Assembly (NCBI RefSeq): GCF_002834295.1 | Contig: NZ_PISP01000001.1 | Span: 1,364,001-1,428,000, forward strand | Length of the DNA: 64,000 bases | Reading direction: 5' to 3' | From: Rhodohalobacter barkolensis | GTDB taxonomy: Bacteria; Bacteroidota; Rhodothermia; Balneolales; Balneolaceae | In this document: positions 1 through 64,000 of the stretch, piece by piece | How positions within the stretch are numbered: position 1 is the first letter of the stretch | How the letters are laid out: every line of letters starts with the position of its first letter | Translations under genes and position numbers: made by a program | Notes under the pieces: generated by a model | Databases searched by the model: none | Told to the model about the DNA's origin: nothing | What the model saw: the letters and a program-made list of their open reading frames with translations, nothing else

Positions 1-1
1 C

Positions 2-1849
2 CGTCATACCGGCAGGTCTGCAACTCATTATCAGAATGTGATTCGAAACTCCTCGAATCGATCCAGATATATTGTTTTGGAGCGAAGTATTCCTGTAAAC
101 GCTTATGATGATTTAAAAGAGCTTGGTTATCGCAGTTTAATTCTTGAAGAGGAGTATCGAAGAAATTACAATTTCGAATCGCTGTCAGCCCATACACTCG
201 GTTTTGTAAATCACAACGTTGATGGAATGTCCGGATTGGAAAACAGCTACAACAACCTTCTCAAGGGACGTGACGGACTTCAGCAAGTTCGGAAAGATCG
301 TAGCAATCGAATCTTTGCATATGTTGGTGCACCCCAAAAATTACCGGAACAGGGAGTAAATCTTCATACCACAATTGATGCCTACATTCAGGCAATCACT
401 GAAGAGGAGCTTGAATCCGGTATTAAACGGCATAGGGCAAATTACGGAACAGCAATTGTAATGGATCCCAAAACCGGTGCCATTAAAGCATTGGCAAACT
501 ACCCTACGTTCGATCCAAATAACCCCTCATCCATCGATAGTGAAAATCGCAGAAATTATGCGGTTTCAGATATGATTGAGCCCGGGTCAACTTTCAAGCT
601 TGTTACAGCTATTGCCGCTGTTGAACAGGGCGTTGTAGACTTTGAGGAAATATTTGAAACTCCTGAGAACGGCCAAAAGATAATTCATGGTCAGATGATG
701 CGTGATCATGATCCTCTTGGCGACCTGGATTTTACCGGAGTTATTGCAAAGTCATCCAATATTGCAACATCAGAAATTGCAATGCGCCTGAAGCCTGAAA
801 CCCTCTATCAATATGCCAGGAACATGGGTTTTGGAACTCCAACCAACATTGATCTTCCGAATGAAATGGATGGCAGACTCCAAAGACCCTATGAGTGGAG
901 TCGTGTTACCCTGCCCTGGATGTCGATTGGTTACGAAGTGCAGGTCACTCCTATCCAAATGCTACAGGCCTATGGTGCCTTTGCCAATGGCGGCAGGATG
1001 ATGCGTCCGTATATAGTAGAAAAAATTACAGATGAATATGGCAATATCATTGAGGAAAAGCGTCCGAATATGGTTCGCCGAATCGCTAAGGAATCAACTA
1101 TCAACAAACTTACACCCGTTTTTGAAGAGGTTGTAACCGATTCGGGTACAGCCGGTTGGGCCAGCGTTGAAGGGTTACGAATTGCCGGTAAAACCGGAAC
1201 TGCTCAAAAATTAGTTGATGGCAGATATCAGGCAACATACCGAGCTTCATTTGCCGGGTTTTTTCCTGTTGAAGATCCAAAATATGTGATGTTTGTACTG
1301 CTTGATGAACCACTTTCCAGTATTTATGGCGGATACACCGCAGGATCTATTTTTAAAGAAATTGCCACTCGTATAGCAGGGTTGGATAATGAGATTCACA
1401 GAAACCTTTTAGAAGGAAACTTTGCAATAGCCGACAGTGTCGTGACACCAAAGATTGAAGGATTACATCGTAATGATGCACAGATGCTATTAGACAGTAA
1501 AAATCTGACCGCCAGCTTTACAGGATCGGGTGATTTTGTATTGGAGCAACAACCGGAACCCGGAGAAAGAATTACCGGAAACACTTCTCTGAATGTAAAG
1601 TTGGGAACTATGGAGTCCGATTCTATACCGGACGGCTATGCACTGATTCCAAACCTTCGCGACATGAGTATGAGGCAGGCCACAACTCTGCTTCTTTCAC
1701 GCGGTTTAGAGATTGAAATGATCGGGTCAGGAACTATTTATACACAATTCCCTCGTGCAGGAGACTTCATGAAAAAAGGAAGAACTGTCACTGTGCGTGG
1801 TAAGGCACGAGAAATGCAACAAGCAACGGTAGTAGCTGCAAACGAATGA
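2..1849 (+). CDS. ftsI: Class B penicillin-binding protein, FtsI-type, with PASTA repeats (5' partial)
   Basis: Transpeptidase that cross-links septal peptidoglycan, anchored in the inner membrane with its catalytic domain in the periplasm. The reading frame is open to the left edge, so the start and membrane anchor are outside the window; a GTG at 38 is internal. Numbering from that GTG, the active-site motifs are all present: STFK at 184-187, SSN near 248, and KTGT at 385-388. The C-terminus carries two PASTA-like repeats (about 490-540 and 555-603), a feature of FtsI/Spo-VD-like proteins. The stop overlaps the murE start (ATGA). Position at the head of the dcw cluster supports FtsI. The PASTA assignment is from sequence pattern only. 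Confidence 0.93.
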   Translation, partial: RHTGRSATHYQNVIRNSSNRSRYIVLERSIPVNAYDDLKELGYRSLILEEEYRRNYNFESLSAHTLGFVNHNVDGMSGLENSYNNLLKGRDGLQQVRKDRSNRIFAYVGAPQKLPEQGVNLHTTIDAYIQAITEEELESGIKRHRANYGTAIVMDPKTGAIKALANYPTFDPNNPSSIDSENRRNYAVSDMIEPGSTFKLVTAIAAVEQGVVDFEEIFETPENGQKIIHGQMMRDHDPLGDLDFTGVIAKSSNIATSEIAMRLKPETLYQYARNMGFGTPTNIDLPNEMDGRLQRPYEWSRVTLPWMSIGYEVQVTPIQMLQAYGAFANGGRMMRPYIVEKITDEYGNIIEEKRPNMVRRIAKESTINKLTPVFEEVVTDSGTAGWASVEGLRIAGKTGTAQKLVDGRYQATYRASFAGFFPVEDPKYVMFVLLDEPLSSIYGGYTAGSIFKEIATRIAGLDNEIHRNLLEGNFAIADSVVTPKIEGLHRNDAQMLLDSKNLTASFTGSGDFVLEQQPEPGERITGNTSLNVKLGTMESDSIPDGYALIPNLRDMSMRQATTLLLSRGLEIEMIGSGTIYTQFPRAGDFMKKGRTVTVRGKAREMQQATVVAANE

Positions 1850-3333
1850 CTTTCGATGAACTCATAGCATTTTGTGATCCTATTTCAGTTCAGGGCAATG
1901 AGCCTGAGAAAATGGGTAAACTATGCCTTGATTCCAGAAAGGTTAACACCGGTGATATTTTTATAGCCATTGACGGTTCACAGGCAGACGGACATAGTTT
2001 TGTACCTCAAGCTGTAGAAAGCGGTGCATCTGTGGTAATCGTTGAACAAGAAATGAGTCCGGCCGGCAGTGAAGCTGTTCTGTTGGTTAAAAATACACGG
2101 GAACTGCTGTCCCCTCTGGCTCAGCGTTTAGCTGGAAATCCGGCTGAAAAACTTACCATCATTGCCATAACCGGTACAAATGGTAAAACAACCGTTGCTA
2201 CTCTGGTGTGGCAAATGCTCAGGGAACTTGAGCAAGATGTGGCTCTACTGGGAACGATTTCTAAACGAATTAACGACACAACCTTTGAGAGCAAGCTGAC
2301 CACTTCGGATCCTGTTGAGCTGGCATCCGACATGAAGAGATGTTTAGAATCCGGATGCAAATATTTGGTTATGGAGGTCTCTTCTCATGCATTGGATCAA
2401 AAAAGAGTTGACGGAATCCCATTTGAAGTAGCGGCATACACCAATTTGAGTCTCGACCATCTTGATTACCACTCCACAATGGAAGAGTATGCGGATGCTA
2501 AGAAAATTCTTTTTGACGGGCTTTCATCCGGTAGCTGGGCTGTCATCAATGCTGATGATAAATACGCCCGGCACATGGTGAAGAATACTTCAGCTAAAGT
2601 GATCGATTTTTCCTTTAAGGAGAATGGAACTGTAAATGCTGAAATTCTAAAGACAACGCCTGAACAGACCCTTCTCGATGTGGAGGGAATTAAATTTTTT
2701 ACGCCGCTTGTCGGAAAATTCAACGCCTACAATGTAGTTGAAGCCTTGTTGATTGGCACAGCGCTCGGTTATGACGGAAAACTCCTCGCTGATGTATTAC
2801 CTGCATGCAGAGGAGCTGAAGGCAGGCTTGAAAAGGTAACCACAAAGAATTCAACGCAGAGTCTGCCAATGGTATTTGTGGATTACGCACATACCCCGGA
2901 TGCGCTTGAAAATGTAGCCTCTACCCTTTCAGAGTTGAAGAAAGAGAATCAGAAACTTCTGATTTTGTTTGGCTGTGGCGGCGATCGAGACAGATCAAAA
3001 CGGCCCGAAATGGCCAAAATATCTGAAAAGTACGGTGACCGTGTGATCGTAACATCTGACAATCCACGCAGTGAAGATCCACAAAAAATTATACAGGATA
3101 TTGAAACCGGATTTAGTTCAACATTTTCTTACAGATCTATTGTTTCCCGAAAAGAGGCCATCCATACAGCAATTACAGAAAGCAGCAGTAACACCATAGT
3201 ACTTATTGCAGGTAAAGGCCACGAAACGTATCAGGAAATTAACGGAATCAGAAATCATTTTGATGACCGTGAAGAGGCCAGGGAAGCTTTGAATAAATTG
3301 ATGAGAAAACTGAATTCCAGGGGGGTGAACTGA
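1846..3333 (+). CDS. murE: UDP-N-acetylmuramoyl-tripeptide synthetase (MurE)
   Basis: Cytoplasmic ATP-dependent ligase adding the third peptide residue to UDP-MurNAc-L-Ala-D-Glu. Mur ligase layout: N-terminal UDP-binding domain with the DSRKVNTGDIFIA stretch at 29-41, P-loop GTNGKTT at 110-116, and a C-terminal domain with DNPRSED starting at residue 405. DNPR is the known signature of MurE enzymes that select meso-diaminopimelate, so the wall is predicted to be DAP-type. The 495-residue length is normal. ATGA overlap with the penicillin-binding protein upstream and a one-base overlap with mraY downstream indicate one operon. Confidence 0.97.
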   Translation: MTFDELIAFCDPISVQGNEPEKMGKLCLDSRKVNTGDIFIAIDGSQADGHSFVPQAVESGASVVIVEQEMSPAGSEAVLLVKNTRELLSPLAQRLAGNPAEKLTIIAITGTNGKTTVATLVWQMLRELEQDVALLGTISKRINDTTFESKLTTSDPVELASDMKRCLESGCKYLVMEVSSHALDQKRVDGIPFEVAAYTNLSLDHLDYHSTMEEYADAKKILFDGLSSGSWAVINADDKYARHMVKNTSAKVIDFSFKENGTVNAEILKTTPEQTLLDVEGIKFFTPLVGKFNAYNVVEALLIGTALGYDGKLLADVLPACRGAEGRLEKVTTKNSTQSLPMVFVDYAHTPDALENVASTLSELKKENQKLLILFGCGGDRDRSKRPEMAKISEKYGDRVIVTSDNPRSEDPQKIIQDIETGFSSTFSYRSIVSRKEAIHTAITESSSNTIVLIAGKGHETYQEINGIRNHFDDREEAREALNKLMRKLNSRGVN

Positions 3334-4469
3334 TGCTATACGCTCTGCTCGACTGGTTAAATCAACATTACGCTCCACCGGGTTTTGGTGCATTTGACTT
3401 TATCACAACCCGAACGGCCCTGGCTGCGGTAACCTCACTGATCATCAGTTTGATCATCGGTAAAAAAATTATTCACTGGCTTCAAAAACTTCAGCTAAAA
3501 GAGGTTATTCGGGATGATATTGGCCTGGACTCACACCTGAGTAAAGCAAATACTCCAACCATGGGGGGTGTGATTATTATCCTTGCCACTTTAATTCCTG
3601 CCCTGCTTTGGATGAATATGAACAGTATTTACACCTGGATGATCATATTTGTGATGTTTGTACTGGGTATTGTAGGGTTTATTGACGACTACATCAAAGT
3701 TGTGAAAAAGGATAAATCCGGTTTACATGGCTGGTTTAAAGTTGGCGGACAGGTATTTGTAGGACTTGTTTTAGGAGCTGCTCTCTATTTCTGGCCCGCT
3801 TTTGATGATTTCAACACTCTATCCACTGTTCCATTTCTGAAAGACGTAAATATCGACTATGCGTTTATGGGTGAAGAGTATGGATGGTTGATCTACATTC
3901 CACTGGTAATTTTTATTATCACCGCAGTGAGCAATTCCGCAAACCTGACCGATGGACTGGATGGGCTGCTGTCAGGAACTTCTGCTATTGCCGGTGTTAT
4001 TTTAGGAATCTTTGCTTACGTATCCGGCCGAGTTGACTTTTCAAACTTCCTCGACATCATCTATTTGCCGGGATCAGGGGAACTTACCATTTTTGCAGCC
4101 TCACTTGTAGGCGCTTGTTTGGGATTTTTATGGTATAACTCCCACCCGGCCTCCGTATTCATGGGTGATACCGGTTCCCTGGCTATTGGTGGAGCAATGG
4201 GAGCGTTGGCATTGATGATTCACAAAGAACTTTTACTGCCGATTATTTGCGGCATTTTTATGGTTGAAACGCTTTCAGTCATTATTCAGACAAGTTATTT
4301 CAAATATACGAAACGAAAATACGGTGAAGGTCGCAGGGTCTTTTTGATGACTCCGATACATCACCATTATGAGAAAAAAGGATGGGCTGAATCTAAAATT
4401 GTAGTTCGATTCTGGATCATCGCCATACTGCTTGGAATTTTGAGTCTTTTAACTCTGAAACTCCGATGA
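3333..4469 (+). CDS. mraY: Phospho-N-acetylmuramoyl-pentapeptide-transferase (MraY)
   Basis: Integral membrane enzyme that moves phospho-MurNAc-pentapeptide onto undecaprenyl phosphate to make lipid I. It is a 378-residue polytopic protein of about ten hydrophobic segments. Family motifs are visible: GFIDDYIKV with the paired catalytic aspartates, NLTDGLDGL, FMGDTGSLAIGG, and PIHHHYEKKGW near the C-terminus. The ATG shares one base with the murE stop and follows a G-rich run that may act as ribosome binding site. The stop overlaps the murD start by four bases. Confidence 0.97.
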   Translation: MLYALLDWLNQHYAPPGFGAFDFITTRTALAAVTSLIISLIIGKKIIHWLQKLQLKEVIRDDIGLDSHLSKANTPTMGGVIIILATLIPALLWMNMNSIYTWMIIFVMFVLGIVGFIDDYIKVVKKDKSGLHGWFKVGGQVFVGLVLGAALYFWPAFDDFNTLSTVPFLKDVNIDYAFMGEEYGWLIYIPLVIFIITAVSNSANLTDGLDGLLSGTSAIAGVILGIFAYVSGRVDFSNFLDIIYLPGSGELTIFAASLVGACLGFLWYNSHPASVFMGDTGSLAIGGAMGALALMIHKELLLPIICGIFMVETLSVIIQTSYFKYTKRKYGEGRRVFLMTPIHHHYEKKGWAESKIVVRFWIIAILLGILSLLTLKLR

Positions 4470-5827
4470 TAGACGTCAAGAACAAACATATCACGATTGC
4501 CGGAGCAGCCCGAAGCGGCGTTGCTGCAGCGATACTTCTGAAACGGAAAGGTGCGATTCCATTTCTTTCAGATACAGGTGAAATACGTTCAGACTTTGCG
4601 GAAAAACTGCATAAGGAGTCAATTGAGTTTGAAGAAAATGCCCATACCGAAAAAGCTATGCAGGGTGATTTTCTGGTGATGAGTCCAGGTGTACCTACAT
4701 CTTCTTCAATTGCTCAATCCTATTTAAACGACAACAAACCTGTTTTTTCAGAAATCGAGATGGCAAGCTGGTTCAACCGTTCACCCATTATTGCAGTTAC
4801 AGGCAGTAATGGAAAAACAACGGTGGCGAACTGGATGCATCATACATGGACCACCGCGCAAAAGGAGCACATTGTTGCCGGAAACATCGGGTATGCTTTC
4901 TCCGAGCTTGTGGATCAGACAGACGAAAATAAGGATGTACTGTTAGAAGTAAGCAGTTTCCAACTCGATCATATCGATACCTTCAAACCAACGGTATCAA
5001 TGATTTTAAATATTACACCGGATCACATGAACCGGTATGACAATGACATTGAGAAGTACGCGGCATCCAAATACAGGATTGCAGAGAATCAAACCTCAGA
5101 TGATTGGTTCATTTTTAACTCCGATGACAATAGAGTTTCCGGTTTTGCAAAAAAGCTATCCGAGAGGGAGAACGCTCCCAAAATGATGGCTTTTTCTACA
5201 AAATCTGAAGTACCTAACGGCGCTTTTATTCAAAACGGACAGTTGATTTTACGACTCGATAACAAAGAGGAGATCCTCATGGATATTGATGATATCGCAC
5301 TACCCGGTAAGCATAATCTAAGCAATGGTATGGCAACGGCACTGGCTGCCCGAGCATCTGAAATCAGAAATGAACACATCCGCGAAAGCCTCCGAAGCTT
5401 TGAGGGTGTGGAACATCGCCTGGAATTTGTTCGCACCTACAACGGTGTGAAATACATTAACGACAGTAAAGCGACCAACATCAATGCTGTATGGTTTGCC
5501 TTGGATAGCTTCAACGTACCCATCGTACTCATTTTGGGCGGTCGAGACAAAGGAAATAACTACCAGGAACTTGAAAGTCAGCTTCGCGAAAAAGTACATA
5601 CGGTCATTGCCATCGGTGAAGCCAGAGAAGCCATTAAAAATCAGTTAAAATCTACAGTTCCGAACCTGACTGAAGCAGAAACCATGAAAGAAGCTGTAAA
5701 GAAAGCTTCTAAAACTGCAAAGCGCGGCGAAGTGGTATTGCTGAGTCCGGCCTGCGCCTCTTTCGACATGTTTGAAAACTATGAACATCGCGGTGAAGTG
5801 TTTAAACAAGCCGTACTCGAACTTTAA
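4466..5827 (+). CDS. murD: UDP-N-acetylmuramoylalanine-D-glutamate ligase (MurD)
   Basis: Cytoplasmic ligase adding D-glutamate to UDP-MurNAc-L-Ala. The 453-residue protein has the Mur ligase order: N-terminal Rossmann-like domain (AGAARSGVAAAILL), ATP-binding GSNGKTTVANW at about 112-122, and a C-terminal domain containing YINDSKATN and LILGGRDKGN, typical for MurD. The second enzymatic domain includes EVSSFQLDHI. It overlaps mraY by ATGA; 21 bases separate it from ftsW. Confidence 0.96.
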   Translation: MIDVKNKHITIAGAARSGVAAAILLKRKGAIPFLSDTGEIRSDFAEKLHKESIEFEENAHTEKAMQGDFLVMSPGVPTSSSIAQSYLNDNKPVFSEIEMASWFNRSPIIAVTGSNGKTTVANWMHHTWTTAQKEHIVAGNIGYAFSELVDQTDENKDVLLEVSSFQLDHIDTFKPTVSMILNITPDHMNRYDNDIEKYAASKYRIAENQTSDDWFIFNSDDNRVSGFAKKLSERENAPKMMAFSTKSEVPNGAFIQNGQLILRLDNKEEILMDIDDIALPGKHNLSNGMATALAARASEIRNEHIRESLRSFEGVEHRLEFVRTYNGVKYINDSKATNINAVWFALDSFNVPIVLILGGRDKGNNYQELESQLREKVHTVIAIGEAREAIKNQLKSTVPNLTEAETMKEAVKKASKTAKRGEVVLLSPACASFDMFENYEHRGEVFKQAVLEL

Positions 5828-5848
5828 TCAAATTAACAGAACAGATAG

Positions 5849-7042
5849 TTGTACTACACCACACCAAATAGCAAAGTAGGATCGATCTTCGGCACAACAC
5901 GCGAAGAGCTCGACACACCTGTACAGGGAAGTGACCGGGTGATTCTTGTTTGCGTTTTTATGTTGATGATGGTGGGTGCAATCGCAGTCTACTCCTCTAT
6001 CGCTTATTTTGCACAGGCTCACAATTCCACGGCCGGTGCTCTTGTTTCGGGACATGTTGTAAAGCTTGGAATTGCTTTTATAGCCATGATCTTTGTTTCG
6101 AAACTAAACTATCGGGTATTGGCAAAGTTTAGCCGAATCGCAGTTGTATTCAGCTGGATCTTGTTAATCGCCGTTATGATCTATGGTGACATGGTTTTTG
6201 GAGCAAGACGATCTCTCTCTGTAGCCGGATTCTCTTTTCAGCCGTCATCTTTTGCTGCAATGGCTCTGATTCTCCACATAGCCGTATTACTGCATGAAAA
6301 ACAGGATTACATCAAAGATTTTAAACGAGCTTTTATCCCAATTTTGATCTGGGTAGCGGTAACCTGTTTCCTGATTGCTCTGGAAGACTTCAGTAGCGCA
6401 GCACTACTTATGGGGATTACCATCTGTATGATGTTTGTAGGTCGAATCAGTGCTGTTCAACTGCTAGGGCTGGTAATGCTCGGGTTGATTGGCGGTTCAG
6501 CTTTAATACTGAGTTCAGCAGAGCGTACCAGCAGGGTAACCAATTACATCACACAGGTAAAAGACATTAACAGCGAGAAGCTTGAATCCAGCAGCGGCTA
6601 TCAGGCACAACAGGCGCACATTGCTATTGCCAGGGGTGGCCTGATCGGTGTTGGCATCGGGAAAAGCACACAGCGTGATTTCCTCCCGGCACCATACAAC
6701 GATTTCATTTTTGCAATCATCGCTGAAGAGTATGGAATTATCGGATCTTCTGCAGTGATGCTCATTTTCATCGTCATACTTTACCGCGGAATTGCAGTCA
6801 TTGCCCGACACTCCCCCGATGCGCTTGGGACCCTCCTGGCACTTGGGGCCACCCTCATGATCACCCTTTACGGTTTTGTAAATGCGGCCGTTGCCACCGG
6901 GTTATTCCCCGTTACGGGGCTACCGATGCCTTTCATCAGTTACGGAGGCACAAGTATGCTTTTTGCAGGAATAATGGTGGGGATACTGCTCAACATTTCG
7001 AAACACAACAGACAGATTCAAAACAGATTTTATAACGGTTAA
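5849..7042 (+). CDS. ftsW: FtsW, lipid II polymerase of division (SEDS family)
   Basis: SEDS-family peptidoglycan glycosyltransferase that works with the class B penicillin-binding protein at the septum. The 397-residue protein has roughly ten membrane helices and the family signature TGLPMPFISYGGTSM near the C-terminus, plus the loop AIIAEEYGIIG. A TTG start at 5849 is the only plausible one before the first membrane helix, since the next ATG codons lie inside that helix. The position between murD and murG is the usual one for ftsW, which favours it over RodA. Confidence 0.95.
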   Translation: MYYTTPNSKVGSIFGTTREELDTPVQGSDRVILVCVFMLMMVGAIAVYSSIAYFAQAHNSTAGALVSGHVVKLGIAFIAMIFVSKLNYRVLAKFSRIAVVFSWILLIAVMIYGDMVFGARRSLSVAGFSFQPSSFAAMALILHIAVLLHEKQDYIKDFKRAFIPILIWVAVTCFLIALEDFSSAALLMGITICMMFVGRISAVQLLGLVMLGLIGGSALILSSAERTSRVTNYITQVKDINSEKLESSSGYQAQQAHIAIARGGLIGVGIGKSTQRDFLPAPYNDFIFAIIAEEYGIIGSSAVMLIFIVILYRGIAVIARHSPDALGTLLALGATLMITLYGFVNAAVATGLFPVTGLPMPFISYGGTSMLFAGIMVGILLNISKHNRQIQNRFYNG

Positions 7043-8202
7043 TGACAACTGCCACGAAGAACATATCATCCACAGACACCCGCACAGCTGCGGCAGAACC
7101 CATTCGGGTTTTGCTGGCAGCCGGCGGTACGGGTGGACATGTCTATCCGGCGATTGCCATCGCGGATGCACTTCGTAAGGCAGATCCCCGTACAAAGATT
7201 TTGTTCGTAGGCACTCGCGATCGTATGGAGTGGGAAGCAGTTCCAAAATCCGGATATGATATTAAAAGTGTATGGATCAGCGGATTTCATCGGCGCTTGA
7301 CTCCGCAAAATCTTCTTTTTCCATTTAAGCTGGTGACCAGTATCGTACAAAGTTTTTCCATCATTAAATCCTTTAAACCGGATGTAATGGTTGCCTGCGG
7401 TGGTTTTGCCGCCGGTCCAATTGGCTGGGTTGCTGCAAAATTAAACATTCCGATTGTCATTCAGGAGCAAAACAGTTATCCGGGAGTTACGAACAGGCTT
7501 TTAGCTAAACACGCCGTTTCAATATTCACGGCTTTTGAGGATGCAAAAAAATATCTACCGGAAGAAAAAATCACGCTGAGTGGAAACCCGGTGAGAGGTC
7601 AGCTCAAACAGAGTGATTCATCAGCCGCTCGTGAAGCTTTTGGCTTTAACTCGGAAGCACCGGTATTGTTGATTTTAGGAGGAAGCGGCGGTGCACTGGC
7701 GCTGAACAACATCATGCAGAAAGAGCTGGATCATCTTCACAATGAAGCCGGACTTCAAATCATATGGCAGTGTGGAAAACGATATTTCGAAGAACTAAAC
7801 AAGCAGATTGATACGGATTCTTATCCAAATTTACGACTCACTCAATATATAGATGACATGCCGGCCGCGTACGGTGCCGCAGATTTGGTAGTCACAAGAG
7901 CAGGTGCGGGAACCTGCAGTGAACTTATGCTGCTGGGTCAGCCGGCCGTTTTGGTGCCTTCCCCTAATGTAGCGGGAGATCATCAGGCAAAGAATGCCAA
8001 ATCGATGGTAGAAACAGGTGCCGCTGAACTTCTTGAAGAGTCTGACATCGAAGAAAAATTTTCAGAAGTCATCACAGCATTGATCATGGACAAAGAAAGG
8101 TTACAGAAAATGAATGAGGCCATGAAATCCCTGGCAAAACCCGACGCTGCCAAAACCATTGCAAAAGAAATTTACACACTTGCACAGAAACGAAACCGAT
8201 GA
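7042..8202 (+). CDS. murG: UDP-N-acetylglucosamine transferase (MurG)
   Basis: Peripheral inner-membrane glycosyltransferase converting lipid I to lipid II. The GT-B fold signature AAGGTGGHVYPAIAIADAL lies near residues 26-44 after an N-terminal extension of about 20 residues. The second domain has LILGGSGGALALN and the donor-binding TRAGAGTCSELMLLGQPAVLVP. The start ATG overlaps the ftsW stop by one base and the gene runs into murC with an ATGA overlap, so translation is probably coupled. The N-terminal extension, rich in Thr and Ala, is slightly unusual. Confidence 0.96.
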   Translation: MTTATKNISSTDTRTAAAEPIRVLLAAGGTGGHVYPAIAIADALRKADPRTKILFVGTRDRMEWEAVPKSGYDIKSVWISGFHRRLTPQNLLFPFKLVTSIVQSFSIIKSFKPDVMVACGGFAAGPIGWVAAKLNIPIVIQEQNSYPGVTNRLLAKHAVSIFTAFEDAKKYLPEEKITLSGNPVRGQLKQSDSSAAREAFGFNSEAPVLLILGGSGGALALNNIMQKELDHLHNEAGLQIIWQCGKRYFEELNKQIDTDSYPNLRLTQYIDDMPAAYGAADLVVTRAGAGTCSELMLLGQPAVLVPSPNVAGDHQAKNAKSMVETGAAELLEESDIEEKFSEVITALIMDKERLQKMNEAMKSLAKPDAAKTIAKEIYTLAQKRNR

Positions 8203-9608
8203 GTAACAAGATTCAAACACAACCCGTATTTGGCCGAACCAAACAGATCCACATGGTTGGAATTGGTGGGATCGGTATGAGCGGCATAGCAGAGATTCTG
8301 CTGCTGAGGGGATACAAAGTTACCGGTTCCGACAGTAGCCTTAGTGACACCACTGAAAGACTTGAAGAGCTGGGTGCAACCATTTTTAAAGGTCATAGTG
8401 CATCCAATATTGAAGGTGCAGATGTTGTGGTTTACACCAGTGCCGTTAAAGCTGAAGAGAACGAAGAGACGAAAGCTGCATTAACGGCTCAAATTCCGGT
8501 TATCAAGCGATCTGAAATGCTTGCCGAACTGATGAGAATGAAGTATGGGATCGGCATAGCAGGCACACACGGTAAAACAACCACTACTACCCTGGCGGGT
8601 CACGTGGTTCAAGATGGTAATTTTGATCCCACAATTATCGTGGGCGGGCGTGTACACAGTTTCGACAAAACCAACGCAGTTGTTGGCAAAGGAGACATTG
8701 TCATTGTGGAAGCGGATGAGTTTGACCGAACGTTCCTGCGCCTATCCCCTTCATTGGCCGTTATTACGAATATTGAAGCAGAACATCTGGATATCTACGA
8801 AGATCTGGAAGATGTTAAAGATGCGTTCATCGAATTTGCCAACAAAGTTCCTTTTTACGGAGCTGTGATTGTCTGTCTGGATGATCAGAATGTGAGAAGT
8901 ATTCTCCCGGATATTGAAAGAAGAACCATCACTTATGGTTTCACGCCTCAGGCAGAAATACGGGCTGTTAATGTTGGACAGAAGGGTTTCAGAAGTGCAT
9001 TTACAGTACTTCACCAGGAAGAACCACTTGGAGAAATTGCGTTGATGGCCCCCGGCGATCATAACATCAAAAATGCGCTGGCTGCAGTAGCCATTGGCTT
9101 AGAGCTTGGAATGGAGTTTGAAGACATCAAAAAAGGTCTGGAACGATTTAAAGGTGTCTTTCGCCGGTTCCAGCCTAAGATGGACGACAAAAATATTTTA
9201 GTGATTGACGACTATGCCCATCACCCTACCGAAGTGCAGGCAACCATAAAAGCGGCTCGACGTGGTTGGGAAGACAGACGGATTGTTGCTGTATTCCAAC
9301 CACATCTCTACTCCCGGACACAGGAGATGCACCAGGAGTTTGGGCTCTCATTCTTTGATGCTGAGGTATTGGTTGTTACAGACGTCTACCCATCCAGGGA
9401 AAAACCGATTGAAGGTGTAACCGGCAAACTAATTGCAGACGCTGCCAAAACCTACGGACACCGTGATGTGCACTATGTTAGAGATAAACGCGATCTCCCC
9501 ACTCGACTGACAAGTATTGTGGAAGACGGTGATATCGTGATAACCATGGGTGCCGGAGATATTTACAAATTTGGCGAGCAGTTTACTGAATTGATTAAAC
9601 AGAAATAA
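8199..9608 (+). CDS. murC: UDP-N-acetylmuramate-L-alanine ligase (MurC)
   Basis: First Mur ligase of the peptide stem, adding L-Ala to UDP-MurNAc. It has 469 residues: N-terminal Rossmann domain with HMVGIGGIGMSGIAEIL, P-loop GTHGKTTTTT near residue 124, the central-domain VEADEFDRTF, and DDYAHHPTEVQATI starting the third domain. All are typical of MurC. Immediately after murG with a four-base overlap. No murB or ddl follows; the next gene is ftsQ, an order common in Bacteroidota-related phyla. Confidence 0.97.
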   Translation: MSNKIQTQPVFGRTKQIHMVGIGGIGMSGIAEILLLRGYKVTGSDSSLSDTTERLEELGATIFKGHSASNIEGADVVVYTSAVKAEENEETKAALTAQIPVIKRSEMLAELMRMKYGIGIAGTHGKTTTTTLAGHVVQDGNFDPTIIVGGRVHSFDKTNAVVGKGDIVIVEADEFDRTFLRLSPSLAVITNIEAEHLDIYEDLEDVKDAFIEFANKVPFYGAVIVCLDDQNVRSILPDIERRTITYGFTPQAEIRAVNVGQKGFRSAFTVLHQEEPLGEIALMAPGDHNIKNALAAVAIGLELGMEFEDIKKGLERFKGVFRRFQPKMDDKNILVIDDYAHHPTEVQATIKAARRGWEDRRIVAVFQPHLYSRTQEMHQEFGLSFFDAEVLVVTDVYPSREKPIEGVTGKLIADAAKTYGHRDVHYVRDKRDLPTRLTSIVEDGDIVITMGAGDIYKFGEQFTELIKQK

Positions 9609-9615
9609 AACTTTT

Positions 9616-10377
9616 TTGAGCAAGAAAAAATCACATAGCAAAAGTAAAAGCAACGGGACAAAGCGACCTGTTACACTCATTGCAGGAGTCTTCTTTATTG
9701 TTGGACTGGCTGTTCTGGGCGGGTACTACTTTGAGCAAAACACCCGGATTACCGATGTGGATTTTTCCGGACATCGTTTTACCTCTTCTGAGGAGCTACA
9801 GGCTACTATTGCTGAGATTTCACCTGTAGGTATGCTGGCAGACAGTGTGGATTTCGGAATGTTGATGAACTCGATCCATTCACTGCCTTATGTGGAAAAT
9901 GTAAATGTAACCATGGGTTTTCGCGGCAAACTGCAATTCAATGTAACGGAACGAAAACCTTTGGCACTCTTGATTGACGGCAGTAAAAGAAATTATGTAG
10001 CTGAAGGCGGAATCAGGCTGCCGATCATACCTGAAAAGACTGAAGATGTACCCCTGGTTTATGGATTTGCGGCAGAACCGCTCAGCGACACGCTGAAAAC
10101 GGAAGCATTCCAACAGGTTGAAGATTTTTTAACCGCGGCGCGAGAAAATCGCTTTGGATGGATTACGATCAGCGAAGTGGCGTGGAACGAACGTGAAGGA
10201 GTCGTTGCCCTCACGGCAGAAAACGGAGTAAAACTGCTGTTTGGTCATTCAGATTTTGAAACAGGACTCAAACACTGGCAGGCATTTTATGGTGAAGTAA
10301 TCTCGACGAAGGGAATTGGAGCATTTCGCCAAATCGATCTCCGGTTTAGAAACCAGGTGGTCACCAAAGAACTGTAA
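9616..10377 (+). CDS. ftsQ: Cell division protein FtsQ/DivIB
   Basis: Bitopic division protein. A basic cytoplasmic N-terminus (KKKSHSKSK) is followed by one membrane helix at about 21-41 and a periplasmic part starting with a POTRA-like domain (ITDVDFSGHRFTSSEEL). Overall identity in this family is low, so the call rests on topology, length (253 residues), and position between murC and ftsA. A TTG start at 9616 is used; it puts the Lys-rich segment ahead of the membrane helix as expected. Confidence 0.88.
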   Translation: MSKKKSHSKSKSNGTKRPVTLIAGVFFIVGLAVLGGYYFEQNTRITDVDFSGHRFTSSEELQATIAEISPVGMLADSVDFGMLMNSIHSLPYVENVNVTMGFRGKLQFNVTERKPLALLIDGSKRNYVAEGGIRLPIIPEKTEDVPLVYGFAAEPLSDTLKTEAFQQVEDFLTAARENRFGWITISEVAWNEREGVVALTAENGVKLLFGHSDFETGLKHWQAFYGEVISTKGIGAFRQIDLRFRNQVVTKEL

Positions 10378-10424
10378 CCCCAATAACACTGATTTAGCAA
10401 TCAACAAGACAAGCAGGTAGACTT

Positions 10425-11693
10425 ATGGAAATAGAAAATGAAAATGAACGAATCGTAGTAGGCCTCGACATTGGCACCACGAAAGTTTGTGCTGTGGTGG
10501 CCTCCATTGATGAACAGGATAGAATTCACATTCTGGGCGTTGGCAAGGCCCCCAGCGAAGGTTTGAACCGTGGTGTGGTTGTGAACATCGATAAGACGGT
10601 TCAGGCCATTAAAACCGCAGTTGAACAGGCTCAGCTCGCCTCCGGTATTGAGGTGAATTCCGTAAACGTAGGAATTGCGGGCGATCATATTCGCAGCATC
10701 AGAAGTAAGGGTGTGATCACCATCAACAATAAGGATAAAGAAATTACGGTGCATGACGTGGAGCGTCTGCTTGAAGACTGCCAGCGCATTATGCTGCCGC
10801 CAGATCAGCAGATACTGCATGTAATACCGCAGGAGTTTGTGGTGGATGGCCAGGATGGAATCAGCGATCCCGTGGGAATGAGCGGAATACGGATGGAGGC
10901 TGAGGTTCACATCATTACCGGATTGGTTTCGGCGGCAAAGAATCTATATCGATGCGTGGAGCGTGCAGGTTTTGAGGTGGCCGACATCATCCTTGAACCG
11001 CTTGCAAGTTCTTATGCTGTACTTGATGATGAAGAGAAAGAAGCCGGAGTTGTATTGGTCGATATCGGTGGCGGAACAACCGATCTGGCTGTATTTCAGG
11101 ATAACACAATTCGCCATACAGCGGTTATCGCCATTGCAGGTAAAAAAGTTACGGACGACATCCGGGTTGGCCTTAGTGTTCTCGACGATCAGGCGGAAAA
11201 ACTGAAGCAGCAGCACGGTGAGTGCTTTGTGGATATGATCGAGGAAGATGAGTCGATTACCATCCCCGGTATTGCGGGACGCCCGCCCAAAGAGATTACA
11301 AAAAGCATTCTGGCCAAAATTATACAGGCCCGAATGGAAGAGATTTTAGAGATCATCGCCATTGAGGTGAAACGAAGCGGTTATGCCGATTCACTGAGCG
11401 CCGGTATTGTACTTAGCGGCGGCGGAGCTCTGATTAAGAACATCTGCCCCCTAGCCAACGAGGTACTGGGGATTGATGCAAAAATCGGGAAACCATTGGG
11501 ACTCTCCGGAGGCCTGATAGAGGAGGTTAACAGCCCGATGTACGCAACCAGCGTAGGCCTTGTGCTTCACGCTATAAAATCCGGAGGTCCGGAGAACCAG
11601 GCAATTGTGCCGTCATCCACAAAAGGTTCAGGTGTGGAGAAAGTGATGAACAGCATCACGCAGCGCATGAAGAGCTGGTTTAGAGAACTCTGA
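10425..11693 (+). CDS. ftsA: Cell division protein FtsA
   Basis: Actin-like protein that tethers FtsZ to the membrane. The ATPase phosphate-1 motif GLDIGTTKVCAVVA lies at 14-27, phosphate-2 is VLVDIGGGTTDLAVF, and the adenosine-motif region is GIVLSGGGALIKN. The C-terminus ends with the short sequence MKSWFREL, a plausible amphipathic membrane-targeting helix. The length of 422 residues is normal. It lies 47 bases after ftsQ and 82 before ftsZ. Confidence 0.96.
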   Translation: MEIENENERIVVGLDIGTTKVCAVVASIDEQDRIHILGVGKAPSEGLNRGVVVNIDKTVQAIKTAVEQAQLASGIEVNSVNVGIAGDHIRSIRSKGVITINNKDKEITVHDVERLLEDCQRIMLPPDQQILHVIPQEFVVDGQDGISDPVGMSGIRMEAEVHIITGLVSAAKNLYRCVERAGFEVADIILEPLASSYAVLDDEEKEAGVVLVDIGGGTTDLAVFQDNTIRHTAVIAIAGKKVTDDIRVGLSVLDDQAEKLKQQHGECFVDMIEEDESITIPGIAGRPPKEITKSILAKIIQARMEEILEIIAIEVKRSGYADSLSAGIVLSGGGALIKNICPLANEVLGIDAKIGKPLGLSGGLIEEVNSPMYATSVGLVLHAIKSGGPENQAIVPSSTKGSGVEKVMNSITQRMKSWFREL

Positions 11694-11775
11694 TCGAAGG
11701 ATGTCAGAACAATCAATAATCACAAATAGCAATCTACAGACAACACACATTAGCAATCATAAATAAGGAGTAATC

Positions 11776-13110
11776 ATGGAATATAATAACACGCGCTTTA
11801 GCTTCGACGAGAAAGGTCAGGATAATGCGAAAATTAAAGTCATCGGAGTCGGTGGCGGAGGCGGAAACGCCATCAACAATATGATCCGCAAAGGATTGGA
11901 CAGCGTTGAATATATCGCACTAAACACTGACGCACAGGCACTGAAAAATAACTCGGCCGATGTGGCCATCCAGGTTGGATCGAATCTTACATCCGGACTT
12001 GGAGCAGGTGCACGACCCGAAATTGGACGGGAAGCGGTTGAAGAGAACCGACATGAAATTGATGAAGCGGTCGATTCGGCCGATATGATCTTTATCACTG
12101 CCGGAATGGGCGGTGGTACAGGAACAGGTGGTGCACCGGTTGTTGCCGGCATTGCCAAACGAAAAGGAATTCTTACCGTTGGTGTGGTAACTACGCCATT
12201 CCTGGTGGAAGGAAAAGTTCGAATGAAATATGCCCTTGAAGGTATTACCGAACTGAAAAAAAATTGTGATACCGTAATCGTAATTCCAAACGAGCGGCTT
12301 CTCGATATCTCTGATGAGAATACATCTCTGATGGAAGCCTTCGAACAGGCCAATCACGTTCTCTACAATGCAACCCGCGGAATATCGGATCTTATCTTGA
12401 TGCCGGGTCTGATTAACCTTGACTTTGCAGACGTTCGCACAACAATGATCGACGGTGGAGCCGCAATTATGGGTTCTGCTACAGCCAGCGGCCCCGACAG
12501 AGCTGAAATTGCCGCACGCGAAGCGATCAACTCTCCCCTGCTTGATGGAGTGAGCATTCGCGGTGCACGTAACGTACTGGTGAATATTTCTGCAGGTGCT
12601 AACCTGGGAATGCGTGAAACCACAACGGCAACCAGCATAATTCAGCAGGAGGCCGGTGAGGATGCGGAAATCATATTGGGTACAGTACTCGACGATGCTT
12701 TCGAAGATGAGCTGCGGGTAACAGTTATCGCAACAGGATTTGAACTGAGCGAAGACAAAACAAAAGCTCGCGTTGCACCCAATAAGAAGAGCGAACCGAT
12801 TCTTAAAACGAAAAGCACAAATCTACCGAAAGCAAGCGACATTGCTCAGCGACACAACAGTACGCTGGACGGTACTTACTATAAAGGTGAAAAGAACCTC
12901 AAAAACCTTGATACCCCGGCCATTCACCGGCGAGAGGTTAAGCACATGCGCTCTCAGGAAGAGGTGCAGGCAGACGACGATATGCAGCACCGTGAATCGA
13001 TTGAACGTAAAAAAGCTAGCAACGATAATAACAGCGTGTCAAATCGGGATGAGCGTATTGATAAGCGTGATACCGAACAGCCCGCATTCTTACGAAAAAT
13101 CATGGATTAA
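11776..13110 (+). CDS. ftsZ: Cell division protein FtsZ
   Basis: Tubulin-like GTPase forming the division ring. The GTP-binding tubulin signature GGGTGTGGAPV is near residue 113, preceded by GVGGGGGNAINNMI and LNTDAQAL. The globular part ends near residue 325; a charged, probably disordered linker of about 110 residues follows. It ends in the conserved tail PAFLRKIMD, which fits FtsZ tails that bind FtsA. A purine-rich AAGGAG stretch six bases before the ATG is a clear ribosome binding site. The gene is the last of the cluster before a strong terminator. Confidence 0.98.
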   Translation: MEYNNTRFSFDEKGQDNAKIKVIGVGGGGGNAINNMIRKGLDSVEYIALNTDAQALKNNSADVAIQVGSNLTSGLGAGARPEIGREAVEENRHEIDEAVDSADMIFITAGMGGGTGTGGAPVVAGIAKRKGILTVGVVTTPFLVEGKVRMKYALEGITELKKNCDTVIVIPNERLLDISDENTSLMEAFEQANHVLYNATRGISDLILMPGLINLDFADVRTTMIDGGAAIMGSATASGPDRAEIAAREAINSPLLDGVSIRGARNVLVNISAGANLGMRETTTATSIIQQEAGEDAEIILGTVLDDAFEDELRVTVIATGFELSEDKTKARVAPNKKSEPILKTKSTNLPKASDIAQRHNSTLDGTYYKGEKNLKNLDTPAIHRREVKHMRSQEEVQADDDMQHRESIERKKASNDNNSVSNRDERIDKRDTEQPAFLRKIMD

Positions 13111-13149
13111 TCCGATTACCTGAACCGGATTTATGATTGCTTTAAACCC

Positions 13150-13177
13150 ATAGATAGGCTTTCTCTGCCTATTCTAT
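13150..13177 (+). repeat. Imperfect inverted repeat after ftsZ
   Basis: TAGATAGGC at 13151-13159 faces GCCTATTCTA across a short loop, giving an imperfect hairpin just ahead of the main terminator. It lacks a T-run and could be part of an extended 3' end structure of the ftsZ transcript. Confidence 0.4.
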
Positions 13178-13191
13178 AGATTGCTAAATCA

Positions 13192-13230
13192 AAAAGGAGT
13201 TCCTTTGACCGGGGCTCCTTTTCTTTTTTT
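13192..13230 (+). terminator. Rho-independent terminator of the dcw cluster
   Basis: AAAAGGAG at 13192-13199 pairs with CTCCTTTT at 13215-13222. The inner bases TTCC/GGGG extend the stem to about 12 pairs around a seven-base loop. A T-rich tract follows to 13230. Its position 80 bases after ftsZ fits the end of the operon. Confidence 0.85.
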
Positions 13231-13299
13231 ATTATACATCTTACCTCAAATCATCTATTTTCAGGCAAAAATAATGGTACGTACACAAAAGATGATTCT

Positions 13300-13878
13300 A
13301 TGCCCAAAATGTTACTTCTTGTTTTCATTTTTGCACTCAATCCATTGGTTCTACTTTCAGATTCATACCCTGACGATAAAATTGATCACATAATCAAAGT
13401 TCAATATCAATCTATATACAGTTACTGCAAACCGGACGAGGATCCGAATTTTTCACGGATCTACGAGGATGAGCTATACTACTATTACACCGGCAAGAAG
13501 GTAATTAGCGGGCTGATTTATCAAACCAATAAGGATGCACCGGTAACCTTCGACAGCCGTACCGATCAGGCGTGTCAATTTGAACTCACACAAGGATTTC
13601 AAGTAGATCTTTCACTACTTGATGAAGACTTCTCGATTCACAGTGCCTGGGAAAAAGCACCCGAATGTGATCCATCTGAGGGTGAACCCTATCTTTCCGG
13701 CATCTATTCCCTAAACATTACGGGATTTAAAATCTCCAAAGCGTACATTGATAACTACGATCCACAACGTATTCGGAGTCAAATGGATATGAGTCGGTTT
13801 GAGTTTTATGCAAACTATGGTAAAGTTGATGAGGTCATTGCCCCGGCTGAGGTAAAGTGCCCGATTGTTTTGCGGTAG
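13300..13878 (+). CDS. Secreted protein of unknown function
   Basis: I do not recognise this 192-residue protein. The N-terminus (MPKMLLLVFIFALNPLVLLSDS) looks like a signal peptide with cleavage near residue 20, so a periplasmic or exported location is likely. The mature part has about four cysteines spread along the chain, possibly two disulfides, and many aromatic and acidic residues. The ATG at 13300 is chosen because it gives the signal peptide; an overlapping frame starting at 13181 has no recognisable features. The gene lies after the dcw terminator and converges on the dehydrogenase gene, so it is probably transcribed alone. Confidence 0.6.
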   Translation: MPKMLLLVFIFALNPLVLLSDSYPDDKIDHIIKVQYQSIYSYCKPDEDPNFSRIYEDELYYYYTGKKVISGLIYQTNKDAPVTFDSRTDQACQFELTQGFQVDLSLLDEDFSIHSAWEKAPECDPSEGEPYLSGIYSLNITGFKISKAYIDNYDPQRIRSQMDMSRFEFYANYGKVDEVIAPAEVKCPIVLR

Positions 13879-13890
13879 GTCTATACCGGG

Positions 13891-14628
13891 CTAGTGCTCG
13901 TAGATCATTTTTCGCGTCATTCCACCATCAATCACAATGTTTTCCCCGTTGATAAAATCATTTTCCGCATCGGCTAAAAACAAGCAGGCCCTTGCAATAT
14001 CATCCGGTTTCCCAACTCGATTGGATGGATGTTGTTCATGATCAATATCACGAAGTTTGTCGTAGTCACCGGTATGAATCCATCCGGGACTGATACAGTT
14101 TACTGTGATTTTATCTTCTGAATATGATACAGCCTGAGAGTGTGTCAGCGCCAGCAATCCTCCTTTTGATGCGGCATACGCCTCTGAATTTTTTTCCGAC
14201 ATCAATGCACGTGTTGAGGCGATGTTTACAACAGATCCTTTCTCGTTTTTCTTCATATGCGGAACTACTTCACGGGTCAGAAGAAAGCTTGCCCTCAGAT
14301 TGGTATTCAAAATCTGATCCCATTTTTCTACAGACAATTCATCCGGGCGGATAAACTCTGAAATTCCTGCATTGTTGATCAAAATATCAATTCTCTGATA
14401 TCTTTTAATTGTCTCTTTTACCATATTCTGGATCGATTTCGGATCGGATACATCACAATGTATAAACTGTGCCTGCCTTCCCTCGCTAAGCAGTTCATCC
14501 TGTAATGAATTTCCATTTTCGGCATCCAGATCTGCGATCACAACATTATAGTAATTCGTTGCAAAAAGCTTGGCAACGGCCCTACCAATTCCATTCGATG
14601 CTCCTGTTACGATTACTGTACGATTCAT
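13891..14628 (-). CDS. Short-chain dehydrogenase/reductase (SDR) family oxidoreductase
   Basis: Classical SDR of 245 residues, predicted to be an NAD(P)H-dependent cytoplasmic oxidoreductase. The cofactor motif TGASNGIGRAVA is at 8-19, the structural NNAGIS motif near 89, and the catalytic Ser-Tyr-Lys set is present (Ser in VVNIAST, then AYAASKGG). The C-terminal SPGWIHTG and ENIVIDGG are typical of the FabG/glucose-dehydrogenase branch. An acidic residue after the second strand (VVIADLDAE) suggests NAD rather than NADP, by family rule. The substrate cannot be read from the sequence. It is separated from korB by a terminator. Confidence 0.9.
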   Translation of the reverse strand: MNRTVIVTGASNGIGRAVAKLFATNYYNVVIADLDAENGNSLQDELLSEGRQAQFIHCDVSDPKSIQNMVKETIKRYQRIDILINNAGISEFIRPDELSVEKWDQILNTNLRASFLLTREVVPHMKKNEKGSVVNIASTRALMSEKNSEAYAASKGGLLALTHSQAVSYSEDKITVNCISPGWIHTGDYDKLRDIDHEQHPSNRVGKPDDIARACLFLADAENDFINGENIVIDGGMTRKMIYEH

Positions 14629-14752
14629 AAATTTTTGGATTTATTTTTTGTCAAAATAACTGACCAGCTGATTTTCTATGCATCAACAAAATGAAGATAC
14701 ATTGTTATTCATGTATATCTGTAATTAAACCTATTGTATATCGAAATCCCAT

Positions 14753-14783
14753 AAAAAAACCCGAGACAGAAATCTGCCCCGGG
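14753..14783 (-). terminator. Rho-independent terminator of the fdx-korA-korB operon
   Basis: On the minus strand a 10-pair stem (two G-T pairs) forms between 14774-14783 and 14760-14769 around a four-base loop. It is followed by seven Ts (seven As at 14753-14759 on the plus strand). It lies about 50 bases beyond the korB stop. Confidence 0.85.
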
Positions 14784-14833
14784 CTAAATGTTCACCCCAA
14801 ACAATGAACATGGCATTAACGAACATTAAAAAT

Positions 14834-15856
14834 TTACTCAATATCCCATGTATTTCCGCTGTTGAACAGATCGCTGACGCTTTCAAATGATGAATGCTCC
14901 CGAACGGTTGCAATACGGTCATGAACCGTTTTATCAAAATTGGGTTTATCTGATTTTCGGATTACCCCCATCGAAACAGGAAAGTCTGGCAATTCCAGTT
15001 TGGCAAGTGCAAGCTGCAAAGCAGAATCCGGTTCATGAGCATCATGTTTCAAAAATGTCGGATCATTTTCATCATACGGTGCTTTTTTTAGCTTCATTCC
15101 TTCCAGTTTTAAACCATACTGTTGATCTTTTCCGAACACCATCGGCTTTCCGTGCTCCAACACCAGCTGGTTATCGTCTTTGGTGTCTTTTCCGGTTATC
15201 TGTTCATGGATACCATCTGTAAAGATCACACAGTTTTGCAGCACCTCAATCACAGACGTTCCTTTATGCCGATAGGCCTCCATCATCACCTCTTCCATCA
15301 ATTTCGGATCTTTGTCCGGCACGCGAGCAAAAAATGTAGCTCCTGCACCTATGGCAACTTCACCGATATTGAAAGTGTTTTCATAGTTTCCTTCAGGTGC
15401 TGTTTTGGTCTTGGTACCCTCCGGAGTAGTTGGCGAGGATTGACCTTTAGTCATCCCGTAAATCTTGTTGTTAAAGATGATAATGTTGAGATCAATATTC
15501 CGGCGGCAGGCGTGGATAAAATGATTACCGCCAATAGCCATACAGTCACCGTCGCCTGTAGAAACCCATACATTCAGTTCCGGATTCGCCAGTTTTGCGC
15601 CTGTGGCAACAGCTATAGCCCGTCCATGAATAGAGTGTATTCCATAGGTATCCAGATAGTAGGTTATTCGTGATGAACAGCCGATTCCGGATACACTCAG
15701 AAAGTCCTCCTTGGCATGATCCATCTGAGCAAATGTCTTCTGCATATTCGCCAAAATCATATAATCGCCGCAGCCCGGACACCAGCGTACATTCTGGTCA
15801 CTCGCAAAATCCTTTCGGGTCAATGCTTCGTTCTTATCTTTTACGTCAGTCTGCAT
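14834..15856 (-). CDS. korB: 2-oxoacid:ferredoxin oxidoreductase, beta subunit (KorB)
   Basis: Thiamine-diphosphate subunit that, with KorA, oxidatively decarboxylates a 2-oxoacid (probably 2-oxoglutarate) to an acyl-CoA and reduces ferredoxin. The cluster-binding WCPGCGDY is near residue 26 and the ThDP motif GDGDCMAIGGNHFIHACRR near residue 100, followed by NNKIYGMTKGQ. The length of 340 residues is normal. It starts two bases after the korA stop, so the two are cotranscribed. 2-Oxoglutarate as substrate is inferred from the fused partner type and the separate pyruvate enzyme nearby. Confidence 0.93.
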   Translation of the reverse strand: MQTDVKDKNEALTRKDFASDQNVRWCPGCGDYMILANMQKTFAQMDHAKEDFLSVSGIGCSSRITYYLDTYGIHSIHGRAIAVATGAKLANPELNVWVSTGDGDCMAIGGNHFIHACRRNIDLNIIIFNNKIYGMTKGQSSPTTPEGTKTKTAPEGNYENTFNIGEVAIGAGATFFARVPDKDPKLMEEVMMEAYRHKGTSVIEVLQNCVIFTDGIHEQITGKDTKDDNQLVLEHGKPMVFGKDQQYGLKLEGMKLKKAPYDENDPTFLKHDAHEPDSALQLALAKLELPDFPVSMGVIRKSDKPNFDKTVHDRIATVREHSSFESVSDLFNSGNTWDIE

Positions 15857-15858
15857 AA

Positions 15859-17706
15859 CTAATTCGTTAATGTGTTAATGATTTCGGCTTTGATTTCGGA
15901 GGTAAAAAATGGCTGCCCCTGAATCTTGTTGTACTTCCTGTAGTTAAACTTCGGAAACTTGGTTTTCAGATAATTCGCAAATTGTCCGTTGTTTAATTCA
16001 CACACCAGAATCTGATCGAATCGGCTAAATACCTCTTCTGTGTTCTCGGGCAACGGGTTGATATAATTGAAATGTGTAAACCCAATATTCTCTTCACCCT
16101 CTTCCAACATTTCTGTTACAGCCGTATTAATTGCACCGTGTGTACTGCCCCAGCCTATAACCAGTAATTTCCCTGATTGTGCACCAACCACACTTTGACG
16201 CGGAAGTTTTTTGGCAATCTTTGCAATTTTCTCTTCACGAATTTTGGTCATTTTTTCGTGATTCTCGGGCTCGTAAGTCAGATTTCCGGTATCAACCTGT
16301 TTCTCCAAACCACCAATGCGGTGCTCAAAACCTTTATCACCCGGACCTTTCCAATAGCGGGTCAGAAATTCGGGATCTCGTATGTAGGGCAGCCACTCAT
16401 CGGCGCTTCCCTCAAAATCTTTTATTTTAATATCCGGCAGATCTCCATTTTCAGGTATCCTCCACGGACTTGTACCACTAGCCAGATACGTATCAGACAG
16501 AAGAATGACCGGTGTTGAGTGTTCCATGGCTAGTCTGGCAGCTTCATAGCTGTAGTTGAAACAGTCATCCGGAGAACTGGCAGCCATTACTACAAGCGGA
16601 GCGTCACCATGGCGTCCGTAAAGAGCCTGGTTCAGATCACTCTGCTCAGTCTTGGTCGGTAAACCGGTAGACGGACCCGCACGCTGAACATTTACAATTA
16701 CCAGTGGAATTTCTGAGATCACGGCTAAACCGATCGCTTCTGACTTGAGTGACAATCCGGGACCGGATGTTGTTGTGATCGAGAGATTGCCACTGAATGA
16801 TGCTCCAATTGCAGCACAAACCGCCGCAATTTCATCTTCAGCCTGGAAGACAATGGCTCCCATGTCTCTTCTGGCTGAAAGTTCATGCAAAATTTCGGAA
16901 GCCGGAGTAATCGGATATGAGCATAGAGACAGTTTTCTTCCACTGTTTTCTGATGCCGCTAAAAATCCCCAGGCAATGGCTGTATTTCCATCAATATTCC
17001 GGTAGGTACCTTTCTGCATTTTAGCAGGCGGAATAATGATTGATGTACCGATGATCTCAGTGTTCAGAGCAAAATTAAACCCGGCCTCTAAAGCCAGTTT
17101 ATTCGCTTTGACAAGAACAGGCTTCTTACTAAACTTCTTCTCTATAAACTTAATAAGAGTATCCAGCGGTCGGCCAAACATGTATGTGACAAGCCCCAGT
17201 GCAAACATATTCTTGCTTCGGGTCATCGCCTGATTTTCCAGTCCTAAATCTTTAAGAGCTTCTTTAGTCAGGGAAGTAGCAGGTGCTTTAATAACTTTAT
17301 ACTCATCAAGAGATTTATCTTCCAGTGGGTTTTCTTCGTAGTCCGCTTTCTTAAGGTTTCTTGATGTGAAGCTATCCTTATCCGCAACAATGGTTCCGCC
17401 TAACTTTAAAAATCGGAGATTCGCTTTTAAAGCAGCAGGATTCATAACCACAAGTACATCAACTTCATCACCCGGCGTGTAAATTTCCGTTCCGCCGAAC
17501 TGAATCTGAAAACTGGATACACCGCCCACACTTCCCTGAGGCGCTCTGATTTCGGCCGGAAAATCGGGAATGGTAGTCAAGTCAAGCCCGGCCTGACCTG
17601 ATGCTTGGGAAAACATATCACCCGTTAACTGCATACCATCACCGGAATCTCCGGAAAATCGAACAACCACTTTTTGCATGGTTGGTGTCAATACATTATT
17701 AGCCAT
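15859..17706 (-). CDS. korA: 2-oxoacid:ferredoxin oxidoreductase, fused gamma-alpha subunit (KorA)
   Basis: The N-terminal gamma domain (about 10-190) contains RFSGDSGDGMQLTGDMF and APQGSVGGVSSFQIQFG. The alpha domain (about 210-615) has the pyrimidine-binding core with SYPITPASEILHELS, FQAEDEIAAVCAAIGASF and the conserved SGPGLSLKSEA. Gamma-alpha fusion is common in Bacteroidota-type enzymes. Together with korB it forms an oxygen-sensitive enzyme feeding electrons to ferredoxin. The ferredoxin gene directly upstream on the same strand is the likely electron acceptor. Confidence 0.93.
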   Translation of the reverse strand: MANNVLTPTMQKVVVRFSGDSGDGMQLTGDMFSQASGQAGLDLTTIPDFPAEIRAPQGSVGGVSSFQIQFGGTEIYTPGDEVDVLVVMNPAALKANLRFLKLGGTIVADKDSFTSRNLKKADYEENPLEDKSLDEYKVIKAPATSLTKEALKDLGLENQAMTRSKNMFALGLVTYMFGRPLDTLIKFIEKKFSKKPVLVKANKLALEAGFNFALNTEIIGTSIIIPPAKMQKGTYRNIDGNTAIAWGFLAASENSGRKLSLCSYPITPASEILHELSARRDMGAIVFQAEDEIAAVCAAIGASFSGNLSITTTSGPGLSLKSEAIGLAVISEIPLVIVNVQRAGPSTGLPTKTEQSDLNQALYGRHGDAPLVVMAASSPDDCFNYSYEAARLAMEHSTPVILLSDTYLASGTSPWRIPENGDLPDIKIKDFEGSADEWLPYIRDPEFLTRYWKGPGDKGFEHRIGGLEKQVDTGNLTYEPENHEKMTKIREEKIAKIAKKLPRQSVVGAQSGKLLVIGWGSTHGAINTAVTEMLEEGEENIGFTHFNYINPLPENTEEVFSRFDQILVCELNNGQFANYLKTKFPKFNYRKYNKIQGQPFFTSEIKAEIINTLTN

Positions 17707-17757
17707 GAGCCTGTGTGTTAAATTTTTATTTTGAAGAGAAAGTGTTCTCCCCTACGA

Positions 17758-18108
17758 TTATCCGTGTAGGAATGATTGTCTTTCCAGAAGCACATCTTCA
17801 CTCTCTTCGTGCTCGGGGTGAGTTATAATGCAGTCGGGTACCGGGCAAAAAGCAACACACTGCTCTTCATCATGAAAACCTTTACACTCTGTACATTTAT
17901 CCGTAACAATAAAGTAGAACTCGTCTGAAAGCGGTTCCTGCATTTCATCTGCGTCAACTTCATTTCCGTTTTGAAGGGTTACCGATCCGGAAAGGTTTGT
18001 TCCTTCTGCCATGGTCCATTCTGCTCCGGGTTCGTAAATGGCCTGGTTAGGGCACTCCGGTTCACACGCTCCGCAGTTGATACAAGTGTCAGTTATAAAA
18101 AGAGCCAT
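17758..18108 (-). CDS. 4Fe-4S dicluster ferredoxin
   Basis: Small iron-sulfur protein of 116 residues with two cluster motifs: CINCGACEPECPNQAIYEP (from residue 8) and CTECKGFHDEEQCVAFCPVPDCI, where the second has an eight-residue insertion between cysteines. This YfhL/Alvin-type arrangement usually gives very low redox potentials (family knowledge). As first gene of a probable fdx-korA-korB operon it is the likely electron acceptor of the 2-oxoacid oxidoreductase. A shared operator-like sequence lies 85 bases upstream. Confidence 0.92.
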   Translation of the reverse strand: MALFITDTCINCGACEPECPNQAIYEPGAEWTMAEGTNLSGSVTLQNGNEVDADEMQEPLSDEFYFIVTDKCTECKGFHDEEQCVAFCPVPDCIITHPEHEESEDVLLERQSFLHG

Positions 18109-18192
18109 AATTGTATTTTTTTAGTTGAAGATTAAAATCTTGGTTTCGTTTAAATGCTCCATTAGGAGATCTGAATCGATCTTTTGAACTAA

Positions 18193-18219
18193 AGTAGATA
18201 TTTAGACAAAAAACTCTAA
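18193..18219 (-). promoter_or_regulatory. Putative Rrf2-type operator upstream of fdx-korA-korB
   Basis: A 27-base sequence matches 24372-24398 upstream of dps at 25 of 27 positions. Its centre is the inverted repeat TTTAGA-N8-TCTAAT (18201-18220). Rrf2-family regulators bind imperfect palindromes of this size, and two rrf2 genes lie in the same block. Assignment to Rrf2 is inference. Confidence 0.55.
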
Positions 18220-18410
18220 TTAAAAGTAGTGAAATTTGTTGCACCTTCCAATATCACGGGTTTCCACCGGGTTAATTTAGATTCACTATAGATTAGATCC
18301 CGGCTCATTCTTTTAATAAAATTAATTCGGATCTGTTCAAATAGAATATCTATTAACAAGACTTTATTTCTTACTTAACTTGAGTTCTACATAAGAATCT
18401 TGAATATGAT

Positions 18411-18560
18411 TCTCCCCTCCTGTGTAAGGAGGGGTTGGGGGAGGTAGATTTGATGATTTCAGGCTTCAAACCTGATCCGATTTTGGTCACAACCACCTCT
18501 GCCTTCCGAAGCTTCAGCGCAGGCAGGCCTAAGTCCCCTCCTTGAAAAGGAGGGGATTTT
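18411..18560. repeat. Convergent pair of CCCCTCC repeat units
   Basis: Two copies of a dispersed unit face each other. The left copy has CCCCTCCT (18414-18421) pairing with AGGAGGGG (18427-18434). The right copy has CCCCTCCTT (18535-18543) pairing with AAGGAGGGG (18547-18555). Sequence resembling GGTTGGGGGAGGT after the left copy is matched in inverse by ACCACCTC before the right copy. The same unit occurs near 42048, 42252, 46638, 46838 and 56695. Confidence 0.75.
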
Positions 18561-18596
18561 TCAATGCCTTTACATTTATTTTAAATCGAAATCACA

Positions 18597-19604
18597 TTAC
18601 TTGAGATCTTCTAACCTGAAACCCTGAAGAATCTTAATGTAATTAGCTCGTTCAAACGCACTGGGATCGGCAACCGATGCAGAACTCATAGCACCTTTCA
18701 TCTCTTCCAGAGACTGATACTCCTTCTCTTCCATCCAAACTTTCATCTCACTTAGCATGAATTTCAGTGCATCGGGTCCTCCATAAAGCAGCGCCGAAGC
18801 CATCATAGTCACATCGGCTCCCGCCAGAATCATCTTAATCACATCGTGTGCGGTATGAATTCCGGTAGTAGCCGCCAAACTGCCTTTTATATGCGGTCTC
18901 AACATGGCAATCCAACGCAGTGGAAGGCGTTTCTCAAATGTGCTGCTTAAATTCAGATTCGGATTCACGTCCATTGCCTCCAGATCAATATCCGGCTGGT
19001 AGAATCTGTTGAAAAGTACCAATCCATCAGCTCCTGCACTCTCCAATCGTGTAGCCATATTCGCAAATGCGCTGAAGTAAGGACTCAATTTCACAGATAC
19101 GGGAATGGAAACTGCTTCTTTCACTGCTTTCAGATCGTCGATATACATCTGCTCAACTTTTTCCGATGTCTGACTCGGGTCTGCCGCGATATAGTAGATA
19201 TTTAACTCAATGGCATCGGCACCGGCCTCCTCCATTTTACTTGCGTATGCCATCCACCCCCCTTTTGATACACCGTTCAGGCTGGCGATTACAGGAATAT
19301 CAACCGTTTTCTTGAGATTTTGAATCTGCTCCAGATAATCTTCCGCATGGAGATTGTGGTACTCATCCGGTTCAGGAAAGTAGCTGAGCGCCTCAGCATA
19401 GCTTTCACCCGAGGTTGTCAAAAAATGATCCAACGCTTCATTTTCGCGGGTGATCTGCTCCTCAAACAATGAGTACATCACAAGTGCAGAAGCCCCGGCG
19501 TCTTCAAGTTTTTTTGCGGTATCCAATTCACTCGTCAATGGTGAGGCTGATGGAACCAGTGGATTCTTAAGGGTCAGTCCAAGATATTTAGTCTCTAAAT
19601 TCAT
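18597..19604 (-). CDS. Dihydroorotate dehydrogenase-like protein
   Basis: 335-residue TIM-barrel flavoprotein resembling class 1 dihydroorotate dehydrogenase (start LGLTLKNPLVPSASPLT; later PVSVKLSPYFS, DGLVLFNRF and TTGIHTAHDVIKMILAGADVTMMASALL). Proteins of this subgroup are often encoded beside pyruvate:ferredoxin oxidoreductase genes and are probably not the main pyrimidine enzyme. Here it follows nifJ by 83 bases on the same strand. The FMN site is plausible; electron acceptor and substrate are unknown. Confidence 0.82.
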   Translation of the reverse strand: MNLETKYLGLTLKNPLVPSASPLTSELDTAKKLEDAGASALVMYSLFEEQITRENEALDHFLTTSGESYAEALSYFPEPDEYHNLHAEDYLEQIQNLKKTVDIPVIASLNGVSKGGWMAYASKMEEAGADAIELNIYYIAADPSQTSEKVEQMYIDDLKAVKEAVSIPVSVKLSPYFSAFANMATRLESAGADGLVLFNRFYQPDIDLEAMDVNPNLNLSSTFEKRLPLRWIAMLRPHIKGSLAATTGIHTAHDVIKMILAGADVTMMASALLYGGPDALKFMLSEMKVWMEEKEYQSLEEMKGAMSSASVADPSAFERANYIKILQGFRLEDLK

Positions 19605-19643
19605 AAAGCGTTCTGTTTTATAAAAGGAATAATTTTTGAGTTA

Positions 19644-19673
19644 AGCCCGGACTTGATTTATAAAATCCGGGCT
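19644..19673. other. Hairpin between nifJ and the DHOD-like gene
   Basis: AGCCCGGA at 19644-19651 is a perfect complement of TCCGGGCT at 19666-19673 with a 14-base loop. The T-run on the minus side is weak, so it may attenuate, process or stabilise the nifJ transcript rather than end it fully. Confidence 0.45.
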
Positions 19674-19687
19674 GCTTATTTCTGATT

Positions 19688-22600
19688 CTACTTGCCTGAT
19701 CCGTTTTCGGATTCTCCATTTTTCTTGACAGGATCGTACACTTTCACCATCTCTTCGTATACCCTCCACTGCTCTTTCACTTCAGACTGGGCCTGTGTCA
19801 TCAGCTGTTTTGCGACTTTGGGCTGAGACTTGGCAAGCATCAGATAGCGCATCTCGTTGTAAGCATATTCCTCGAGATTGATCTTCGGCGGTTTGGAATC
19901 GAGCTGGAATGGATTCTTGCCTTCCTCCTCTTTACGCGGATCAAATCTGAAAAGCGGCCAGTAACCTGAGTCGACAGCCAGTTTCTGCTGATTCAGTCCA
20001 AACTTCATATCGTAGCCGTGAGCAATACAGTGACTATATGCGATGATAATGGATGGCCCCGGATAACTTTCCGCTTCAAGCACAGCTTTAATCGACTGCA
20101 TATCGCTGGCCCCCATTGCGACCCGTGCTACATAAGCGTGACCACCTGCAACAGACATCAGCCCAAGGTCTTTCTTACCAGTTCGTTTACCGGCTGCCGC
20201 AAATTTTGCGACCGCACCAAGTGGCGTCGCTTTCGAACACTGTCCACCGGTGTTGGAATAGACTTCTGTATCCATCACCAGAATATTAACATCTTTTCCG
20301 CTGGCAAGAACGTGGTCCAGACCACCGTATCCGATGTCGTACGCCCATCCGTCACCGCCAAATATCCAGACACTCTTTCGAACCAGGTAGTCGGCGATGC
20401 TGGTTAGCATTTTCGCTTTGGAATCATCCGTTTTTCCAAGAGACTCTTTCAGAGAAGCAACTCTTTCCCGCTGCTCGTAAATACCCGGCTCAGTGGTTTG
20501 ATCTGCATTCAGGATATCTTCAACCAGTTTTTTATCCACATGGCCGTTCATCTTCTGAAGCATTTCCCTTGCCTGCTCAGCTTGCTTATCGATGGTGAGT
20601 CTGAATCCAAGCCCAAACTCTGCATTGTCCTCGAACAGTGAGTTTGACCAGGCGGGACCCAATCCCTGACTATTTTTGGTGTATGGTGTAGCCGGCAGGT
20701 TACCTCCATAGATAGAAGAACAACCTGTAGCGTTGGCAATCACCATTCGATCTCCAAAGAGCTGTGTAACCAGTTTTATATATGGCGTTTCACCACAACC
20801 CGCACATGCACCGGAGAACTCAAAAAGTGGCTCCAGGAATTGAGAACCTTTTACAGTCTCAACCTTCAGTTTGGATCGATCATATTCAGGCAAGTTCACA
20901 AAAAAGTTCCAATTCTCTTTCTCCTGCTCCAACAGCGGATCGATCGGTTCCATATTGAGCGCCTTACGGCCAACTTCCTTGCGATCTTTGGCAGGGCAAA
21001 CCTCTACACAAAGCTCACAACCAGTACAGTCTTCCGGAGATACCTGGACACTCACTTTGGTATCTTCCGGCCATTCACGTCCTCTGGCATCCATATACTT
21101 AAAGGAATCGGGGGAAGCCTCAAGCAGTTCACCATCAAACGCTTTCATTCGAATCACGGCATGCGGACAAACCATCGCACACTTACCACACTGAATACAG
21201 ATGTCCGGATCCAATACAGGGATTTCTTGTGCTATATTTCGTTTCTCCCACTTAGTGGTTCCTGTTGGGAATGTGCCATCTGCCTCGAATGCACTGACCG
21301 GCAGATCATCTCCGTTTCCTGAAATAATTTCTGCAATCACTCTTTGGACAAATTCAGGTGCTTCCTCGGGTACCGGCGGACGCATCTCCTGCACAGAGGT
21401 AACCTCTTTGGGCACCGGAATTTCAAACAGATTTTCAATAGAGTTATCCACCGCCTTGTAGTTGCTTTGAAGGATTTTCTCTCCTTTCGCACCGTAGGCT
21501 TTCTTAATTCCATCCTTGATAAGCTGAATGGCTTCTTCGCGTGGAAGTATATCTGATATTGCAAAGAAGCAGGTCTGCATTACCGTATTGATACGAGTGC
21601 CCATTCCATTTTCGCGGGCAACTTTATAGGCATCAATGCTGTAAAATTTCAGCTCCTTCTCAATAATCTGTTCCTGAACTTTTTTGGGAAGATTATCCCA
21701 GACCTCATCTTTTTCAAATGGCGCATTTATAAGGAATGTGGATCCCTTTCTGGCCTTCTTCAGCATATCCAGCTGATTCAGAAACTGAAACTGATGACAG
21801 GCAATAAAATTAGCTTTGTCAATCAGGTAGGCCGACCGTATCGGGTTTGGACCGAAACGCAAATGAGAAACCGTCGTCGCACCCGATTTTTTCGAATCGT
21901 ACACGAAATATCCCTGCGCATAATGGTCGGTATTATTCCCGATAATCTTGATGGAGTTCTTATTGGCACTTACCGTACCATCTGCTCCGAGTCCGTAGAA
22001 AAGACCCTCAAATACCTCCTCATCACTGTCCCAGCCGTCTGTGCTATAGTCAAGGCTGGTATGGGTCACATCATCATTGATCCCGATAGTAAAGTGATTT
22101 TTGGGTTTCTCTTCATCCAGCTCATCAAAAATGCGTTTCACCATAGGCGGCGTAAACTCTTTGGATGATAGTCCATATCGTCCGTTAATCACTTTCAAAT
22201 CAGAGGGCAGTGATTTCCACCCTTCTACCCTGTTCTCCTGAAGCGTTGAAACTATATCGTTATAGAGAGGTTCTCCGGCACTTCCAGGTTCTTTCGTTCT
22301 GTCTAAAACAGCTATTCCCTTAATGGTGTCGGGCAGAGATTCAATCAGATGACGCATACTAAACGGTCTGAACAGTCTGACCTTAATGAGGCCAACTTTC
22401 TCTCCGTTTTCATTCATTTTATCAACAGCTTCGTGTGCTGTCTCCGCGCCGGACCCCATCAGGATAACTACTTTTTCTGCGTCTTCGGGACCATGATATT
22501 CAAACAGTTTATACGAACGGCCGGTCAGTTTACCAAACTGATCCATTGTTTTCTGAACCAGATCGGGGGCTGCATTGTAATATTTATTACCGGTTTCGCG

Positions 22601-23284
22601 AGCCTGGAAAAATACATCCGGATTCTGGGCAGTTCCCCGAAGAAGCGGATTGTCTGGGGTTAAGGCACGATTCCGGTGCTCAATAATTTTGTCATCATTG
22701 ATCAGCTGTTCCATAACTTCAACGGGAATCTGATCAATCTTCTGTACTTCGTGTGACGTTCTGAAACCATCAAAAAAGTGGAGAAACGGTATACGGGTTT
22801 CCAGTGTGGCCGCGTGTGAAATCAATGCCATATCCATCGCTTCCTGCACGCTGTTGGAGCTCAGAATGGCCATACCCGTCATCCGCATCGCCATGGTATC
22901 ACTATGGTCACCAAAAATAGAAAGAGCGTGCGTAGCCACGGTTCTGGACGCGACATGCACAACTGCGGGTGTCAGTTCCCCGGCAATTTTATAGAGGTTG
23001 GGCATCATTAACAGCAGACCCTGTGATGCAGTAAATGTGGTAGTCAAAGCGCCGGTTTGCAGGGCACCGTGCATGGTGCCGGCAGCTCCTCCCTCACTCT
23101 GCAGTTCTACTACCTCAGGAACTGTTCCCCAGATATTCTTTTTTCCGGCCATCGACCACTGATCAGACCACTCTCCCATTGGAGATGCCGGTGTAATCGG
23201 GTATATGGCAATTACTTCACTGACTTTATGTGCAACGTATGCGGCTGCTTCATTCGCATCTAACGTGACTTTTTGGTTTGACAT
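19688..23284 (-). CDS. nifJ: Pyruvate:ferredoxin (flavodoxin) oxidoreductase, single-chain
   Basis: Converts pyruvate and CoA to acetyl-CoA and CO2 while reducing ferredoxin; cytoplasmic and usually oxygen-sensitive. The 1198-residue single chain carries all domains in order: the alpha-like pyrimidine domain (AIYPITPASPMGEW near 28); gamma-like domain near 420-640; a dicluster ferredoxin domain with CIQCGKCAMVCP (about 697) and CTGCELCVEVCP (about 750); then the ThDP domain with CAGCGETPY (about 826), GDGWAYDIGYGG (about 978) and SNTGGQCSKATP. It lies 53 bases after an rrf2 gene on the same strand, so it is probably part of a dps-rrf2-nifJ transcript. Confidence 0.96.
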   Translation of the reverse strand: MSNQKVTLDANEAAAYVAHKVSEVIAIYPITPASPMGEWSDQWSMAGKKNIWGTVPEVVELQSEGGAAGTMHGALQTGALTTTFTASQGLLLMMPNLYKIAGELTPAVVHVASRTVATHALSIFGDHSDTMAMRMTGMAILSSNSVQEAMDMALISHAATLETRIPFLHFFDGFRTSHEVQKIDQIPVEVMEQLINDDKIIEHRNRALTPDNPLLRGTAQNPDVFFQARETGNKYYNAAPDLVQKTMDQFGKLTGRSYKLFEYHGPEDAEKVVILMGSGAETAHEAVDKMNENGEKVGLIKVRLFRPFSMRHLIESLPDTIKGIAVLDRTKEPGSAGEPLYNDIVSTLQENRVEGWKSLPSDLKVINGRYGLSSKEFTPPMVKRIFDELDEEKPKNHFTIGINDDVTHTSLDYSTDGWDSDEEVFEGLFYGLGADGTVSANKNSIKIIGNNTDHYAQGYFVYDSKKSGATTVSHLRFGPNPIRSAYLIDKANFIACHQFQFLNQLDMLKKARKGSTFLINAPFEKDEVWDNLPKKVQEQIIEKELKFYSIDAYKVARENGMGTRINTVMQTCFFAISDILPREEAIQLIKDGIKKAYGAKGEKILQSNYKAVDNSIENLFEIPVPKEVTSVQEMRPPVPEEAPEFVQRVIAEIISGNGDDLPVSAFEADGTFPTGTTKWEKRNIAQEIPVLDPDICIQCGKCAMVCPHAVIRMKAFDGELLEASPDSFKYMDARGREWPEDTKVSVQVSPEDCTGCELCVEVCPAKDRKEVGRKALNMEPIDPLLEQEKENWNFFVNLPEYDRSKLKVETVKGSQFLEPLFEFSGACAGCGETPYIKLVTQLFGDRMVIANATGCSSIYGGNLPATPYTKNSQGLGPAWSNSLFEDNAEFGLGFRLTIDKQAEQAREMLQKMNGHVDKKLVEDILNADQTTEPGIYEQRERVASLKESLGKTDDSKAKMLTSIADYLVRKSVWIFGGDGWAYDIGYGGLDHVLASGKDVNILVMDTEVYSNTGGQCSKATPLGAVAKFAAAGKRTGKKDLGLMSVAGGHAYVARVAMGASDMQSIKAVLEAESYPGPSIIIAYSHCIAHGYDMKFGLNQQKLAVDSGYWPLFRFDPRKEEEGKNPFQLDSKPPKINLEEYAYNEMRYLMLAKSQPKVAKQLMTQAQSEVKEQWRVYEEMVKVYDPVKKNGESENGSGK

Positions 23285-23337
23285 AATGTTTTCTTTGTAT
23301 GGTTTTGAATCGATACTCGTGTATTCGAAGTCGTTAC

Positions 23338-23793
23338 TTACTTTTTTTGGGGTGGAGGTTTTACAAAATCGGCTAATGAATTTCCATTCCTTAAATCCTC
23401 CGCCATTGTCTCCAGCGTTTTTGTTTTAAAGAGATGAAAAACCTCTTCCCGAATTCTGTGGTACTCATCATGAATCGGGCAGGGATCATTTTCATCACAC
23501 TCTTTGTGTTCAATTCCGCATTGTGTAAAAATGTCCAGACCATCAATGGCTTCAACTACATCCACAATGTGAATAGAATCGGCCGGTTTGCTAAGTTTGA
23601 ATCCACCTGTGGGACCCTTCATGGAAACAAGCAGTTTCTGTTTAACCAGAGATTGCAAAATCTTACTTAAAAAGTGCTTTGGAATATTTTGCTCAGCAGC
23701 GATTTCACTCAATTCCACATTTTTTTTCTGGGACGAGTGGCAGGCGATATAAAACATCGCCTGTAATCCGTAATGACACGATGCTGAAAACAT
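23338..23793 (-). CDS. Rrf2 family transcriptional regulator, three-cysteine type (copy 1)
   Basis: 151-residue winged-helix regulator. The N-terminal start FSASCHYGLQAMFYIA and recognition region IPKHFLSKILQSLVK, then MKGPTGGF, match the Rrf2/IscR/NsrR family. Cys92, Cys99 and Cys105 (C-X6-C-X5-C) could hold an Fe-S cluster, so the protein may sense oxygen, nitric oxide or cluster status (family knowledge). It lies between dps and nifJ and is closely related to the copy at 24518. The likely target is the shared 27-base palindrome. Confidence 0.92.
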   Translation of the reverse strand: MFSASCHYGLQAMFYIACHSSQKKNVELSEIAAEQNIPKHFLSKILQSLVKQKLLVSMKGPTGGFKLSKPADSIHIVDVVEAIDGLDIFTQCGIEHKECDENDPCPIHDEYHRIREEVFHLFKTKTLETMAEDLRNGNSLADFVKPPPQKK

Positions 23794-23835
23794 TCCGTTG
23801 TAATTCGTTTAAAATTGATATCTGAAATTGAGTCA

Positions 23836-24300
23836 CTATTTTGGAAGGAAAGATTCCAGCATCCATCTCATCTTCTCATGCTGCTGCATAAGAGCTGTCA
23901 CAAAATCAGCTGATCCCATATCATTCAGATCTTCAAAATCACGAATACAATTTCGAAGATACTTTATAACACTCTCATGGTCCTTCATCAGGTTTGAGAC
24001 TTGCTCTCCTGAATCTGTAATTTCTTTTCCTTCTTTAAGCTCTGTCAGTTTTAGAAATTCACTCATTCTGCCGGTACTCAGAAAGCCAATCATTCGGATT
24101 CGCTCGGCGATTTCGTCTATCACACCTTCAAGCTCACCGTACTGCTCTTCGTAAAATGCATGCAGTTCAGCAAAATTTGCGGCCTTAATATTCCAGTGAT
24201 AGTTCCGCGTTTTGATATAGATCACATGCTCGTCCGCAAGCAATTTCTGGAGCTTGGCAGCGACTTTCTTCCGGTCTGATTCTTTTATTCCAATATCCAT
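23836..24300 (-). CDS. dps: Dps/ferritin-like DNA protection protein
   Basis: Iron-storing dodecameric protein that oxidises Fe(II) with peroxide and protects DNA. The 154-residue chain has the intersubunit ferroxidase set: His35 in NYHWN, His47, Asp62 and Glu66 in IDEIAERIR. It sits between two rrf2 genes and 43 bases ahead of rrf2 copy 1 on the same strand, so it probably heads an operon with rrf2 and nifJ. The putative operator lies 72 bases upstream. Pairing iron storage with Fe-S enzymes suggests a shared response to oxygen or iron. Confidence 0.93.
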   Translation of the reverse strand: MDIGIKESDRKKVAAKLQKLLADEHVIYIKTRNYHWNIKAANFAELHAFYEEQYGELEGVIDEIAERIRMIGFLSTGRMSEFLKLTELKEGKEITDSGEQVSNLMKDHESVIKYLRNCIRDFEDLNDMGSADFVTALMQQHEKMRWMLESFLPK

Positions 24301-24371
24301 AGTACTCTCAACTCGTTTTATTCAGATTTTAAATAGTCGTCCCTACTGCCTGATTTCACCGAACAGCCTTT

Positions 24372-24398
24372 AGTAGATATTTAGACATTAAACTCTAA
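24372..24398 (-). promoter_or_regulatory. Putative Rrf2-type operator upstream of dps-rrf2-nifJ
   Basis: Near-identical (25 of 27) to 18193-18219 ahead of the ferredoxin/kor operon. The core is TTTAGA-N8-TCTAAA (24380-24399), a clean inverted repeat. It stands in the only sizeable gap upstream of dps. Binding by the nearby Rrf2 proteins is inference. Confidence 0.58.
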
Positions 24399-24517
24399 AA
24401 TAAAGTAATAAAAAAGATCTCCTATTCCAACATATTCGATCAACATTTATTTATCTGGCAATCTGCTAACCTCAAGATTACAATACGTTTAAAGACCCTT
24501 CAGTCTTAAACGTGCAG

Positions 24518-24970
24518 CTAATCCTTACTCAGTGGTTTACCCAAACTTACAATACTATCCCCACTCTTGATATCTTCAGATAGCTCAAGAAGCGTTTTGG
24601 TTTCAAAGAGTTCACGAATACTATTTCTTACATGTTTATACTCATTGTGGATCGGGCATGGATGATCATCATCACATTTTTTAAATCCTATTCCGCACTG
24701 AGTAAATACATCCAGACCATCAATTGCATCAATCACTTCTATCAACGTGATGTCGTCTGCTGGTCTGCTCAGACTAAATCCTCCGGTTGGACCCTTCATT
24801 GAATTCAGCAAACCATTTTTTACCAGCAGCTGCAGAATTTTACTGAGGAAATGCTTGGGTATCTCCTGTTTTTCTGCGATCTGGCCCAAGTCAACATTTT
24901 TACCATCGGTAGAATGCAGCGCTATATAAATCATGGCTTGCAAGCCATAGTGACATGAAGTCGAGAACAT
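24518..24970 (-). CDS. Rrf2 family transcriptional regulator, three-cysteine type (copy 2)
   Basis: 150-residue paralogue of the regulator at 23338, colinear over its length without gaps in the core. The helix-turn-helix (IPKHFLSKILQLLVK, MKGPTGGF) and the same C-X6-C-X5-C cysteine set (CGIGFKKCDDDHPC) are conserved. The C-terminal 25 residues differ most between the copies. It is separated from dps by about 217 bases containing the putative operator. Two such similar regulators side by side suggest a local duplication, perhaps with split targets. Confidence 0.92.
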   Translation of the reverse strand: MFSTSCHYGLQAMIYIALHSTDGKNVDLGQIAEKQEIPKHFLSKILQLLVKNGLLNSMKGPTGGFSLSRPADDITLIEVIDAIDGLDVFTQCGIGFKKCDDDHPCPIHNEYKHVRNSIRELFETKTLLELSEDIKSGDSIVSLGKPLSKD

Positions 24971-25020
24971 TGTGGTCTAATTTGATATTTAGGGTTGGAT
25001 TCACTCCAGTGTTACACCCT

Positions 25021-25046
25021 TAATTAGGAGGGGTAATAACTAATTA
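25021..25046. promoter_or_regulatory. Inverted repeat upstream of rrf2 copy 2
   Basis: TAATTAG at 25021-25027 faces CTAATTA at 25040-25046 with 12 bases between, 51 bases upstream of the second rrf2 gene. Its position would suit an operator, but it differs from the 27-base operator shared by the two operons. Low-certainty call. Confidence 0.3.
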
Positions 25047-25109
25047 TGGAGGTGAATATACAAAATTGACATGGAAAATATATTCCACATTTACCCAAAC
25101 ATTAGTTTG

Positions 25110-25532
25110 CTAATCAGCAGTCAACGGTCCCCATGCTTTTTCTATCACAAGATCCCTGACTCTGTCTGCAGTATCCGTGCAATATTTCACATGATCCACA
25201 CTATTACAGAAGTAAGGATTCTCTTTAGTCTCCGTTACATCCGCTTTGGATTTACAGTGAACATTGGAAAAATCAATATCCATCGCATTTGAATCATACC
25301 GGTTGATATAATCCATCATCTGCTCCATTGTAAGTTCCTGTTCGGGAGTATCTCCGTTTTGATCGGTATAGATCATATAAAGACACTGTATAAATCTGTA
25401 CAGTGCACTTCGTGCAAATACGCAAACTGAATAGTTTACTACATCCTCAGCCGGTTTATAGAGTTCATTGCGGGCATTGTATAGCTCAGAATCTGCCTGC
25501 TTGAATAACTCTTTGATCATTTCGTTACTCAT
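25110..25532 (-). CDS. HEPN-like helical protein
   Basis: 140-residue, mostly helical protein with no membrane segment. The start (IKELFKQADSELYNARNELYKPAEDVVNYSVCVFARSAL) resembles HEPN-type domains in helix spacing, but the RX4-6H ribonuclease motif is not evident, so a nuclease role is not claimed. It has five cysteines, including HCKSK and FCNS. It follows nuoN by 54 bases on the same strand and may be cotranscribed with the complex I genes. Function unknown. Confidence 0.6.
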   Translation of the reverse strand: MSNEMIKELFKQADSELYNARNELYKPAEDVVNYSVCVFARSALYRFIQCLYMIYTDQNGDTPEQELTMEQMMDYINRYDSNAMDIDFSNVHCKSKADVTETKENPYFCNSVDHVKYCTDTADRVRDLVIEKAWGPLTAD

Positions 25533-25586
25533 AACTTTAGGGTTTTTAATTAAGCGATTACTTGTATCCTGAGCTCATTGTCATAT

Positions 25587-27083
25587 CTACATTCCAAACA
25601 TTTGAACGGATTCTCGCGCCATTTCAAAAATTGGTGTAAAGTAGACACCAAACAGTAATGTAGGTATGAGCAACAGCAACAGAATAATCTTTGTACCGGC
25701 GTCAAATTCAAGCTTTTCGGCGCCCTCTTCGGGTTTGTAGAAAAACATATTTCGTACTACCCGGATGTAATAAAATAGTGACACAACAGTGGTGATTCCG
25801 GCAATCAGAACCAACCAGAACCAACCTGCACTTATTGCAGCTCCAAAAATATAGAGCTTTGCGATAAATCCGGCCGTGGGTGGAAAACCGGTTAATGCCA
25901 CGAGAAAAACGGTCATAGACACTCCCATCAACGGAGCGCGGTGCCCCAGTCCTTTATACTTTTCAATTGATTCTGTACCCGTTTGGTTTGAGAATAGCAT
26001 CGCCACATAGAATGCTCCCAGGTTCATAAACAGGTAAACAAACACATAAATCATTATAGCTGATAAGCCTTCGTTGGTTAAGATGACGAAACCCATCATG
26101 ATGTATCCGGCATGAGCAATACTGGAATAAGCCAGCATCCGCTTAATATTATCCTGCCGTAGTGCAGTCAGATTACCAACAACCATTGCCAAGGCTGCCA
26201 AAACAGCCAGAATAACATTCCAATTCAAGACGTCTAACATACTCCAGATAGCACCATCATCAGCTACACTCAAATCAGAGAATGAAATCCGGAAGAAACG
26301 GATTGTCATAGCCAGGGCTGCAATTTTGGAGGCTACAGACAAATATGCTGTAATGGTTATTGGAGCACCTTCATATACATCCGGTGCCCAAAAGTGAAAC
26401 GGTACCAGGGCAAGCTTGAAGCCAAGTCCTGCAATAATCATTATTATTGAAATCGTCAGCAATAGGGGTTGATTCAAATCACCGGCCAAAGCCATATTGA
26501 CTGCATAAATATCCGTTGCCCCGGTCAAACCAACCAAAAGGGAAATACCATAGATCATGATCCCTGAAGCCACCGCACCATAGATGATATACTTCATGGA
26601 TGCTTCGGAAGATTTATCCGATTTTTTAGTAAACCCAACCAGTACATATGAACTGATACTGGTCATCTCAAAAGCCAGGTACATCAACAGTAGATTTGTT
26701 GAACTTACCATCAGAAACATGCCCAATATCATTCCGGCCATCAGCATGTAGTATTCACTGATCCGGTTTGAGTATTCATCCAGCTCACGGGATTTCATTG
26801 AAAAAAGGATTACAAACAGAGTAGCCAGAGTTAGCAATAACTTGAAATAGAGTGCAAATGGGTCAACCGCAATCATTTCATAGAAAACGGAGTTATTCCA
26901 ACCCGTCTGAACCAGTAGGAGTACTGCGGTAACTACCATACCGCCAAACAGAATCACTCCACCGGTATGCCCTTTTCGTTTCACAAACAGATCTGCTACA
27001 ATAATCCCGCAAAGAGTCACCACAATTGCAATCTCCGGGTAGAAATGAATGATGCTATTTAAAATATTGTCAACCATGTTCAA
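25587..27083 (-). CDS. nuoN: NADH-quinone oxidoreductase subunit N
   Basis: Antiporter-like membrane subunit of complex I, one of three proton channels. The 498-residue protein has about 14 membrane helices, with the family stretches YLAFEMTSISSYVLVGF and KLALVPFHFWAPDVYEGAPITITAYLSV. The latter includes the channel lysine/histidine region. It is the last nuo gene, in the order A-B-C-D-H-I-J-K-L-M-N. Confidence 0.95.
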   Translation of the reverse strand: MNMVDNILNSIIHFYPEIAIVVTLCGIIVADLFVKRKGHTGGVILFGGMVVTAVLLLVQTGWNNSVFYEMIAVDPFALYFKLLLTLATLFVILFSMKSRELDEYSNRISEYYMLMAGMILGMFLMVSSTNLLLMYLAFEMTSISSYVLVGFTKKSDKSSEASMKYIIYGAVASGIMIYGISLLVGLTGATDIYAVNMALAGDLNQPLLLTISIIMIIAGLGFKLALVPFHFWAPDVYEGAPITITAYLSVASKIAALAMTIRFFRISFSDLSVADDGAIWSMLDVLNWNVILAVLAALAMVVGNLTALRQDNIKRMLAYSSIAHAGYIMMGFVILTNEGLSAIMIYVFVYLFMNLGAFYVAMLFSNQTGTESIEKYKGLGHRAPLMGVSMTVFLVALTGFPPTAGFIAKLYIFGAAISAGWFWLVLIAGITTVVSLFYYIRVVRNMFFYKPEEGAEKLEFDAGTKIILLLLLIPTLLFGVYFTPIFEMARESVQMFGM

Positions 27084-27142
27084 GAATCTCTTCTAAGTTA
27101 GTTGCCTTAAACGGCTTTTAATTTTTTGTGATGACAAAATTG

Positions 27143-28726
27143 TTAAACTCCTTGGGTCACTAATTCCACAAGGTGACTGAGTGATGCATTCATCAATTCG
27201 ATTGCAGGAGCAGGATAAATTCCAAGCAAAATGATCAGAATGATAAGCGGAACAAATGCCAGCATTTCGCGCAGAGTCAGATCCTCAAGTGTCTTATGCT
27301 TCTCCTGAAGATTTCCAAGGTATATTCTTTGAACTGTCCAGAGGATATATCCCGCAGTAATGATGATGCCAAATACCGAGATAATGGCTATCCATCTGTA
27401 AGCTTCAAATGCGCCCAGGAATGAGAATAGCTCACTCACAAATCCATTCAATCCGGGTAGACCCAGCGCAGCAAACATCCCCACCATCGCAATGCCTGTA
27501 TACTTCGGCATCTGGTTCGCAATGCCGCCAAAGTCGTAGAGTCCGCGAGTGTGAGTACGATCGTAAAGAACGCCTACCGCGAGGAATAGAACGGCCGTAA
27601 TAATTCCGTGGTTAAACATCTGCAGTACACCGCCTACCATACCCTGTGTGTTCAGAGCGGCAATACCTATCACTACAATTCCCATGTGACTAATGGAGGA
27701 GTATGCAATAAGTTTCTTGAAATCGTCCTGAGCCATCGCACAGAATGCACCGTAAATAATACTGATCATACCCAGAGCCGCCATCAGATAGACAAAATAT
27801 TCGGTTCCATCCGGAAAGATCGGGAAGCTGATTCTCAGGATGCCGTAGGTTCCCAGTTTCAGCAGTACACCGGCCAGTATCACACTAATTGGAGTGGGGG
27901 CTTCCACGTGGGCATCGGGCAGCCACGTGTGAAATGGAAAGAGCGGAATCTTAATCGCAAAACTGATAAAGAGAGCAAGCCAGGCTACATAACGCCAGGT
28001 GGTATCCACACCGGAGAGAATTGACCCATCCACATAATTTTCCGGGTTCATCATGTGCAGCAGGTTAAAAGTATGTACCGATTCACCTGTAGCCGCATCC
28101 GTATAAGCCACACTGAAGTAGAGAGCCAGCATCACCAGCATCATCAAAACTCCGCCGAAAAATGTATAGAGGAAAAACTTTATGGCGGCATACTCGCGTC
28201 TCGGTCCGCCCCAAAGTCCGATCAGGAAGTACATCGGCAACAGCATCACTTCCCAGAAGATGAAAAAGAGGAAGAAATCGAGCGAAACAAACACACCCAT
28301 CATACCGGTTACCAGCAGCAGGTAGAGAGCAAAGTAGCCTTTGGTCATCTTCTCGATATTCCAGGATGATATAACCCCAATCAGACCGATAATAGATGCC
28401 AGAATCACCATCAGAACGCTCAGTCCGTCAATCCCCAGAAAATAGTTGATTTCAATCCGGCCAACCCATGGAACCGCATCAACAGTGATCCAGTTAAACT
28501 GTTCCACAAACTGAAAGCTATCTGCTTCATTGATGCCTACCATCGATCGATCAAACAGACTGTAGATCACTCCGGCCAACACAACCTGAAGCCCCGTTAC
28601 TGTGGCGGCCGTCCATCGAATTGCTTTTTTACTTTGATCCGGAAGGAGCAGTATGATGATCATTCCCACAATGGGGAGAAATACAATCCATGTCAAAATA
28701 CCGATGCCAAACAATTGAAATTCCAT
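27143..28726 (-). CDS. nuoM: NADH-quinone oxidoreductase subunit M
   Basis: Second antiporter-like subunit, 527 residues, with about 14 helices. Characteristic segments are FFLFFIFWEVMLLPMYFLIGLWGG (conserved channel Glu in the WE pair) and KIPLFPFHTWLPDAHVEAPTPISVILAGVLLKLGTYG. It is expected to carry out one of the proton translocation steps of complex I. Sixty bases separate it from nuoN and 57 from nuoL. Confidence 0.96.
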   Translation of the reverse strand: MEFQLFGIGILTWIVFLPIVGMIIILLLPDQSKKAIRWTAATVTGLQVVLAGVIYSLFDRSMVGINEADSFQFVEQFNWITVDAVPWVGRIEINYFLGIDGLSVLMVILASIIGLIGVISSWNIEKMTKGYFALYLLLVTGMMGVFVSLDFFLFFIFWEVMLLPMYFLIGLWGGPRREYAAIKFFLYTFFGGVLMMLVMLALYFSVAYTDAATGESVHTFNLLHMMNPENYVDGSILSGVDTTWRYVAWLALFISFAIKIPLFPFHTWLPDAHVEAPTPISVILAGVLLKLGTYGILRISFPIFPDGTEYFVYLMAALGMISIIYGAFCAMAQDDFKKLIAYSSISHMGIVVIGIAALNTQGMVGGVLQMFNHGIITAVLFLAVGVLYDRTHTRGLYDFGGIANQMPKYTGIAMVGMFAALGLPGLNGFVSELFSFLGAFEAYRWIAIISVFGIIITAGYILWTVQRIYLGNLQEKHKTLEDLTLREMLAFVPLIILIILLGIYPAPAIELMNASLSHLVELVTQGV

Positions 28727-28783
28727 ATTCTTAGCGTTCCATTAAGGTTTTCTTTTTATAGTCTTTTTCAGAAATCATTCGAA

Positions 28784-30838
28784 TTAAATAAACAGCAGAA
28801 ACAGCACGATAAAACTGAATACAATGTAGACGAGGTAGGTCTGCACCCTGCCGGTTTGAAGTTTACCCAGCAGTTGCCCTCCAAGCTGAGAAAGCCATGC
28901 GGTTAAATTGACCAGCCCATCGATCACATTGTTATCTATCCATTTGCTAACCATCGCAAATCCACGAACCACTACAGCCGAACCATTCACAATGCCATCT
29001 ATAATATGATCATCAAACCAGTGTAGACCCTTCGAAAGGGCAATCGCACCGCCGACAAAAACTTTGTTATAGATGTCATCGAAATACCAGTTGTTTTGAG
29101 ATCCTCTGTAGAGAAATCCGGCTTTCTGAGCCAACATTTCTGCACTGATAGCCTTTTTGCTGTAGACGAAGTACGCCAGAGCGATACCGGTACCGGCAAT
29201 GAGGATTGAAAGAATCATAACAAGAGTGTGGACACTGTGAATGGCCTCATAAAACACAGCCCATGTAGCCGGCTGCATCATTTCGGGCACAATACTGGCC
29301 GGACGCTCAATTGCACTGTAAAACCATCCCGATGCCGCTCCAATTGGATTGAAACTGTAGAAGAAAAAGAGAGATAAAGCCGCCAGCACCATCAGGGGAA
29401 TCGTCATCACTTTTGGCGACTCTTTGATGTTGGAAATCACAGAATCATTCGCCGGTTTGCCGTGGAAGGTCAGAATCAACAGGCGGAACATGTAGAACGC
29501 CGTGAGTCCCGCTACCAAAAACCCGATGAGAGGCAGCAGCCAATGACCGTTCAGCGTACTGAAAGCCATGGTTCCGGCCAGAATCTCATCCTTACTTAAA
29601 AAGCCTGACGTGAGGGGTATACCCGAAATGGCAAGAGTAAAAATCAGAAACGTCCAATAGGTAATCGGCATCTTCGATTTGAGACCACCCATATTCCGAA
29701 TATCCTGTGCATCGGTTGTGTGGTCGTGCTGATCGTGCAGCACCTTATGCATTGCAAAAATCACGCTGCCGGCTCCAAGAAAGAGTCCTGCTTTAAATGC
29801 TGCATGCGTTACCAGATGCATAAATCCGGCCGTGAACGCTCCAACTCCCAGCGCCATAATCATGTAGCCAAGCTGACTGATGGTTGAGTAAGCCAGTACT
29901 TTTTTAATATCGTATTGGGTAATTGCGATCGAGGCTGCAATTAAAGAGGTAATGGCTCCTACATAGGCAATGACCAAAAGTGCATCTGCGGTCAGCATTG
30001 GAAATACTCTTGCAACCAGATAGACGCCGGCAGCAACCATCGTGGCGGCGTGAATCAAGGCACTGACCGGAGTTGGGCCTTCCATCGCATCCGGCAGCCA
30101 AACGTGCAGCGGAAACTGTGCGGATTTACCAACAGCTCCACAAAAAATCAGAAGCCCTGAGGCTGTCAACCATCCTGTACTGTCGAATGGTAACTGCCCT
30201 GAAGCGATAGCATCAAAAAGTGCTTCAAAAGAGAGTGTGGAAAAACCGGTAAAGAGGATCATAATTCCGATAAACATCCCGAAATCACCCACACGGTTGA
30301 CAATAAACGCTTTGTTTGCTGCATTTGAAGCCGACTTTTTCTCATAGTAGAAGCCAATCAACAGATAGGAACTTACCCCTACCAACTCCCAGAAAATGTA
30401 CATCAGCAGGAGATTATGAGTCAGCACAATACCAAGCATAGAGAACGAAAACAGCCCCAGATAGGCGTAGTATCTCGAATAGCGTTTCTCTCCTTTCATG
30501 TAACCCATGGAGAAGAGATGAACCAGTGTACTCACCAGGGTTACTACAACCAGCATCACAACCGTTAGGTTGTCGATCATGATCCCAAACTCAATTGCAA
30601 GGGTACCAACCATCATCGCATCGGTAAATACAATCCAGTTAAACACCGAGGTTATGGTTTCGTCCGGGCTCCCCGTTAGTTTCGATATCAGTAATACGAC
30701 AGAGAGAATCAGTGTAACAGTAAGCAACCCGGTTCCCAGCCAGTCTCCTTGCCTAGGCAGTCGTTTACCTGAGAAGATCAATACAATAAATCCCAACAGT
30801 GGCAGGAGCAGTATGAGTAATGATAATTGTATAAACAT
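28784..30838 (-). CDS. nuoL: NADH-quinone oxidoreductase subunit L
   Basis: Largest antiporter-like subunit, 684 residues, at the distal end of the membrane arm. It has NLLLMYIFWELVGVSSYLLIGFYYEKKSA, SAQFPLHVWLPDAMEGPTPVSALIHAATMVAAGVYL, and a long C-terminal region that would form the lateral helix along the membrane. Length and motifs are normal for NuoL. Confidence 0.96.
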   Translation of the reverse strand: MFIQLSLLILLLPLLGFIVLIFSGKRLPRQGDWLGTGLLTVTLILSVVLLISKLTGSPDETITSVFNWIVFTDAMMVGTLAIEFGIMIDNLTVVMLVVVTLVSTLVHLFSMGYMKGEKRYSRYYAYLGLFSFSMLGIVLTHNLLLMYIFWELVGVSSYLLIGFYYEKKSASNAANKAFIVNRVGDFGMFIGIMILFTGFSTLSFEALFDAIASGQLPFDSTGWLTASGLLIFCGAVGKSAQFPLHVWLPDAMEGPTPVSALIHAATMVAAGVYLVARVFPMLTADALLVIAYVGAITSLIAASIAITQYDIKKVLAYSTISQLGYMIMALGVGAFTAGFMHLVTHAAFKAGLFLGAGSVIFAMHKVLHDQHDHTTDAQDIRNMGGLKSKMPITYWTFLIFTLAISGIPLTSGFLSKDEILAGTMAFSTLNGHWLLPLIGFLVAGLTAFYMFRLLILTFHGKPANDSVISNIKESPKVMTIPLMVLAALSLFFFYSFNPIGAASGWFYSAIERPASIVPEMMQPATWAVFYEAIHSVHTLVMILSILIAGTGIALAYFVYSKKAISAEMLAQKAGFLYRGSQNNWYFDDIYNKVFVGGAIALSKGLHWFDDHIIDGIVNGSAVVVRGFAMVSKWIDNNVIDGLVNLTAWLSQLGGQLLGKLQTGRVQTYLVYIVFSFIVLFLLFI

Positions 30839-30878
30839 TTGAAGTTCTATATCGTGAAAATTCTCAGTTTTGCGATGA

Positions 30879-31214
30879 CTATCCTTTCAGAATATTCAGA
30901 TCATCCAGGTTGATGGACTTAAATCGGTTAAAAACATTGAGCACAATGGCCAGTGCAACGGCAGCTTCTGCAGCAGCGATAATGATGATGAACATTCCGA
31001 TCATCTGACCCTCCATCGACAGTTCCGTAAACCGGCTGAAAGCGACAAAGTTGATGTTGGCTGAGTTCAGAATCAGCTCCACTCCCATCAGCACCATGAT
31101 GATATTCCGCTTTGAGATTACGGCCATCAAACCCAGAGCAAACAATATGGCACTGACAATCAAAAAATGAGTTAGTGCAGGTTCAGCCAGCCACTGTATA
31201 AATGATGATTCCAT
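30879..31214 (-). CDS. nuoK: NADH-quinone oxidoreductase subunit K
   Basis: Small three-helix membrane subunit (111 residues, slightly longer than usual at the N-terminus). GVELILNSANINFVAFSR contains the conserved glutamate in the second helix, and the third helix has the second conserved acidic residue (AAAEAAVALAIVLNVF). Only two bases separate its start from the nuoJ stop. Confidence 0.95.
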   Translation of the reverse strand: MESSFIQWLAEPALTHFLIVSAILFALGLMAVISKRNIIMVLMGVELILNSANINFVAFSRFTELSMEGQMIGMFIIIIAAAEAAVALAIVLNVFNRFKSINLDDLNILKG

Positions 31215-31216
31215 AT

Positions 31217-31726
31217 CTAATTCGTGTTTTCTGTTGATATTCTTGTGGACATCAGAATGGCCCCGATAATGGCAATTAGCAGCAGAACGCCAATCACTAT
31301 AAATGGCAGGATGTAGCTTCCCATCAGCATCATCCCCATCTCGTAAACGGTTTCATCTCGTTCGATGGGTTCGATTACATTCCAGCCGGTTGTTACAAAT
31401 GCGTAGATCAGCAGTACGCCGGCGGCAATCGACAATACGGTAGCCGGAACCATATTCACGGTTACGGATTTGAAACTTACCGTATGTCCCTGGCCGGTGA
31501 GCATCAGCCCGAACAGAATCAGAATCAGAATTCCGCCTACATAAACCAGAAGTTGTGTGGCCGCCAGAAAATCAGCATAAAGAAGAGCATAAAGTGCAGC
31601 TACACCAATCAGGGTGAACATTAACGCAAAGGCGGAATGCACCACATTTTTGGAGAAGACCATTACCGATGCTGATCCAATTGTAACCAGTGAAAAGAGG
31701 TAAAAAAGTATTGCTGTTAATTCCAT
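31217..31726 (-). CDS. nuoJ: NADH-quinone oxidoreductase subunit J
   Basis: Five-helix membrane subunit of 169 residues. The segment NVVHSAFALMFTLIGVAALYALLYADFLAATQLLVYVGGILILILFGLML is the family hallmark (quoted as positions about 26-75), including the pi-bulge helix region involved in coupling. It sits between nuoI (six bases) and nuoK (two bases). Confidence 0.93.
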   Translation of the reverse strand: MELTAILFYLFSLVTIGSASVMVFSKNVVHSAFALMFTLIGVAALYALLYADFLAATQLLVYVGGILILILFGLMLTGQGHTVSFKSVTVNMVPATVLSIAAGVLLIYAFVTTGWNVIEPIERDETVYEMGMMLMGSYILPFIVIGVLLLIAIIGAILMSTRISTENTN

Positions 31727-31732
31727 GATCCC

Positions 31733-32389
31733 CTACTCCTTATCATCATTTTCAGAGTTCTTGTTGGTTGAATCATCTGCATCCGTTTCATCTTCTTTTT
31801 TTGTCTCTTCTTCAGCAGCTTTCTTTTTGGCTTCCTCTTCTTTCTTTTTCTTCTCCTCAGCCTTTTTACGCATCATCTCCTCCTTCTCCCGCTTCTTGCG
31901 CTCAGCCTCCTCTTCGGCTTTATCTTTTACCTCGGCAACCATCTCCGGAGAAAGATTGCTGAAATGGTAGACAAAATTGGTTCGGTCAAACTCGGAGTAC
32001 TCATACTCCGGAACCATGGTGATACAATCGGTGGGACAAGGATGCACACAGAGATCGCAATACATACACTTGGCCATATCGATGTTGAATCGTGTGAGCC
32101 AGAATCTCTTCGGATTTCCTGTAGACGTTTTACCCAGATCCACATCATCGGTGGCTTTCACCGTTTCGATATCGATGCAGTTTACCGGACAGGCTCTAGC
32201 ACAAAGATTACAGCCAATACAGTCATCAATATTCACATAGAGTTGTGCTCGTGCACCCGGCGGCAGCTCTTCCCTTTCATCAGGGTATTGCAGGGTAACC
32301 GATGGCTGAAACAGGTGGCGCATGGTAATGCCCATCCCCGTAAAGATCGATTTAAATGTCAGCCAGCCTTCTTTTATTTGGTTCGCCAT
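31733..32389 (-). CDS. nuoI: NADH-quinone oxidoreductase subunit I with charged C-terminal tail
   Basis: Two-cluster ferredoxin-type subunit (clusters N6a and N6b) in the peripheral arm. Both motifs are complete: CIGCNLCARACPVNC at 57-71 and CMYCDLCVHPCPTDC at 108-122. After about residue 155 the protein carries an unusual tail to 218 made almost entirely of Lys, Glu, Ala and Asp, predicted to be a long helix then a disordered acidic end. The tail is not part of the usual NuoI fold. The coding sequence stays open through the tail, so it is not a frameshift artefact of a stop loss that I can see. Confidence 0.95.
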   Translation of the reverse strand: MANQIKEGWLTFKSIFTGMGITMRHLFQPSVTLQYPDEREELPPGARAQLYVNIDDCIGCNLCARACPVNCIDIETVKATDDVDLGKTSTGNPKRFWLTRFNIDMAKCMYCDLCVHPCPTDCITMVPEYEYSEFDRTNFVYHFSNLSPEMVAEVKDKAEEEAERKKREKEEMMRKKAEEKKKKEEEAKKKAAEEETKKEDETDADDSTNKNSENDDKE

Positions 32390-32408
32390 TGTTTTTATAA
32401 TCTCAGGT

Positions 32409-33440
32409 TTAGAAAATCATTTCCCACAGTGCAACCAGTATCAAGTTCACGAATGAAAGGGGAATCAAAATGCTCCAGCAGATATGCATGAGCTGATCCA
32501 CCCGATACCGCGGCAACGTCCACCGAATCCACATCATCACAAATACAAGCAGCAACCCTTTTAACATGAACCAGAAGAAACCCCAGAACGGCCCTGCCAT
32601 AAATTCCCCAAACGGACTGTTCCATCCGCCAAAAAATAGTGTTGCGCCAAGTAAGGAAAGCAGAAGCATATCGGCATACTCTGCAAGCATAAACATCGCC
32701 CATCGCATACCAGAATATTCTGTTTGATAACCGCCCACCAGTTCCGATTCGGACTCAGGAAGGTCGAAAGGCACCCTGTGCGATTCAGCGAGAATGGAGA
32801 TAAAAAAGATGATGAATGCCACAATCAGAAACGGATTCTGAAAAATGAACCAGTTGGGCAAAAATCCTAAAATATCATTGCCTGATTGCATCTCCGTTAC
32901 AGTCATCAGGTTCAGGGATCCGGCTACCACAATCACAGTAAGTACGGTAGCAATGGTTGGTACTTCATAGCTAACCATCTGTGCGGCACTTCTCATCCCG
33001 CCCAAAAGGGACCACTTATTGTTGGATGCCCATCCCGCCATAATTACGCTCAGCGTAAGGATGGAGGTTACGGCGAGCAGATAAAAAACTCCCACATTGA
33101 TATTGCTGCCGATGTAATCACTGCTGAATGGAATAACCGCAAATGCCGCATAAGAGGCGGCGAACATCATAAAAGGTGCAAACTTGAATAGGAACCGGCT
33201 TGCATCCGTTGGGATGATATCTTCTTTCTGGATTAGCTTCAGAAGATCCGCAATGGATTGTGCCCATCCGTGAAATCCGCCCACCCGCATCGGTCCCAGC
33301 CGATCCTGAATAAAACCGGCAATTTTTCGTTCACCCCATATTGCCACCAACGCATAAACCAGGATGATGGTTAACGGAATGGCTGCATGTATGATAATTG
33401 CAGTCAATGGAGCCATAATATTTCCGATCGTTTCAAACAT
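32409..33440 (-). CDS. nuoH: NADH-quinone oxidoreductase subunit H
   Basis: Membrane subunit that lines the quinone cavity next to NuoB/D. It has about eight helices, with ERKIAGFIQDRLGPMRVGG near the N-terminus and the acidic loop AESHRVPFDLPESESELVGGYQTEYSGMRWA, both diagnostic. I use the ATG at 33440; a TTG two codons upstream (33446) is also possible. It directly follows nuoD, where nuoE, nuoF and nuoG would lie in a 14-gene cluster; only about 80 bases of non-coding sequence are there. Confidence 0.95.
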   Translation of the reverse strand: MFETIGNIMAPLTAIIIHAAIPLTIILVYALVAIWGERKIAGFIQDRLGPMRVGGFHGWAQSIADLLKLIQKEDIIPTDASRFLFKFAPFMMFAASYAAFAVIPFSSDYIGSNINVGVFYLLAVTSILTLSVIMAGWASNNKWSLLGGMRSAAQMVSYEVPTIATVLTVIVVAGSLNLMTVTEMQSGNDILGFLPNWFIFQNPFLIVAFIIFFISILAESHRVPFDLPESESELVGGYQTEYSGMRWAMFMLAEYADMLLLSLLGATLFFGGWNSPFGEFMAGPFWGFFWFMLKGLLLVFVMMWIRWTLPRYRVDQLMHICWSILIPLSFVNLILVALWEMIF

Positions 33441-33519
33441 GTGCAATTGATTTTGCCGAAGCGTTCAACTAATTAGATTTTTAGATATTTATATCCTATT
33501 AAGCTTTAAAAAAAAGTGT

Positions 33520-34665
33520 CTATCTGTCCACCTCTCCAAGTACAATGTCGATACTTCCCACAATGGCTACCATATCTGCAATAAGCGCTCCTTTTGATAT
33601 TGCCGGGAGCATACTCAGGTGCACAAAGCTCGGCGCGCGGGCTTTCACGCGATACGGTGACGCCCCTTTATCGCTGATGATGTAGTATCCAAGTTCGCCT
33701 CGGGGAGTTTCGGTACGCGTATAAATTTCCCCCTCTTTAGGGCGAATACGTTTGGGTATCCCCTCCTTGACATCTCCTTCTTCGGGCATACCGTCAAGTG
33801 CCTGTTCAATAATACGCAGACTCTGCTCCATTTCACGAACACGAACGATGTATCGATCCCAGCAATCGCCCAACGTGCCCACTTCACCTTTACCGACCGG
33901 AATCTCAAAATCAAAACGATCGTAGATGGAATAGGGATCATTTTTTCTGAGATCCCACTCAACTCCCGAACCCCTGAGCACCGGACCGGAAGCTGCGTAG
34001 TTCAGGGCAACCTCTTTAGGTAAAATTCCAATATGAGCCGTTCTATCGATAAAAATTTTATTATAGGAGAGCAGATCATTCAGCTCCTTAATTTTTGGCC
34101 TGAAAGTCTTTACAAATTCAGCGGTGTCCGATTTGAAATCTTTCGGAATATCCCTCATCAATCCGCCTACAGCCATATAGTTATAAAGCAGACGAGCTCC
34201 TGTCGCTTTCTCAAAAATGGACAGTATCTTTTCTCGTTCCGTAAAACAGTATAGAAATGGAGTAAACGCTCCCAGGTCGAGACCAAAAGTCCCGATCCCC
34301 AGCAGATGACTCGCAATTCGCTGCAGTTCCGCCACTATCACCCTCATATATTCCACTCGCTCGGGTACTTCCACTTCCAAAAGTCTCTCTAATGCTATCA
34401 CATATCCATGCTCCTGGTTCATTGCAGAAACATAGTCCATCCGGTCTGTGTACGGAATCACTTTCGCGTAATCCTCAACCGATTCGGCATATTTCTCAAA
34501 GCAACGGTGCAGATAACCGATATTTGGCCGGCACTGCTTCACCATTTCACCGTCCAATACGAGCTCAAGCCGGAGAACACCGTGAGTAGACGGATGCTGA
34601 GGACCCATATTGATGGTCATCTCACGAGTGTCTTTACCTGTTTCTAAAATCTGTTCTTCAATCAT
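33520..34665 (-). CDS. nuoD: NADH-quinone oxidoreductase subunit D (49 kDa type)
   Basis: Quinone-site subunit of the peripheral arm, 381 residues, related to NiFe hydrogenase large subunits but without the metal cysteines. MTINMGPQHPSTHGVLRL at the N-terminus supplies the conserved quinone-site His. DRMDYVSAMNQEHGYVIALE and the C-terminal VLGEVDR are typical. It is separate from NuoC, not fused. Confidence 0.96.
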   Translation of the reverse strand: MIEEQILETGKDTREMTINMGPQHPSTHGVLRLELVLDGEMVKQCRPNIGYLHRCFEKYAESVEDYAKVIPYTDRMDYVSAMNQEHGYVIALERLLEVEVPERVEYMRVIVAELQRIASHLLGIGTFGLDLGAFTPFLYCFTEREKILSIFEKATGARLLYNYMAVGGLMRDIPKDFKSDTAEFVKTFRPKIKELNDLLSYNKIFIDRTAHIGILPKEVALNYAASGPVLRGSGVEWDLRKNDPYSIYDRFDFEIPVGKGEVGTLGDCWDRYIVRVREMEQSLRIIEQALDGMPEEGDVKEGIPKRIRPKEGEIYTRTETPRGELGYYIISDKGASPYRVKARAPSFVHLSMLPAISKGALIADMVAIVGSIDIVLGEVDR

Positions 34666-34683
34666 CGTCAGTTCATTTTCACT

Positions 34684-35169
34684 TTAAGCAGTGGTTGGCA
34701 TTCCCTGGTAGAACTCCTGCGGTTCATAATCCTTTCTCAGCGGATGGCCTTCCCAATCTTCAGGCGTTAAAATTCTCTTCAGGTTCGGGTGATTATCAAA
34801 CATCACTCCCACCATATCCATCGCTTCACGCTCGTGCCAGTCTGCCGTTTTCCAGATCGATTCTACGGATGGAACATTCGGCTGATCGATCGGCACTCTT
34901 ACTTTAAATGCCATTGAGTGACCAAGAGTGGTTGAGTGCACATGATATGTAACACCCAACTCTTCCTCTTTTGCGTAATGAACTCCGCTCAGACACATCA
35001 GTGTATTAAAACGAAGTTCAGCAGCGTCTCTCAAAAACTTTGCAATCTCTTTGATTCTGTTTGCCGGAAACTGAAACCAGGGCTGGCCTACCTCCCCTTT
35101 CATAAACTCAACAGTATCATCACCGAACTGTTCTTTTAAATAATCGAATATTTCTTCTTGCTCTTTCAT
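34684..35169 (-). CDS. nuoC: NADH-quinone oxidoreductase subunit C (30 kDa type)
   Basis: 161-residue peripheral-arm subunit. The diagnostic region WHEREAMDMVGVMFDNHPNLKRILTPEDWEGHPLRKDYEP is at about 109-150. It lies two bases after nuoB and 18 bases before nuoD. No catalytic cofactors are expected in this subunit. Confidence 0.94.
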   Translation of the reverse strand: MKEQEEIFDYLKEQFGDDTVEFMKGEVGQPWFQFPANRIKEIAKFLRDAAELRFNTLMCLSGVHYAKEEELGVTYHVHSTTLGHSMAFKVRVPIDQPNVPSVESIWKTADWHEREAMDMVGVMFDNHPNLKRILTPEDWEGHPLRKDYEPQEFYQGMPTTA

Positions 35170-35171
35170 GA

Positions 35172-35690
35172 TCAGGATACTTTTTCGGCTTCTACTTTGA
35201 CATCCTTACTCTCAGTGATTGTCTCACCGGTAATTTTCTCCTGAAGTTTCATAAAACCCTCAAGAAGTGCCTCAGGCCGCGGCGGACAACCGGGCACATA
35301 TACATCTACCGGAATTACCTTGTCTACCCCCTTCAGCACATGATAACCGTGTTCCCAATATGGCCCTCCACAGTTGGAACAGGATCCCATGCTAATCACA
35401 TATCGCGGTTCAGACATCTGTTCGTATAGGCGCTTTATACGCGAAGCCATTTTCATGGTAACCGTACCGGCAACAATCATCACATCGGCTTGTCTTGGGG
35501 AGGATCTCGGTATAATTCCAAACCGGTCAAAATCGTACTTTGAAGCTGCAGTCGCCATCATTTCAATTGCACAACAGGCTAAACCAAATTGCTCGTACCA
35601 AAGTGAATTTTTCCGGGCCCAGTTCAGCGCGCTCTCCAGATTGACAATAATTATATTACTGTCGTGGTATTTTTTATCAAGCATTCCCAT
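35172..35690 (-). CDS. nuoB: NADH-quinone oxidoreductase subunit B (cluster N2)
   Basis: Holds the terminal 4Fe-4S cluster N2 that reduces quinone. The four cluster cysteines are visible: the tandem pair in [10 protein letters not shown], one in MGSCSNCGG, and one in [12 protein letters not shown]. The 172-residue length is normal. Fifty bases separate it from nuoA. Confidence 0.96.
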
Positions 35691-35740
35691 AATCGAACAG
35701 TTGCTTTAATATTAACTTCAAATTTTTTTTACCCTTTCCA

Positions 35741-36181
35741 TCAGGCTGATTTCTTTAACGTCTCAGCTTCCGATTCTTCCATCACACCTACTCCTTCCAC
35801 ATATGTAGGGCGAATCGGTCTCGGGATATCCCACTTCAACTGTCCCTTGCCCAATTCATATATAAAACCGATAAAAATCAGAGAAACGAAAATGAACATT
35901 GCCCAGAACGCCAACCAGCCAACATCTTTAAAAACCGTTGCCCAGGGAAAGAGTAGCAGAATTTCCACTTCGAAGATCAGGAACATCAAACCGATGATGT
36001 AGAAACGGTTGTTAAACTGGACTCTGGCATTACCAAAAGGAATTTCACCACACTCGTAGGTCAGTAGTTTTTCCGCATTCGGGCGATCGGGCCTGATTAG
36101 TTTAGACACAAAAAGAGCGACTCCAACAAATAGTGCACCGGTTACCAGAAAGAGCAGTACATAACCAAAATCTTCAATCAT
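35741..36181 (-). CDS. nuoA: NADH-quinone oxidoreductase subunit A
   Basis: Three-helix membrane subunit of 146 residues and first gene of the cluster. The loop KLLTYECGEIPFGNARVQFNNRFYIIGLMFLIFEVE (about 37-73) is the family signature and contains the conserved Cys that marks the active/deactive transition loop in complex I. The upstream 417-base gap must contain the nuo promoter. Confidence 0.95.
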   Translation of the reverse strand: MIEDFGYVLLFLVTGALFVGVALFVSKLIRPDRPNAEKLLTYECGEIPFGNARVQFNNRFYIIGLMFLIFEVEILLLFPWATVFKDVGWLAFWAMFIFVSLIFIGFIYELGKGQLKWDIPRPIRPTYVEGVGVMEESEAETLKKSA

Positions 36182-36598
36182 CTGTTTTTGATTTGTTCCA
36201 TTTGAAAATCAAATTATGATATTTATACCTATTTATCCAAAATAAATTTCATTCTAACTCAAAACTCTTCTAAACTATTGCCGTACAAACGGTGAACCCA
36301 AACTTATTTATCACCTTCACGCTACTGTACGTTAATATTTTAGGTGAACCTTACTTACAACTCAGGTCTCTCCAAATTCTGAATATTCCCCATTGAATAC
36401 CCACTTATATATTTCGTTTCTAAGCATTACTAAAGGATTTTTATTTATATTGGGATTTTTATACCTAAATATCTAAATTAATATATCGTTCCATAATCCG
36501 TTCATGTAATAACGGCTTTAGTTGCTCATTAAAACGGATTTTTTTTAAAAAACAGCTGGATACGGTACACATACAGTAACACTTCAAATTTTGATGCC
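36182..36598. other. AT-rich divergent intergenic region between nuoA and the cheB-like gene
   Basis: No gene visible. The region separates two divergent transcripts, so both promoters should be here. It contains CTAAATATCTA at 36465-36475, matching a 10-base string found upstream of several other genes in this window. I could not define a convincing -33/-7 promoter pair. Confidence 0.5.
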
Positions 36599-37699
36599 AT
36601 GGAAAACGTAACTGTTCTACTCCTCGATCCGAATCAAACCCTTGTAAACACATTATCAGATCTAATTCATAGAGATGAAGATTTGGTATTGGGTAAGGCT
36701 ATGACTACGGATCAAATTGTGGATATCGATCAGTTGCTGAACGAACAAAATCCCGGTGTAATCGTTTTGGGCATCGACAGCCCTGTTTCGAAAGAGATGG
36801 ATCTGTTTGAATATTTACGAAAAGAGTACTCCCACCTACCGGTTTTGGTTATGACTCCTCATAGCCGAACAGGAGCAGAAATTGCATTAACTTCACTCAA
36901 AAAAGGTGCCGTAGAGTATATCGTAAAAACAACTATACTCAGTGGATCTCTACTTTCTGATGAACACTTTAATGGACGACTGGTTCCGGTTCTGAAAGCC
37001 GTTCCCAGATTAAACAGAAATATATTAGTAGCGGGTACATTTGTAGATGAAGCCGTAAAAGCCGTTCATCCTGTTTCCAATGACTTTTTTAAGGATGCTG
37101 AAAACCGCCTAAAACTCCTCGTTATAGCAGGTTGCCTTGGTGGAGTCCCCTCACTCTATCTGCTTCTGTCGAGCCTGCCCGAAAGTCTGCCCGTGCCTGT
37201 AATTGTAGTACAGCACATGCCGGATATCTATACTCAGGTTTTGGCAGAAGATTTGAACAAAATCACAGGTCTCAATGTGGTTGAAGCCACAAATAATGTG
37301 GAGCTAAAACCGGGTACCGTTTATATTACACCGGGAAAATATCATGCATCAACACGCTCAATTGGTCAGAAGAATGTTATTACACTGCATCACGGACCGA
37401 AGGTTAAAGGATTTCGACCATCCATTGATGTTCTGCTTCAATCAACTCAGAATACGTATCAAAGTAATGTATTGGCAGTTTACTTATCAGGTGGCGGAAA
37501 TGACGGTATTGATGGTGCAAAAGTGATCGATATTACGGGCGGACAGATCATCGTACAAAATAAAAACTCCTCCCTCCTGTCTGATCTACCCTGGCAGATT
37601 GAGTCACTCGGCCTGCATGAAGGATCTTACCCCCTCGAACGATTGGGTCATGAGATTTCCAAAAAGATTAAAGAGGGATCATATAATAAAGTCTATTAG
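36599..37699 (+). CDS. CheB-like protein: degenerate receiver plus methylesterase-type domain
   Basis: 366-residue protein in the CheB layout: receiver-like domain 1-115, linker, CheB-type domain about 170-366. The receiver lacks the phospho-acceptor: the position after strand 3 reads VIVLGID, with Gly58 where Asp is expected. Thr86 and Lys110 of the output face are kept. In the esterase domain the nucleophile motif GASTGG is replaced by AGCLGG, so Cys179 stands where the catalytic Ser should be. His206 (QHMP) and Asp302 (GGNDG) are intact. No cheR, cheA or receptor gene is nearby. It may be a regulator or a Cys-dependent hydrolase rather than a chemotaxis enzyme. Confidence 0.85.
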   Translation: MENVTVLLLDPNQTLVNTLSDLIHRDEDLVLGKAMTTDQIVDIDQLLNEQNPGVIVLGIDSPVSKEMDLFEYLRKEYSHLPVLVMTPHSRTGAEIALTSLKKGAVEYIVKTTILSGSLLSDEHFNGRLVPVLKAVPRLNRNILVAGTFVDEAVKAVHPVSNDFFKDAENRLKLLVIAGCLGGVPSLYLLLSSLPESLPVPVIVVQHMPDIYTQVLAEDLNKITGLNVVEATNNVELKPGTVYITPGKYHASTRSIGQKNVITLHHGPKVKGFRPSIDVLLQSTQNTYQSNVLAVYLSGGGNDGIDGAKVIDITGGQIIVQNKNSSLLSDLPWQIESLGLHEGSYPLERLGHEISKKIKEGSYNKVY

Positions 37700-37871
37700 C
37701 CGCTGCTTCGGTAACATCTTTATCATAGTTGACACTTTTGCTGTAAGCAACTCACCCATTCGATCATAAGAGTACACGGGAAATCAACGATTCCCCATAT
37801 TTGAATTGAGATTTAAATTGTACTTTTGTGGCAGCTTCTTGTGTACAATTCTAAACTGACGGAGAACGAAG

Positions 37872-38426
37872 ATGTCAACTAAATTGATCAAGTTTCTGAA
37901 AATGGCCGCCATCATTTTGGGGCTTTTTGTTGCTTTCATCCTGGTTGCAGCGTTTGCTATGGATACAGAATATTCCGTTGAACGATCCATCATTGTAGAC
38001 AGACCCACGCCTGTGGTTTTTGAACACATCCGATACCTGAGAAATCAGGATGATTTTAGCGTTTGGGGCACGATGGATCCCAATATGCAGCAAGAGTACC
38101 GGGGAACTGATGGAACAGTTGGGGCCGTTTCGGTCTGGGACGGAAATGAAGATGTGGGTAAAGGTGAACAAGAAATTGTCCGGATCGAGGATAATAAGCG
38201 AATCGATTTTGAACTTCGATTTATTGAACCTTTTGAGGGAGTCGCTGATGCTTACTTTATTACAGATTCAATGTCGGAAAATGAAACCAGGGTAACGTGG
38301 GGATTTGAAAGTAACATGCCTCGCCCAATGAATCTGATGCTGCTTTTCATAAACATGGAAGAGCTGATCGGTTCAGACCTGGACAGCGGACTCACCAAAT
38401 TGAAAGATACTCTCGAATCTGACTAA
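37872..38426 (+). CDS. SRPBCC family protein (polyketide cyclase-like) with N-terminal membrane anchor
   Basis: 184 residues. A basic start and one hydrophobic segment at about 10-29 would anchor the protein to the inner membrane. The rest (from VERSIIVDRPTPVVFEHIRYL) is a START/Bet v 1-type helix-grip domain with IDFELRFIEPFEGVADAYF, used in this superfamily to bind hydrophobic ligands. No catalytic residue can be assigned. It converges on the MFS transporter with a 12-base gap. Confidence 0.82.
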   Translation: MSTKLIKFLKMAAIILGLFVAFILVAAFAMDTEYSVERSIIVDRPTPVVFEHIRYLRNQDDFSVWGTMDPNMQQEYRGTDGTVGAVSVWDGNEDVGKGEQEIVRIEDNKRIDFELRFIEPFEGVADAYFITDSMSENETRVTWGFESNMPRPMNLMLLFINMEELIGSDLDSGLTKLKDTLESD

Positions 38427-38438
38427 AAAATACCAATC

Positions 38439-39635
38439 TTATTCACCGGATTCTCTATACCTATAGATAGCAATTAACCCCAGAACCGGACCGGGCAGAA
38501 GGGCTAAAAACACAATCGGAGAGTGAAACTGAACCCACAAAATGTTCAGAAGCTGTATACTGATAATCGTTGTTGCAAAGCCAATACTGTTTACAATCGT
38601 GAGTCCGGTAGCTACATAATCTTTATCTGCCGAGCGGGCTACCAGGGTTGAAAACTGAGGAGAATCAGAAACCACAAAAATTCCCCAGATCAATAGCAAA
38701 GTAATAAAAAGCGGTTCATTCAGATGAAACAGAAAAGGGATCATCAAGCAAAAGAGCCCGGAAACGTAGAGTGAAACCTTCGTCACAAACTGACTGCTTT
38801 TCCGAATGGCGATGAGTCCGCCAATGCTGCAACCCAACGCTCCAATCCCAATGATCAAGAAGGAGAGCAGTGACACGGACAGGCTCAATTCGCCGTAGTC
38901 TAACTGATAGAGTGTTAAAATGACCGGAACAAACGCCCAGAACGTGTAGAGTTCCCACATGTGCCCAAAGTAGCCAAATGCCGAGGCCCTGAAATTTCGG
39001 TCTTTAAAAAGCAGTGCTATCGTATTTGGTTTGAACACTCCCCGCTTACTGCTAAAAGGTCCGTCGGGAACAGTAATATAAAGCAGGACACCGCCTAACG
39101 TTGCAATGGCCGAAGTGGAAATCAGGATAAATTTCCAGGGTAGATCACCCGAGAGTTCACGAATCAAGTGCGGCAGTGCCGTGCCCAGTACAAGAGCTCC
39201 CACCAGGTATCCAAGCGCACGTCCAAGACCCTCACGGTGCCAGTCAGATGCTATTTTCATTCCTACGGGATAGATACCGGCAAGAAAAAATCCTGTAAAG
39301 AGTCGAGTAAGTAACAGAAAAATATAGCCAGTACTGAAAATCGCCATTGCATTTGCAGCAGAACCCGCTACGGCGCAGATCAGAAAAACCAGCGACGGTG
39401 AATAACGATCGGCCAGGCTCAAGTAGGCAAAAACTAGTGTGCCTCCAATAAATCCAAACTGAACAGCCGACGTGACATTTCCAACGGCTGCATCGGTAAG
39501 CTGAAGAAGATCAACCAGGTCGGGGATCACCGCATTTCCGGCAAACCAGAGAGACGTTCCTGCAAACTGTGCAAATACAATCACAGGAAGAATTCTTGCC
39601 GGAATCTTTTTAGAAGTCTGTACTTTCTCACTCAT
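38439..39635 (-). CDS. MFS transporter
   Basis: 398 residues with twelve predicted membrane helices in two halves and a central loop rich in charged residues near 190-215. The loop after helix 2 (YLSLADRYSP) and the equivalent in the second half resemble the MFS A-motif in degenerate form. Substrate not identifiable; drug-, nitrate- or sugar-type transporters are all possible. It is encoded convergently with the SRPBCC gene. Confidence 0.88.
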   Translation of the reverse strand: MSEKVQTSKKIPARILPVIVFAQFAGTSLWFAGNAVIPDLVDLLQLTDAAVGNVTSAVQFGFIGGTLVFAYLSLADRYSPSLVFLICAVAGSAANAMAIFSTGYIFLLLTRLFTGFFLAGIYPVGMKIASDWHREGLGRALGYLVGALVLGTALPHLIRELSGDLPWKFILISTSAIATLGGVLLYITVPDGPFSSKRGVFKPNTIALLFKDRNFRASAFGYFGHMWELYTFWAFVPVILTLYQLDYGELSLSVSLLSFLIIGIGALGCSIGGLIAIRKSSQFVTKVSLYVSGLFCLMIPFLFHLNEPLFITLLLIWGIFVVSDSPQFSTLVARSADKDYVATGLTIVNSIGFATTIISIQLLNILWVQFHSPIVFLALLPGPVLGLIAIYRYRESGE

Positions 39636-39769
39636 GGGTTACGACGATCATAAATTCTCCGCAGAATATATGAATCTCACGATCGGTTTCCATTTTATTC
39701 CGGGATCTGTTATTGTTATCAAGAATTGTCAACTACATAAATATCAATACTCAATAGAATCAATTCGAG

Positions 39770-40111
39770 ATGAGAACGTACGTTCAGTTTTTAATTTCAG
39801 CTATCTTTCTCATTATGACGGGCTGCAGCACCGACAGCGACAACGAGTATGAATTATTCATTTCGGATCAACCCGGTACGCTTATCTGGGGTGGTTCTCC
39901 TGCAGTGGATGGAACCGGATTGCTGCTCGAAACAGCAGACACTACGTATGGTGCTCCCGGTTCCTATGAAGATTATGAGTCTTACTTCCCTGAAAATGAA
40001 AATTCTATTGAAGTCATCGCTGATTTTTTGATCACCGGAGAAATAACTACGCGGGGATGGGGAGTTCAATTCCCGGAAATACGCTTAATAGATATAGAAG
40101 TGCCTGAGTAA
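39770..40111 (+). CDS. Small lipoprotein of unknown function
   Basis: 113 residues. The N-terminus FLISAIFLIMTGC is a lipoprotein signal with lipobox MTGC, so Cys19 should be lipidated and the protein placed in an outer or inner membrane. The mature part is acidic and resembles no family I know. The gene ends 18 bases before the DUF2207 gene, suggesting cotranscription. Confidence 0.72.
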   Translation: MRTYVQFLISAIFLIMTGCSTDSDNEYELFISDQPGTLIWGGSPAVDGTGLLLETADTTYGAPGSYEDYESYFPENENSIEVIADFLITGEITTRGWGVQFPEIRLIDIEVPE

Positions 40112-40129
40112 AAATTTGAACAATTAACC

Positions 40130-41896
40130 ATGTCTATTTCCATGAAACGAATTCTATTAACACTCTTCTTCTTTCTGCTAGCAATAAGCCCAGTTTTCGC
40201 ACAAGACTACTCCATGCCGGAAGTAAATATTCGCGCAACTATACAGGAGGATGGGACCGTTCAGATCGAAGAGAGCAGAACCTACAACTACAACGGATCC
40301 TTCAGCTGGGCGGATTACCGACTACCTAAACAGGGATTTACAGAAGTTCGAAACATTCGGGTTTCTGAAGCTGACACCGACTACATCAACGAGAACAGTG
40401 AGGAACCGGGTACATTTTCCGTTTCAGAATCGGATGAGATTATTGAAATTAAATGGCACTACAGTGCTGAGAATGAAGAGCGTACCTTCACTCTCTCCTA
40501 TGAGTTGGCAAATGCGGTCTCCATCGGGCCTGAATACAGTGAGTTTTTCTGGACATTTGTTGGGGAGGGACGAAGTAAAGTGATAGGCAGTTCTGAAATT
40601 ACTGTTCAATTACCAAATCAGATTAATACGGATTCATTGTATAGCTGGAACTACAGTTCTGCACCTGATTCTGAAGTAATCAAATCTGAATCCGCGTTTA
40701 CACTCACATCCGGCAGAGTAAATCGAAATCAAAATCTTGCGATTCGGGCACTCTTTCCTACATCTGTTTTTCAAGAGAATTTGACTGAGATTAGCGATCC
40801 CAATCTGGACCTGAATGAAATTATTCAGGAAGAAGCCGAGTATGATGCCATGCTTCAAGAACAGGCCAAACGGGATGAGTTCTTCGCAGAAATTTCAATG
40901 CCTATTTCAATTCTTTTGTCCGTTCTAAGTCTTGGCATTTTCTACTTCCTCTATCAAAAATATGGGAAACGCCACAGTACAAATACCATCTCAAACCGGG
41001 AGACTGTGGTCATTCCGGACAAAACTCCGCCGGCAGTCATTGGCCGACTCATGTCGTCACGTCATTCTACCAGCCAGCATCTTGTTGCTACCCTTTTTGA
41101 TCTGGCTCGTCGTGGCTGGTTCAATATTGAAGAAAAGGAGAAAGAGTCCTCCTTTTGGTCGTCAGGTAAGAGTGAATTTGTGATCTCCTTATCCAATGAG
41201 CAGCCCGACGAACACCTCCCAAAATGGGAAAAGATGATTGTAGACTTCACAACTGAACAGGTCAGAAGTGGAAAGAATACCTTTGATAAGCTTTTTCAAA
41301 GCAGTGGGTCAAATGTCGCAAAATGGTTTAGTCTCTGGAAGAAAGAGGTTAAGAACGTATTTGATGAGAAAGAGTGGATTGATCAAAAAAGCTACACCGG
41401 TGTCTGGGCAAATGTCGCTGCTCAGTTTGTCATCGATGCGGCAGCAATCGTTCTATTTATAATGGGTGGTCCGGCTGCATTCATTGCACTTTTCACATCC
41501 TTTATTTTCATGTTTGCCTCTGCAGCAATTATCCGTCGAACCAAAAATGGTGAAGAGACTTTTCAGCGCTGGAAAGCATATCGCGATGGTTTAAAAAATG
41601 CAGATGAACGAACGTTACGAATGGAGATACTGGATCTGCATTTTATCTATGCCACCGCTCTTCATCTTTCGAAAAAAGAGCTTAACACTCTGATTGAGTC
41701 GTCTTACGATTCAAATAACAGTAGGCACTTTCCCTGGATTGTTTTAATGTCGGGATCTTCACACACGCCGGCAACAGTGGCTTCATCTATATCTACTCTT
41801 GCTGCAACAAGCAGTGCCTCATTTACAGGAACAACGGGCGGAAGCGGGGCATCTACTGGATCTGCCGGAGGTGGAGCAACGGGAGGTGCAGGATAA
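40130..41896 (+). CDS. DUF2207 domain membrane protein
   Basis: 588-residue protein with signal peptide (residues 1-25, cleavage after VFAQ), a periplasmic beta-rich domain (about 26-240) typical of the DUF2207 N-terminal part, a membrane helix near 263-283, a cytoplasmic domain with winged-helix-like character, two further helices near 440-485, and a Gly/Ser-rich end (GGSGASTGSAGGG). Function of the family is unknown. A second ATG at 40142 gives an equally good signal peptide. Preceded by a small lipoprotein gene. Confidence 0.85.
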   Translation: MSISMKRILLTLFFFLLAISPVFAQDYSMPEVNIRATIQEDGTVQIEESRTYNYNGSFSWADYRLPKQGFTEVRNIRVSEADTDYINENSEEPGTFSVSESDEIIEIKWHYSAENEERTFTLSYELANAVSIGPEYSEFFWTFVGEGRSKVIGSSEITVQLPNQINTDSLYSWNYSSAPDSEVIKSESAFTLTSGRVNRNQNLAIRALFPTSVFQENLTEISDPNLDLNEIIQEEAEYDAMLQEQAKRDEFFAEISMPISILLSVLSLGIFYFLYQKYGKRHSTNTISNRETVVIPDKTPPAVIGRLMSSRHSTSQHLVATLFDLARRGWFNIEEKEKESSFWSSGKSEFVISLSNEQPDEHLPKWEKMIVDFTTEQVRSGKNTFDKLFQSSGSNVAKWFSLWKKEVKNVFDEKEWIDQKSYTGVWANVAAQFVIDAAAIVLFIMGGPAAFIALFTSFIFMFASAAIIRRTKNGEETFQRWKAYRDGLKNADERTLRMEILDLHFIYATALHLSKKELNTLIESSYDSNNSRHFPWIVLMSGSSHTPATVASSISTLAATSSASFTGTTGGSGASTGSAGGGATGGAG

Positions 41897-41923
41897 CGCT
41901 CAGGCTGGAAGCAGGTTAAATTA

Positions 41924-41987
41924 TTTAGCCACGGAAGCGCGGAATCGTTGTCAATGTTAAATTAAATTCCGTGATTCCGTGGCTAAA
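41924..41987. repeat. Inverted repeat of the CCACGGAATC family
   Basis: TTTAGCCACGGAA at 41924-41936 pairs with TTCCGTGGCTAAA at the right end. The inner halves GGAAT and ATTCC also match. Similar sequence occurs at 58447-58506 after fhs and near 56203-56268. It lies just after the DUF2207 stop codon and could stabilise or end the transcript. Confidence 0.7.
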
Positions 41988-42047
41988 CTGTCTGTTTCAA
42001 AATGGAATACTTTTTTTGATTAAAGCATAAATGATTCGGGTGAGTAT

Positions 42048-42291
42048 CTCCCCTCCTTTTTCAAGGAGGGGATTAAGGGGTGGTTCAAAACTCAATGATT
42101 AATTATATAATTATCATTCTAAAAAATCGAAGAAATCAACTTAACTCAACTTCTTCAATTACAGACTCCAAACATAAAATTTTATAAAAAGTGAACTAGT
42201 TTAACCCGGATACTCACAATTACTTTTGAATAAGAACAGCATAAAACACAACCTCCCCTAACCCCTCCTTCATTAAGGAGGGGAATCTTTT
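42048..42291. repeat. Convergent pair of CCCCTCC repeat units, 244 bp
   Basis: The left unit (42048-42085) reads CTCCCCTCCTTTTTCAAGG then GGGGATTAAGGGGTGG. The right unit (42250-42291) is the same unit in inverse (CCTCCCCTAACCCCTCC then AAGGAGGGG). About 165 bases of AT-rich sequence lie between them. The layout matches 46638-46872 and resembles a small MITE-like element. Confidence 0.75.
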
Positions 42292-42320
42292 GGAAACAAT
42301 TTAGACTAGAAATTCCAAAT

Positions 42321-42680
42321 CTATTCATCCGGCAGTGTGATAAAAACGGACTTTCTTCGGATAGGAGTGAGATTTCGGGTTTTATGGCCCTTGCCTGTGA
42401 TATCTTCCACTAACAGTATTTCACCGGCTCCAAAGTTTCGTTTATCCCCTAGGGATGTTTCAATCTCGATTTCTCCATCCAACAAAATGATATACTGGCG
42501 CTGAGGGGCATTGTGAAAATTGTAATCATAGGAAGGATCCACTTCCCGGAATATGACCTCTTTAGCTGATACTGCATCGGATAGAGCTCCGATATCGCCG
42601 GCGTCTTTGAGTGGAATTTTCGATTCCTCAAACCGGCTATGGCCATTTTCGTCACTATAGAGCCTTGTGATTTTAAACAT
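42321..42680 (-). CDS. Cupin-like small protein
   Basis: 119-residue single-domain protein with beta-rich cupin character. The segment YNFHNAPQRQYIILLDGEIEIETSLGD is followed by NFGAGEILLVEDITGKGHKTRN, corresponding to cupin motifs 1 and 2 in relaxed form with two histidines and a Glu. Metal binding is possible. Function unknown; proteins of this type are sometimes annotated as cupin or ectoine synthase-like without evidence. Confidence 0.7.
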   Translation of the reverse strand: MFKITRLYSDENGHSRFEESKIPLKDAGDIGALSDAVSAKEVIFREVDPSYDYNFHNAPQRQYIILLDGEIEIETSLGDKRNFGAGEILLVEDITGKGHKTRNLTPIRRKSVFITLPDE

Positions 42681-42741
42681 CTTAATTGCTGTATTACAGT
42701 CTTAGTTGATAGATTATATTTACAGATAAAATATCATTCTT

Positions 42742-42786
42742 TTTCTCGCAGAGTTTCGCAGAATTTTCCGCAGAGAGTCGCGGATA
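42742..42786. repeat. TTCTCGCAGA-type dispersed repeat
   Basis: Spaced copies of CGCAGA within TTCTCGCAGAGTTTCGCAGA and its continuation. Related copies are at 46722-46760 and 48617-48686, all between minus-strand genes. This family is widely seen in Bacteroidota intergenic DNA. Confidence 0.65.
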
Positions 42787-42839
42787 TTGAGCAACAATTT
42801 GTGTAATAAACCTTTTATAGTAAGTTCGATTATTCTACT

Positions 42840-43889
42840 CTATTCCTGATTCGCCGTCTCTCTCTTTGCAATTTCCTCGCGAACTTTAGGAGCTACTTCT
42901 GTTGCAAAAAGCTCGATCGATCGCAGCAGCTTTTCATGAGGAACACTTCCCACACTCATCTGAAGCAAAAATCGGTCATGACCAAATATCTTATGCTGAT
43001 AGAGGATTTTATCGATGATCTGTTGTGGATTTCCCACGGCATTCGCACCTCGCAGTGTACATGAAGCTTCAAATTGTTGACGACTCATCGGTGGCCATCC
43101 CCGTTCCCGGCCGATACGGTCCATCGTCAGTTTAAAAGCAGGAAATGCAATGTCGTACGCTTCCTCTGTTGTATCGGCGATGAAACCGTGTGAATTGATA
43201 CTAACCGGTAGTCTGCCGTGACCATGTTCTTTGGCTGCCTGCTCGTGGATCTGCGCCATCTGCTTAAACTGTTCCGGATATCCGCCAATAATCGCGATGG
43301 CCATCGGTATTCCAAGCTGACCCGCCCTGTATGCTGATTTGGGTGTTCCACCGACGGCTCTCCAAACCGGGATCTGATCCTGAACCGGCTGCGGATAAAT
43401 TCCGCGATCATCAATGGAGGATCTGTATTTTCCACTCCAAGTGATTTTTTCGCTTTCACGAAGCTTCAGCAGCAATTCCAGTTTCTCTTCAAAAAGTGGC
43501 TCATAGTTGTTCAGTTCATATCCAAACAGTGGAAACGATTCGATAAACGAACCGCGACCAACCATGATCTCTGCCCTCCCCTTCGAAATCAGATCGATAG
43601 TAGAGTACTGCTGATAAACCCGTACAGGATCTTCGGATCCCAGAACCGTCACTGAACTGGAAAGACGAATATTATTTGTCCGGGCTGCAATGGCTGAAAG
43701 AATAACTGACGGAGCAGATGAGACGTACTCCTCGCGGTGATGTTCACCTACTGCAAATACATCCAGGCCCAGTTCATCGGCCAGTTCCGCTTCCTCAAGC
43801 AGATTTTGCATCCTCTGCTCATTGCTCAATTTCCCCTCCATCTGTGGATGAGGAGTGTTTTCTACAAAGGTATAAATACCAAATTCCAT
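42840..43889 (-). CDS. Luciferase-like (LLM class) flavin-dependent oxidoreductase
   Basis: 349 residues, TIM-barrel flavin-dependent monooxygenase family. The start MEFGIYTF and the conserved LGLDVFAVGEHHREEYVSSAPSV, RIRLSSSVTVLG-type strand, and GRAEIMVGRGSF are family hallmarks. Later GGTPKSAYRAGQLGIPMAIAIIGG and the C-terminal QMSVGSVPHEKLLRSIELFATEV fit LLM-class enzymes of the AlkA/YhbW type. Substrate unknown. Confidence 0.9.
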   Translation of the reverse strand: MEFGIYTFVENTPHPQMEGKLSNEQRMQNLLEEAELADELGLDVFAVGEHHREEYVSSAPSVILSAIAARTNNIRLSSSVTVLGSEDPVRVYQQYSTIDLISKGRAEIMVGRGSFIESFPLFGYELNNYEPLFEEKLELLLKLRESEKITWSGKYRSSIDDRGIYPQPVQDQIPVWRAVGGTPKSAYRAGQLGIPMAIAIIGGYPEQFKQMAQIHEQAAKEHGHGRLPVSINSHGFIADTTEEAYDIAFPAFKLTMDRIGRERGWPPMSRQQFEASCTLRGANAVGNPQQIIDKILYQHKIFGHDRFLLQMSVGSVPHEKLLRSIELFATEVAPKVREEIAKRETANQE

Positions 43890-44283
43890 AATCGTATTTG
43901 TCTTATTGATTTTTGTTTAATATTAAACAATTATTAAATGAGTTTCCATTCCATTGCAGTAACCAAACCTCCAAGGTTTTCGAAACCTTGGAGGTTTAAA
44001 ATGGAGAATTAGGATTATCCTTAGCACTTAGACTCACCGCTGTTTTTCGAACCCTTCCCTGTCCCCTCCCTAAGTCGAAAAAACACTCCTCATGGAGGGG
44101 AACTCCTGAACTAGTTTGGAAATCAATTTCTATGTTCAGGCTCAAAATTCGTTTTGAGGTCACCCCCTCTTTTTGATCGGAGAGAAAAGAGAGGGGGTTG
44201 GGGGGTGAGTCCGAAGCTTGAGAATTTTAAAGAATTTCTCTAAATATTAGAGAGTTACATAAATCAAAAGAGAGAACAGAAAA
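43890..44283. other. Repeat-rich region between the LLM gene and the DUF559 gene
   Basis: No gene visible. Contains a perfect 15-bp hairpin (43965-43997) and the left part of the element enclosing the DUF559 gene (from about 44056). The promoters of the two divergent genes must also lie here. Confidence 0.55.
43965..43997. repeat. Perfect 15-bp palindrome with 3-base loop
   Basis: AAACCTCCAAGGTTT at 43965-43979 is followed by TCG and its exact complement to 43997. No T-run follows on either strand. The architecture equals the terminator at 52347-52379 (15-bp stem, 3-base loop, similar ends), suggesting a shared repeat family. Confidence 0.75.
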
Positions 44284-44846
44284 ATGATTTCAAGAAAAAG
44301 AGTCATTGAACTGGCAAGAGAGCTCCGCAAAAATGCCACTCCTCCAGAAAAGTTACTTTGGGCAGAAATGAGAAATCGGCAAGTCTGCGGGAAAAAGTTT
44401 TTAAGGCAACATCCATTGATCTACGAGGAAGACCGAGGTCGACTTCATTTTTTCATCGCTGACTTTTATTGCGCTGAATATAAATTGGTTATTGAATTAG
44501 ACGGCAAAATCCACGATAAGCAGAAATATTACGACCGTGAAAGAGATTTGATCATTGAAAGATTGGGCCTGAAGGTTTTACGATTCAAAAATGAAGAAAC
44601 CAAAGAGATGGATAAGTTAATAAAGAAAATTATATCTCAATTCTGAATTCACGGCTTTTCGGACTCACCCCTGTCCCCTCTCTACGCGTAGAGAGGGGAA
44701 CTCTTGAATAAATTCAGAGCCAAAATTCTTTGATAGGGATCAAAATTGAGTTTTCAAGTCACCCCCTCTTTGCGATCCGCCTTAGGCGGAGAAAAGAGAA
44801 GGGCCGGGCCTGTCTTCCGTAGTCTTGTACAGAGGAAGAGGGTGAG
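44056..44846. mobile_element. Repeat-bounded element enclosing a DUF559 endonuclease gene
   Basis: The segments 44056-44210 and 44668-44846 are related and run in the same direction. Both contain CCTGTCCCCTC, then GAGGGGAACTC, then CAAAATT, then TCACCCCCTCTTT, then GATC and an AAAAGAGA stretch, ending in GGTGAG. Between them lies only the DUF559 gene. Each flank has its own internal inverted repeats. Element status is inference from this structure. Confidence 0.5.
44284..44646 (+). CDS. DUF559 domain protein, VSR-like endonuclease
   Basis: 120 residues covering a whole DUF559 domain, a family related to very-short-patch-repair endonucleases with a PD-(D/E)XK fold. N-terminal helix ATPPEKLLWAEMRNRQ is typical. 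Candidate active-site residues are Asp60 in FIADFY, Glu71 and Asp73 in VIELDGKIH, with His77 close by; the DRERD helix and KVLRFKNEE strand complete the fold. No methyltransferase gene is near. It lies alone within the repeat-bounded element at 44056-44846. Confidence 0.88.
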   Translation: MISRKRVIELARELRKNATPPEKLLWAEMRNRQVCGKKFLRQHPLIYEEDRGRLHFFIADFYCAEYKLVIELDGKIHDKQKYYDRERDLIIERLGLKVLRFKNEETKEMDKLIKKIISQF

Positions 44847-44851
44847 TTTAA

Positions 44852-46588
44852 CTACCCCGTAATCTTCCGCTTCACTGCCCTTCCAATAAACCGCAACTTC
44901 TCACGCAGCGGAAAACGTCCCAGGTTGGTTTTAACAATTCCTTTTGTAAACCGGGTTCTCTTGGAATAGTCAATGTTCACATCCACAATCACCGGAATTC
45001 CTTTTTCCGCATCTTTCAAAGCTTTATCGATCACCGATTGGATATCGGCATCACTCTCCATTTTTTGATATCCGGCACCGGTAGCTTGAGCAACCCCTTC
45101 AATATCGAGCTGCCCCAACTGCGTGCATACTTTGCGATTGTACGGTATCTCCTGCCCCTGAGAAATCTGTGACAGTTCCCCGTCATTGAATACAAAAATG
45201 ACCACACCCTGCTTCAAAGATGTAGCAGTCAGAATTTCCAGTCCGGTCATCAGAAATGCACCGTCGCCCACAATTCCTACAACCTGCTTTTCCGGATTAC
45301 CCAGCTTGGCTCCGATGGTGGCCGGCACACAGTACCCCATGCAGTTGAAATCTGTCGGACAGATAAAGTGCCTTGGCTTGCGAACTTCAAAAAGCTCTGC
45401 CGTTAAAAAGGTGTGATTTCCATCATCGGCCACTAAAATCGCATCGTCCTGTAACTGACTGCGTAATTCCCTGAAAAAGAGTGCTGGATTCACTCTATCT
45501 CCCTTCAGATCATCTTTCCACTCCTTGAAATAGTTGACCTTCTCTTTTTTGATAATACTTTTGACCTGATCTTCCCGATCATCACTCCCTTTTCCATCAT
45601 CCAGCTTCAGTAAAAGCTGATTTACCACATTCGATGCATCCCCATGAATCGTTACTTTTGCCGGGTAGTTTTTGTTGAATACATCCGGGTTGATGTCGAC
45701 ATGGATCAGATTTTCAGGTACCTCCATCCCAAAACTGCCGGTCGGAATTTCACCGAAACGTACGCCAATGGCCAGCAGGCAGTCACACCCTTCAAACGCT
45801 TTCTCGGATGCAGGCACCGCATACTCCCCGATTCCCATTCCCGTGTGCAACGGATGATTTCCCGGAAAACTACTCAACCCCTGAAGCGTAGTAGCAACCG
45901 GAGCATTCAGCTTTTCGGCCAGTTTGATTAGCAAATCCCCACAATCCACTGCTCCCCATCCAACAAATAGTCCGGGCTTCTTCGATTTCTCAAGAAGCTT
46001 AACCGCTTCATCTATGGAGTCATTGTTGGGCTTCGGAGTTTGCAGGGTTGATGAGTACTCCGGAAGCTCGTCAATCTCTCCGGCAAAAAGCTGCAGATTG
46101 ACCGGAATTTCCACAAATACCGGTCCCGGTTCCCCGGAGATGGCTGTTTCATAGGCGCGATAGATCGTCGGTACAATCTCCCGGTGACTCTCAACCTTCC
46201 AGCTCTGTTTGGTAATTCCCGATAGCACTTTGTGCTGATCAATATCATGTAGCTGGTAGGCCCTCCCTGTGTCGGTCCGGATTCCACCCGATATAATCAG
46301 CATCGGAATACCATCAAGAAACGCTTCTCCAATCCCACTCATGGCGTGAGTCATTCCTGCGGCGGGGACAATCATCATACACCCGATGGATCCGGATGTC
46401 CGACTCATCGCGTCGGCCATAAACGCTCCGCCCCCTTCGTGTGTGACCAGAATAGGTTCAATCTGTTTAGATTTATTCAGTTCATCATAAATCTCAGTAT
46501 TGTGAACTCCGGGAATTCCAAAAGTGTGGGTAACCCCTACCTGCTCCAAAGAAAAAACAGTAAGTTGCGCGCCGGTCTTTTTCATCAC
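44852..46588 (-). CDS. Thiamine-diphosphate-dependent enzyme (acetolactate synthase-like)
   Basis: 578-residue enzyme of the acetolactate synthase/benzoylformate decarboxylase superfamily. The N-terminal pyrimidine domain has the catalytic Glu in VTHEGGGAFMADAMSR; the middle domain has FVGWGAVDCGD; the C-terminal domain has GDGAFLMTGLEILTA and VFNDGELSQI for ThDP and metal. The last 25 residues are basic (FPLREKLRFIGRAVKRKITG) and may contact membranes. Substrate unknown; an unlinked acetolactate synthase large-subunit role is less likely because no small subunit follows. Two adjacent ATG codons are possible starts. Confidence 0.88.
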   Translation of the reverse strand: MMKKTGAQLTVFSLEQVGVTHTFGIPGVHNTEIYDELNKSKQIEPILVTHEGGGAFMADAMSRTSGSIGCMMIVPAAGMTHAMSGIGEAFLDGIPMLIISGGIRTDTGRAYQLHDIDQHKVLSGITKQSWKVESHREIVPTIYRAYETAISGEPGPVFVEIPVNLQLFAGEIDELPEYSSTLQTPKPNNDSIDEAVKLLEKSKKPGLFVGWGAVDCGDLLIKLAEKLNAPVATTLQGLSSFPGNHPLHTGMGIGEYAVPASEKAFEGCDCLLAIGVRFGEIPTGSFGMEVPENLIHVDINPDVFNKNYPAKVTIHGDASNVVNQLLLKLDDGKGSDDREDQVKSIIKKEKVNYFKEWKDDLKGDRVNPALFFRELRSQLQDDAILVADDGNHTFLTAELFEVRKPRHFICPTDFNCMGYCVPATIGAKLGNPEKQVVGIVGDGAFLMTGLEILTATSLKQGVVIFVFNDGELSQISQGQEIPYNRKVCTQLGQLDIEGVAQATGAGYQKMESDADIQSVIDKALKDAEKGIPVIVDVNIDYSKRTRFTKGIVKTNLGRFPLREKLRFIGRAVKRKITG

Positions 46589-46637
46589 ATTCCTCGTTTT
46601 GAGTGCATTTAGATATTTAAAAAAATCATTATGAACT

Positions 46638-46872
46638 TTCCCCTCCTTCTCAAGGAGGGGATTAAGGGGTGGTTAGTTTTACTATATCAAAACTGAAATA
46701 ATTAATCCGTTCAGTTTTTTATGTTTCTCGCTGAATCTCGCAGATGAATTCGCAGAGTACACTGAAATTCTGAATTTCTATCAATTCAACATAAAAAGAG
46801 AGCATTCTTCATCTTAAGAAACAAAAGAATTCAAACACCCCTCTTAATCTCCCCTTTTTAGGGGAGATTTGC
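46638..46872. repeat. Convergent pair of CCCCTCC repeat units, 235 bp
   Basis: The left unit (46638-46675) contains CCCCTCCTTCTCAAGGAGG and GGGATTAAGGGGTGGTT. The right unit (46834-46872) is the inverse form (AACACCCCTCTTAATCTCCCC). The 160-base interior holds a CGCAGA repeat copy at 46722-46760. Layout and size resemble 42048-42291. Confidence 0.72.
46722..46760. repeat. TTCTCGCAGA-type dispersed repeat
   Basis: TTTCTCGCTGAATCTCGCAG and continuation. Related to 42742-42786 and 48617-48686. It is nested within a convergent CCCCTCC pair. Confidence 0.6.
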
Positions 46873-46889
46873 ATTGCTGATCTCAGAGA

Positions 46890-48509
46890 TTAGTTCACAT
46901 CCAACCCCGCTTCTTTCCCAGCCACCCTTCCGGTCAGAATACAACCACCCAGAAATGTGCCTTCCAAAGACCTAAGCCCGTGAATACCGCCTCCACCAAA
47001 CCCGGCCGCTTCACCTGCAGCATAGAGTCTGGGAATCGGTTCACCGGTTGCATTCAACACTCTGCTTTGGAGATCGGTCTGAATTCCACCCAGGCTTTTA
47101 CGGGCTAAAATAAACTCCCGTATCGCAATCAGCGGATAGGCTTTTTCATCATCAATCTGTTGAAACTTGCAGGTTCGTAGGCGATCTCCCATAAATTGTC
47201 TCAAATGTGCAATTCTCCTCAGCTGCTCATCATTCATATACTTTTTACCCCGGGAGATATTCTCATCATACGACCGGACCTCCTGCTCAAGCAACTCTCC
47301 ATCAACTGATTGGTTTCCGTTCAATTCGTTCATCTTCTGCGCTAGTTCAGAAACAGAGTTTGCCGTCACAATATCGATGCTTTCTCCCAGCAGCCGGTTC
47401 GTCAATTTCTTGTTTCCAAACAGAAGCGTTTTGATCACCTCAAGACGTTTTTTATCGCGAAATGCAGTCATATACTCCGATCCCGAAACAGCCAGTTCCC
47501 GTTCCATAATTTTCCTGTTCATCACCTGCCAGGAGTATTGACCGGGCTGCTTGCAAATCTGCTCCACCAGATAGCGAGTGTCGTACGAGGTCACAAGCGG
47601 AATCGGGCCTATTCGCTTTCCATGTGCATTTACCCAAAGCGCCGATTTTGGCGGAATCAGGCTCAGCCCGTGGTGCGGTTTTCTGGGATTTGGGTGATGT
47701 ATCCCCGCAGCGTAGTGAAACTGTTTTTCGAGATGCGTTACATTTCCACCTGCCTTTTTCACGGATCGATGCATACCTCCATCCGCGTATTTGTGGGAAC
47801 CGGTTAGCATTTTTTCAGGCGGATCACCCCACGGCTTGTACCAGTGCTTGCGAACTACATCCAGGTCACCACAGATACCGCCCGCAGCAATAATCACCGC
47901 ACCGGATTCCACGCGGAATTTCGTTTGGTCCGCTTCAATTAAACCGTGACAGCCGGTTATTTCCCCATCCTGCGAATCCAAGTCCTCCACTTTATGATTG
48001 TAATGAATCGTCAGGTTACCACGATTGGGATGTTCATCCATATGATGAATCAGGGCTTCCATCAGTCCGTGACCTGTTCCCCAGGTGATGTGCCAGCGCG
48101 GGACGGAATTCCCCGGTTTGAAGAGTCCACGCTCCGGCCAGTTGACCATCGCCAGAAATGAAACTCCGCGATTTTTCAGCCATTCATAGATATACTCCAA
48201 CGAACTGTAAGTATAAAACTCCGCCCACTTTTTCGGCCAGTCTGCATCTTCTTCAAACTCAGCGAAAGATGTCCAGTCTTTAAGCGCCAGCTCAGGTGTG
48301 TCATTGATCTTCATCCTTTTCTGCTCAGGTGTGCCGATCATACAGATGCCGCCAAACGACCACCTTGCCAGTCCACCCAGATTCTCTTCATCATCCCGAT
48401 CCAGAATTAACACTTTTTTGTTCTGATCGAGCAGTTCAATAGCAGAAACTATCCCGGCAATTCCTCCACCCACAATGGCTACATCTGCTTTGTATAGTTG
48501 ATTACCCAT
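46890..48509 (-). CDS. FAD-binding dehydrogenase (KstD/fumarate reductase flavoprotein type)
   Basis: 539-residue flavoprotein with the FAD motif VAIVGGGIAGIVSAIELL at 10-27 and the subgroup region NLGGLARWSFGGICMIGTPEQKRM (about 43-66), which matches the 3-ketosteroid-dehydrogenase-like flavoproteins. The C-terminal flavin motif LYAAGEAAGFGGGGIHGLRSLEGTFLGG is complete. Substrate is unknown; a steroid role is not supported by neighbours. It has no signal peptide. The upstream gene on the same strand is the small membrane protein at 48796. Confidence 0.9.
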   Translation of the reverse strand: MGNQLYKADVAIVGGGIAGIVSAIELLDQNKKVLILDRDDEENLGGLARWSFGGICMIGTPEQKRMKINDTPELALKDWTSFAEFEEDADWPKKWAEFYTYSSLEYIYEWLKNRGVSFLAMVNWPERGLFKPGNSVPRWHITWGTGHGLMEALIHHMDEHPNRGNLTIHYNHKVEDLDSQDGEITGCHGLIEADQTKFRVESGAVIIAAGGICGDLDVVRKHWYKPWGDPPEKMLTGSHKYADGGMHRSVKKAGGNVTHLEKQFHYAAGIHHPNPRKPHHGLSLIPPKSALWVNAHGKRIGPIPLVTSYDTRYLVEQICKQPGQYSWQVMNRKIMERELAVSGSEYMTAFRDKKRLEVIKTLLFGNKKLTNRLLGESIDIVTANSVSELAQKMNELNGNQSVDGELLEQEVRSYDENISRGKKYMNDEQLRRIAHLRQFMGDRLRTCKFQQIDDEKAYPLIAIREFILARKSLGGIQTDLQSRVLNATGEPIPRLYAAGEAAGFGGGGIHGLRSLEGTFLGGCILTGRVAGKEAGLDVN

Positions 48510-48795
48510 AAAACAGCATTCAATTTCTAAATGTAGTTTGAAATAGTCACATAAATACTTTAAAAACCAACTAAAATCTTCGTTTATGTTAAATCAGAAT
48601 AAACATGGTTATCCTTTTCGTTTCTCGCAAATTAGCGCAGATAAATCCGCAGAACCTCGCAGAATTTCTGCGTAACTTTGTGAGAATGGAATCAGATGTC
48701 ATTTAATGCTATGTATAAATTTCATTAATCTATCTCGTTTTTGACAGTAGTGAATTAGTGTAATTGAATTTCATTACACTATCAGACATATCACT
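48510..48795. other. Gap upstream of the KstD-like gene
   Basis: No gene visible. Contains a long CGCAGA-type repeat (48617-48686) and otherwise AT-rich sequence that should hold the promoter of the flavoprotein gene. Confidence 0.5.
48617..48686. repeat. TTCTCGCAAA/CGCAGA-type dispersed repeat
   Basis: Several spaced CGCAGA or GCGCAG units from TTTCGTTTCTCGCAAATTAG onward. Longest of three copies in this window. Internal match of TTCTGCG to CGCAGAA forms a small hairpin. Confidence 0.6.
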
Positions 48796-49104
48796 CTACT
48801 TATTCTTAAACCGGCCAACATTTGAAAAAAGTGTCCAAAATGAGATAAACAAAACCGCAAATAATCCGAACGAAACAGTTGACCCGAACGACAAATCGAA
48901 CTCGGTAATACCTTCGATTAATCCGGCTAACAACCCACTCATAAAACCTGCTGACACAATTGTAACCCCAAAGCGCATTAACCGATCAATGAAATCAGTA
49001 TTCGGATACTTCTCTGTGGAGAACCTTTCCCTTATTGATGAGCCATCCGTCTCTGAACGGTCTTGATCCGGTGTTTTACGCTTTTTTGTCTTCTCCGTTT
49101 CCAT
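48796..49104 (-). CDS. Small two-helix membrane protein of unknown function
   Basis: 102 residues: a hydrophilic, strongly charged N-terminal 40 residues (TEKTKKRKTPDQDRSETDG) followed by two membrane helices at about 47-63 and 74-93. No family recognised. The overlapping plus-strand frame at 48764 is a shadow. Divergent from the nitrilase gene. Confidence 0.6.
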   Translation of the reverse strand: METEKTKKRKTPDQDRSETDGSSIRERFSTEKYPNTDFIDRLMRFGVTIVSAGFMSGLLAGLIEGITEFDLSFGSTVSFGLFAVLFISFWTLFSNVGRFKNK

Positions 49105-49203
49105 AATTCGTTTCTATGAATCTCAATTTTCAAATTCAGAGTAATTGTTTTTCATTACATTAACAAAAATGTACCGATCGATTTGCCGGTACGTATCGAT
49201 ATT

Positions 49204-50172
49204 ATGAATAATTCAAATTTCCTGGAAATGCTGAAAGTTGCTGTTGCTCAAATAACTCCTGTATGGCTTGATAAAGCCGGTACCCTCAAAAAAGTAAAAG
49301 AACAGATCCAGCAAGCCGGGAAGGCTGAGGCCGACCTTGTTGTATTTGGAGAGGGAGTTGTTCCCGGATATCCTCATTGGATCGGTTATACTGACGGTGC
49401 CGCATGGGACTCAAAGGTTCAAAAAGAGATCCATGCCCACTACGCTAAAAATGCCGTACAGATTGAGAATGGAGATCTCAATGAGATCTGCCATCTCGCT
49501 CAGATCTATGAAATTTCGGTCTATTTGGGTATCATCGAACGACCCGCCGATCGTGGCGGTCATAGCCTCTACTGTTCCCTGGTCTATATTGATCAGACCG
49601 GAGAGATTAAATCGGTTCACAGAAAACTGCAGCCAACCTATGAGGAACGGCTGACCTGGTCACCCGGAGATGGAAATGGACTTCAAGTTCATCAGCTGGG
49701 AGAATTTACGGTGGGCGGACTGAACTGCTGGGAAAACTGGATGCCACTCCCCCGCGCAGCACTCTATGGACAGGGCGAAAATCTGCACGTGGCAGTCTGG
49801 CCGGGAAGCTACAGAAATACGCACGACATTACACGTTTTATCGCTAAGGAATCGCGTTCATACGTGATCTCCTGTTCCGCACTCATGACCAAAGAGGATT
49901 TCCCAAAAGACATTCCTCACTACGACCTGATTATGGAGAATGTGCCTGATGTGCTCACTGATGGCGGATCATGTATATCCGATCCCAGAGGCGAGTGGAT
50001 TGTGGAACCCGTTCAAAACGAGGAGAAGCTGATCACTGCTGAAATTGACATCAACCGGGTTCTTGAAGAGCGACAGAATTTCGATCCAAGCGGACACTAT
50101 TCACGTCCTGATGTAACCAAACTGACGGTGAATCGGGAAAGGCAGTCCGTTGTACATTTAAAGGACGAATAA
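49204..50172 (+). CDS. Nitrilase (carbon-nitrogen hydrolase family)
   Basis: Nitrilase-superfamily enzyme predicted to hydrolyse a nitrile or amide. The catalytic triad is complete: Glu in VVFGEGVVPGYPHW, Lys in HRKLQPTYEE and Cys in GGLNCWENWMPLPR; the CWE context favours true nitrilases. I use the ATG at 49204, giving 322 residues; a TTG at 49183 and an ATG at 49228 are alternatives. Cytoplasmic, as no signal peptide is present. The substrate cannot be inferred. Confidence 0.9.
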   Translation: MNNSNFLEMLKVAVAQITPVWLDKAGTLKKVKEQIQQAGKAEADLVVFGEGVVPGYPHWIGYTDGAAWDSKVQKEIHAHYAKNAVQIENGDLNEICHLAQIYEISVYLGIIERPADRGGHSLYCSLVYIDQTGEIKSVHRKLQPTYEERLTWSPGDGNGLQVHQLGEFTVGGLNCWENWMPLPRAALYGQGENLHVAVWPGSYRNTHDITRFIAKESRSYVISCSALMTKEDFPKDIPHYDLIMENVPDVLTDGGSCISDPRGEWIVEPVQNEEKLITAEIDINRVLEERQNFDPSGHYSRPDVTKLTVNRERQSVVHLKDE

Positions 50173-50194
50173 ATTCACTCTAGCATATCCTCAT

Positions 50195-51310
50195 TTGCAG
50201 TTTACGAGTTACAACATATCACCGAAACAAATTCCACAACTGGCTTTTAGTCTGATTCTGATTTCAGTTCTCTCAATTTCAGATGCAGTAGCCCAGGACT
50301 GGCGTTTTTCAGCCGGATATTCCATTCAGCGATATGGACTCGAAATTACACCCAATCCCGATTATCTGGGTGACATTAGCTTTACTCAAAAAGGCGTTCT
50401 GGAATTGGAGCTCGAGAAATATTTTGCCCATCACATCTACCTTAGCGGAAATGGTGGAGTTTTAATTAATAACAGTGAATCTGCTTTTCACGGCGGCCCA
50501 ATTAACTTTAACCGTACATCCATTGGGTTGAATCTCGGTTTACAGTGGAACAGACTTGGACTCTATACTGGTGTTCACGGCGCTTATTCGTGGAATATGA
50601 ATTTCCGAGGATATTCTACAGATGACTATGATTCATCGATTTATTGGATTGAGTCTGACAAAAATGATGAACTTTTCAGTGGTGGTTTTACAGTTGGAGC
50701 AAAGTATTATCTGCTCAATTTTTTCAGATTACATGCAGAGATAAAGTCACATCACTACTCTCAACATACCATCCGACCCAATCCGGATTCACCATACATT
50801 CCAACTACTTCAGAAATTCAATTCAGGCCGGTTACCGTTTCCCTGGGTTTTTCAATCAGTATTCCCTGGCACAGCAAAAGCAAACTGGAAAAGTATAATA
50901 GCGGTTCAAGGTCATCACCACTGATGAGTGTAAGCGGATTGCAGATACAATCTCCGATGGAAAGAAGTATAGTAACTTCGCCCTTTGGTTACCGATGGGG
51001 ACGTCCCCATGAAGGTATCGACCTGGACGCCGATCGAGGAGATCAAGTGCTGTCTGCAGCAGATGGTGTAGTTGAAGAAACCAGTTATTCAGCCAGCTAT
51101 GGCCGGAAAATTGTAATTCGACACGGCAGGGAATACACTTCAACATATGCCCATTTAAATGAAATTTCAGTTCAGGAAGGTGATCGGGTTAGAAGGGGTC
51201 AAGTGATTGGGCAAGCGGGCAATAGTGGTAATGTTACCGGTGTTCATCTGCACTTCGAAATAAGAAAAAACGGGCACCCTGTTGACCCTCAGGATTACAT
51301 ACGTTTCTGA
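50195..51310 (+). CDS. Beta-barrel-like domain fused to M23 metallopeptidase
   Basis: 371-residue exported protein. Signal peptide at about 15-34 ending AVAQ. Residues 36-225 are made of alternating beta strands rich in Gly and aromatics (GLNLGLQWNRLGLYTGVHGA; FSGGFTVGAKYYL; VTVSLGFSISIPW), resembling an outer-membrane barrel. The C-terminal M23 (LytM-type) domain, about 250-371, has the zinc set His272, Asp276 and His353 and catalytic His320 (YAHL; HLHFE), so it should cut peptidoglycan peptides. The fusion is unusual. TTG at 50195 is the only start that keeps the signal peptide. Confidence 0.82.
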   Translation: MQFTSYNISPKQIPQLAFSLILISVLSISDAVAQDWRFSAGYSIQRYGLEITPNPDYLGDISFTQKGVLELELEKYFAHHIYLSGNGGVLINNSESAFHGGPINFNRTSIGLNLGLQWNRLGLYTGVHGAYSWNMNFRGYSTDDYDSSIYWIESDKNDELFSGGFTVGAKYYLLNFFRLHAEIKSHHYSQHTIRPNPDSPYIPTTSEIQFRPVTVSLGFSISIPWHSKSKLEKYNSGSRSSPLMSVSGLQIQSPMERSIVTSPFGYRWGRPHEGIDLDADRGDQVLSAADGVVEETSYSASYGRKIVIRHGREYTSTYAHLNEISVQEGDRVRRGQVIGQAGNSGNVTGVHLHFEIRKNGHPVDPQDYIRF

Positions 51311-51497
51311 CGCATCAATACAACAGTTGTAAAATCTGCTCAAAAATGTATTCTAACTTGATATCGATCTCCCAATTTATGTAATTGTTTGAGACGGCCT
51401 TCAAAAATTCGTTGAATTATCGTTGTGTGTTCAAGTTTACTAACGAATTCAACTTCTAAGCTCTGCAAAAATCCCCAATCATCTAACAGACATCTCT
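51311..51497. other. Gap between two cell-wall hydrolase genes
   Basis: 187 bases with no gene or clear hairpin. Promoter of the lytic transglycosylase gene probably lies here. Confidence 0.4.
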
Positions 51498-52313
51498 ATG
51501 CCTAAAGCTACTATTTTCTCTTCATTTATCATTTCTATGCTCACCTTTCTGGCAGTCTCGGTTTATTCCGGTGACGTAAAGGGACAGTCAGATTCAGATA
51601 TTTACTTGATTTCGGATGAACTCAATGACCGGGCAAAGAATCTTCAGGCTTTAGTTGAGTACATGGACGAAAAGGGTTACAACTTTAAACCTTTGGTAGA
51701 AGATTCAAGGTTTGAGCTGTATGAAGGTATAACCGAAAGGTTTACAAGTTCAGCAGAGCGCAGAACCCCCACCCTGGACGAATACAAACAAATACTCGGC
51801 TTTGACGCTAAAAAAAGTGAAATCCAGCAGTTTATCGTCAACAATCAGGAACAGTTGATAAAGGCTGAGCAGGAGTATGATATTCCCCGATATGTAATTG
51901 CCGCAATTATTGGTGTTGAATCAGATTTTGGAAGAAACATCGGTTCTTACAATCCTTTGAATGCCTATGTATCGATGATTGCTGAAGATTATCGAACAGA
52001 ATTTGCCCGTGCCCAACTGGAAGAGCTTTTAAAATTTACTGAGCGTCATGAATTGGATGTTTTTGAACTGAAATCGAGTTATGCCGGGGCAATGACATTT
52101 GCCCAATTTATCCCGTACTCCTTAAACCGCTGGTGGGTTGGGTCTGAACTATTTAATATGGATAATAATATTCTATCTGTAGCCAACTACCTCGCTCACT
52201 TCAAAAATGTTACCGGAAGTGTGGAACGGGCGGTTTATCGGTATAATCCGAGCCAGCTTTATACGGATGCGGTTCTGTCACTCGCTTCTGATGCCGAGCA
52301 GATGTTTGAGTAA
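51498..52313 (+). CDS. Lytic murein transglycosylase (MltB-like)
   Basis: 271-residue exported enzyme that cleaves glycan strands of peptidoglycan forming 1,6-anhydro ends. Signal peptide at 1-30. The region from about 100 on follows the MltB pattern: YDIPRYVIAAIIGVESDFGRNIG with catalytic Glu141, SSYAGAMTFAQFIPYSLNRW, and NNILSVANYLAHF. It lacks a lipobox, unlike E. coli MltB. The peptidase gene just before it suggests a wall-remodelling pair, though each may have its own promoter. Confidence 0.88.
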   Translation: MPKATIFSSFIISMLTFLAVSVYSGDVKGQSDSDIYLISDELNDRAKNLQALVEYMDEKGYNFKPLVEDSRFELYEGITERFTSSAERRTPTLDEYKQILGFDAKKSEIQQFIVNNQEQLIKAEQEYDIPRYVIAAIIGVESDFGRNIGSYNPLNAYVSMIAEDYRTEFARAQLEELLKFTERHELDVFELKSSYAGAMTFAQFIPYSLNRWWVGSELFNMDNNILSVANYLAHFKNVTGSVERAVYRYNPSQLYTDAVLSLASDAEQMFE

Positions 52314-52346
52314 TTTTTTGTAAGCACTCATTAATCTATTAATACC

Positions 52347-52386
52347 AGACCTGTCAGGTTTCCAAAACCTGACAGGTCTTTTTTTT
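52347..52386 (+). terminator. Strong Rho-independent terminator after the transglycosylase gene
   Basis: AGACCTGTCAGGTTT at 52347-52361 pairs perfectly with 52365-52379 around a three-base loop, followed by eight Ts. The stem sequence belongs to the CTGTCAGG family found again at 52681, 56579 and 58522. Confidence 0.9.
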
Positions 52387-52456
52387 GAAACGCCAATAAA
52401 CTCCGCTTCACTAAGTTTCACGAAAAATTCTTAATGCACTTATTCCCTATTCTAAC

Positions 52457-52545
52457 GATCCGCCAGTGGCGGATCCAATGTCATTAGCCCCGGCTGAAAG
52501 TCGGGGAATAGCGTCAGTATCAAATTAAGAACCCCAAACGGGGTT
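52457..52545. repeat. Cluster of three short palindromes
   Basis: GATCCGCC-AGT-GGCGGATC at 52457-52475, CCCCGGC-TGAAA-GTCGGGG at 52488-52506, and AACCCC-AAAC-GGGGTT at 52530-52545. REP-like hairpins without a gene. Confidence 0.65.
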
Positions 52546-52680
52546 CAATGCTACTTCTTCGTGAAACTTCGAGATTACCTGCCTTCGTGGCAAATTCAAC
52601 CCGACACTAATTAGCACCAAACAAAAAAGGACAGCCTGAATGAATCAAACTGTCCTTATTCTGGTAATTCAAATTTATAG

Positions 52681-52720
52681 AGACGCTGTCAGGTACCGAA
52701 TGCTTTCGGCACGCTGACAG
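52681..52720. repeat. 40-bp repeat, copy 1
   Basis: Identical over 40 bases to 56579-56618. Contains CTGTCAGG near one end and GCTGACAG near the other, so it can fold into a hairpin. Together the copies bracket the large amidohydrolase gene in direct orientation. A variant with a different centre is at 58522-58562. Confidence 0.85.
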
Positions 52721-52729
52721 GTCATTGCA

Positions 52730-55700
52730 TTAGTTGCCCAACATCTGTAATCCCGGTAGGCCTGTTGGCTCGGGCGACTGAAATGGAAACGGCCCGACTG
52801 TTTGCATTCTCGGCCACACCTCATTGAGTGTATCACCCTCATACAGACGGCCATTCTTCATCACCATGTTTATGCTGTCAGAATTTCTAAGATTATCCAG
52901 CGGGTTACGGTCCAGAATGACAAGGTCAGCCAGCTTACCCGACTCAATAGATCCGACATCACCATCCAGTCCAAGTGCCTCAGCCCCCTGAATGGTGGCG
53001 ATTCTCAACGCTTTGTGAGGATCCACATCATCCCAGGCCATTGCCCAAAGCTCCCAGTGGTAACCGAGTCCCTGCAGCTGGCCGTGACTACCCACACCGT
53101 TCATTCCACCTGCATCGTAGATATCCTCCACAATTCGCGAATGGCGATCCATCACGTAAGCATCATCATGAAACCATCCTGCACTTCTTCGGAGCGCTTT
53201 ACCTTCAAGCTCTGCCCGCGGTGTGAAATACTGCAGTTTTGGATTATTTGCTGCATCCTCATGGGCATAAAAATAGTTTTCCGCCCACGGTCCACCATAT
53301 GTAACAAGCAGTGTCGGTGTATAAGCCATTTGCGACTCGGCCGTCACCTTGATCACATCTTTATATACCGGCGAAATTGGGTAGTTATGCTCCTGCCCCG
53401 GATAGCCATCAATCAGCATCGTCATGTTCAGCTTCATGTTGAGCGAGCCTTCCGTAGTCGGCATCAGCTCCTGCTCTTTGGCAGCCTGAAGAATCCACTG
53501 ACGCTGCTCGCGGTTACCGGCCACATACATTTTGATCGTTTTTGTATCGTAATATTTACTGTATCGGGTCAGTACATCACGCGCATGATCCAGATCCTGA
53601 ATATTTTCTGACCAGAAGACGCCCGGTCCGGTTTGATAAATTCTTGGACCGATAATGTTTCCGGCCGTCACCTGATCGGAATAGGTAATCAAATCCGTTG
53701 TTCCGGTTTGAGGGTCACGCAGAGTGGTAACACCGTACGCCAGATTCGCAAGGAACGACCAGATCTGTGGCTGATGCAGATTTCGGTACGGACGAACATG
53801 CGCGTGGGTATCCACAAACCCCGGCACGATCGTCTTGCCGCTCATATCACGTACATCCGCATTCGATGGAATATCAACGGAACCGCGCTCACCTACCGCT
53901 GCAATTCGGTTGTTTTCAATTACCAGATCGGCATTTTCGATGATCTCGTATCCGTTCATCGTAACTACGGTAGCACCGCGAAGTGCAAGTACTCCTTCAG
54001 GTGTGTCGCGATTGGCCATCACTTCAATCGTCAGCTCTTCAGCCTTGTAATCTTTTGGACGGTCACTGTCTTCCTCTTCTTTTTCTTCGGCCTCTTCTTC
54101 ATCAGCCGCCTCAGAATCATCGCTTTCTTCGTCCTCTTCAGCGTCGTCCTCCTCACCCTTTTCATCATCATACTGCTCTTGTTCGCGCTTTCTTTCAGCT
54201 GCAGCATCCAGGTTATATCTGAAATGTCCATTTCCTATCGACCAGTGAACGGTTCGGCCGTCCCAGCTCCATGCCGGAAATTGTCCACCGATGTCGGTCA
54301 GCTTAATAGAAGGAAACGCTGCCCGATCCGGATTGGCAACGCTGATGGTTTGCGCTTCACCGGCACGAGGTACGGTTACCGTATAGATATCACTGCCAAT
54401 TTCCGCCAGTGCCTGATCTCCTTCCGGTGCCATCAAAATTGTGGAGGCACGGGTAGGACTGGTTGAGCCGGGAGACGTTGGACCGGTTACCCGAAGATGT
54501 TCACGTTCATCAGTTCCATCATACCGGATTGAGATCAACCCGCGCGACGAGTGGTTCAGGTAAATTCGATCACTATTTTTGATAAAATGAGGATTTCTTC
54601 TTCCATCCGTGCTTGCAATAAAGTTTGCATCACTGCCGTCGGATGAAATCCATATTAAATCATCTGCAGAAAATGGCACAAATGGTCCCGGTGCAGATGT
54701 AAAGTTACGCTCGCTGCCGCGTACAGCTACGATTCGATCCTGTGTCTTCGACCACGCCAGCTGCTGATACACCGCCGATTGATTAGTTAAACGCTCAGCA
54801 TTTCGCCTGCCATCAGCACGCTTGCGGTAAATATGTCCGCCTTCATCAGGATGCCAGGTCGCAAAGGCAATCCATCGGCCATCGGGCGACCATGTTGGGA
54901 ATGCCTTCACACTGTTCAGTTCAGTAAGTTTTCTTGGAGTTCCATCCGGCAGATCCATGACATAGAGATCATTCAAAACAGTAAACGCGAGCTGTGTTCC
55001 ATCTGGAGAAGGAACCGCATCGCGAACCTGACGAACCACAAACTGCTCGCTATCCTCAATCGGGTATTTAAATTCCAAGCGCGGCCCCAACTCAATTTCT
55101 GTGTCTACTTCAAAAGGAATCTCCACAGCATCACCCTCTGCATCAACCGGAATTTTCCAGAATTTTCCGCCGTATGTTGTAACTACATGTTGATTGTCGG
55201 GTGTAAACGACATGGAGGGAAGCACATCACGGGTTGCTCGGCTCTCCTGATCATCCCGCTGGATCGGATAAGCCAACCAGCGCTCTTCACCTGATTCCAG
55301 ATCACGAAGTACCAGTCCCGTCTCATTTTCGTGACGTGTTCCGTAAACCAGCCACTTTCCATCCGATGAAAGAGTTGGGCGGAAGGCCGATCCGGTTCGA
55401 GCTGTCTGGGTATGCCGCTGACCGGTCTCCAGATCTACTTTTGCAATCTGATACTGTGGTAAAATCGCGTTATAGCTCCAGTCGCCTGTCCGCTGTGAAA
55501 ACCATAAATATTGATCATCTCCTCCAAATGCCGGTTCAATGGATTTTAAATTATCCGGAGTATCCATGAACTCAGTTCCGTTTCCGCCATCTACATGATA
55601 CATCCAGAGTTTATGAACACCGCTTCTCAGACCGGTTCGGGCCGCGATGATGTATTTTCCATCCGGTGTAAAAATGGGGGATTGCATACGGTAATTGTTG

Positions 55701-56107
55701 CCGCTTGTCCGCTGTTCGGTTTCCATGGTTTCCAGATCTAAAATCCAGACGTTGTCTCCGCCGCTTCGGTCCGAAATAAACACAATTTTATCTCCGTCCG
55801 GGTTGTACGATGGTTGTGCATCAAATGCCATTCCGTGGGTGAGCTGTACCGCCTCTCCCCCTTCGATTGGAAGCTCAAACAGGTTCCCCATAAATTCGAA
55901 GACCATTTTTTCTCCGGAGGGATGAATATCCAGCGACATCCAGGTTCCTTCATTTACCTGAAGATGAACAGAGCGGTCCGGTTCTATTTGTAGATCTTTA
56001 TGGCTTGACTCCTCTTCGCCCTGGGTTGATTGTCCCAATGCGACAGATGTGAGCCCAAACAGCACCGTAAATAGTGCTACTGATAGCAGTCGTATCAAAT
56101 TCTTCAT
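52730..56107 (-). CDS. Secreted TolB-propeller amidohydrolase
   Basis: 1125 residues from the ATG at 56107, chosen because it begins a clear signal peptide (MKNLIRLLSVALFTVLFG, ending ALGQ); a longer frame to 56290 runs through repeat sequence. Residues about 40-610 form WD40/PD40 TolB-like propeller blades (FVISDRSGGDNVWILDLE; PTWSPDGRWIAFATW). A strongly acidic linker lies near 640-685. The C-terminal amidohydrolase domain has VDTHAHVRPY near 769, the first metal His pair, and later GSHGQLQGLG and ADLVILDRNPL. Likely periplasmic, cleaving a cyclic amide or peptide-like substrate. Confidence 0.88.
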   Translation of the reverse strand: MKNLIRLLSVALFTVLFGLTSVALGQSTQGEEESSHKDLQIEPDRSVHLQVNEGTWMSLDIHPSGEKMVFEFMGNLFELPIEGGEAVQLTHGMAFDAQPSYNPDGDKIVFISDRSGGDNVWILDLETMETEQRTSGNNYRMQSPIFTPDGKYIIAARTGLRSGVHKLWMYHVDGGNGTEFMDTPDNLKSIEPAFGGDDQYLWFSQRTGDWSYNAILPQYQIAKVDLETGQRHTQTARTGSAFRPTLSSDGKWLVYGTRHENETGLVLRDLESGEERWLAYPIQRDDQESRATRDVLPSMSFTPDNQHVVTTYGGKFWKIPVDAEGDAVEIPFEVDTEIELGPRLEFKYPIEDSEQFVVRQVRDAVPSPDGTQLAFTVLNDLYVMDLPDGTPRKLTELNSVKAFPTWSPDGRWIAFATWHPDEGGHIYRKRADGRRNAERLTNQSAVYQQLAWSKTQDRIVAVRGSERNFTSAPGPFVPFSADDLIWISSDGSDANFIASTDGRRNPHFIKNSDRIYLNHSSRGLISIRYDGTDEREHLRVTGPTSPGSTSPTRASTILMAPEGDQALAEIGSDIYTVTVPRAGEAQTISVANPDRAAFPSIKLTDIGGQFPAWSWDGRTVHWSIGNGHFRYNLDAAAERKREQEQYDDEKGEEDDAEEDEESDDSEAADEEEAEEKEEEDSDRPKDYKAEELTIEVMANRDTPEGVLALRGATVVTMNGYEIIENADLVIENNRIAAVGERGSVDIPSNADVRDMSGKTIVPGFVDTHAHVRPYRNLHQPQIWSFLANLAYGVTTLRDPQTGTTDLITYSDQVTAGNIIGPRIYQTGPGVFWSENIQDLDHARDVLTRYSKYYDTKTIKMYVAGNREQRQWILQAAKEQELMPTTEGSLNMKLNMTMLIDGYPGQEHNYPISPVYKDVIKVTAESQMAYTPTLLVTYGGPWAENYFYAHEDAANNPKLQYFTPRAELEGKALRRSAGWFHDDAYVMDRHSRIVEDIYDAGGMNGVGSHGQLQGLGYHWELWAMAWDDVDPHKALRIATIQGAEALGLDGDVGSIESGKLADLVILDRNPLDNLRNSDSINMVMKNGRLYEGDTLNEVWPRMQTVGPFPFQSPEPTGLPGLQMLGN

Positions 56108-56202
56108 GTTGATTGATTGGTTTTTGTTGTGATTTATCGAGCTTATAAAATTCTGAACTGTACATTTAGATTGCAAAAACGTGAATACCCACCATTGCGA
56201 GG

Positions 56203-56268
56203 CTGTGTAAAAAAGCCACTGAAGTACAGAAATCCACGGAGGAAACAAACCATTCCGAGATTCCGTGG
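56203..56268. repeat. Decayed inverted repeat of the CCACGGAATC family
   Basis: TCCACGGAGG faces CCGTGGCAAT with similar arms to 41924-41987 and 58447-58506. Supports treating the ORF extension over this stretch as non-coding. Confidence 0.5.
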
Positions 56269-56578
56269 CAATATCATATAACGTCAACAAAGAACATAAT
56301 AAATGAAGCCCGACCTATTTGTAAAAATGATGCCGAATTCAGGGAATCCCTTAAGATATCTGCATCTTAAAATTATTATTATTATATGTCCTATTGTTCG
56401 ATTTGAGGGTGATTTATTGGATTACAAACGATGATCTACCTGAAAGAAATAACCAATGCTTGACCTGTTACAATCAAAATTGAAGCACTAAATACAAACA
56501 AAGGATTAACTTAGAATATCTATCAAATACCAGTTCCCTTCCATGTGGAGTGCTTTTACGACATAGGCAGGGGTGGGT

Positions 56579-56618
56579 AGACGCTGTCAGGTACCGAATG
56601 CTTTCGGCACGCTGACAG
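56579..56618. repeat. 40-bp repeat, copy 2
   Basis: Same 40 bases and same orientation as 52681-52720. The sequence beyond it differs (AGAACAAATC here against AGGTCATTGC there). Confidence 0.85.
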
Positions 56619-56694
56619 AACAAATCAAACCGAACATAAAGAAGTAGAAAAAGGAGATAACCTGAATTCAATCTTAACTTTAGAATAGATCACT

Positions 56695-56715
56695 CCCCTC
56701 CTTAAAAATGAGGGG
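56695..56715. repeat. Single CCCCTCC repeat unit
   Basis: CCCCTCCTTAAAAATGAGGGG, an imperfect copy of the unit found in the convergent pairs. No partner copy is visible nearby. Confidence 0.6.
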
Positions 56716-56782
56716 ACTTTTTGAGTTCAAAATTTGACTCAAAAAATCAAACTCTAGCAAAAAACATACGGAGCTACCAAAC

Positions 56783-58438
56783 ATGAAGAGACCTACAGAG
56801 GGCGGATTAAAGCACATGAGAGATTTCATGGCTGAACTGAATCTGCAAGAAGACGAATTTGAATTCTATGGAAAATATACCGGTAAAATCAGGTTGAAAG
56901 CCCTGAAAAATCGTGAGAAAGAACAGGATGGAAAACTGATTCTGGTTACGGCGATCACTCCCACTCGCGCGGGAGAAGGAAAAACACTGACCAGCATTGG
57001 TCTGGGACAAGGACTTCAGGAGATTGGGAAAAATGCGATGATCACTCTTCGTGAGCCATCTATCGGACCCGTTTTTGGAATGAAAGGCGGAGCGACCGGG
57101 GCCGGTGAATCGGAAGTATTGCCGATGGAGCGGATCAACCTCCACTTTAATGGGGATATGCACGCTATCACAACGGCACATAACCTGTTGGCGGCAATCG
57201 TAGATAACCACCTTCATCAGGGTAATGATTTAGAGATTGACCTTACCCGTCCGGTTTGGAATCGTACACTGGACATGAACGAGCGTGCGCTGCGAAACGT
57301 CGTGATCGGTCTTGGCGGATATCCGAACGGAGTACCGAGAGAATCCAATTTTATCATCACGGCCGCTTCTGAGATTATGGCCGTACTGGCACTTACCGAG
57401 AATCGAAAAGATCTGAAACGACGACTTGGAAATATGATTATCGGATATACCCGAAGTGATGAGCCGGTTCGGGCAAAAGATCTTCAGGCGGAGAAATCCC
57501 TGGCCGTGGTTCTGAATGAAGCGATTATGCCTAATTTGGTTCAGACAACCGAAGGTGTCCCTGTACTGGTTCACGCCGGACCGTTTGCAAACATCGCACA
57601 CGGAACCAACAGCGTGATAGCCAACCGAATGGCGCTCAAATTTGCGGATTACGTCGTAACGGAAGCCGGATTCGGAGCTGACCTCGGAGCGGAGAAATTC
57701 TTCGATATCGTGGGGCGGCAGACCGGAATCTTTCCATCGGCCGTGGTCCTGGTTGCTACCGTAAAAGCACTGAAGTGGCACGGCGGTGTGGGCATGGACG
57801 ACATAAACAAAGAAGATGTGACCGCACTTGAAAAAGGAATCGTAAATCTGGAAAAACATATCGAGAATGTCCGAAAATTTGGAGCAAATGTGGTGGTAGC
57901 CATCAATCGGTTTGATGACGACACCGATAAGGAGATCGCCTGGATTCAGAATTGGTGCTCACAACAAGGTGTGGCCTGTGTCCCCCATACGGCATTTAAG
58001 GATGGCGGAAAAGGAACCGCAAAGCTGGCTAAAGAGGTTGTGAAAGCGGCAGAAACGCCTTCGGATGTTAAACCAATTTACGATGTTGAGCTTCCGGTTG
58101 AGGAAAAAATCATGACCATTGCGAAAGAGATTTACGGTGCTGATGATATCTATTTTGAAACGAAAGCTGAAAAAGAGCTGTCCCGTTTCAAGCGGATGGG
58201 CTACGACAAACTGCCGGTCTGCATCGCCAAAACACAGAGTTCACTGAGTGATCAGAAAAATAAATTGGGTGCACCCAAGGACTGGACACTGACGGTGACA
58301 GACATTCGCCTTTCAGCCGGAGCGGAGTTTTTGGTTGTTGTTTGCGGAAACATGATGCTAATGCCCGGCCTTCCAAAAGTACCCGCCGCCTACAATATGG
58401 ACGTGGATGAGGAAGGAAACATCAGCGGATTGTTTTAA
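56783..58438 (+). CDS. fhs: Formate-tetrahydrofolate ligase
   Basis: ATP-dependent enzyme making 10-formyl-tetrahydrofolate from formate, cytoplasmic and usually homotetrameric. 551 residues, normal length. Motifs: P-loop TPTRAGEGKTLTSIGLGQGL (about 55-75), EPSIGPVFGMKGGATGAG (about 95-112) and MERINLHFNGDMHAI, then VTEAGFGADLGAEKFFD and the C-terminal GNMMLMPGLPKVP. Another start at 56816 is possible because the first 11 residues are poorly conserved. No folD or other C1 genes are adjacent. Confidence 0.97.
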   Translation: MKRPTEGGLKHMRDFMAELNLQEDEFEFYGKYTGKIRLKALKNREKEQDGKLILVTAITPTRAGEGKTLTSIGLGQGLQEIGKNAMITLREPSIGPVFGMKGGATGAGESEVLPMERINLHFNGDMHAITTAHNLLAAIVDNHLHQGNDLEIDLTRPVWNRTLDMNERALRNVVIGLGGYPNGVPRESNFIITAASEIMAVLALTENRKDLKRRLGNMIIGYTRSDEPVRAKDLQAEKSLAVVLNEAIMPNLVQTTEGVPVLVHAGPFANIAHGTNSVIANRMALKFADYVVTEAGFGADLGAEKFFDIVGRQTGIFPSAVVLVATVKALKWHGGVGMDDINKEDVTALEKGIVNLEKHIENVRKFGANVVVAINRFDDDTDKEIAWIQNWCSQQGVACVPHTAFKDGGKGTAKLAKEVVKAAETPSDVKPIYDVELPVEEKIMTIAKEIYGADDIYFETKAEKELSRFKRMGYDKLPVCIAKTQSSLSDQKNKLGAPKDWTLTVTDIRLSAGAEFLVVVCGNMMLMPGLPKVPAAYNMDVDEEGNISGLF

Positions 58439-58446
58439 ATGATTAA

Positions 58447-58506
58447 GCCACGGAATCACAGAATTGCACGGAAGAGTTTCTATGTATCATTCCGTGTTTC
58501 TGTGGC
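58447..58506. repeat. Inverted repeat of the CCACGGAATC family
   Basis: GCCACGGAATCACAGAATTG at the left pairs with TTCCGTGTTTCTGTGGC at the right. It starts nine bases after the fhs stop, as the copy at 41924 does for the DUF2207 gene. Confidence 0.7.
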
Positions 58507-58521
58507 AATTGTTTAATCTAT

Positions 58522-58562
58522 GACGCTGTCAGGATCCGCCTACCGGCGGAACGCTTACAGGT
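58522..58562. repeat. Variant of the CTGTCAGG repeat
   Basis: GACGCTGTCAGGATCCGCC, then CCTACCGGCGG and CGCTTACAGGTC. Same outer arms as the 40-base repeats, different centre that forms its own small hairpin. Confidence 0.65.
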
Positions 58563-58577
58563 CTTTTGAAGAAAAAT

Positions 58578-58615
58578 AAAACCCCTTTAATCTTACGACT
58601 GAAGGGGTTTTTATC
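58578..58615. terminator. Bidirectional terminator between fhs and doxX
   Basis: AAAACCCCTT at 58578-58587 pairs with AAGGGGTTTT at 58602-58611 around a 14-base loop. T-rich sequence follows on the plus side and A-rich sequence precedes it. It lies between convergent genes. Confidence 0.8.
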
Positions 58616-58643
58616 TTAAACAGTATTAGCTGATAATTCTGTA

Positions 58644-59060
58644 CTAATCCTCACTTTTATTAAGGAACATGGCATCCACGGAAAACCTGCCGCTGCCCAT
58701 AAGTGCAAGTGATAACGTAGTAATTAACATTAATAAATCAACCCGAACGCCTGCACTCGAAATATCGAAATCCCCCAGTTTGGTAGTAAAAATTGCCACT
58801 ACCATAATGAAGGCTAACAGTAAATTTGGAATGCGAGCTTTGACCCCAAAAAGTACCATAAGGCCACCTACAAATTCCGTCAAGGCTACAACCCATGCCA
58901 TAATACCTGCCATTGGTATACCTAAATCACCAAAAAATCCCTGCACACCTTCAATGCCATTCAGTTTGCCCCAACCGGCTACTACAAAAACCAATGCTAC
59001 ACCGATTCGAAGCAGCAATAACGCTAAATCATGATTTTTTGATAGAGTTGAGTCGTTCAT
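58644..59060 (-). CDS. DoxX family membrane protein
   Basis: 138 residues with four predicted membrane helices. LLRIGVALVFVVAGWGKLNGIEGVQGFFGDLGIPM is the family N-terminal pattern (positions about 15-50), and VALTEFVGGLMVLFGVKARIPNLLLAF the second. DoxX proteins are poorly characterised; some take part in redox or quinone-linked processes. Convergent with fhs. Confidence 0.9.
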   Translation of the reverse strand: MNDSTLSKNHDLALLLLRIGVALVFVVAGWGKLNGIEGVQGFFGDLGIPMAGIMAWVVALTEFVGGLMVLFGVKARIPNLLLAFIMVVAIFTTKLGDFDISSAGVRVDLLMLITTLSLALMGSGRFSVDAMFLNKSED

Positions 59061-59566
59061 ATCTGTCTCCAGTTTGTTTTGGATTAATTGTTTGATATCA
59101 AACTACTTCTATAAATTAATCCGAAAGTTGAATTTTGCAAATTGTTGGAATGACCTATTCATGGCTTACATATTCAAGCCGGGAATTTATTCCCGATCAT
59201 GGCATCAGCAAATACAGCTCGTTGAATAAATATTAGGATTGACCGGTGTCCGCCTCTGACGGTTTTGCACTTCAACCTAAGCTCTTTATTCGGCGGGAAT
59301 GTTTATCCGACATTCTACCCCCCCAGGTTTCGCTTTGCTTCACCCGGGGCTACGTTCTGATCGCTCCTTCGGAGCTTTAACTGTTGAAAATTTTGTGCTG
59401 TTGTCCAAAGTATTTGTTACAACTAAACTTGTTAGTGATGATATACAGAATCGTCCATCACAGTTCGGTCAATCGTTAATTCGCAATTCATTTTTAGTAT
59501 TGGCTATTGCCTCTTACCCATTCATGGGTAATAAATACGAGCCGGGAATATAATCCCGGATCAAAC
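59061..59566. other. Repeat-rich region, possible remnant of a REP/RAYT-type element
   Basis: No gene visible; an ORF at 59299-59553 is translation of repeats. Two related direct copies (about 59154-59200 and 59520-59567) contain TTCATGG and AGCCGGGAAT followed by TCCCG. Between them are CCCCAGGT (59321-59328) pairing with ACCCGGGG (59342-59349), and GCTCC-TTC-GGAGC at 59363-59375. Confidence 0.55.
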
Positions 59567-60895
59567 TCAGTCCAAATCCCCGCTCCAATACCATATTCCA
59601 CCCACCATCACGCCTTCGATATTCTCCCCGAATGGAATGGAGTTCAGCGGATTGCTGCTGAGCAACAGCAAATCAGCACGATACCCTTTAGCCACCTTAC
59701 CGGTTTGACCCGGCTCTTCCAGATATTCACCTACGTTGACCGTTCCAGTTTTCAATGCCTCGTAGGGAGTCAGACCGGATTCGACCAAAAGCTCCAGCTC
59801 GCGATGGGCAGAATATCCCGGTGGGTTGAAAATTTGTGGAGCATCCGCGCCGAGTAGCAGTCCCGCTCCGGATTCGTGCAGGGCAAGCGTCAGTTTCTTT
59901 CGAATCTCCAGAAATTTCCGGGCTTGATCTGCATCATAATCGTCCGATGAACGAATATCACCGATGTACTCTCTCCAGCCATTTACCACATTTTCAGGCA
60001 TTGTATTCACACCCGGCCATTCCATCATCACTTCTACGGTGTTCTCCAGATTGAATACATTCTCCAGCAGCGTATTGGTTGGCACATTCCATACTCCGGC
60101 TTCAACCGTTCGCCGAGCAGCTTCATCAATGAGTGATTCATCCGCGTGGGGAGTTAAATCATACCCGAAATAGATGATATTTGGGTCCGGACGATTAGCG
60201 GCCTCACCGGCCATAAATTCCATATATCGATCCAGGTGATCAATCGTACCCTGTCCTGCTTCAAGGGTTCGTTCCAGACCAACATCGTAGGAGATGTGTC
60301 CTGAAAACTCCAAACCCTGTTTTTTTGCTTCATCGGCCATGGCATCAAACACTTCACGTGAAAGGCCCGGATGCAATTTAAGAAGGTCATAACCGGCATC
60401 TTTCTGATCCCGCACCATCTGACGAGCTTGTTCTGGGTTGGTTGCAGAGTTTCCGTTAAACGACGGACCGGACGTGAAAATTCTTGGACTCACAATTTCA
60501 CCATTTGCCGCCTTTTCTTGCAGTTCCAAGTGTGAAGGCTCGCCCAGCATTCCGCGGATGGTTGTGATTCCCTGCGAAACATACATTTTCAACACTTGGT
60601 TTACATACTCTTCTCCCTGTCGTTCAGATGGAATATGAGCATGCATTTCAGCCAGACCCGGCATCAGATAATACTCACCGGAAATAATTTCGGCACCGCG
60701 AGGCAACTCTGCCTCCGCTGCTGGACCCACCCATTCAATGACCCCATCATTAACGATGACGGTTTGATTACTCTGAACCCGATCATCTTCCATAGCAAGC
60801 AAATTCACATCCTGAAAGACAACCGTTTGAGCATGAATCTGAATGGAAAACAGAGTCATTAGTACCATGAGAAGAGTTGAGATAGGTAATTTCAT
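59567..60895 (-). CDS. Secreted amidohydrolase family protein
   Basis: 442 residues with signal peptide (1-22, ending IHAQ). Amidohydrolase fold: an N-terminal small beta domain, LAEMHAHIPSE with metal ligands His85 and His87, HISYDVGLERTLEAGQGTIDHLDR carrying two more histidines, and the C-terminal LLGADAPQIFNPPG with the catalytic Asp. The KGYRADLLLLSSNPL end is typical of imidazolonepropionase-like prolidase relatives. Metallo-dependent periplasmic hydrolase; substrate unknown. The second enzyme of this class in the window, after 52730-56107. Confidence 0.88.
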   Translation of the reverse strand: MKLPISTLLMVLMTLFSIQIHAQTVVFQDVNLLAMEDDRVQSNQTVIVNDGVIEWVGPAAEAELPRGAEIISGEYYLMPGLAEMHAHIPSERQGEEYVNQVLKMYVSQGITTIRGMLGEPSHLELQEKAANGEIVSPRIFTSGPSFNGNSATNPEQARQMVRDQKDAGYDLLKLHPGLSREVFDAMADEAKKQGLEFSGHISYDVGLERTLEAGQGTIDHLDRYMEFMAGEAANRPDPNIIYFGYDLTPHADESLIDEAARRTVEAGVWNVPTNTLLENVFNLENTVEVMMEWPGVNTMPENVVNGWREYIGDIRSSDDYDADQARKFLEIRKKLTLALHESGAGLLLGADAPQIFNPPGYSAHRELELLVESGLTPYEALKTGTVNVGEYLEEPGQTGKVAKGYRADLLLLSSNPLNSIPFGENIEGVMVGGIWYWSGDLD

Positions 60896-61073
60896 AATTC
60901 TGACATTTAATTGATGGATCTTTTTAATTTGTAAAATTTTAGGGAAACAATTTTGCCATCAGAGAATGATTTGATCAAAAGGTGTAAAAAATCACAGATG
61001 ATATTTATTGATTGGATATTATCTTACAAATACTCGTTATTAGCTGAAACAGTTTTAAATTAATTACTCTATC

Positions 61074-61310
61074 ATGGCCAATAAACCCGACCGAAATGAT
61101 CCCTGCCACTGCGGAAGTGGGAAAAAGTATAAAAACTGTCACATGAAGAAAGATCAATCCGGCACATCTTCGAAAGTTGGAATGATTGGAATTGCAGTGG
61201 CTCTAATTTTGGGTCTTGTATTGGTCGGACTGGCCCTTTCAGGCGGAGATGCTCAGCAAGATTGCCCACCCGGCACTAACTGGTCTGCCGAACACGGACA
61301 CTGTCACTAA
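61074..61310 (+). CDS. Small membrane protein with SEC-C motif
   Basis: 78 residues. The N-terminal 20 residues include RNDPCHCGSGKKYKNCH, the SEC-C zinc-binding motif known from SecA C-termini and many small proteins. A membrane helix follows at about 39-56 (GIAVALILGLVLVGLALSGG). The C-terminus has a second Cys/His pair (CPPGTNWSAEHGHCH). A stand-alone SEC-C tethered to the membrane is uncommon. Not known function; zinc-dependent recruitment at the membrane is possible. Confidence 0.75.
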   Translation: MANKPDRNDPCHCGSGKKYKNCHMKKDQSGTSSKVGMIGIAVALILGLVLVGLALSGGDAQQDCPPGTNWSAEHGHCH

Positions 61311-61342
61311 TTTTAAAGAAGTCCGCTCAAGTTTTGTGGACT

Positions 61343-62386
61343 TCAGATTTGGTCAGCTACCCTCTTTGCACTTTCAACTGCACCGTCCATATATCCCGGT
61401 GAAATCGGTGATGTTTCAGCACCGGCAAATAGAAGTTTCCCATTCCAGTATGTGCGACCAAATATTTCATGGCCGTTATTCTGATGAGGCAGAACGGATT
61501 CACTGTAATCTGTAAATGTAAAACTCTCATTTCGCCAAACCGTTTCTTCATACTGTATGAAGCCGTCAACCTTGTCACCGTAATATTTCCTGAGCTGGTT
61601 CAAAATGATCTCTTTTCTCTCTTCGCGACTGACCGAGTGATACGCCCCATTCAGAAATCCCTTTAAGGCAAACGACTTCTTCTCAGGATCGGAATGATCG
61701 TACATCTCATTCACCGGTCCAACATTACTCATGATGGTTCCGCTGGAATCTGCTTTCAGCCAAAAGGGTTCGTCATAAAAAAGACCCACCTTGATCGACT
61801 CTCCCATCCAGGTATGGGTTTGATTTGAGATTTGACGTAATTCTTTTGGCAGAGCCGGAGTAAAATCAATTCTGTCTGCCAGTAACTTTGGAGGTAAAGT
61901 GGTAATCACACAATCTGCATAGTAAACGGTCGATTGGGTTCGAACTTCAACCTTATCTGTTTCTTGAATGGATAGAACTATCTGACCGGTACGTATATCT
62001 GATTGAGTCAGTCTGTCCTGAAGAACCCCAATGAGCTGATCCGTCCCACCTTTAATTCTCCAGGTGGGATCATCATTTGGGGGAAGCTGAACCAATTGAG
62101 GCGGAGAAGTGGAGATGTATTCATAAAAGGCTTTTTCACCCAGATGCTGTTCTTCCAGATCAAGGTCCAACTCTTGCAGCAGTTGAATCAATGATTTGTG
62201 CTGTTTACCCAGCCAGGTCGCTCCCAGTTCCATTCTTTTATGATCGTCGGGTCTTGCGGTATGAATTCGTCCACCCAAACGATCCCTGGCCTCCAAGATA
62301 GTCGATGAAATATTTTTCTTTTCAAGCAGATAGGCAGCCGTCAGACCGGCCAGTCCTCCTCCGATGATGATGACTTCTTTATTCAT
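61343..62386 (-). CDS. FAD-dependent amine oxidase-like protein
   Basis: 347 residues, flavin monoamine oxidase family. N-terminal VIIIGGGLAGLTAAYLLEKK and LEARDRLGGRIHTA bind FAD; MELGATWLG and CVITTLPPKLLADRIDF are typical; C-terminal LLFAGAETSPISPGYMDGAVESAKRVA closes the FAD site. It is shorter than usual for the family (about 450), mostly in the substrate domain. Convergent with the SEC-C gene, ends 32 bases away. Confidence 0.87.
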   Translation of the reverse strand: MNKEVIIIGGGLAGLTAAYLLEKKNISSTILEARDRLGGRIHTARPDDHKRMELGATWLGKQHKSLIQLLQELDLDLEEQHLGEKAFYEYISTSPPQLVQLPPNDDPTWRIKGGTDQLIGVLQDRLTQSDIRTGQIVLSIQETDKVEVRTQSTVYYADCVITTLPPKLLADRIDFTPALPKELRQISNQTHTWMGESIKVGLFYDEPFWLKADSSGTIMSNVGPVNEMYDHSDPEKKSFALKGFLNGAYHSVSREERKEIILNQLRKYYGDKVDGFIQYEETVWRNESFTFTDYSESVLPHQNNGHEIFGRTYWNGKLLFAGAETSPISPGYMDGAVESAKRVADQI

Positions 62387-62588
62387 ATAACCTATTTTTA
62401 AGAGCTACAACCTTAGTAAATCGCAGAATAATTCCACGATGATGAAATTCATTTTGCAGATTCATTTGCAGCAATGATAGGATCATTCCAGCATCAACAC
62501 TTACAAAAAAGTGAGGGGTTGAGATCAAAATTTTGGTTTTTGGAAATTGTGATTTGGAATTTGAAACTTAGTACATCAAAACTTAAAA

Positions 62589-63734
62589 TCACTCTTCTTC
62601 CTCATCCCCATCTTTTGAAACCTTCTCCTTCAGGTCACTGATCTTTTGAGCCAGTTTTCCCTTTTTATCCTTTTGATCATCCGGTACACGGCCAATCAGA
62701 TATCCGTAAGGCTGCAGGGATTCAATCTCGTCAAAAACCACTTTCATAATGGCGCCTAGCGGAATGAAAAGTATCATACCGGCCAAACCCCAGATCTGTG
62801 CTCCCAAAAACAGAAGAAGTAGTGCAATGAGAGCATTCATACTCACTTGATTGCCCACAATTACCGGAGTAAAGAAATTTCCTTCAAATATTTGAATGAC
62901 ATAAAATCCGGCGACAATAATCAATGGATAGATCAGGGAATCCATTGTTAGCAGCGAATAAATTACCGGGAAAATTGAACCAAACAGCGGTCCAATAAAA
63001 GGAATAACATTTAGCAGAGCAGCAAATACTCCAAAAAATACTGCATGTTTTACTCCTACAATCAACAGCATAATACTGTTTAAAACTGCGAGGATAGAAA
63101 TAACAATCATCACACCCGTGATGTATTTCTGAACAACAACTTGAATATTGCCAATTATAGTTTTGACTTTATCTTCGTGCATGTCACTTTTTCTGCCAAA
63201 TAATTTCAGAAAAAATGTTTTCAGAAAGTCTCGGAAAATGAGAAACATAAACATGAAAACAGGCACCAGGAAGGTTGTCGTCACCATAGATACTGCTCCG
63301 GCTACTCCTTTACCCAGGGTTCCTGAATTTTCACGAACAAATTCTACAAACAGTCCTTCAAGATCTTCCAAATCCACAAACCCTTCAAAATCAAACCAGG
63401 TGACCAGGAAATCTTCCATCCCGGCCAGAAGCTCCTCAGTGCGAGATTTAATCAGATCTACATCATCCACAAAAGCTGTTATCTGAGTATAAAAGAAATA
63501 CCCAAGTCCGACCAAGACTGACAAACCGATGATCATCGCCAAAAGTGCAGCCAGTATTCTTGGCACGTTATACTTCTCAAACCAGGAGGCAAGTGGAGCA
63601 AAAAGTATCGATAACAGAATAGCGAACAACAGGGGCAAAAGGATCGACTTAGCCACGATCATCACGTAGACGGTCAAAATCAAGCCGAGCAAGACTGTTG
63701 TGTATTTTACGTACCACCGATTTTCAAAACTCAT
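62589..63734 (-). CDS. AI-2E family transporter (PerM/TqsA-type membrane protein)
   Basis: 381 residues. Eight membrane helices are likely, with the family features ILLPLLFAILLSILFAPLASWFEK near 30, GKGVAGAVSMVTTTFLVPVFMFMFLIFRDFL near 160, and GVFAALLNVIPFIGPLFGSIFPVIYSLL near 250. The C-terminal 40 residues are charged. Members move autoinducer-2 or cations in some bacteria, but most are uncharacterised, so the substrate is open. Confidence 0.9.
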   Translation of the reverse strand: MSFENRWYVKYTTVLLGLILTVYVMIVAKSILLPLLFAILLSILFAPLASWFEKYNVPRILAALLAMIIGLSVLVGLGYFFYTQITAFVDDVDLIKSRTEELLAGMEDFLVTWFDFEGFVDLEDLEGLFVEFVRENSGTLGKGVAGAVSMVTTTFLVPVFMFMFLIFRDFLKTFFLKLFGRKSDMHEDKVKTIIGNIQVVVQKYITGVMIVISILAVLNSIMLLIVGVKHAVFFGVFAALLNVIPFIGPLFGSIFPVIYSLLTMDSLIYPLIIVAGFYVIQIFEGNFFTPVIVGNQVSMNALIALLLLFLGAQIWGLAGMILFIPLGAIMKVVFDEIESLQPYGYLIGRVPDDQKDKKGKLAQKISDLKEKVSKDGDEEEE

Positions 63735-63919
63735 ATCTCTTTTATGTTGATAGATTTACAGTTGTAAGCTGTTTGAAAATATTCGATTCGGATGGAACAT
63801 CATAACAGAAAAGTTTGATCACTATAAAGTTACATGCTTGGATTTAACACACTGTTAATATGATTTCAGTACAATTTTCAAGATCATTCACTCCATTTCT
63901 AACCTGACTCGATAGTATA

Positions 63920-64000
63920 GTGACGGAACTAAGACGCGACATCCGGACACCCGGAGCCATTTTGATGGGACTCGGATCCATTGTGGGAACCGGGATCTTT
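63920..64000 (+). CDS. APC family amino-acid permease, N-terminal fragment
   Basis: A GTG start at 63920 opens a frame to the window edge (27 codons): TELRRDIRTP, then GAILMGLGSIVGTGIF. The last part is the conserved first helix of APC superfamily permeases with the GxGxxGTGIF-type substrate loop. An in-frame stop at 63905-63907 limits the start. Divergent from the AI-2E gene. Confidence 0.8.
   Translation, partial: MTELRRDIRTPGAILMGLGSIVGTGIF

Follow-up and report, generated by a model that had tools for sequence, protein, structure and literature searches.

The DUF559 nuclease gene analysed here probably forms part of a hairpin-bounded mobile cassette, in which the nuclease drives both its own spread and that of gene-free copies in a manner resembling RAYT transposases and their REP sequences. 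Mobility of the cassette is well supported by sequence comparisons, in which DUF559 genes are associated with hairpin repeats and have common ends, repeat subtypes match nuclease clades, orthologous sites are polymorphic for presence or absence, and the gene lies in frame within other genes; from these we infer that the nuclease itself is the agent, that the hairpin is its recognition site and that copying proceeds by repair. The pairing of gene and repeat recurs across phyla and inside essential genes, which suggests a family of minute mobile elements that has not been described before. The main rivals to this reading are that the gene is carried passively by a different transposase, or that it homes by itself into palindromes already in place.

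The focal locus lies in a window of 64,000 nucleotides (the whole stretch of DNA analysed) from Rhodohalobacter barkolensis, and comprises the following features:

44041-44215, plus strand: two-unit block R1-filler-L1, with a dispersed gene-free copy elsewhere in the genome
44044-44105, minus strand: hairpin unit R1, a degenerate TIR plus a CCCCTCCC..GGAGGGG hairpin
44158-44215, plus strand: hairpin unit L1, ACCCCCTC..GAGGGGGT, then TGGGGGGTGAGTCCGAA
44284-44646, plus strand: DUF559 (Vsr/EDxHD-fold) nuclease gene, 120 aa, assigned by a PF04480 match of 99.8 bits, invariant residues and a fold match
44652-44852, plus strand: two-unit block R2-filler-L2, a direct repeat of the R1-filler-L1 block
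44656-44704, minus strand: hairpin unit R2, TTCGGACTCACCCC TGT CCCCTCTCTACGCGTAGAGAGGGG, the inverted partner of L1
44757-44848, plus strand: hairpin unit L2, CACCCCCTCTTT..AAAAGAGAAGGG..GGGTGAGTTT, with a decayed inner G tract, aligned to the L1 block

In each flank an R hairpin unit is followed by an L unit of opposite orientation, and the order at the locus is therefore R1-L1-gene-R2-L2, i.e. a direct repeat of a two-unit block with the inverted pair L1/R2 immediately around the gene (inverted arms at 44190-44215 and 44658-44683). A unit is composed of a palindrome (C4 in one arm, G4 in the other), a short spacer and a second G tract; L1 terminates in GGGGGTTGGGGGGTGAGTCCGAA, and R2 follows the same plan on the opposite strand. 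When hairpin units are sorted by palindrome and tail into subtypes A to G, the repeat enclosing the focal gene is of subtype F. An earlier sequence-only reading had claimed that the two flanks carry common blocks in the same order, and this claim withstood the alignment against shuffled sequence that had been set beforehand as its refutation test (best local alignment for 44041-44215 against 44652-44852, 62; 1000 shuffles, mean 17 and maximum 32). The architecture of two direct repeats that it proposed holds at the focal locus and in a few relatives with tandem alternating units, but the general plan is one of inverted hairpin ends. The gene-free copy of the R1-filler-L1 block, at G000:C1:1324296-1324485, has 89% identity. 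Just upstream of the element, at 43965-43997, lies a different palindromic repeat, a perfect 15-bp inverted repeat AAACCTCCAAGGTTT-TCG-AAACCTTGGAGGTTT, which is missing from the orthologous site in G003 (L039) and G001 (L038).

The Pfam match of the focal protein, scored against a cut-off of 20.6, covers positions 3-106 of 109 in the profile, and residues D60, E71, D73 and H77 are present in all of 15 diverse DUF559 members from the genus. An AlphaFold model of the protein (pLDDT 88.6) matches NGO0050 (3hrl, Z 12.8), I-Bth0305I (3r3p, Z 10.9) and Vsr (1cw0, Z 9.2), in agreement with the VSR/PD-(D/E)XK fold common to DUF559 proteins; the modelled structure and the conserved acidic and histidine residues place the protein among the Vsr/EDxHD-type nucleases by fold, fold alone being no proof of activity. 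A DUF559 gene has previously been placed in the EDxHD homing family (PMC9403480). Values of dN/dS between close DUF559 pairs (0.06-0.38) reflect purifying selection, which thus maintains the enzyme in the majority of copies. A host defence or repair nuclease akin to Vsr or Caulobacter VsrA, retained beside repeats on account of its action on structured or mismatched DNA, would share the similarity to the Vsr fold and could account for the weak PADLOC matches to restriction-type models, and Caulobacter VsrA, itself a DUF559 protein, is responsible for an SOS response in cells that lack a cytosine methylase (PMC12907096). Copy numbers of zero to eight per genome, presence or absence at orthologous sites and insertion into conserved genes are, however, a better fit to a mobile element, making a host function of this kind very improbable as a general explanation; some lineages, for example VsrA or YcjD, may have been domesticated.

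Within this genus of the Balneolaceae, DUF559 is present in 22 of 28 genomes, some copies being pseudogenes. The source genome (3.6 Mb, 7 contigs) holds seven clear DUF559 genes, all of which lie between two hairpin units, together with one weak match. Hairpin units were detected by scripts and sequence patterns, and a C4-hairpin-G4 unit in the expected orientation was found within 350 bp on at least one side of 53 of the 63 genus genes with full flanks, and on both sides of 32, compared with random-position backgrounds of 2.7% and 0.06%, respectively. The proposal that dispersed repeat copies regularly bracket the gene is accordingly upheld, and DUF559 genes in relatives do not lie at random without such repeats. 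Most of the genes missed by the scripts had variant hairpin ends on reading by eye; no recognisable hairpin ends were found at L083 and at the weak match L008, and some matches lie on short or edge-truncated contigs on which the ends are not judgeable. At L012 and L013 (G009, G020), tandem alternating hairpin units with a period of ~150 bp lie on both sides of the DUF559 gene and resemble BIME arrays.

Repeat subtype follows the nuclease closely. On a tree of 61 DUF559 proteins, with subtype labels on 46 genes, subtype changes 7 times, the minimum possible being 6 and each of 300 shuffles giving at least 23. Subtypes A, B and C are each more numerous in genomes that have a gene of the corresponding clade (p = 6e-5, 6e-4 and 7e-4, respectively); for mismatched combinations of subtype and clade p lies between 0.02 and 0.16. 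The copy-number match to the own clade was also evident when subtype labels were permuted within genomes (p = 5e-5), a procedure that removes the effects of genome size, completeness and overall load, and those of kinship between genomes in part. Several genomes, whose assemblies are incomplete, contain a subtype with no same-clade gene detected (e.g. C in G006 and G017).

These results bear on the possibility that the gene is passive cargo, i.e. that another enzyme, such as a Y1/RAYT or IS200-type transposase, mobilises the hairpins and the DUF559 gene is merely carried along. Ends made up of a hairpin and a short motif do resemble REP/IS200 ends, and Y1_Tnp genes, which occur in 25 of the 28 genus genomes, correlate in number with total repeat load, indicating that general genome effects exist. 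Against this, purifying selection acts on the DUF559 gene and its clade goes together with the repeat subtype, and passive travel is further weakened because the Y1 genes examined in the genus are not enclosed by units (among the best eight loci, one has a single C4/G4 unit and none a flanking pair) and because G009, with no Y1 match, nevertheless contains DUF559 and repeats. We therefore consider carriage by another transposase quite unlikely. An origin of the hairpin repeats as RAYT products was likewise rejected, the best Y1 genes in the genus not being enclosed by C4/G4 units. One of the eight best Y1 loci has a REP-like hairpin of its own, GTCCCGTCAGGGAC..GGGTAG, and at L348 (G002:C3:9870-10214) inverted copies of this repeat stand on both sides of a Y1 transposase gene, apparently a RAYT/REP pair of the usual kind that exists alongside the DUF559 system.

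Gene-free pairs, the probable non-autonomous partners of the cassette, are present in the window:

42049-42284, no strand assigned: gene-free subtype A pair L..R, with a filler of 170 bp that is unique in the genome
46639-46869, no strand assigned: gene-free pair of L (subtype A) and R (D-like), with a filler of 164 bp that is unique bar one weak 34 bp partial match
18414-18555, no strand assigned: gene-free subtype A pair inside a longer repeated MITE-like unit

The sequence-only reading had pointed to gene-free pairs of CCCCTC-rich units in the window as relatives of the focal flanks; the pairs are real (42050-42283, 46640-46866 and 18414-18555), but they belong to subtype A, which has the general design in common with the focal subtype F without being identical to it. 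The check it proposed, whether gene-free copies have the same termini as gene-bearing ones, came out in favour, and the orientation agrees as well: for adjacent units of subtypes A-E no more than 400 bp apart, the fetched stretches of the home genome contain 18 convergent L..R pairs and 0 divergent R..L pairs. The convergent order is also that found around the gene in these subtypes; occasional neighbours point in the same direction. Successive intergenic gaps in G007 are occupied by two copies with the gene and one without it, the gene-bearing copies having 468 bp in common at 84% and their similarity stopping within about 15 bp of the hairpins. In most gene-free pairs, however, the filler occurs only once in the genome and resembles neither the gene nor other fillers, and at one site even sister species have different fillers, an outcome not predicted by simple copying of L-filler-R. 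Fillers were also considered as recognisable deletion remnants of the nuclease gene, a candidate rejected on the grounds that most are unrelated to it. No clear target-site duplication was seen, and interiors are mostly unique apart from one MITE-like subfamily. A repeated unit of ~215 bp, with outer inverted ends TTAACTTGAGTTCGACATAAG..TATCGAACTCATGTTA and a subtype A hairpin pair within, occurs at 18380-18600 of the window, at L292, L293, L299 and L301, and at positions 3066-3265 of L004; the genome contains roughly 10 copies related to its filler.

Orthologous sites compared across the genus, as had been proposed from the sequence alone, include gene-bearing, gene-free pair, solo palindrome and empty states. 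The L007 site contains the gene in subtype A ends in G000, G017 and G023, gene-free A pairs in G001 and G003, gene-free C pairs in G007, G014 and G015, and neither gene nor pair in G021 and G016. At the L002 site the gene is present in G000 and G007, nothing is present in G001, and G011 and G016 each have a single palindrome that corresponds to the left arm of L joined to the right arm of R. The focal site in G001 holds a single decayed R-L block, compared with R-L-gene-R-L in G000, and that in G003 holds R-L followed by the contig end. A solo palindrome is found at the L006 site in G001, and remnants at this site in both sister species suggest loss. At several sites a solo palindrome may be either a pre-insertion target or a remnant.

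Such polymorphism would also fit homing, in which the hairpins would be older and independently dispersed, and only the DUF559 gene would enter palindromes or L-R pairs, via double-strand-break repair. Solo palindromes at orthologous sites (the L006 site in G001, the L002 site in G011 and G016) could serve as its targets, one site carries A with the gene, A without it and C without it in different species, and a homing endonuclease is the closest characterised enzyme by fold. What was observed of homing-type behaviour is presence/absence polymorphism of the gene. Entry into older palindromes sits poorly with a subtype copy number that follows its own nuclease, with ends at nearly every gene copy and with gene-free pairs that are strictly L..R. 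Homing of the gene alone is on this basis unlikely, and a cassette mobilised together with its ends remains the preferred reading.

The association extends beyond the genus. Across the phylum, 109 of 198 genomes searched contained DUF559, with inverted hairpin ends frequent, and a broader scan, which used a three-member alignment and in which Acinetobacter is over-represented, identified strong inverted ends near the gene at 28 of 41 loci, compared with 0 of 36 control comparisons using flanks 1.3-1.6 kb further out. The loci scanned include Planktothrix, Thiomargarita, Turneriella, Candidatus Bipolaricaulis, Neomarinimicrobiota, a Rhizobiaceae strain and a Methanophagales archaeon. The commonest end outside the genus is CCCTCACCCCnnnCCCCTCTCCC..GGGAGAGGGG, in which the C tract is usually outermost, whereas the palindrome is outermost in subtypes A-E. 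In E. coli K-12 the DUF559 gene is ycjD, with a clear repeat on one side only, a CCCTCACCCTAACCCTCTCCCC hairpin ~165 bp past its 3' end; a 56-bp query with this repeat was matched at 18 places in the median E. coli genome. BoxC is a repeat of 56 bp with 32 copies in a published listing (PMC2267715), and the ycjD repeat, which agrees roughly with it in length and copy number, the two properties compared, may be BoxC.

Several matches to DUF559 also fall within long open reading frames, as in-frame inserts in leucyl-tRNA synthetase (leuS; L179, L181), methionine synthase (metH; L197, L203), type I restriction subunits (L182, L184, L191) and methyltransferases. Many insert borders are translated hairpins (PSPxPSPxGRG.., PLPLGEDLGEGK), and Pfam assignments locate the DUF559 domain inside or between host domains in L179, L203 and L182; no Pfam match to a protein-splicing (intein) domain was obtained for these three, absence of a profile match not being proof. 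L182 and L184 are homologous HsdR proteins whose inserts do not occupy the same position, and within one family of 13 genomes a LeuRS loop carries an insert of ~125-165 residues in 4 and is without it in 9; the eight readable ones of these 9 have a gap of 5-21 residues. Insert-free LeuRS proteins (L332, L335, L337, L338) sometimes have other in-frame repeat-like sequence, e.g. TTCGAGCGGAGTCGAGAA, in the same loop, as if the loop tolerates repeat insertions. At L178 (G133), a methyltransferase-like frame apparently contains several in-frame gene-free hairpin copies as well as a DUF559 insert.

Because of these in-gene insertions, it is hardly credible that the hairpins act as terminators in both directions, or have some other regulatory role, and merely happen to suit small intergenic genes. 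Most hairpin copies are indeed intergenic, and several are followed by short T runs outward, but a regulatory role would not account for in-frame copies within leuS, metH and hsdR, for clade-specific sequence, or for the absence of hairpins from control flanks.

Amongst known systems, the closest likeness is to REP/REPIN sequences and their RAYT (TnpA-REP) enzymes, and this parallel, drawn already from the sequence alone, has gained from the analysis: a lone small gene lies between oppositely oriented copies of an extragenic hairpin repeat that is also dispersed elsewhere, copies without the gene are the more numerous, and repeat sequence co-varies with enzyme clade. The DUF559 cassettes differ in their enzyme, which is a nuclease of the Vsr/PD-(D/E)XK type and lacks a Y1/HUH domain (no Y1_Tnp match in Pfam), in ends consisting of a C4/G4 hairpin and a G4 tract instead of GTAG and a hairpin, and in their occurrence in frame within protein genes; since the defining Y1 enzyme is absent, they are not members of the RAYT/REP group, and the family has a fair chance of deserving a class of its own. 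EDxHD homing endonucleases (I-Bth0305I) and free-standing homing genes share the catalytic-domain fold and presence or absence at orthologous sites, but no intron, intein or extra DNA-binding domain was seen in the DUF559 cassette, and its hairpin ends also exist as dispersed gene-free pairs. BoxC/ycjD offers a similar picture of a DUF559 gene with a nearby dispersed hairpin repeat, subject to the identification by length and copy number given above. Rickettsia palindromic elements (RPE) are palindromic repeats that insert in frame into protein genes, a property in common with the inserts described here; unlike RPE, the DUF559 insert encodes a nuclease. MITEs are likewise short gene-free inverted-repeat elements whose gene-bearing partner has the same ends, whereas the DUF559 cassettes have no known transposase class, mostly unique fillers and no target-site duplication that we could see.

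The following mechanism appears the most likely. The cassette would consist of one DUF559 gene between inverted ends, each comprising a GC-rich palindrome (CCCC..GGGG) and a second G4 tract (GGGG(T/A)G), with gene-free L..R pairs bearing the same ends as non-autonomous partners. The nuclease, of homing-type Vsr/EDxHD character, would recognise the hairpin ends of its own subtype and cut or nick them, possibly when extruded as a cruciform or single-stranded, and host repair would then copy the cassette into the cut site. Alternatively, recombination between the two palindromes may delete the cassette and leave a solo palindrome.

Short palindromic repeats are abundant in bacteria, and the source of most of them, apart from REP/RAYT, is unexplained. 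In the literature covered, outside which subscription journals lay, we found nothing linking DUF559 to palindromic repeats; the present analysis ties one uncharacterised nuclease family to such repeats across many phyla. A wider proposition, which we put forward tentatively and with slightly more doubt than belief, is that DUF559 nucleases drive hairpin-ended mobile elements across phyla as a second palindrome-generating enzyme family besides the RAYTs, with BoxC among their products and with some elements invading essential genes in frame, where they are tolerated as inserted domains. With repeat subtypes matching nuclease clades, the origin of the repeats can be put to a direct test, for which a protein of 120 residues and a substrate of 40 bp suffice. 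If true, the proposition would supply a function for a widespread DUF and explain the odd DUF559 inserts in leucyl-tRNA synthetase and methionine synthase.
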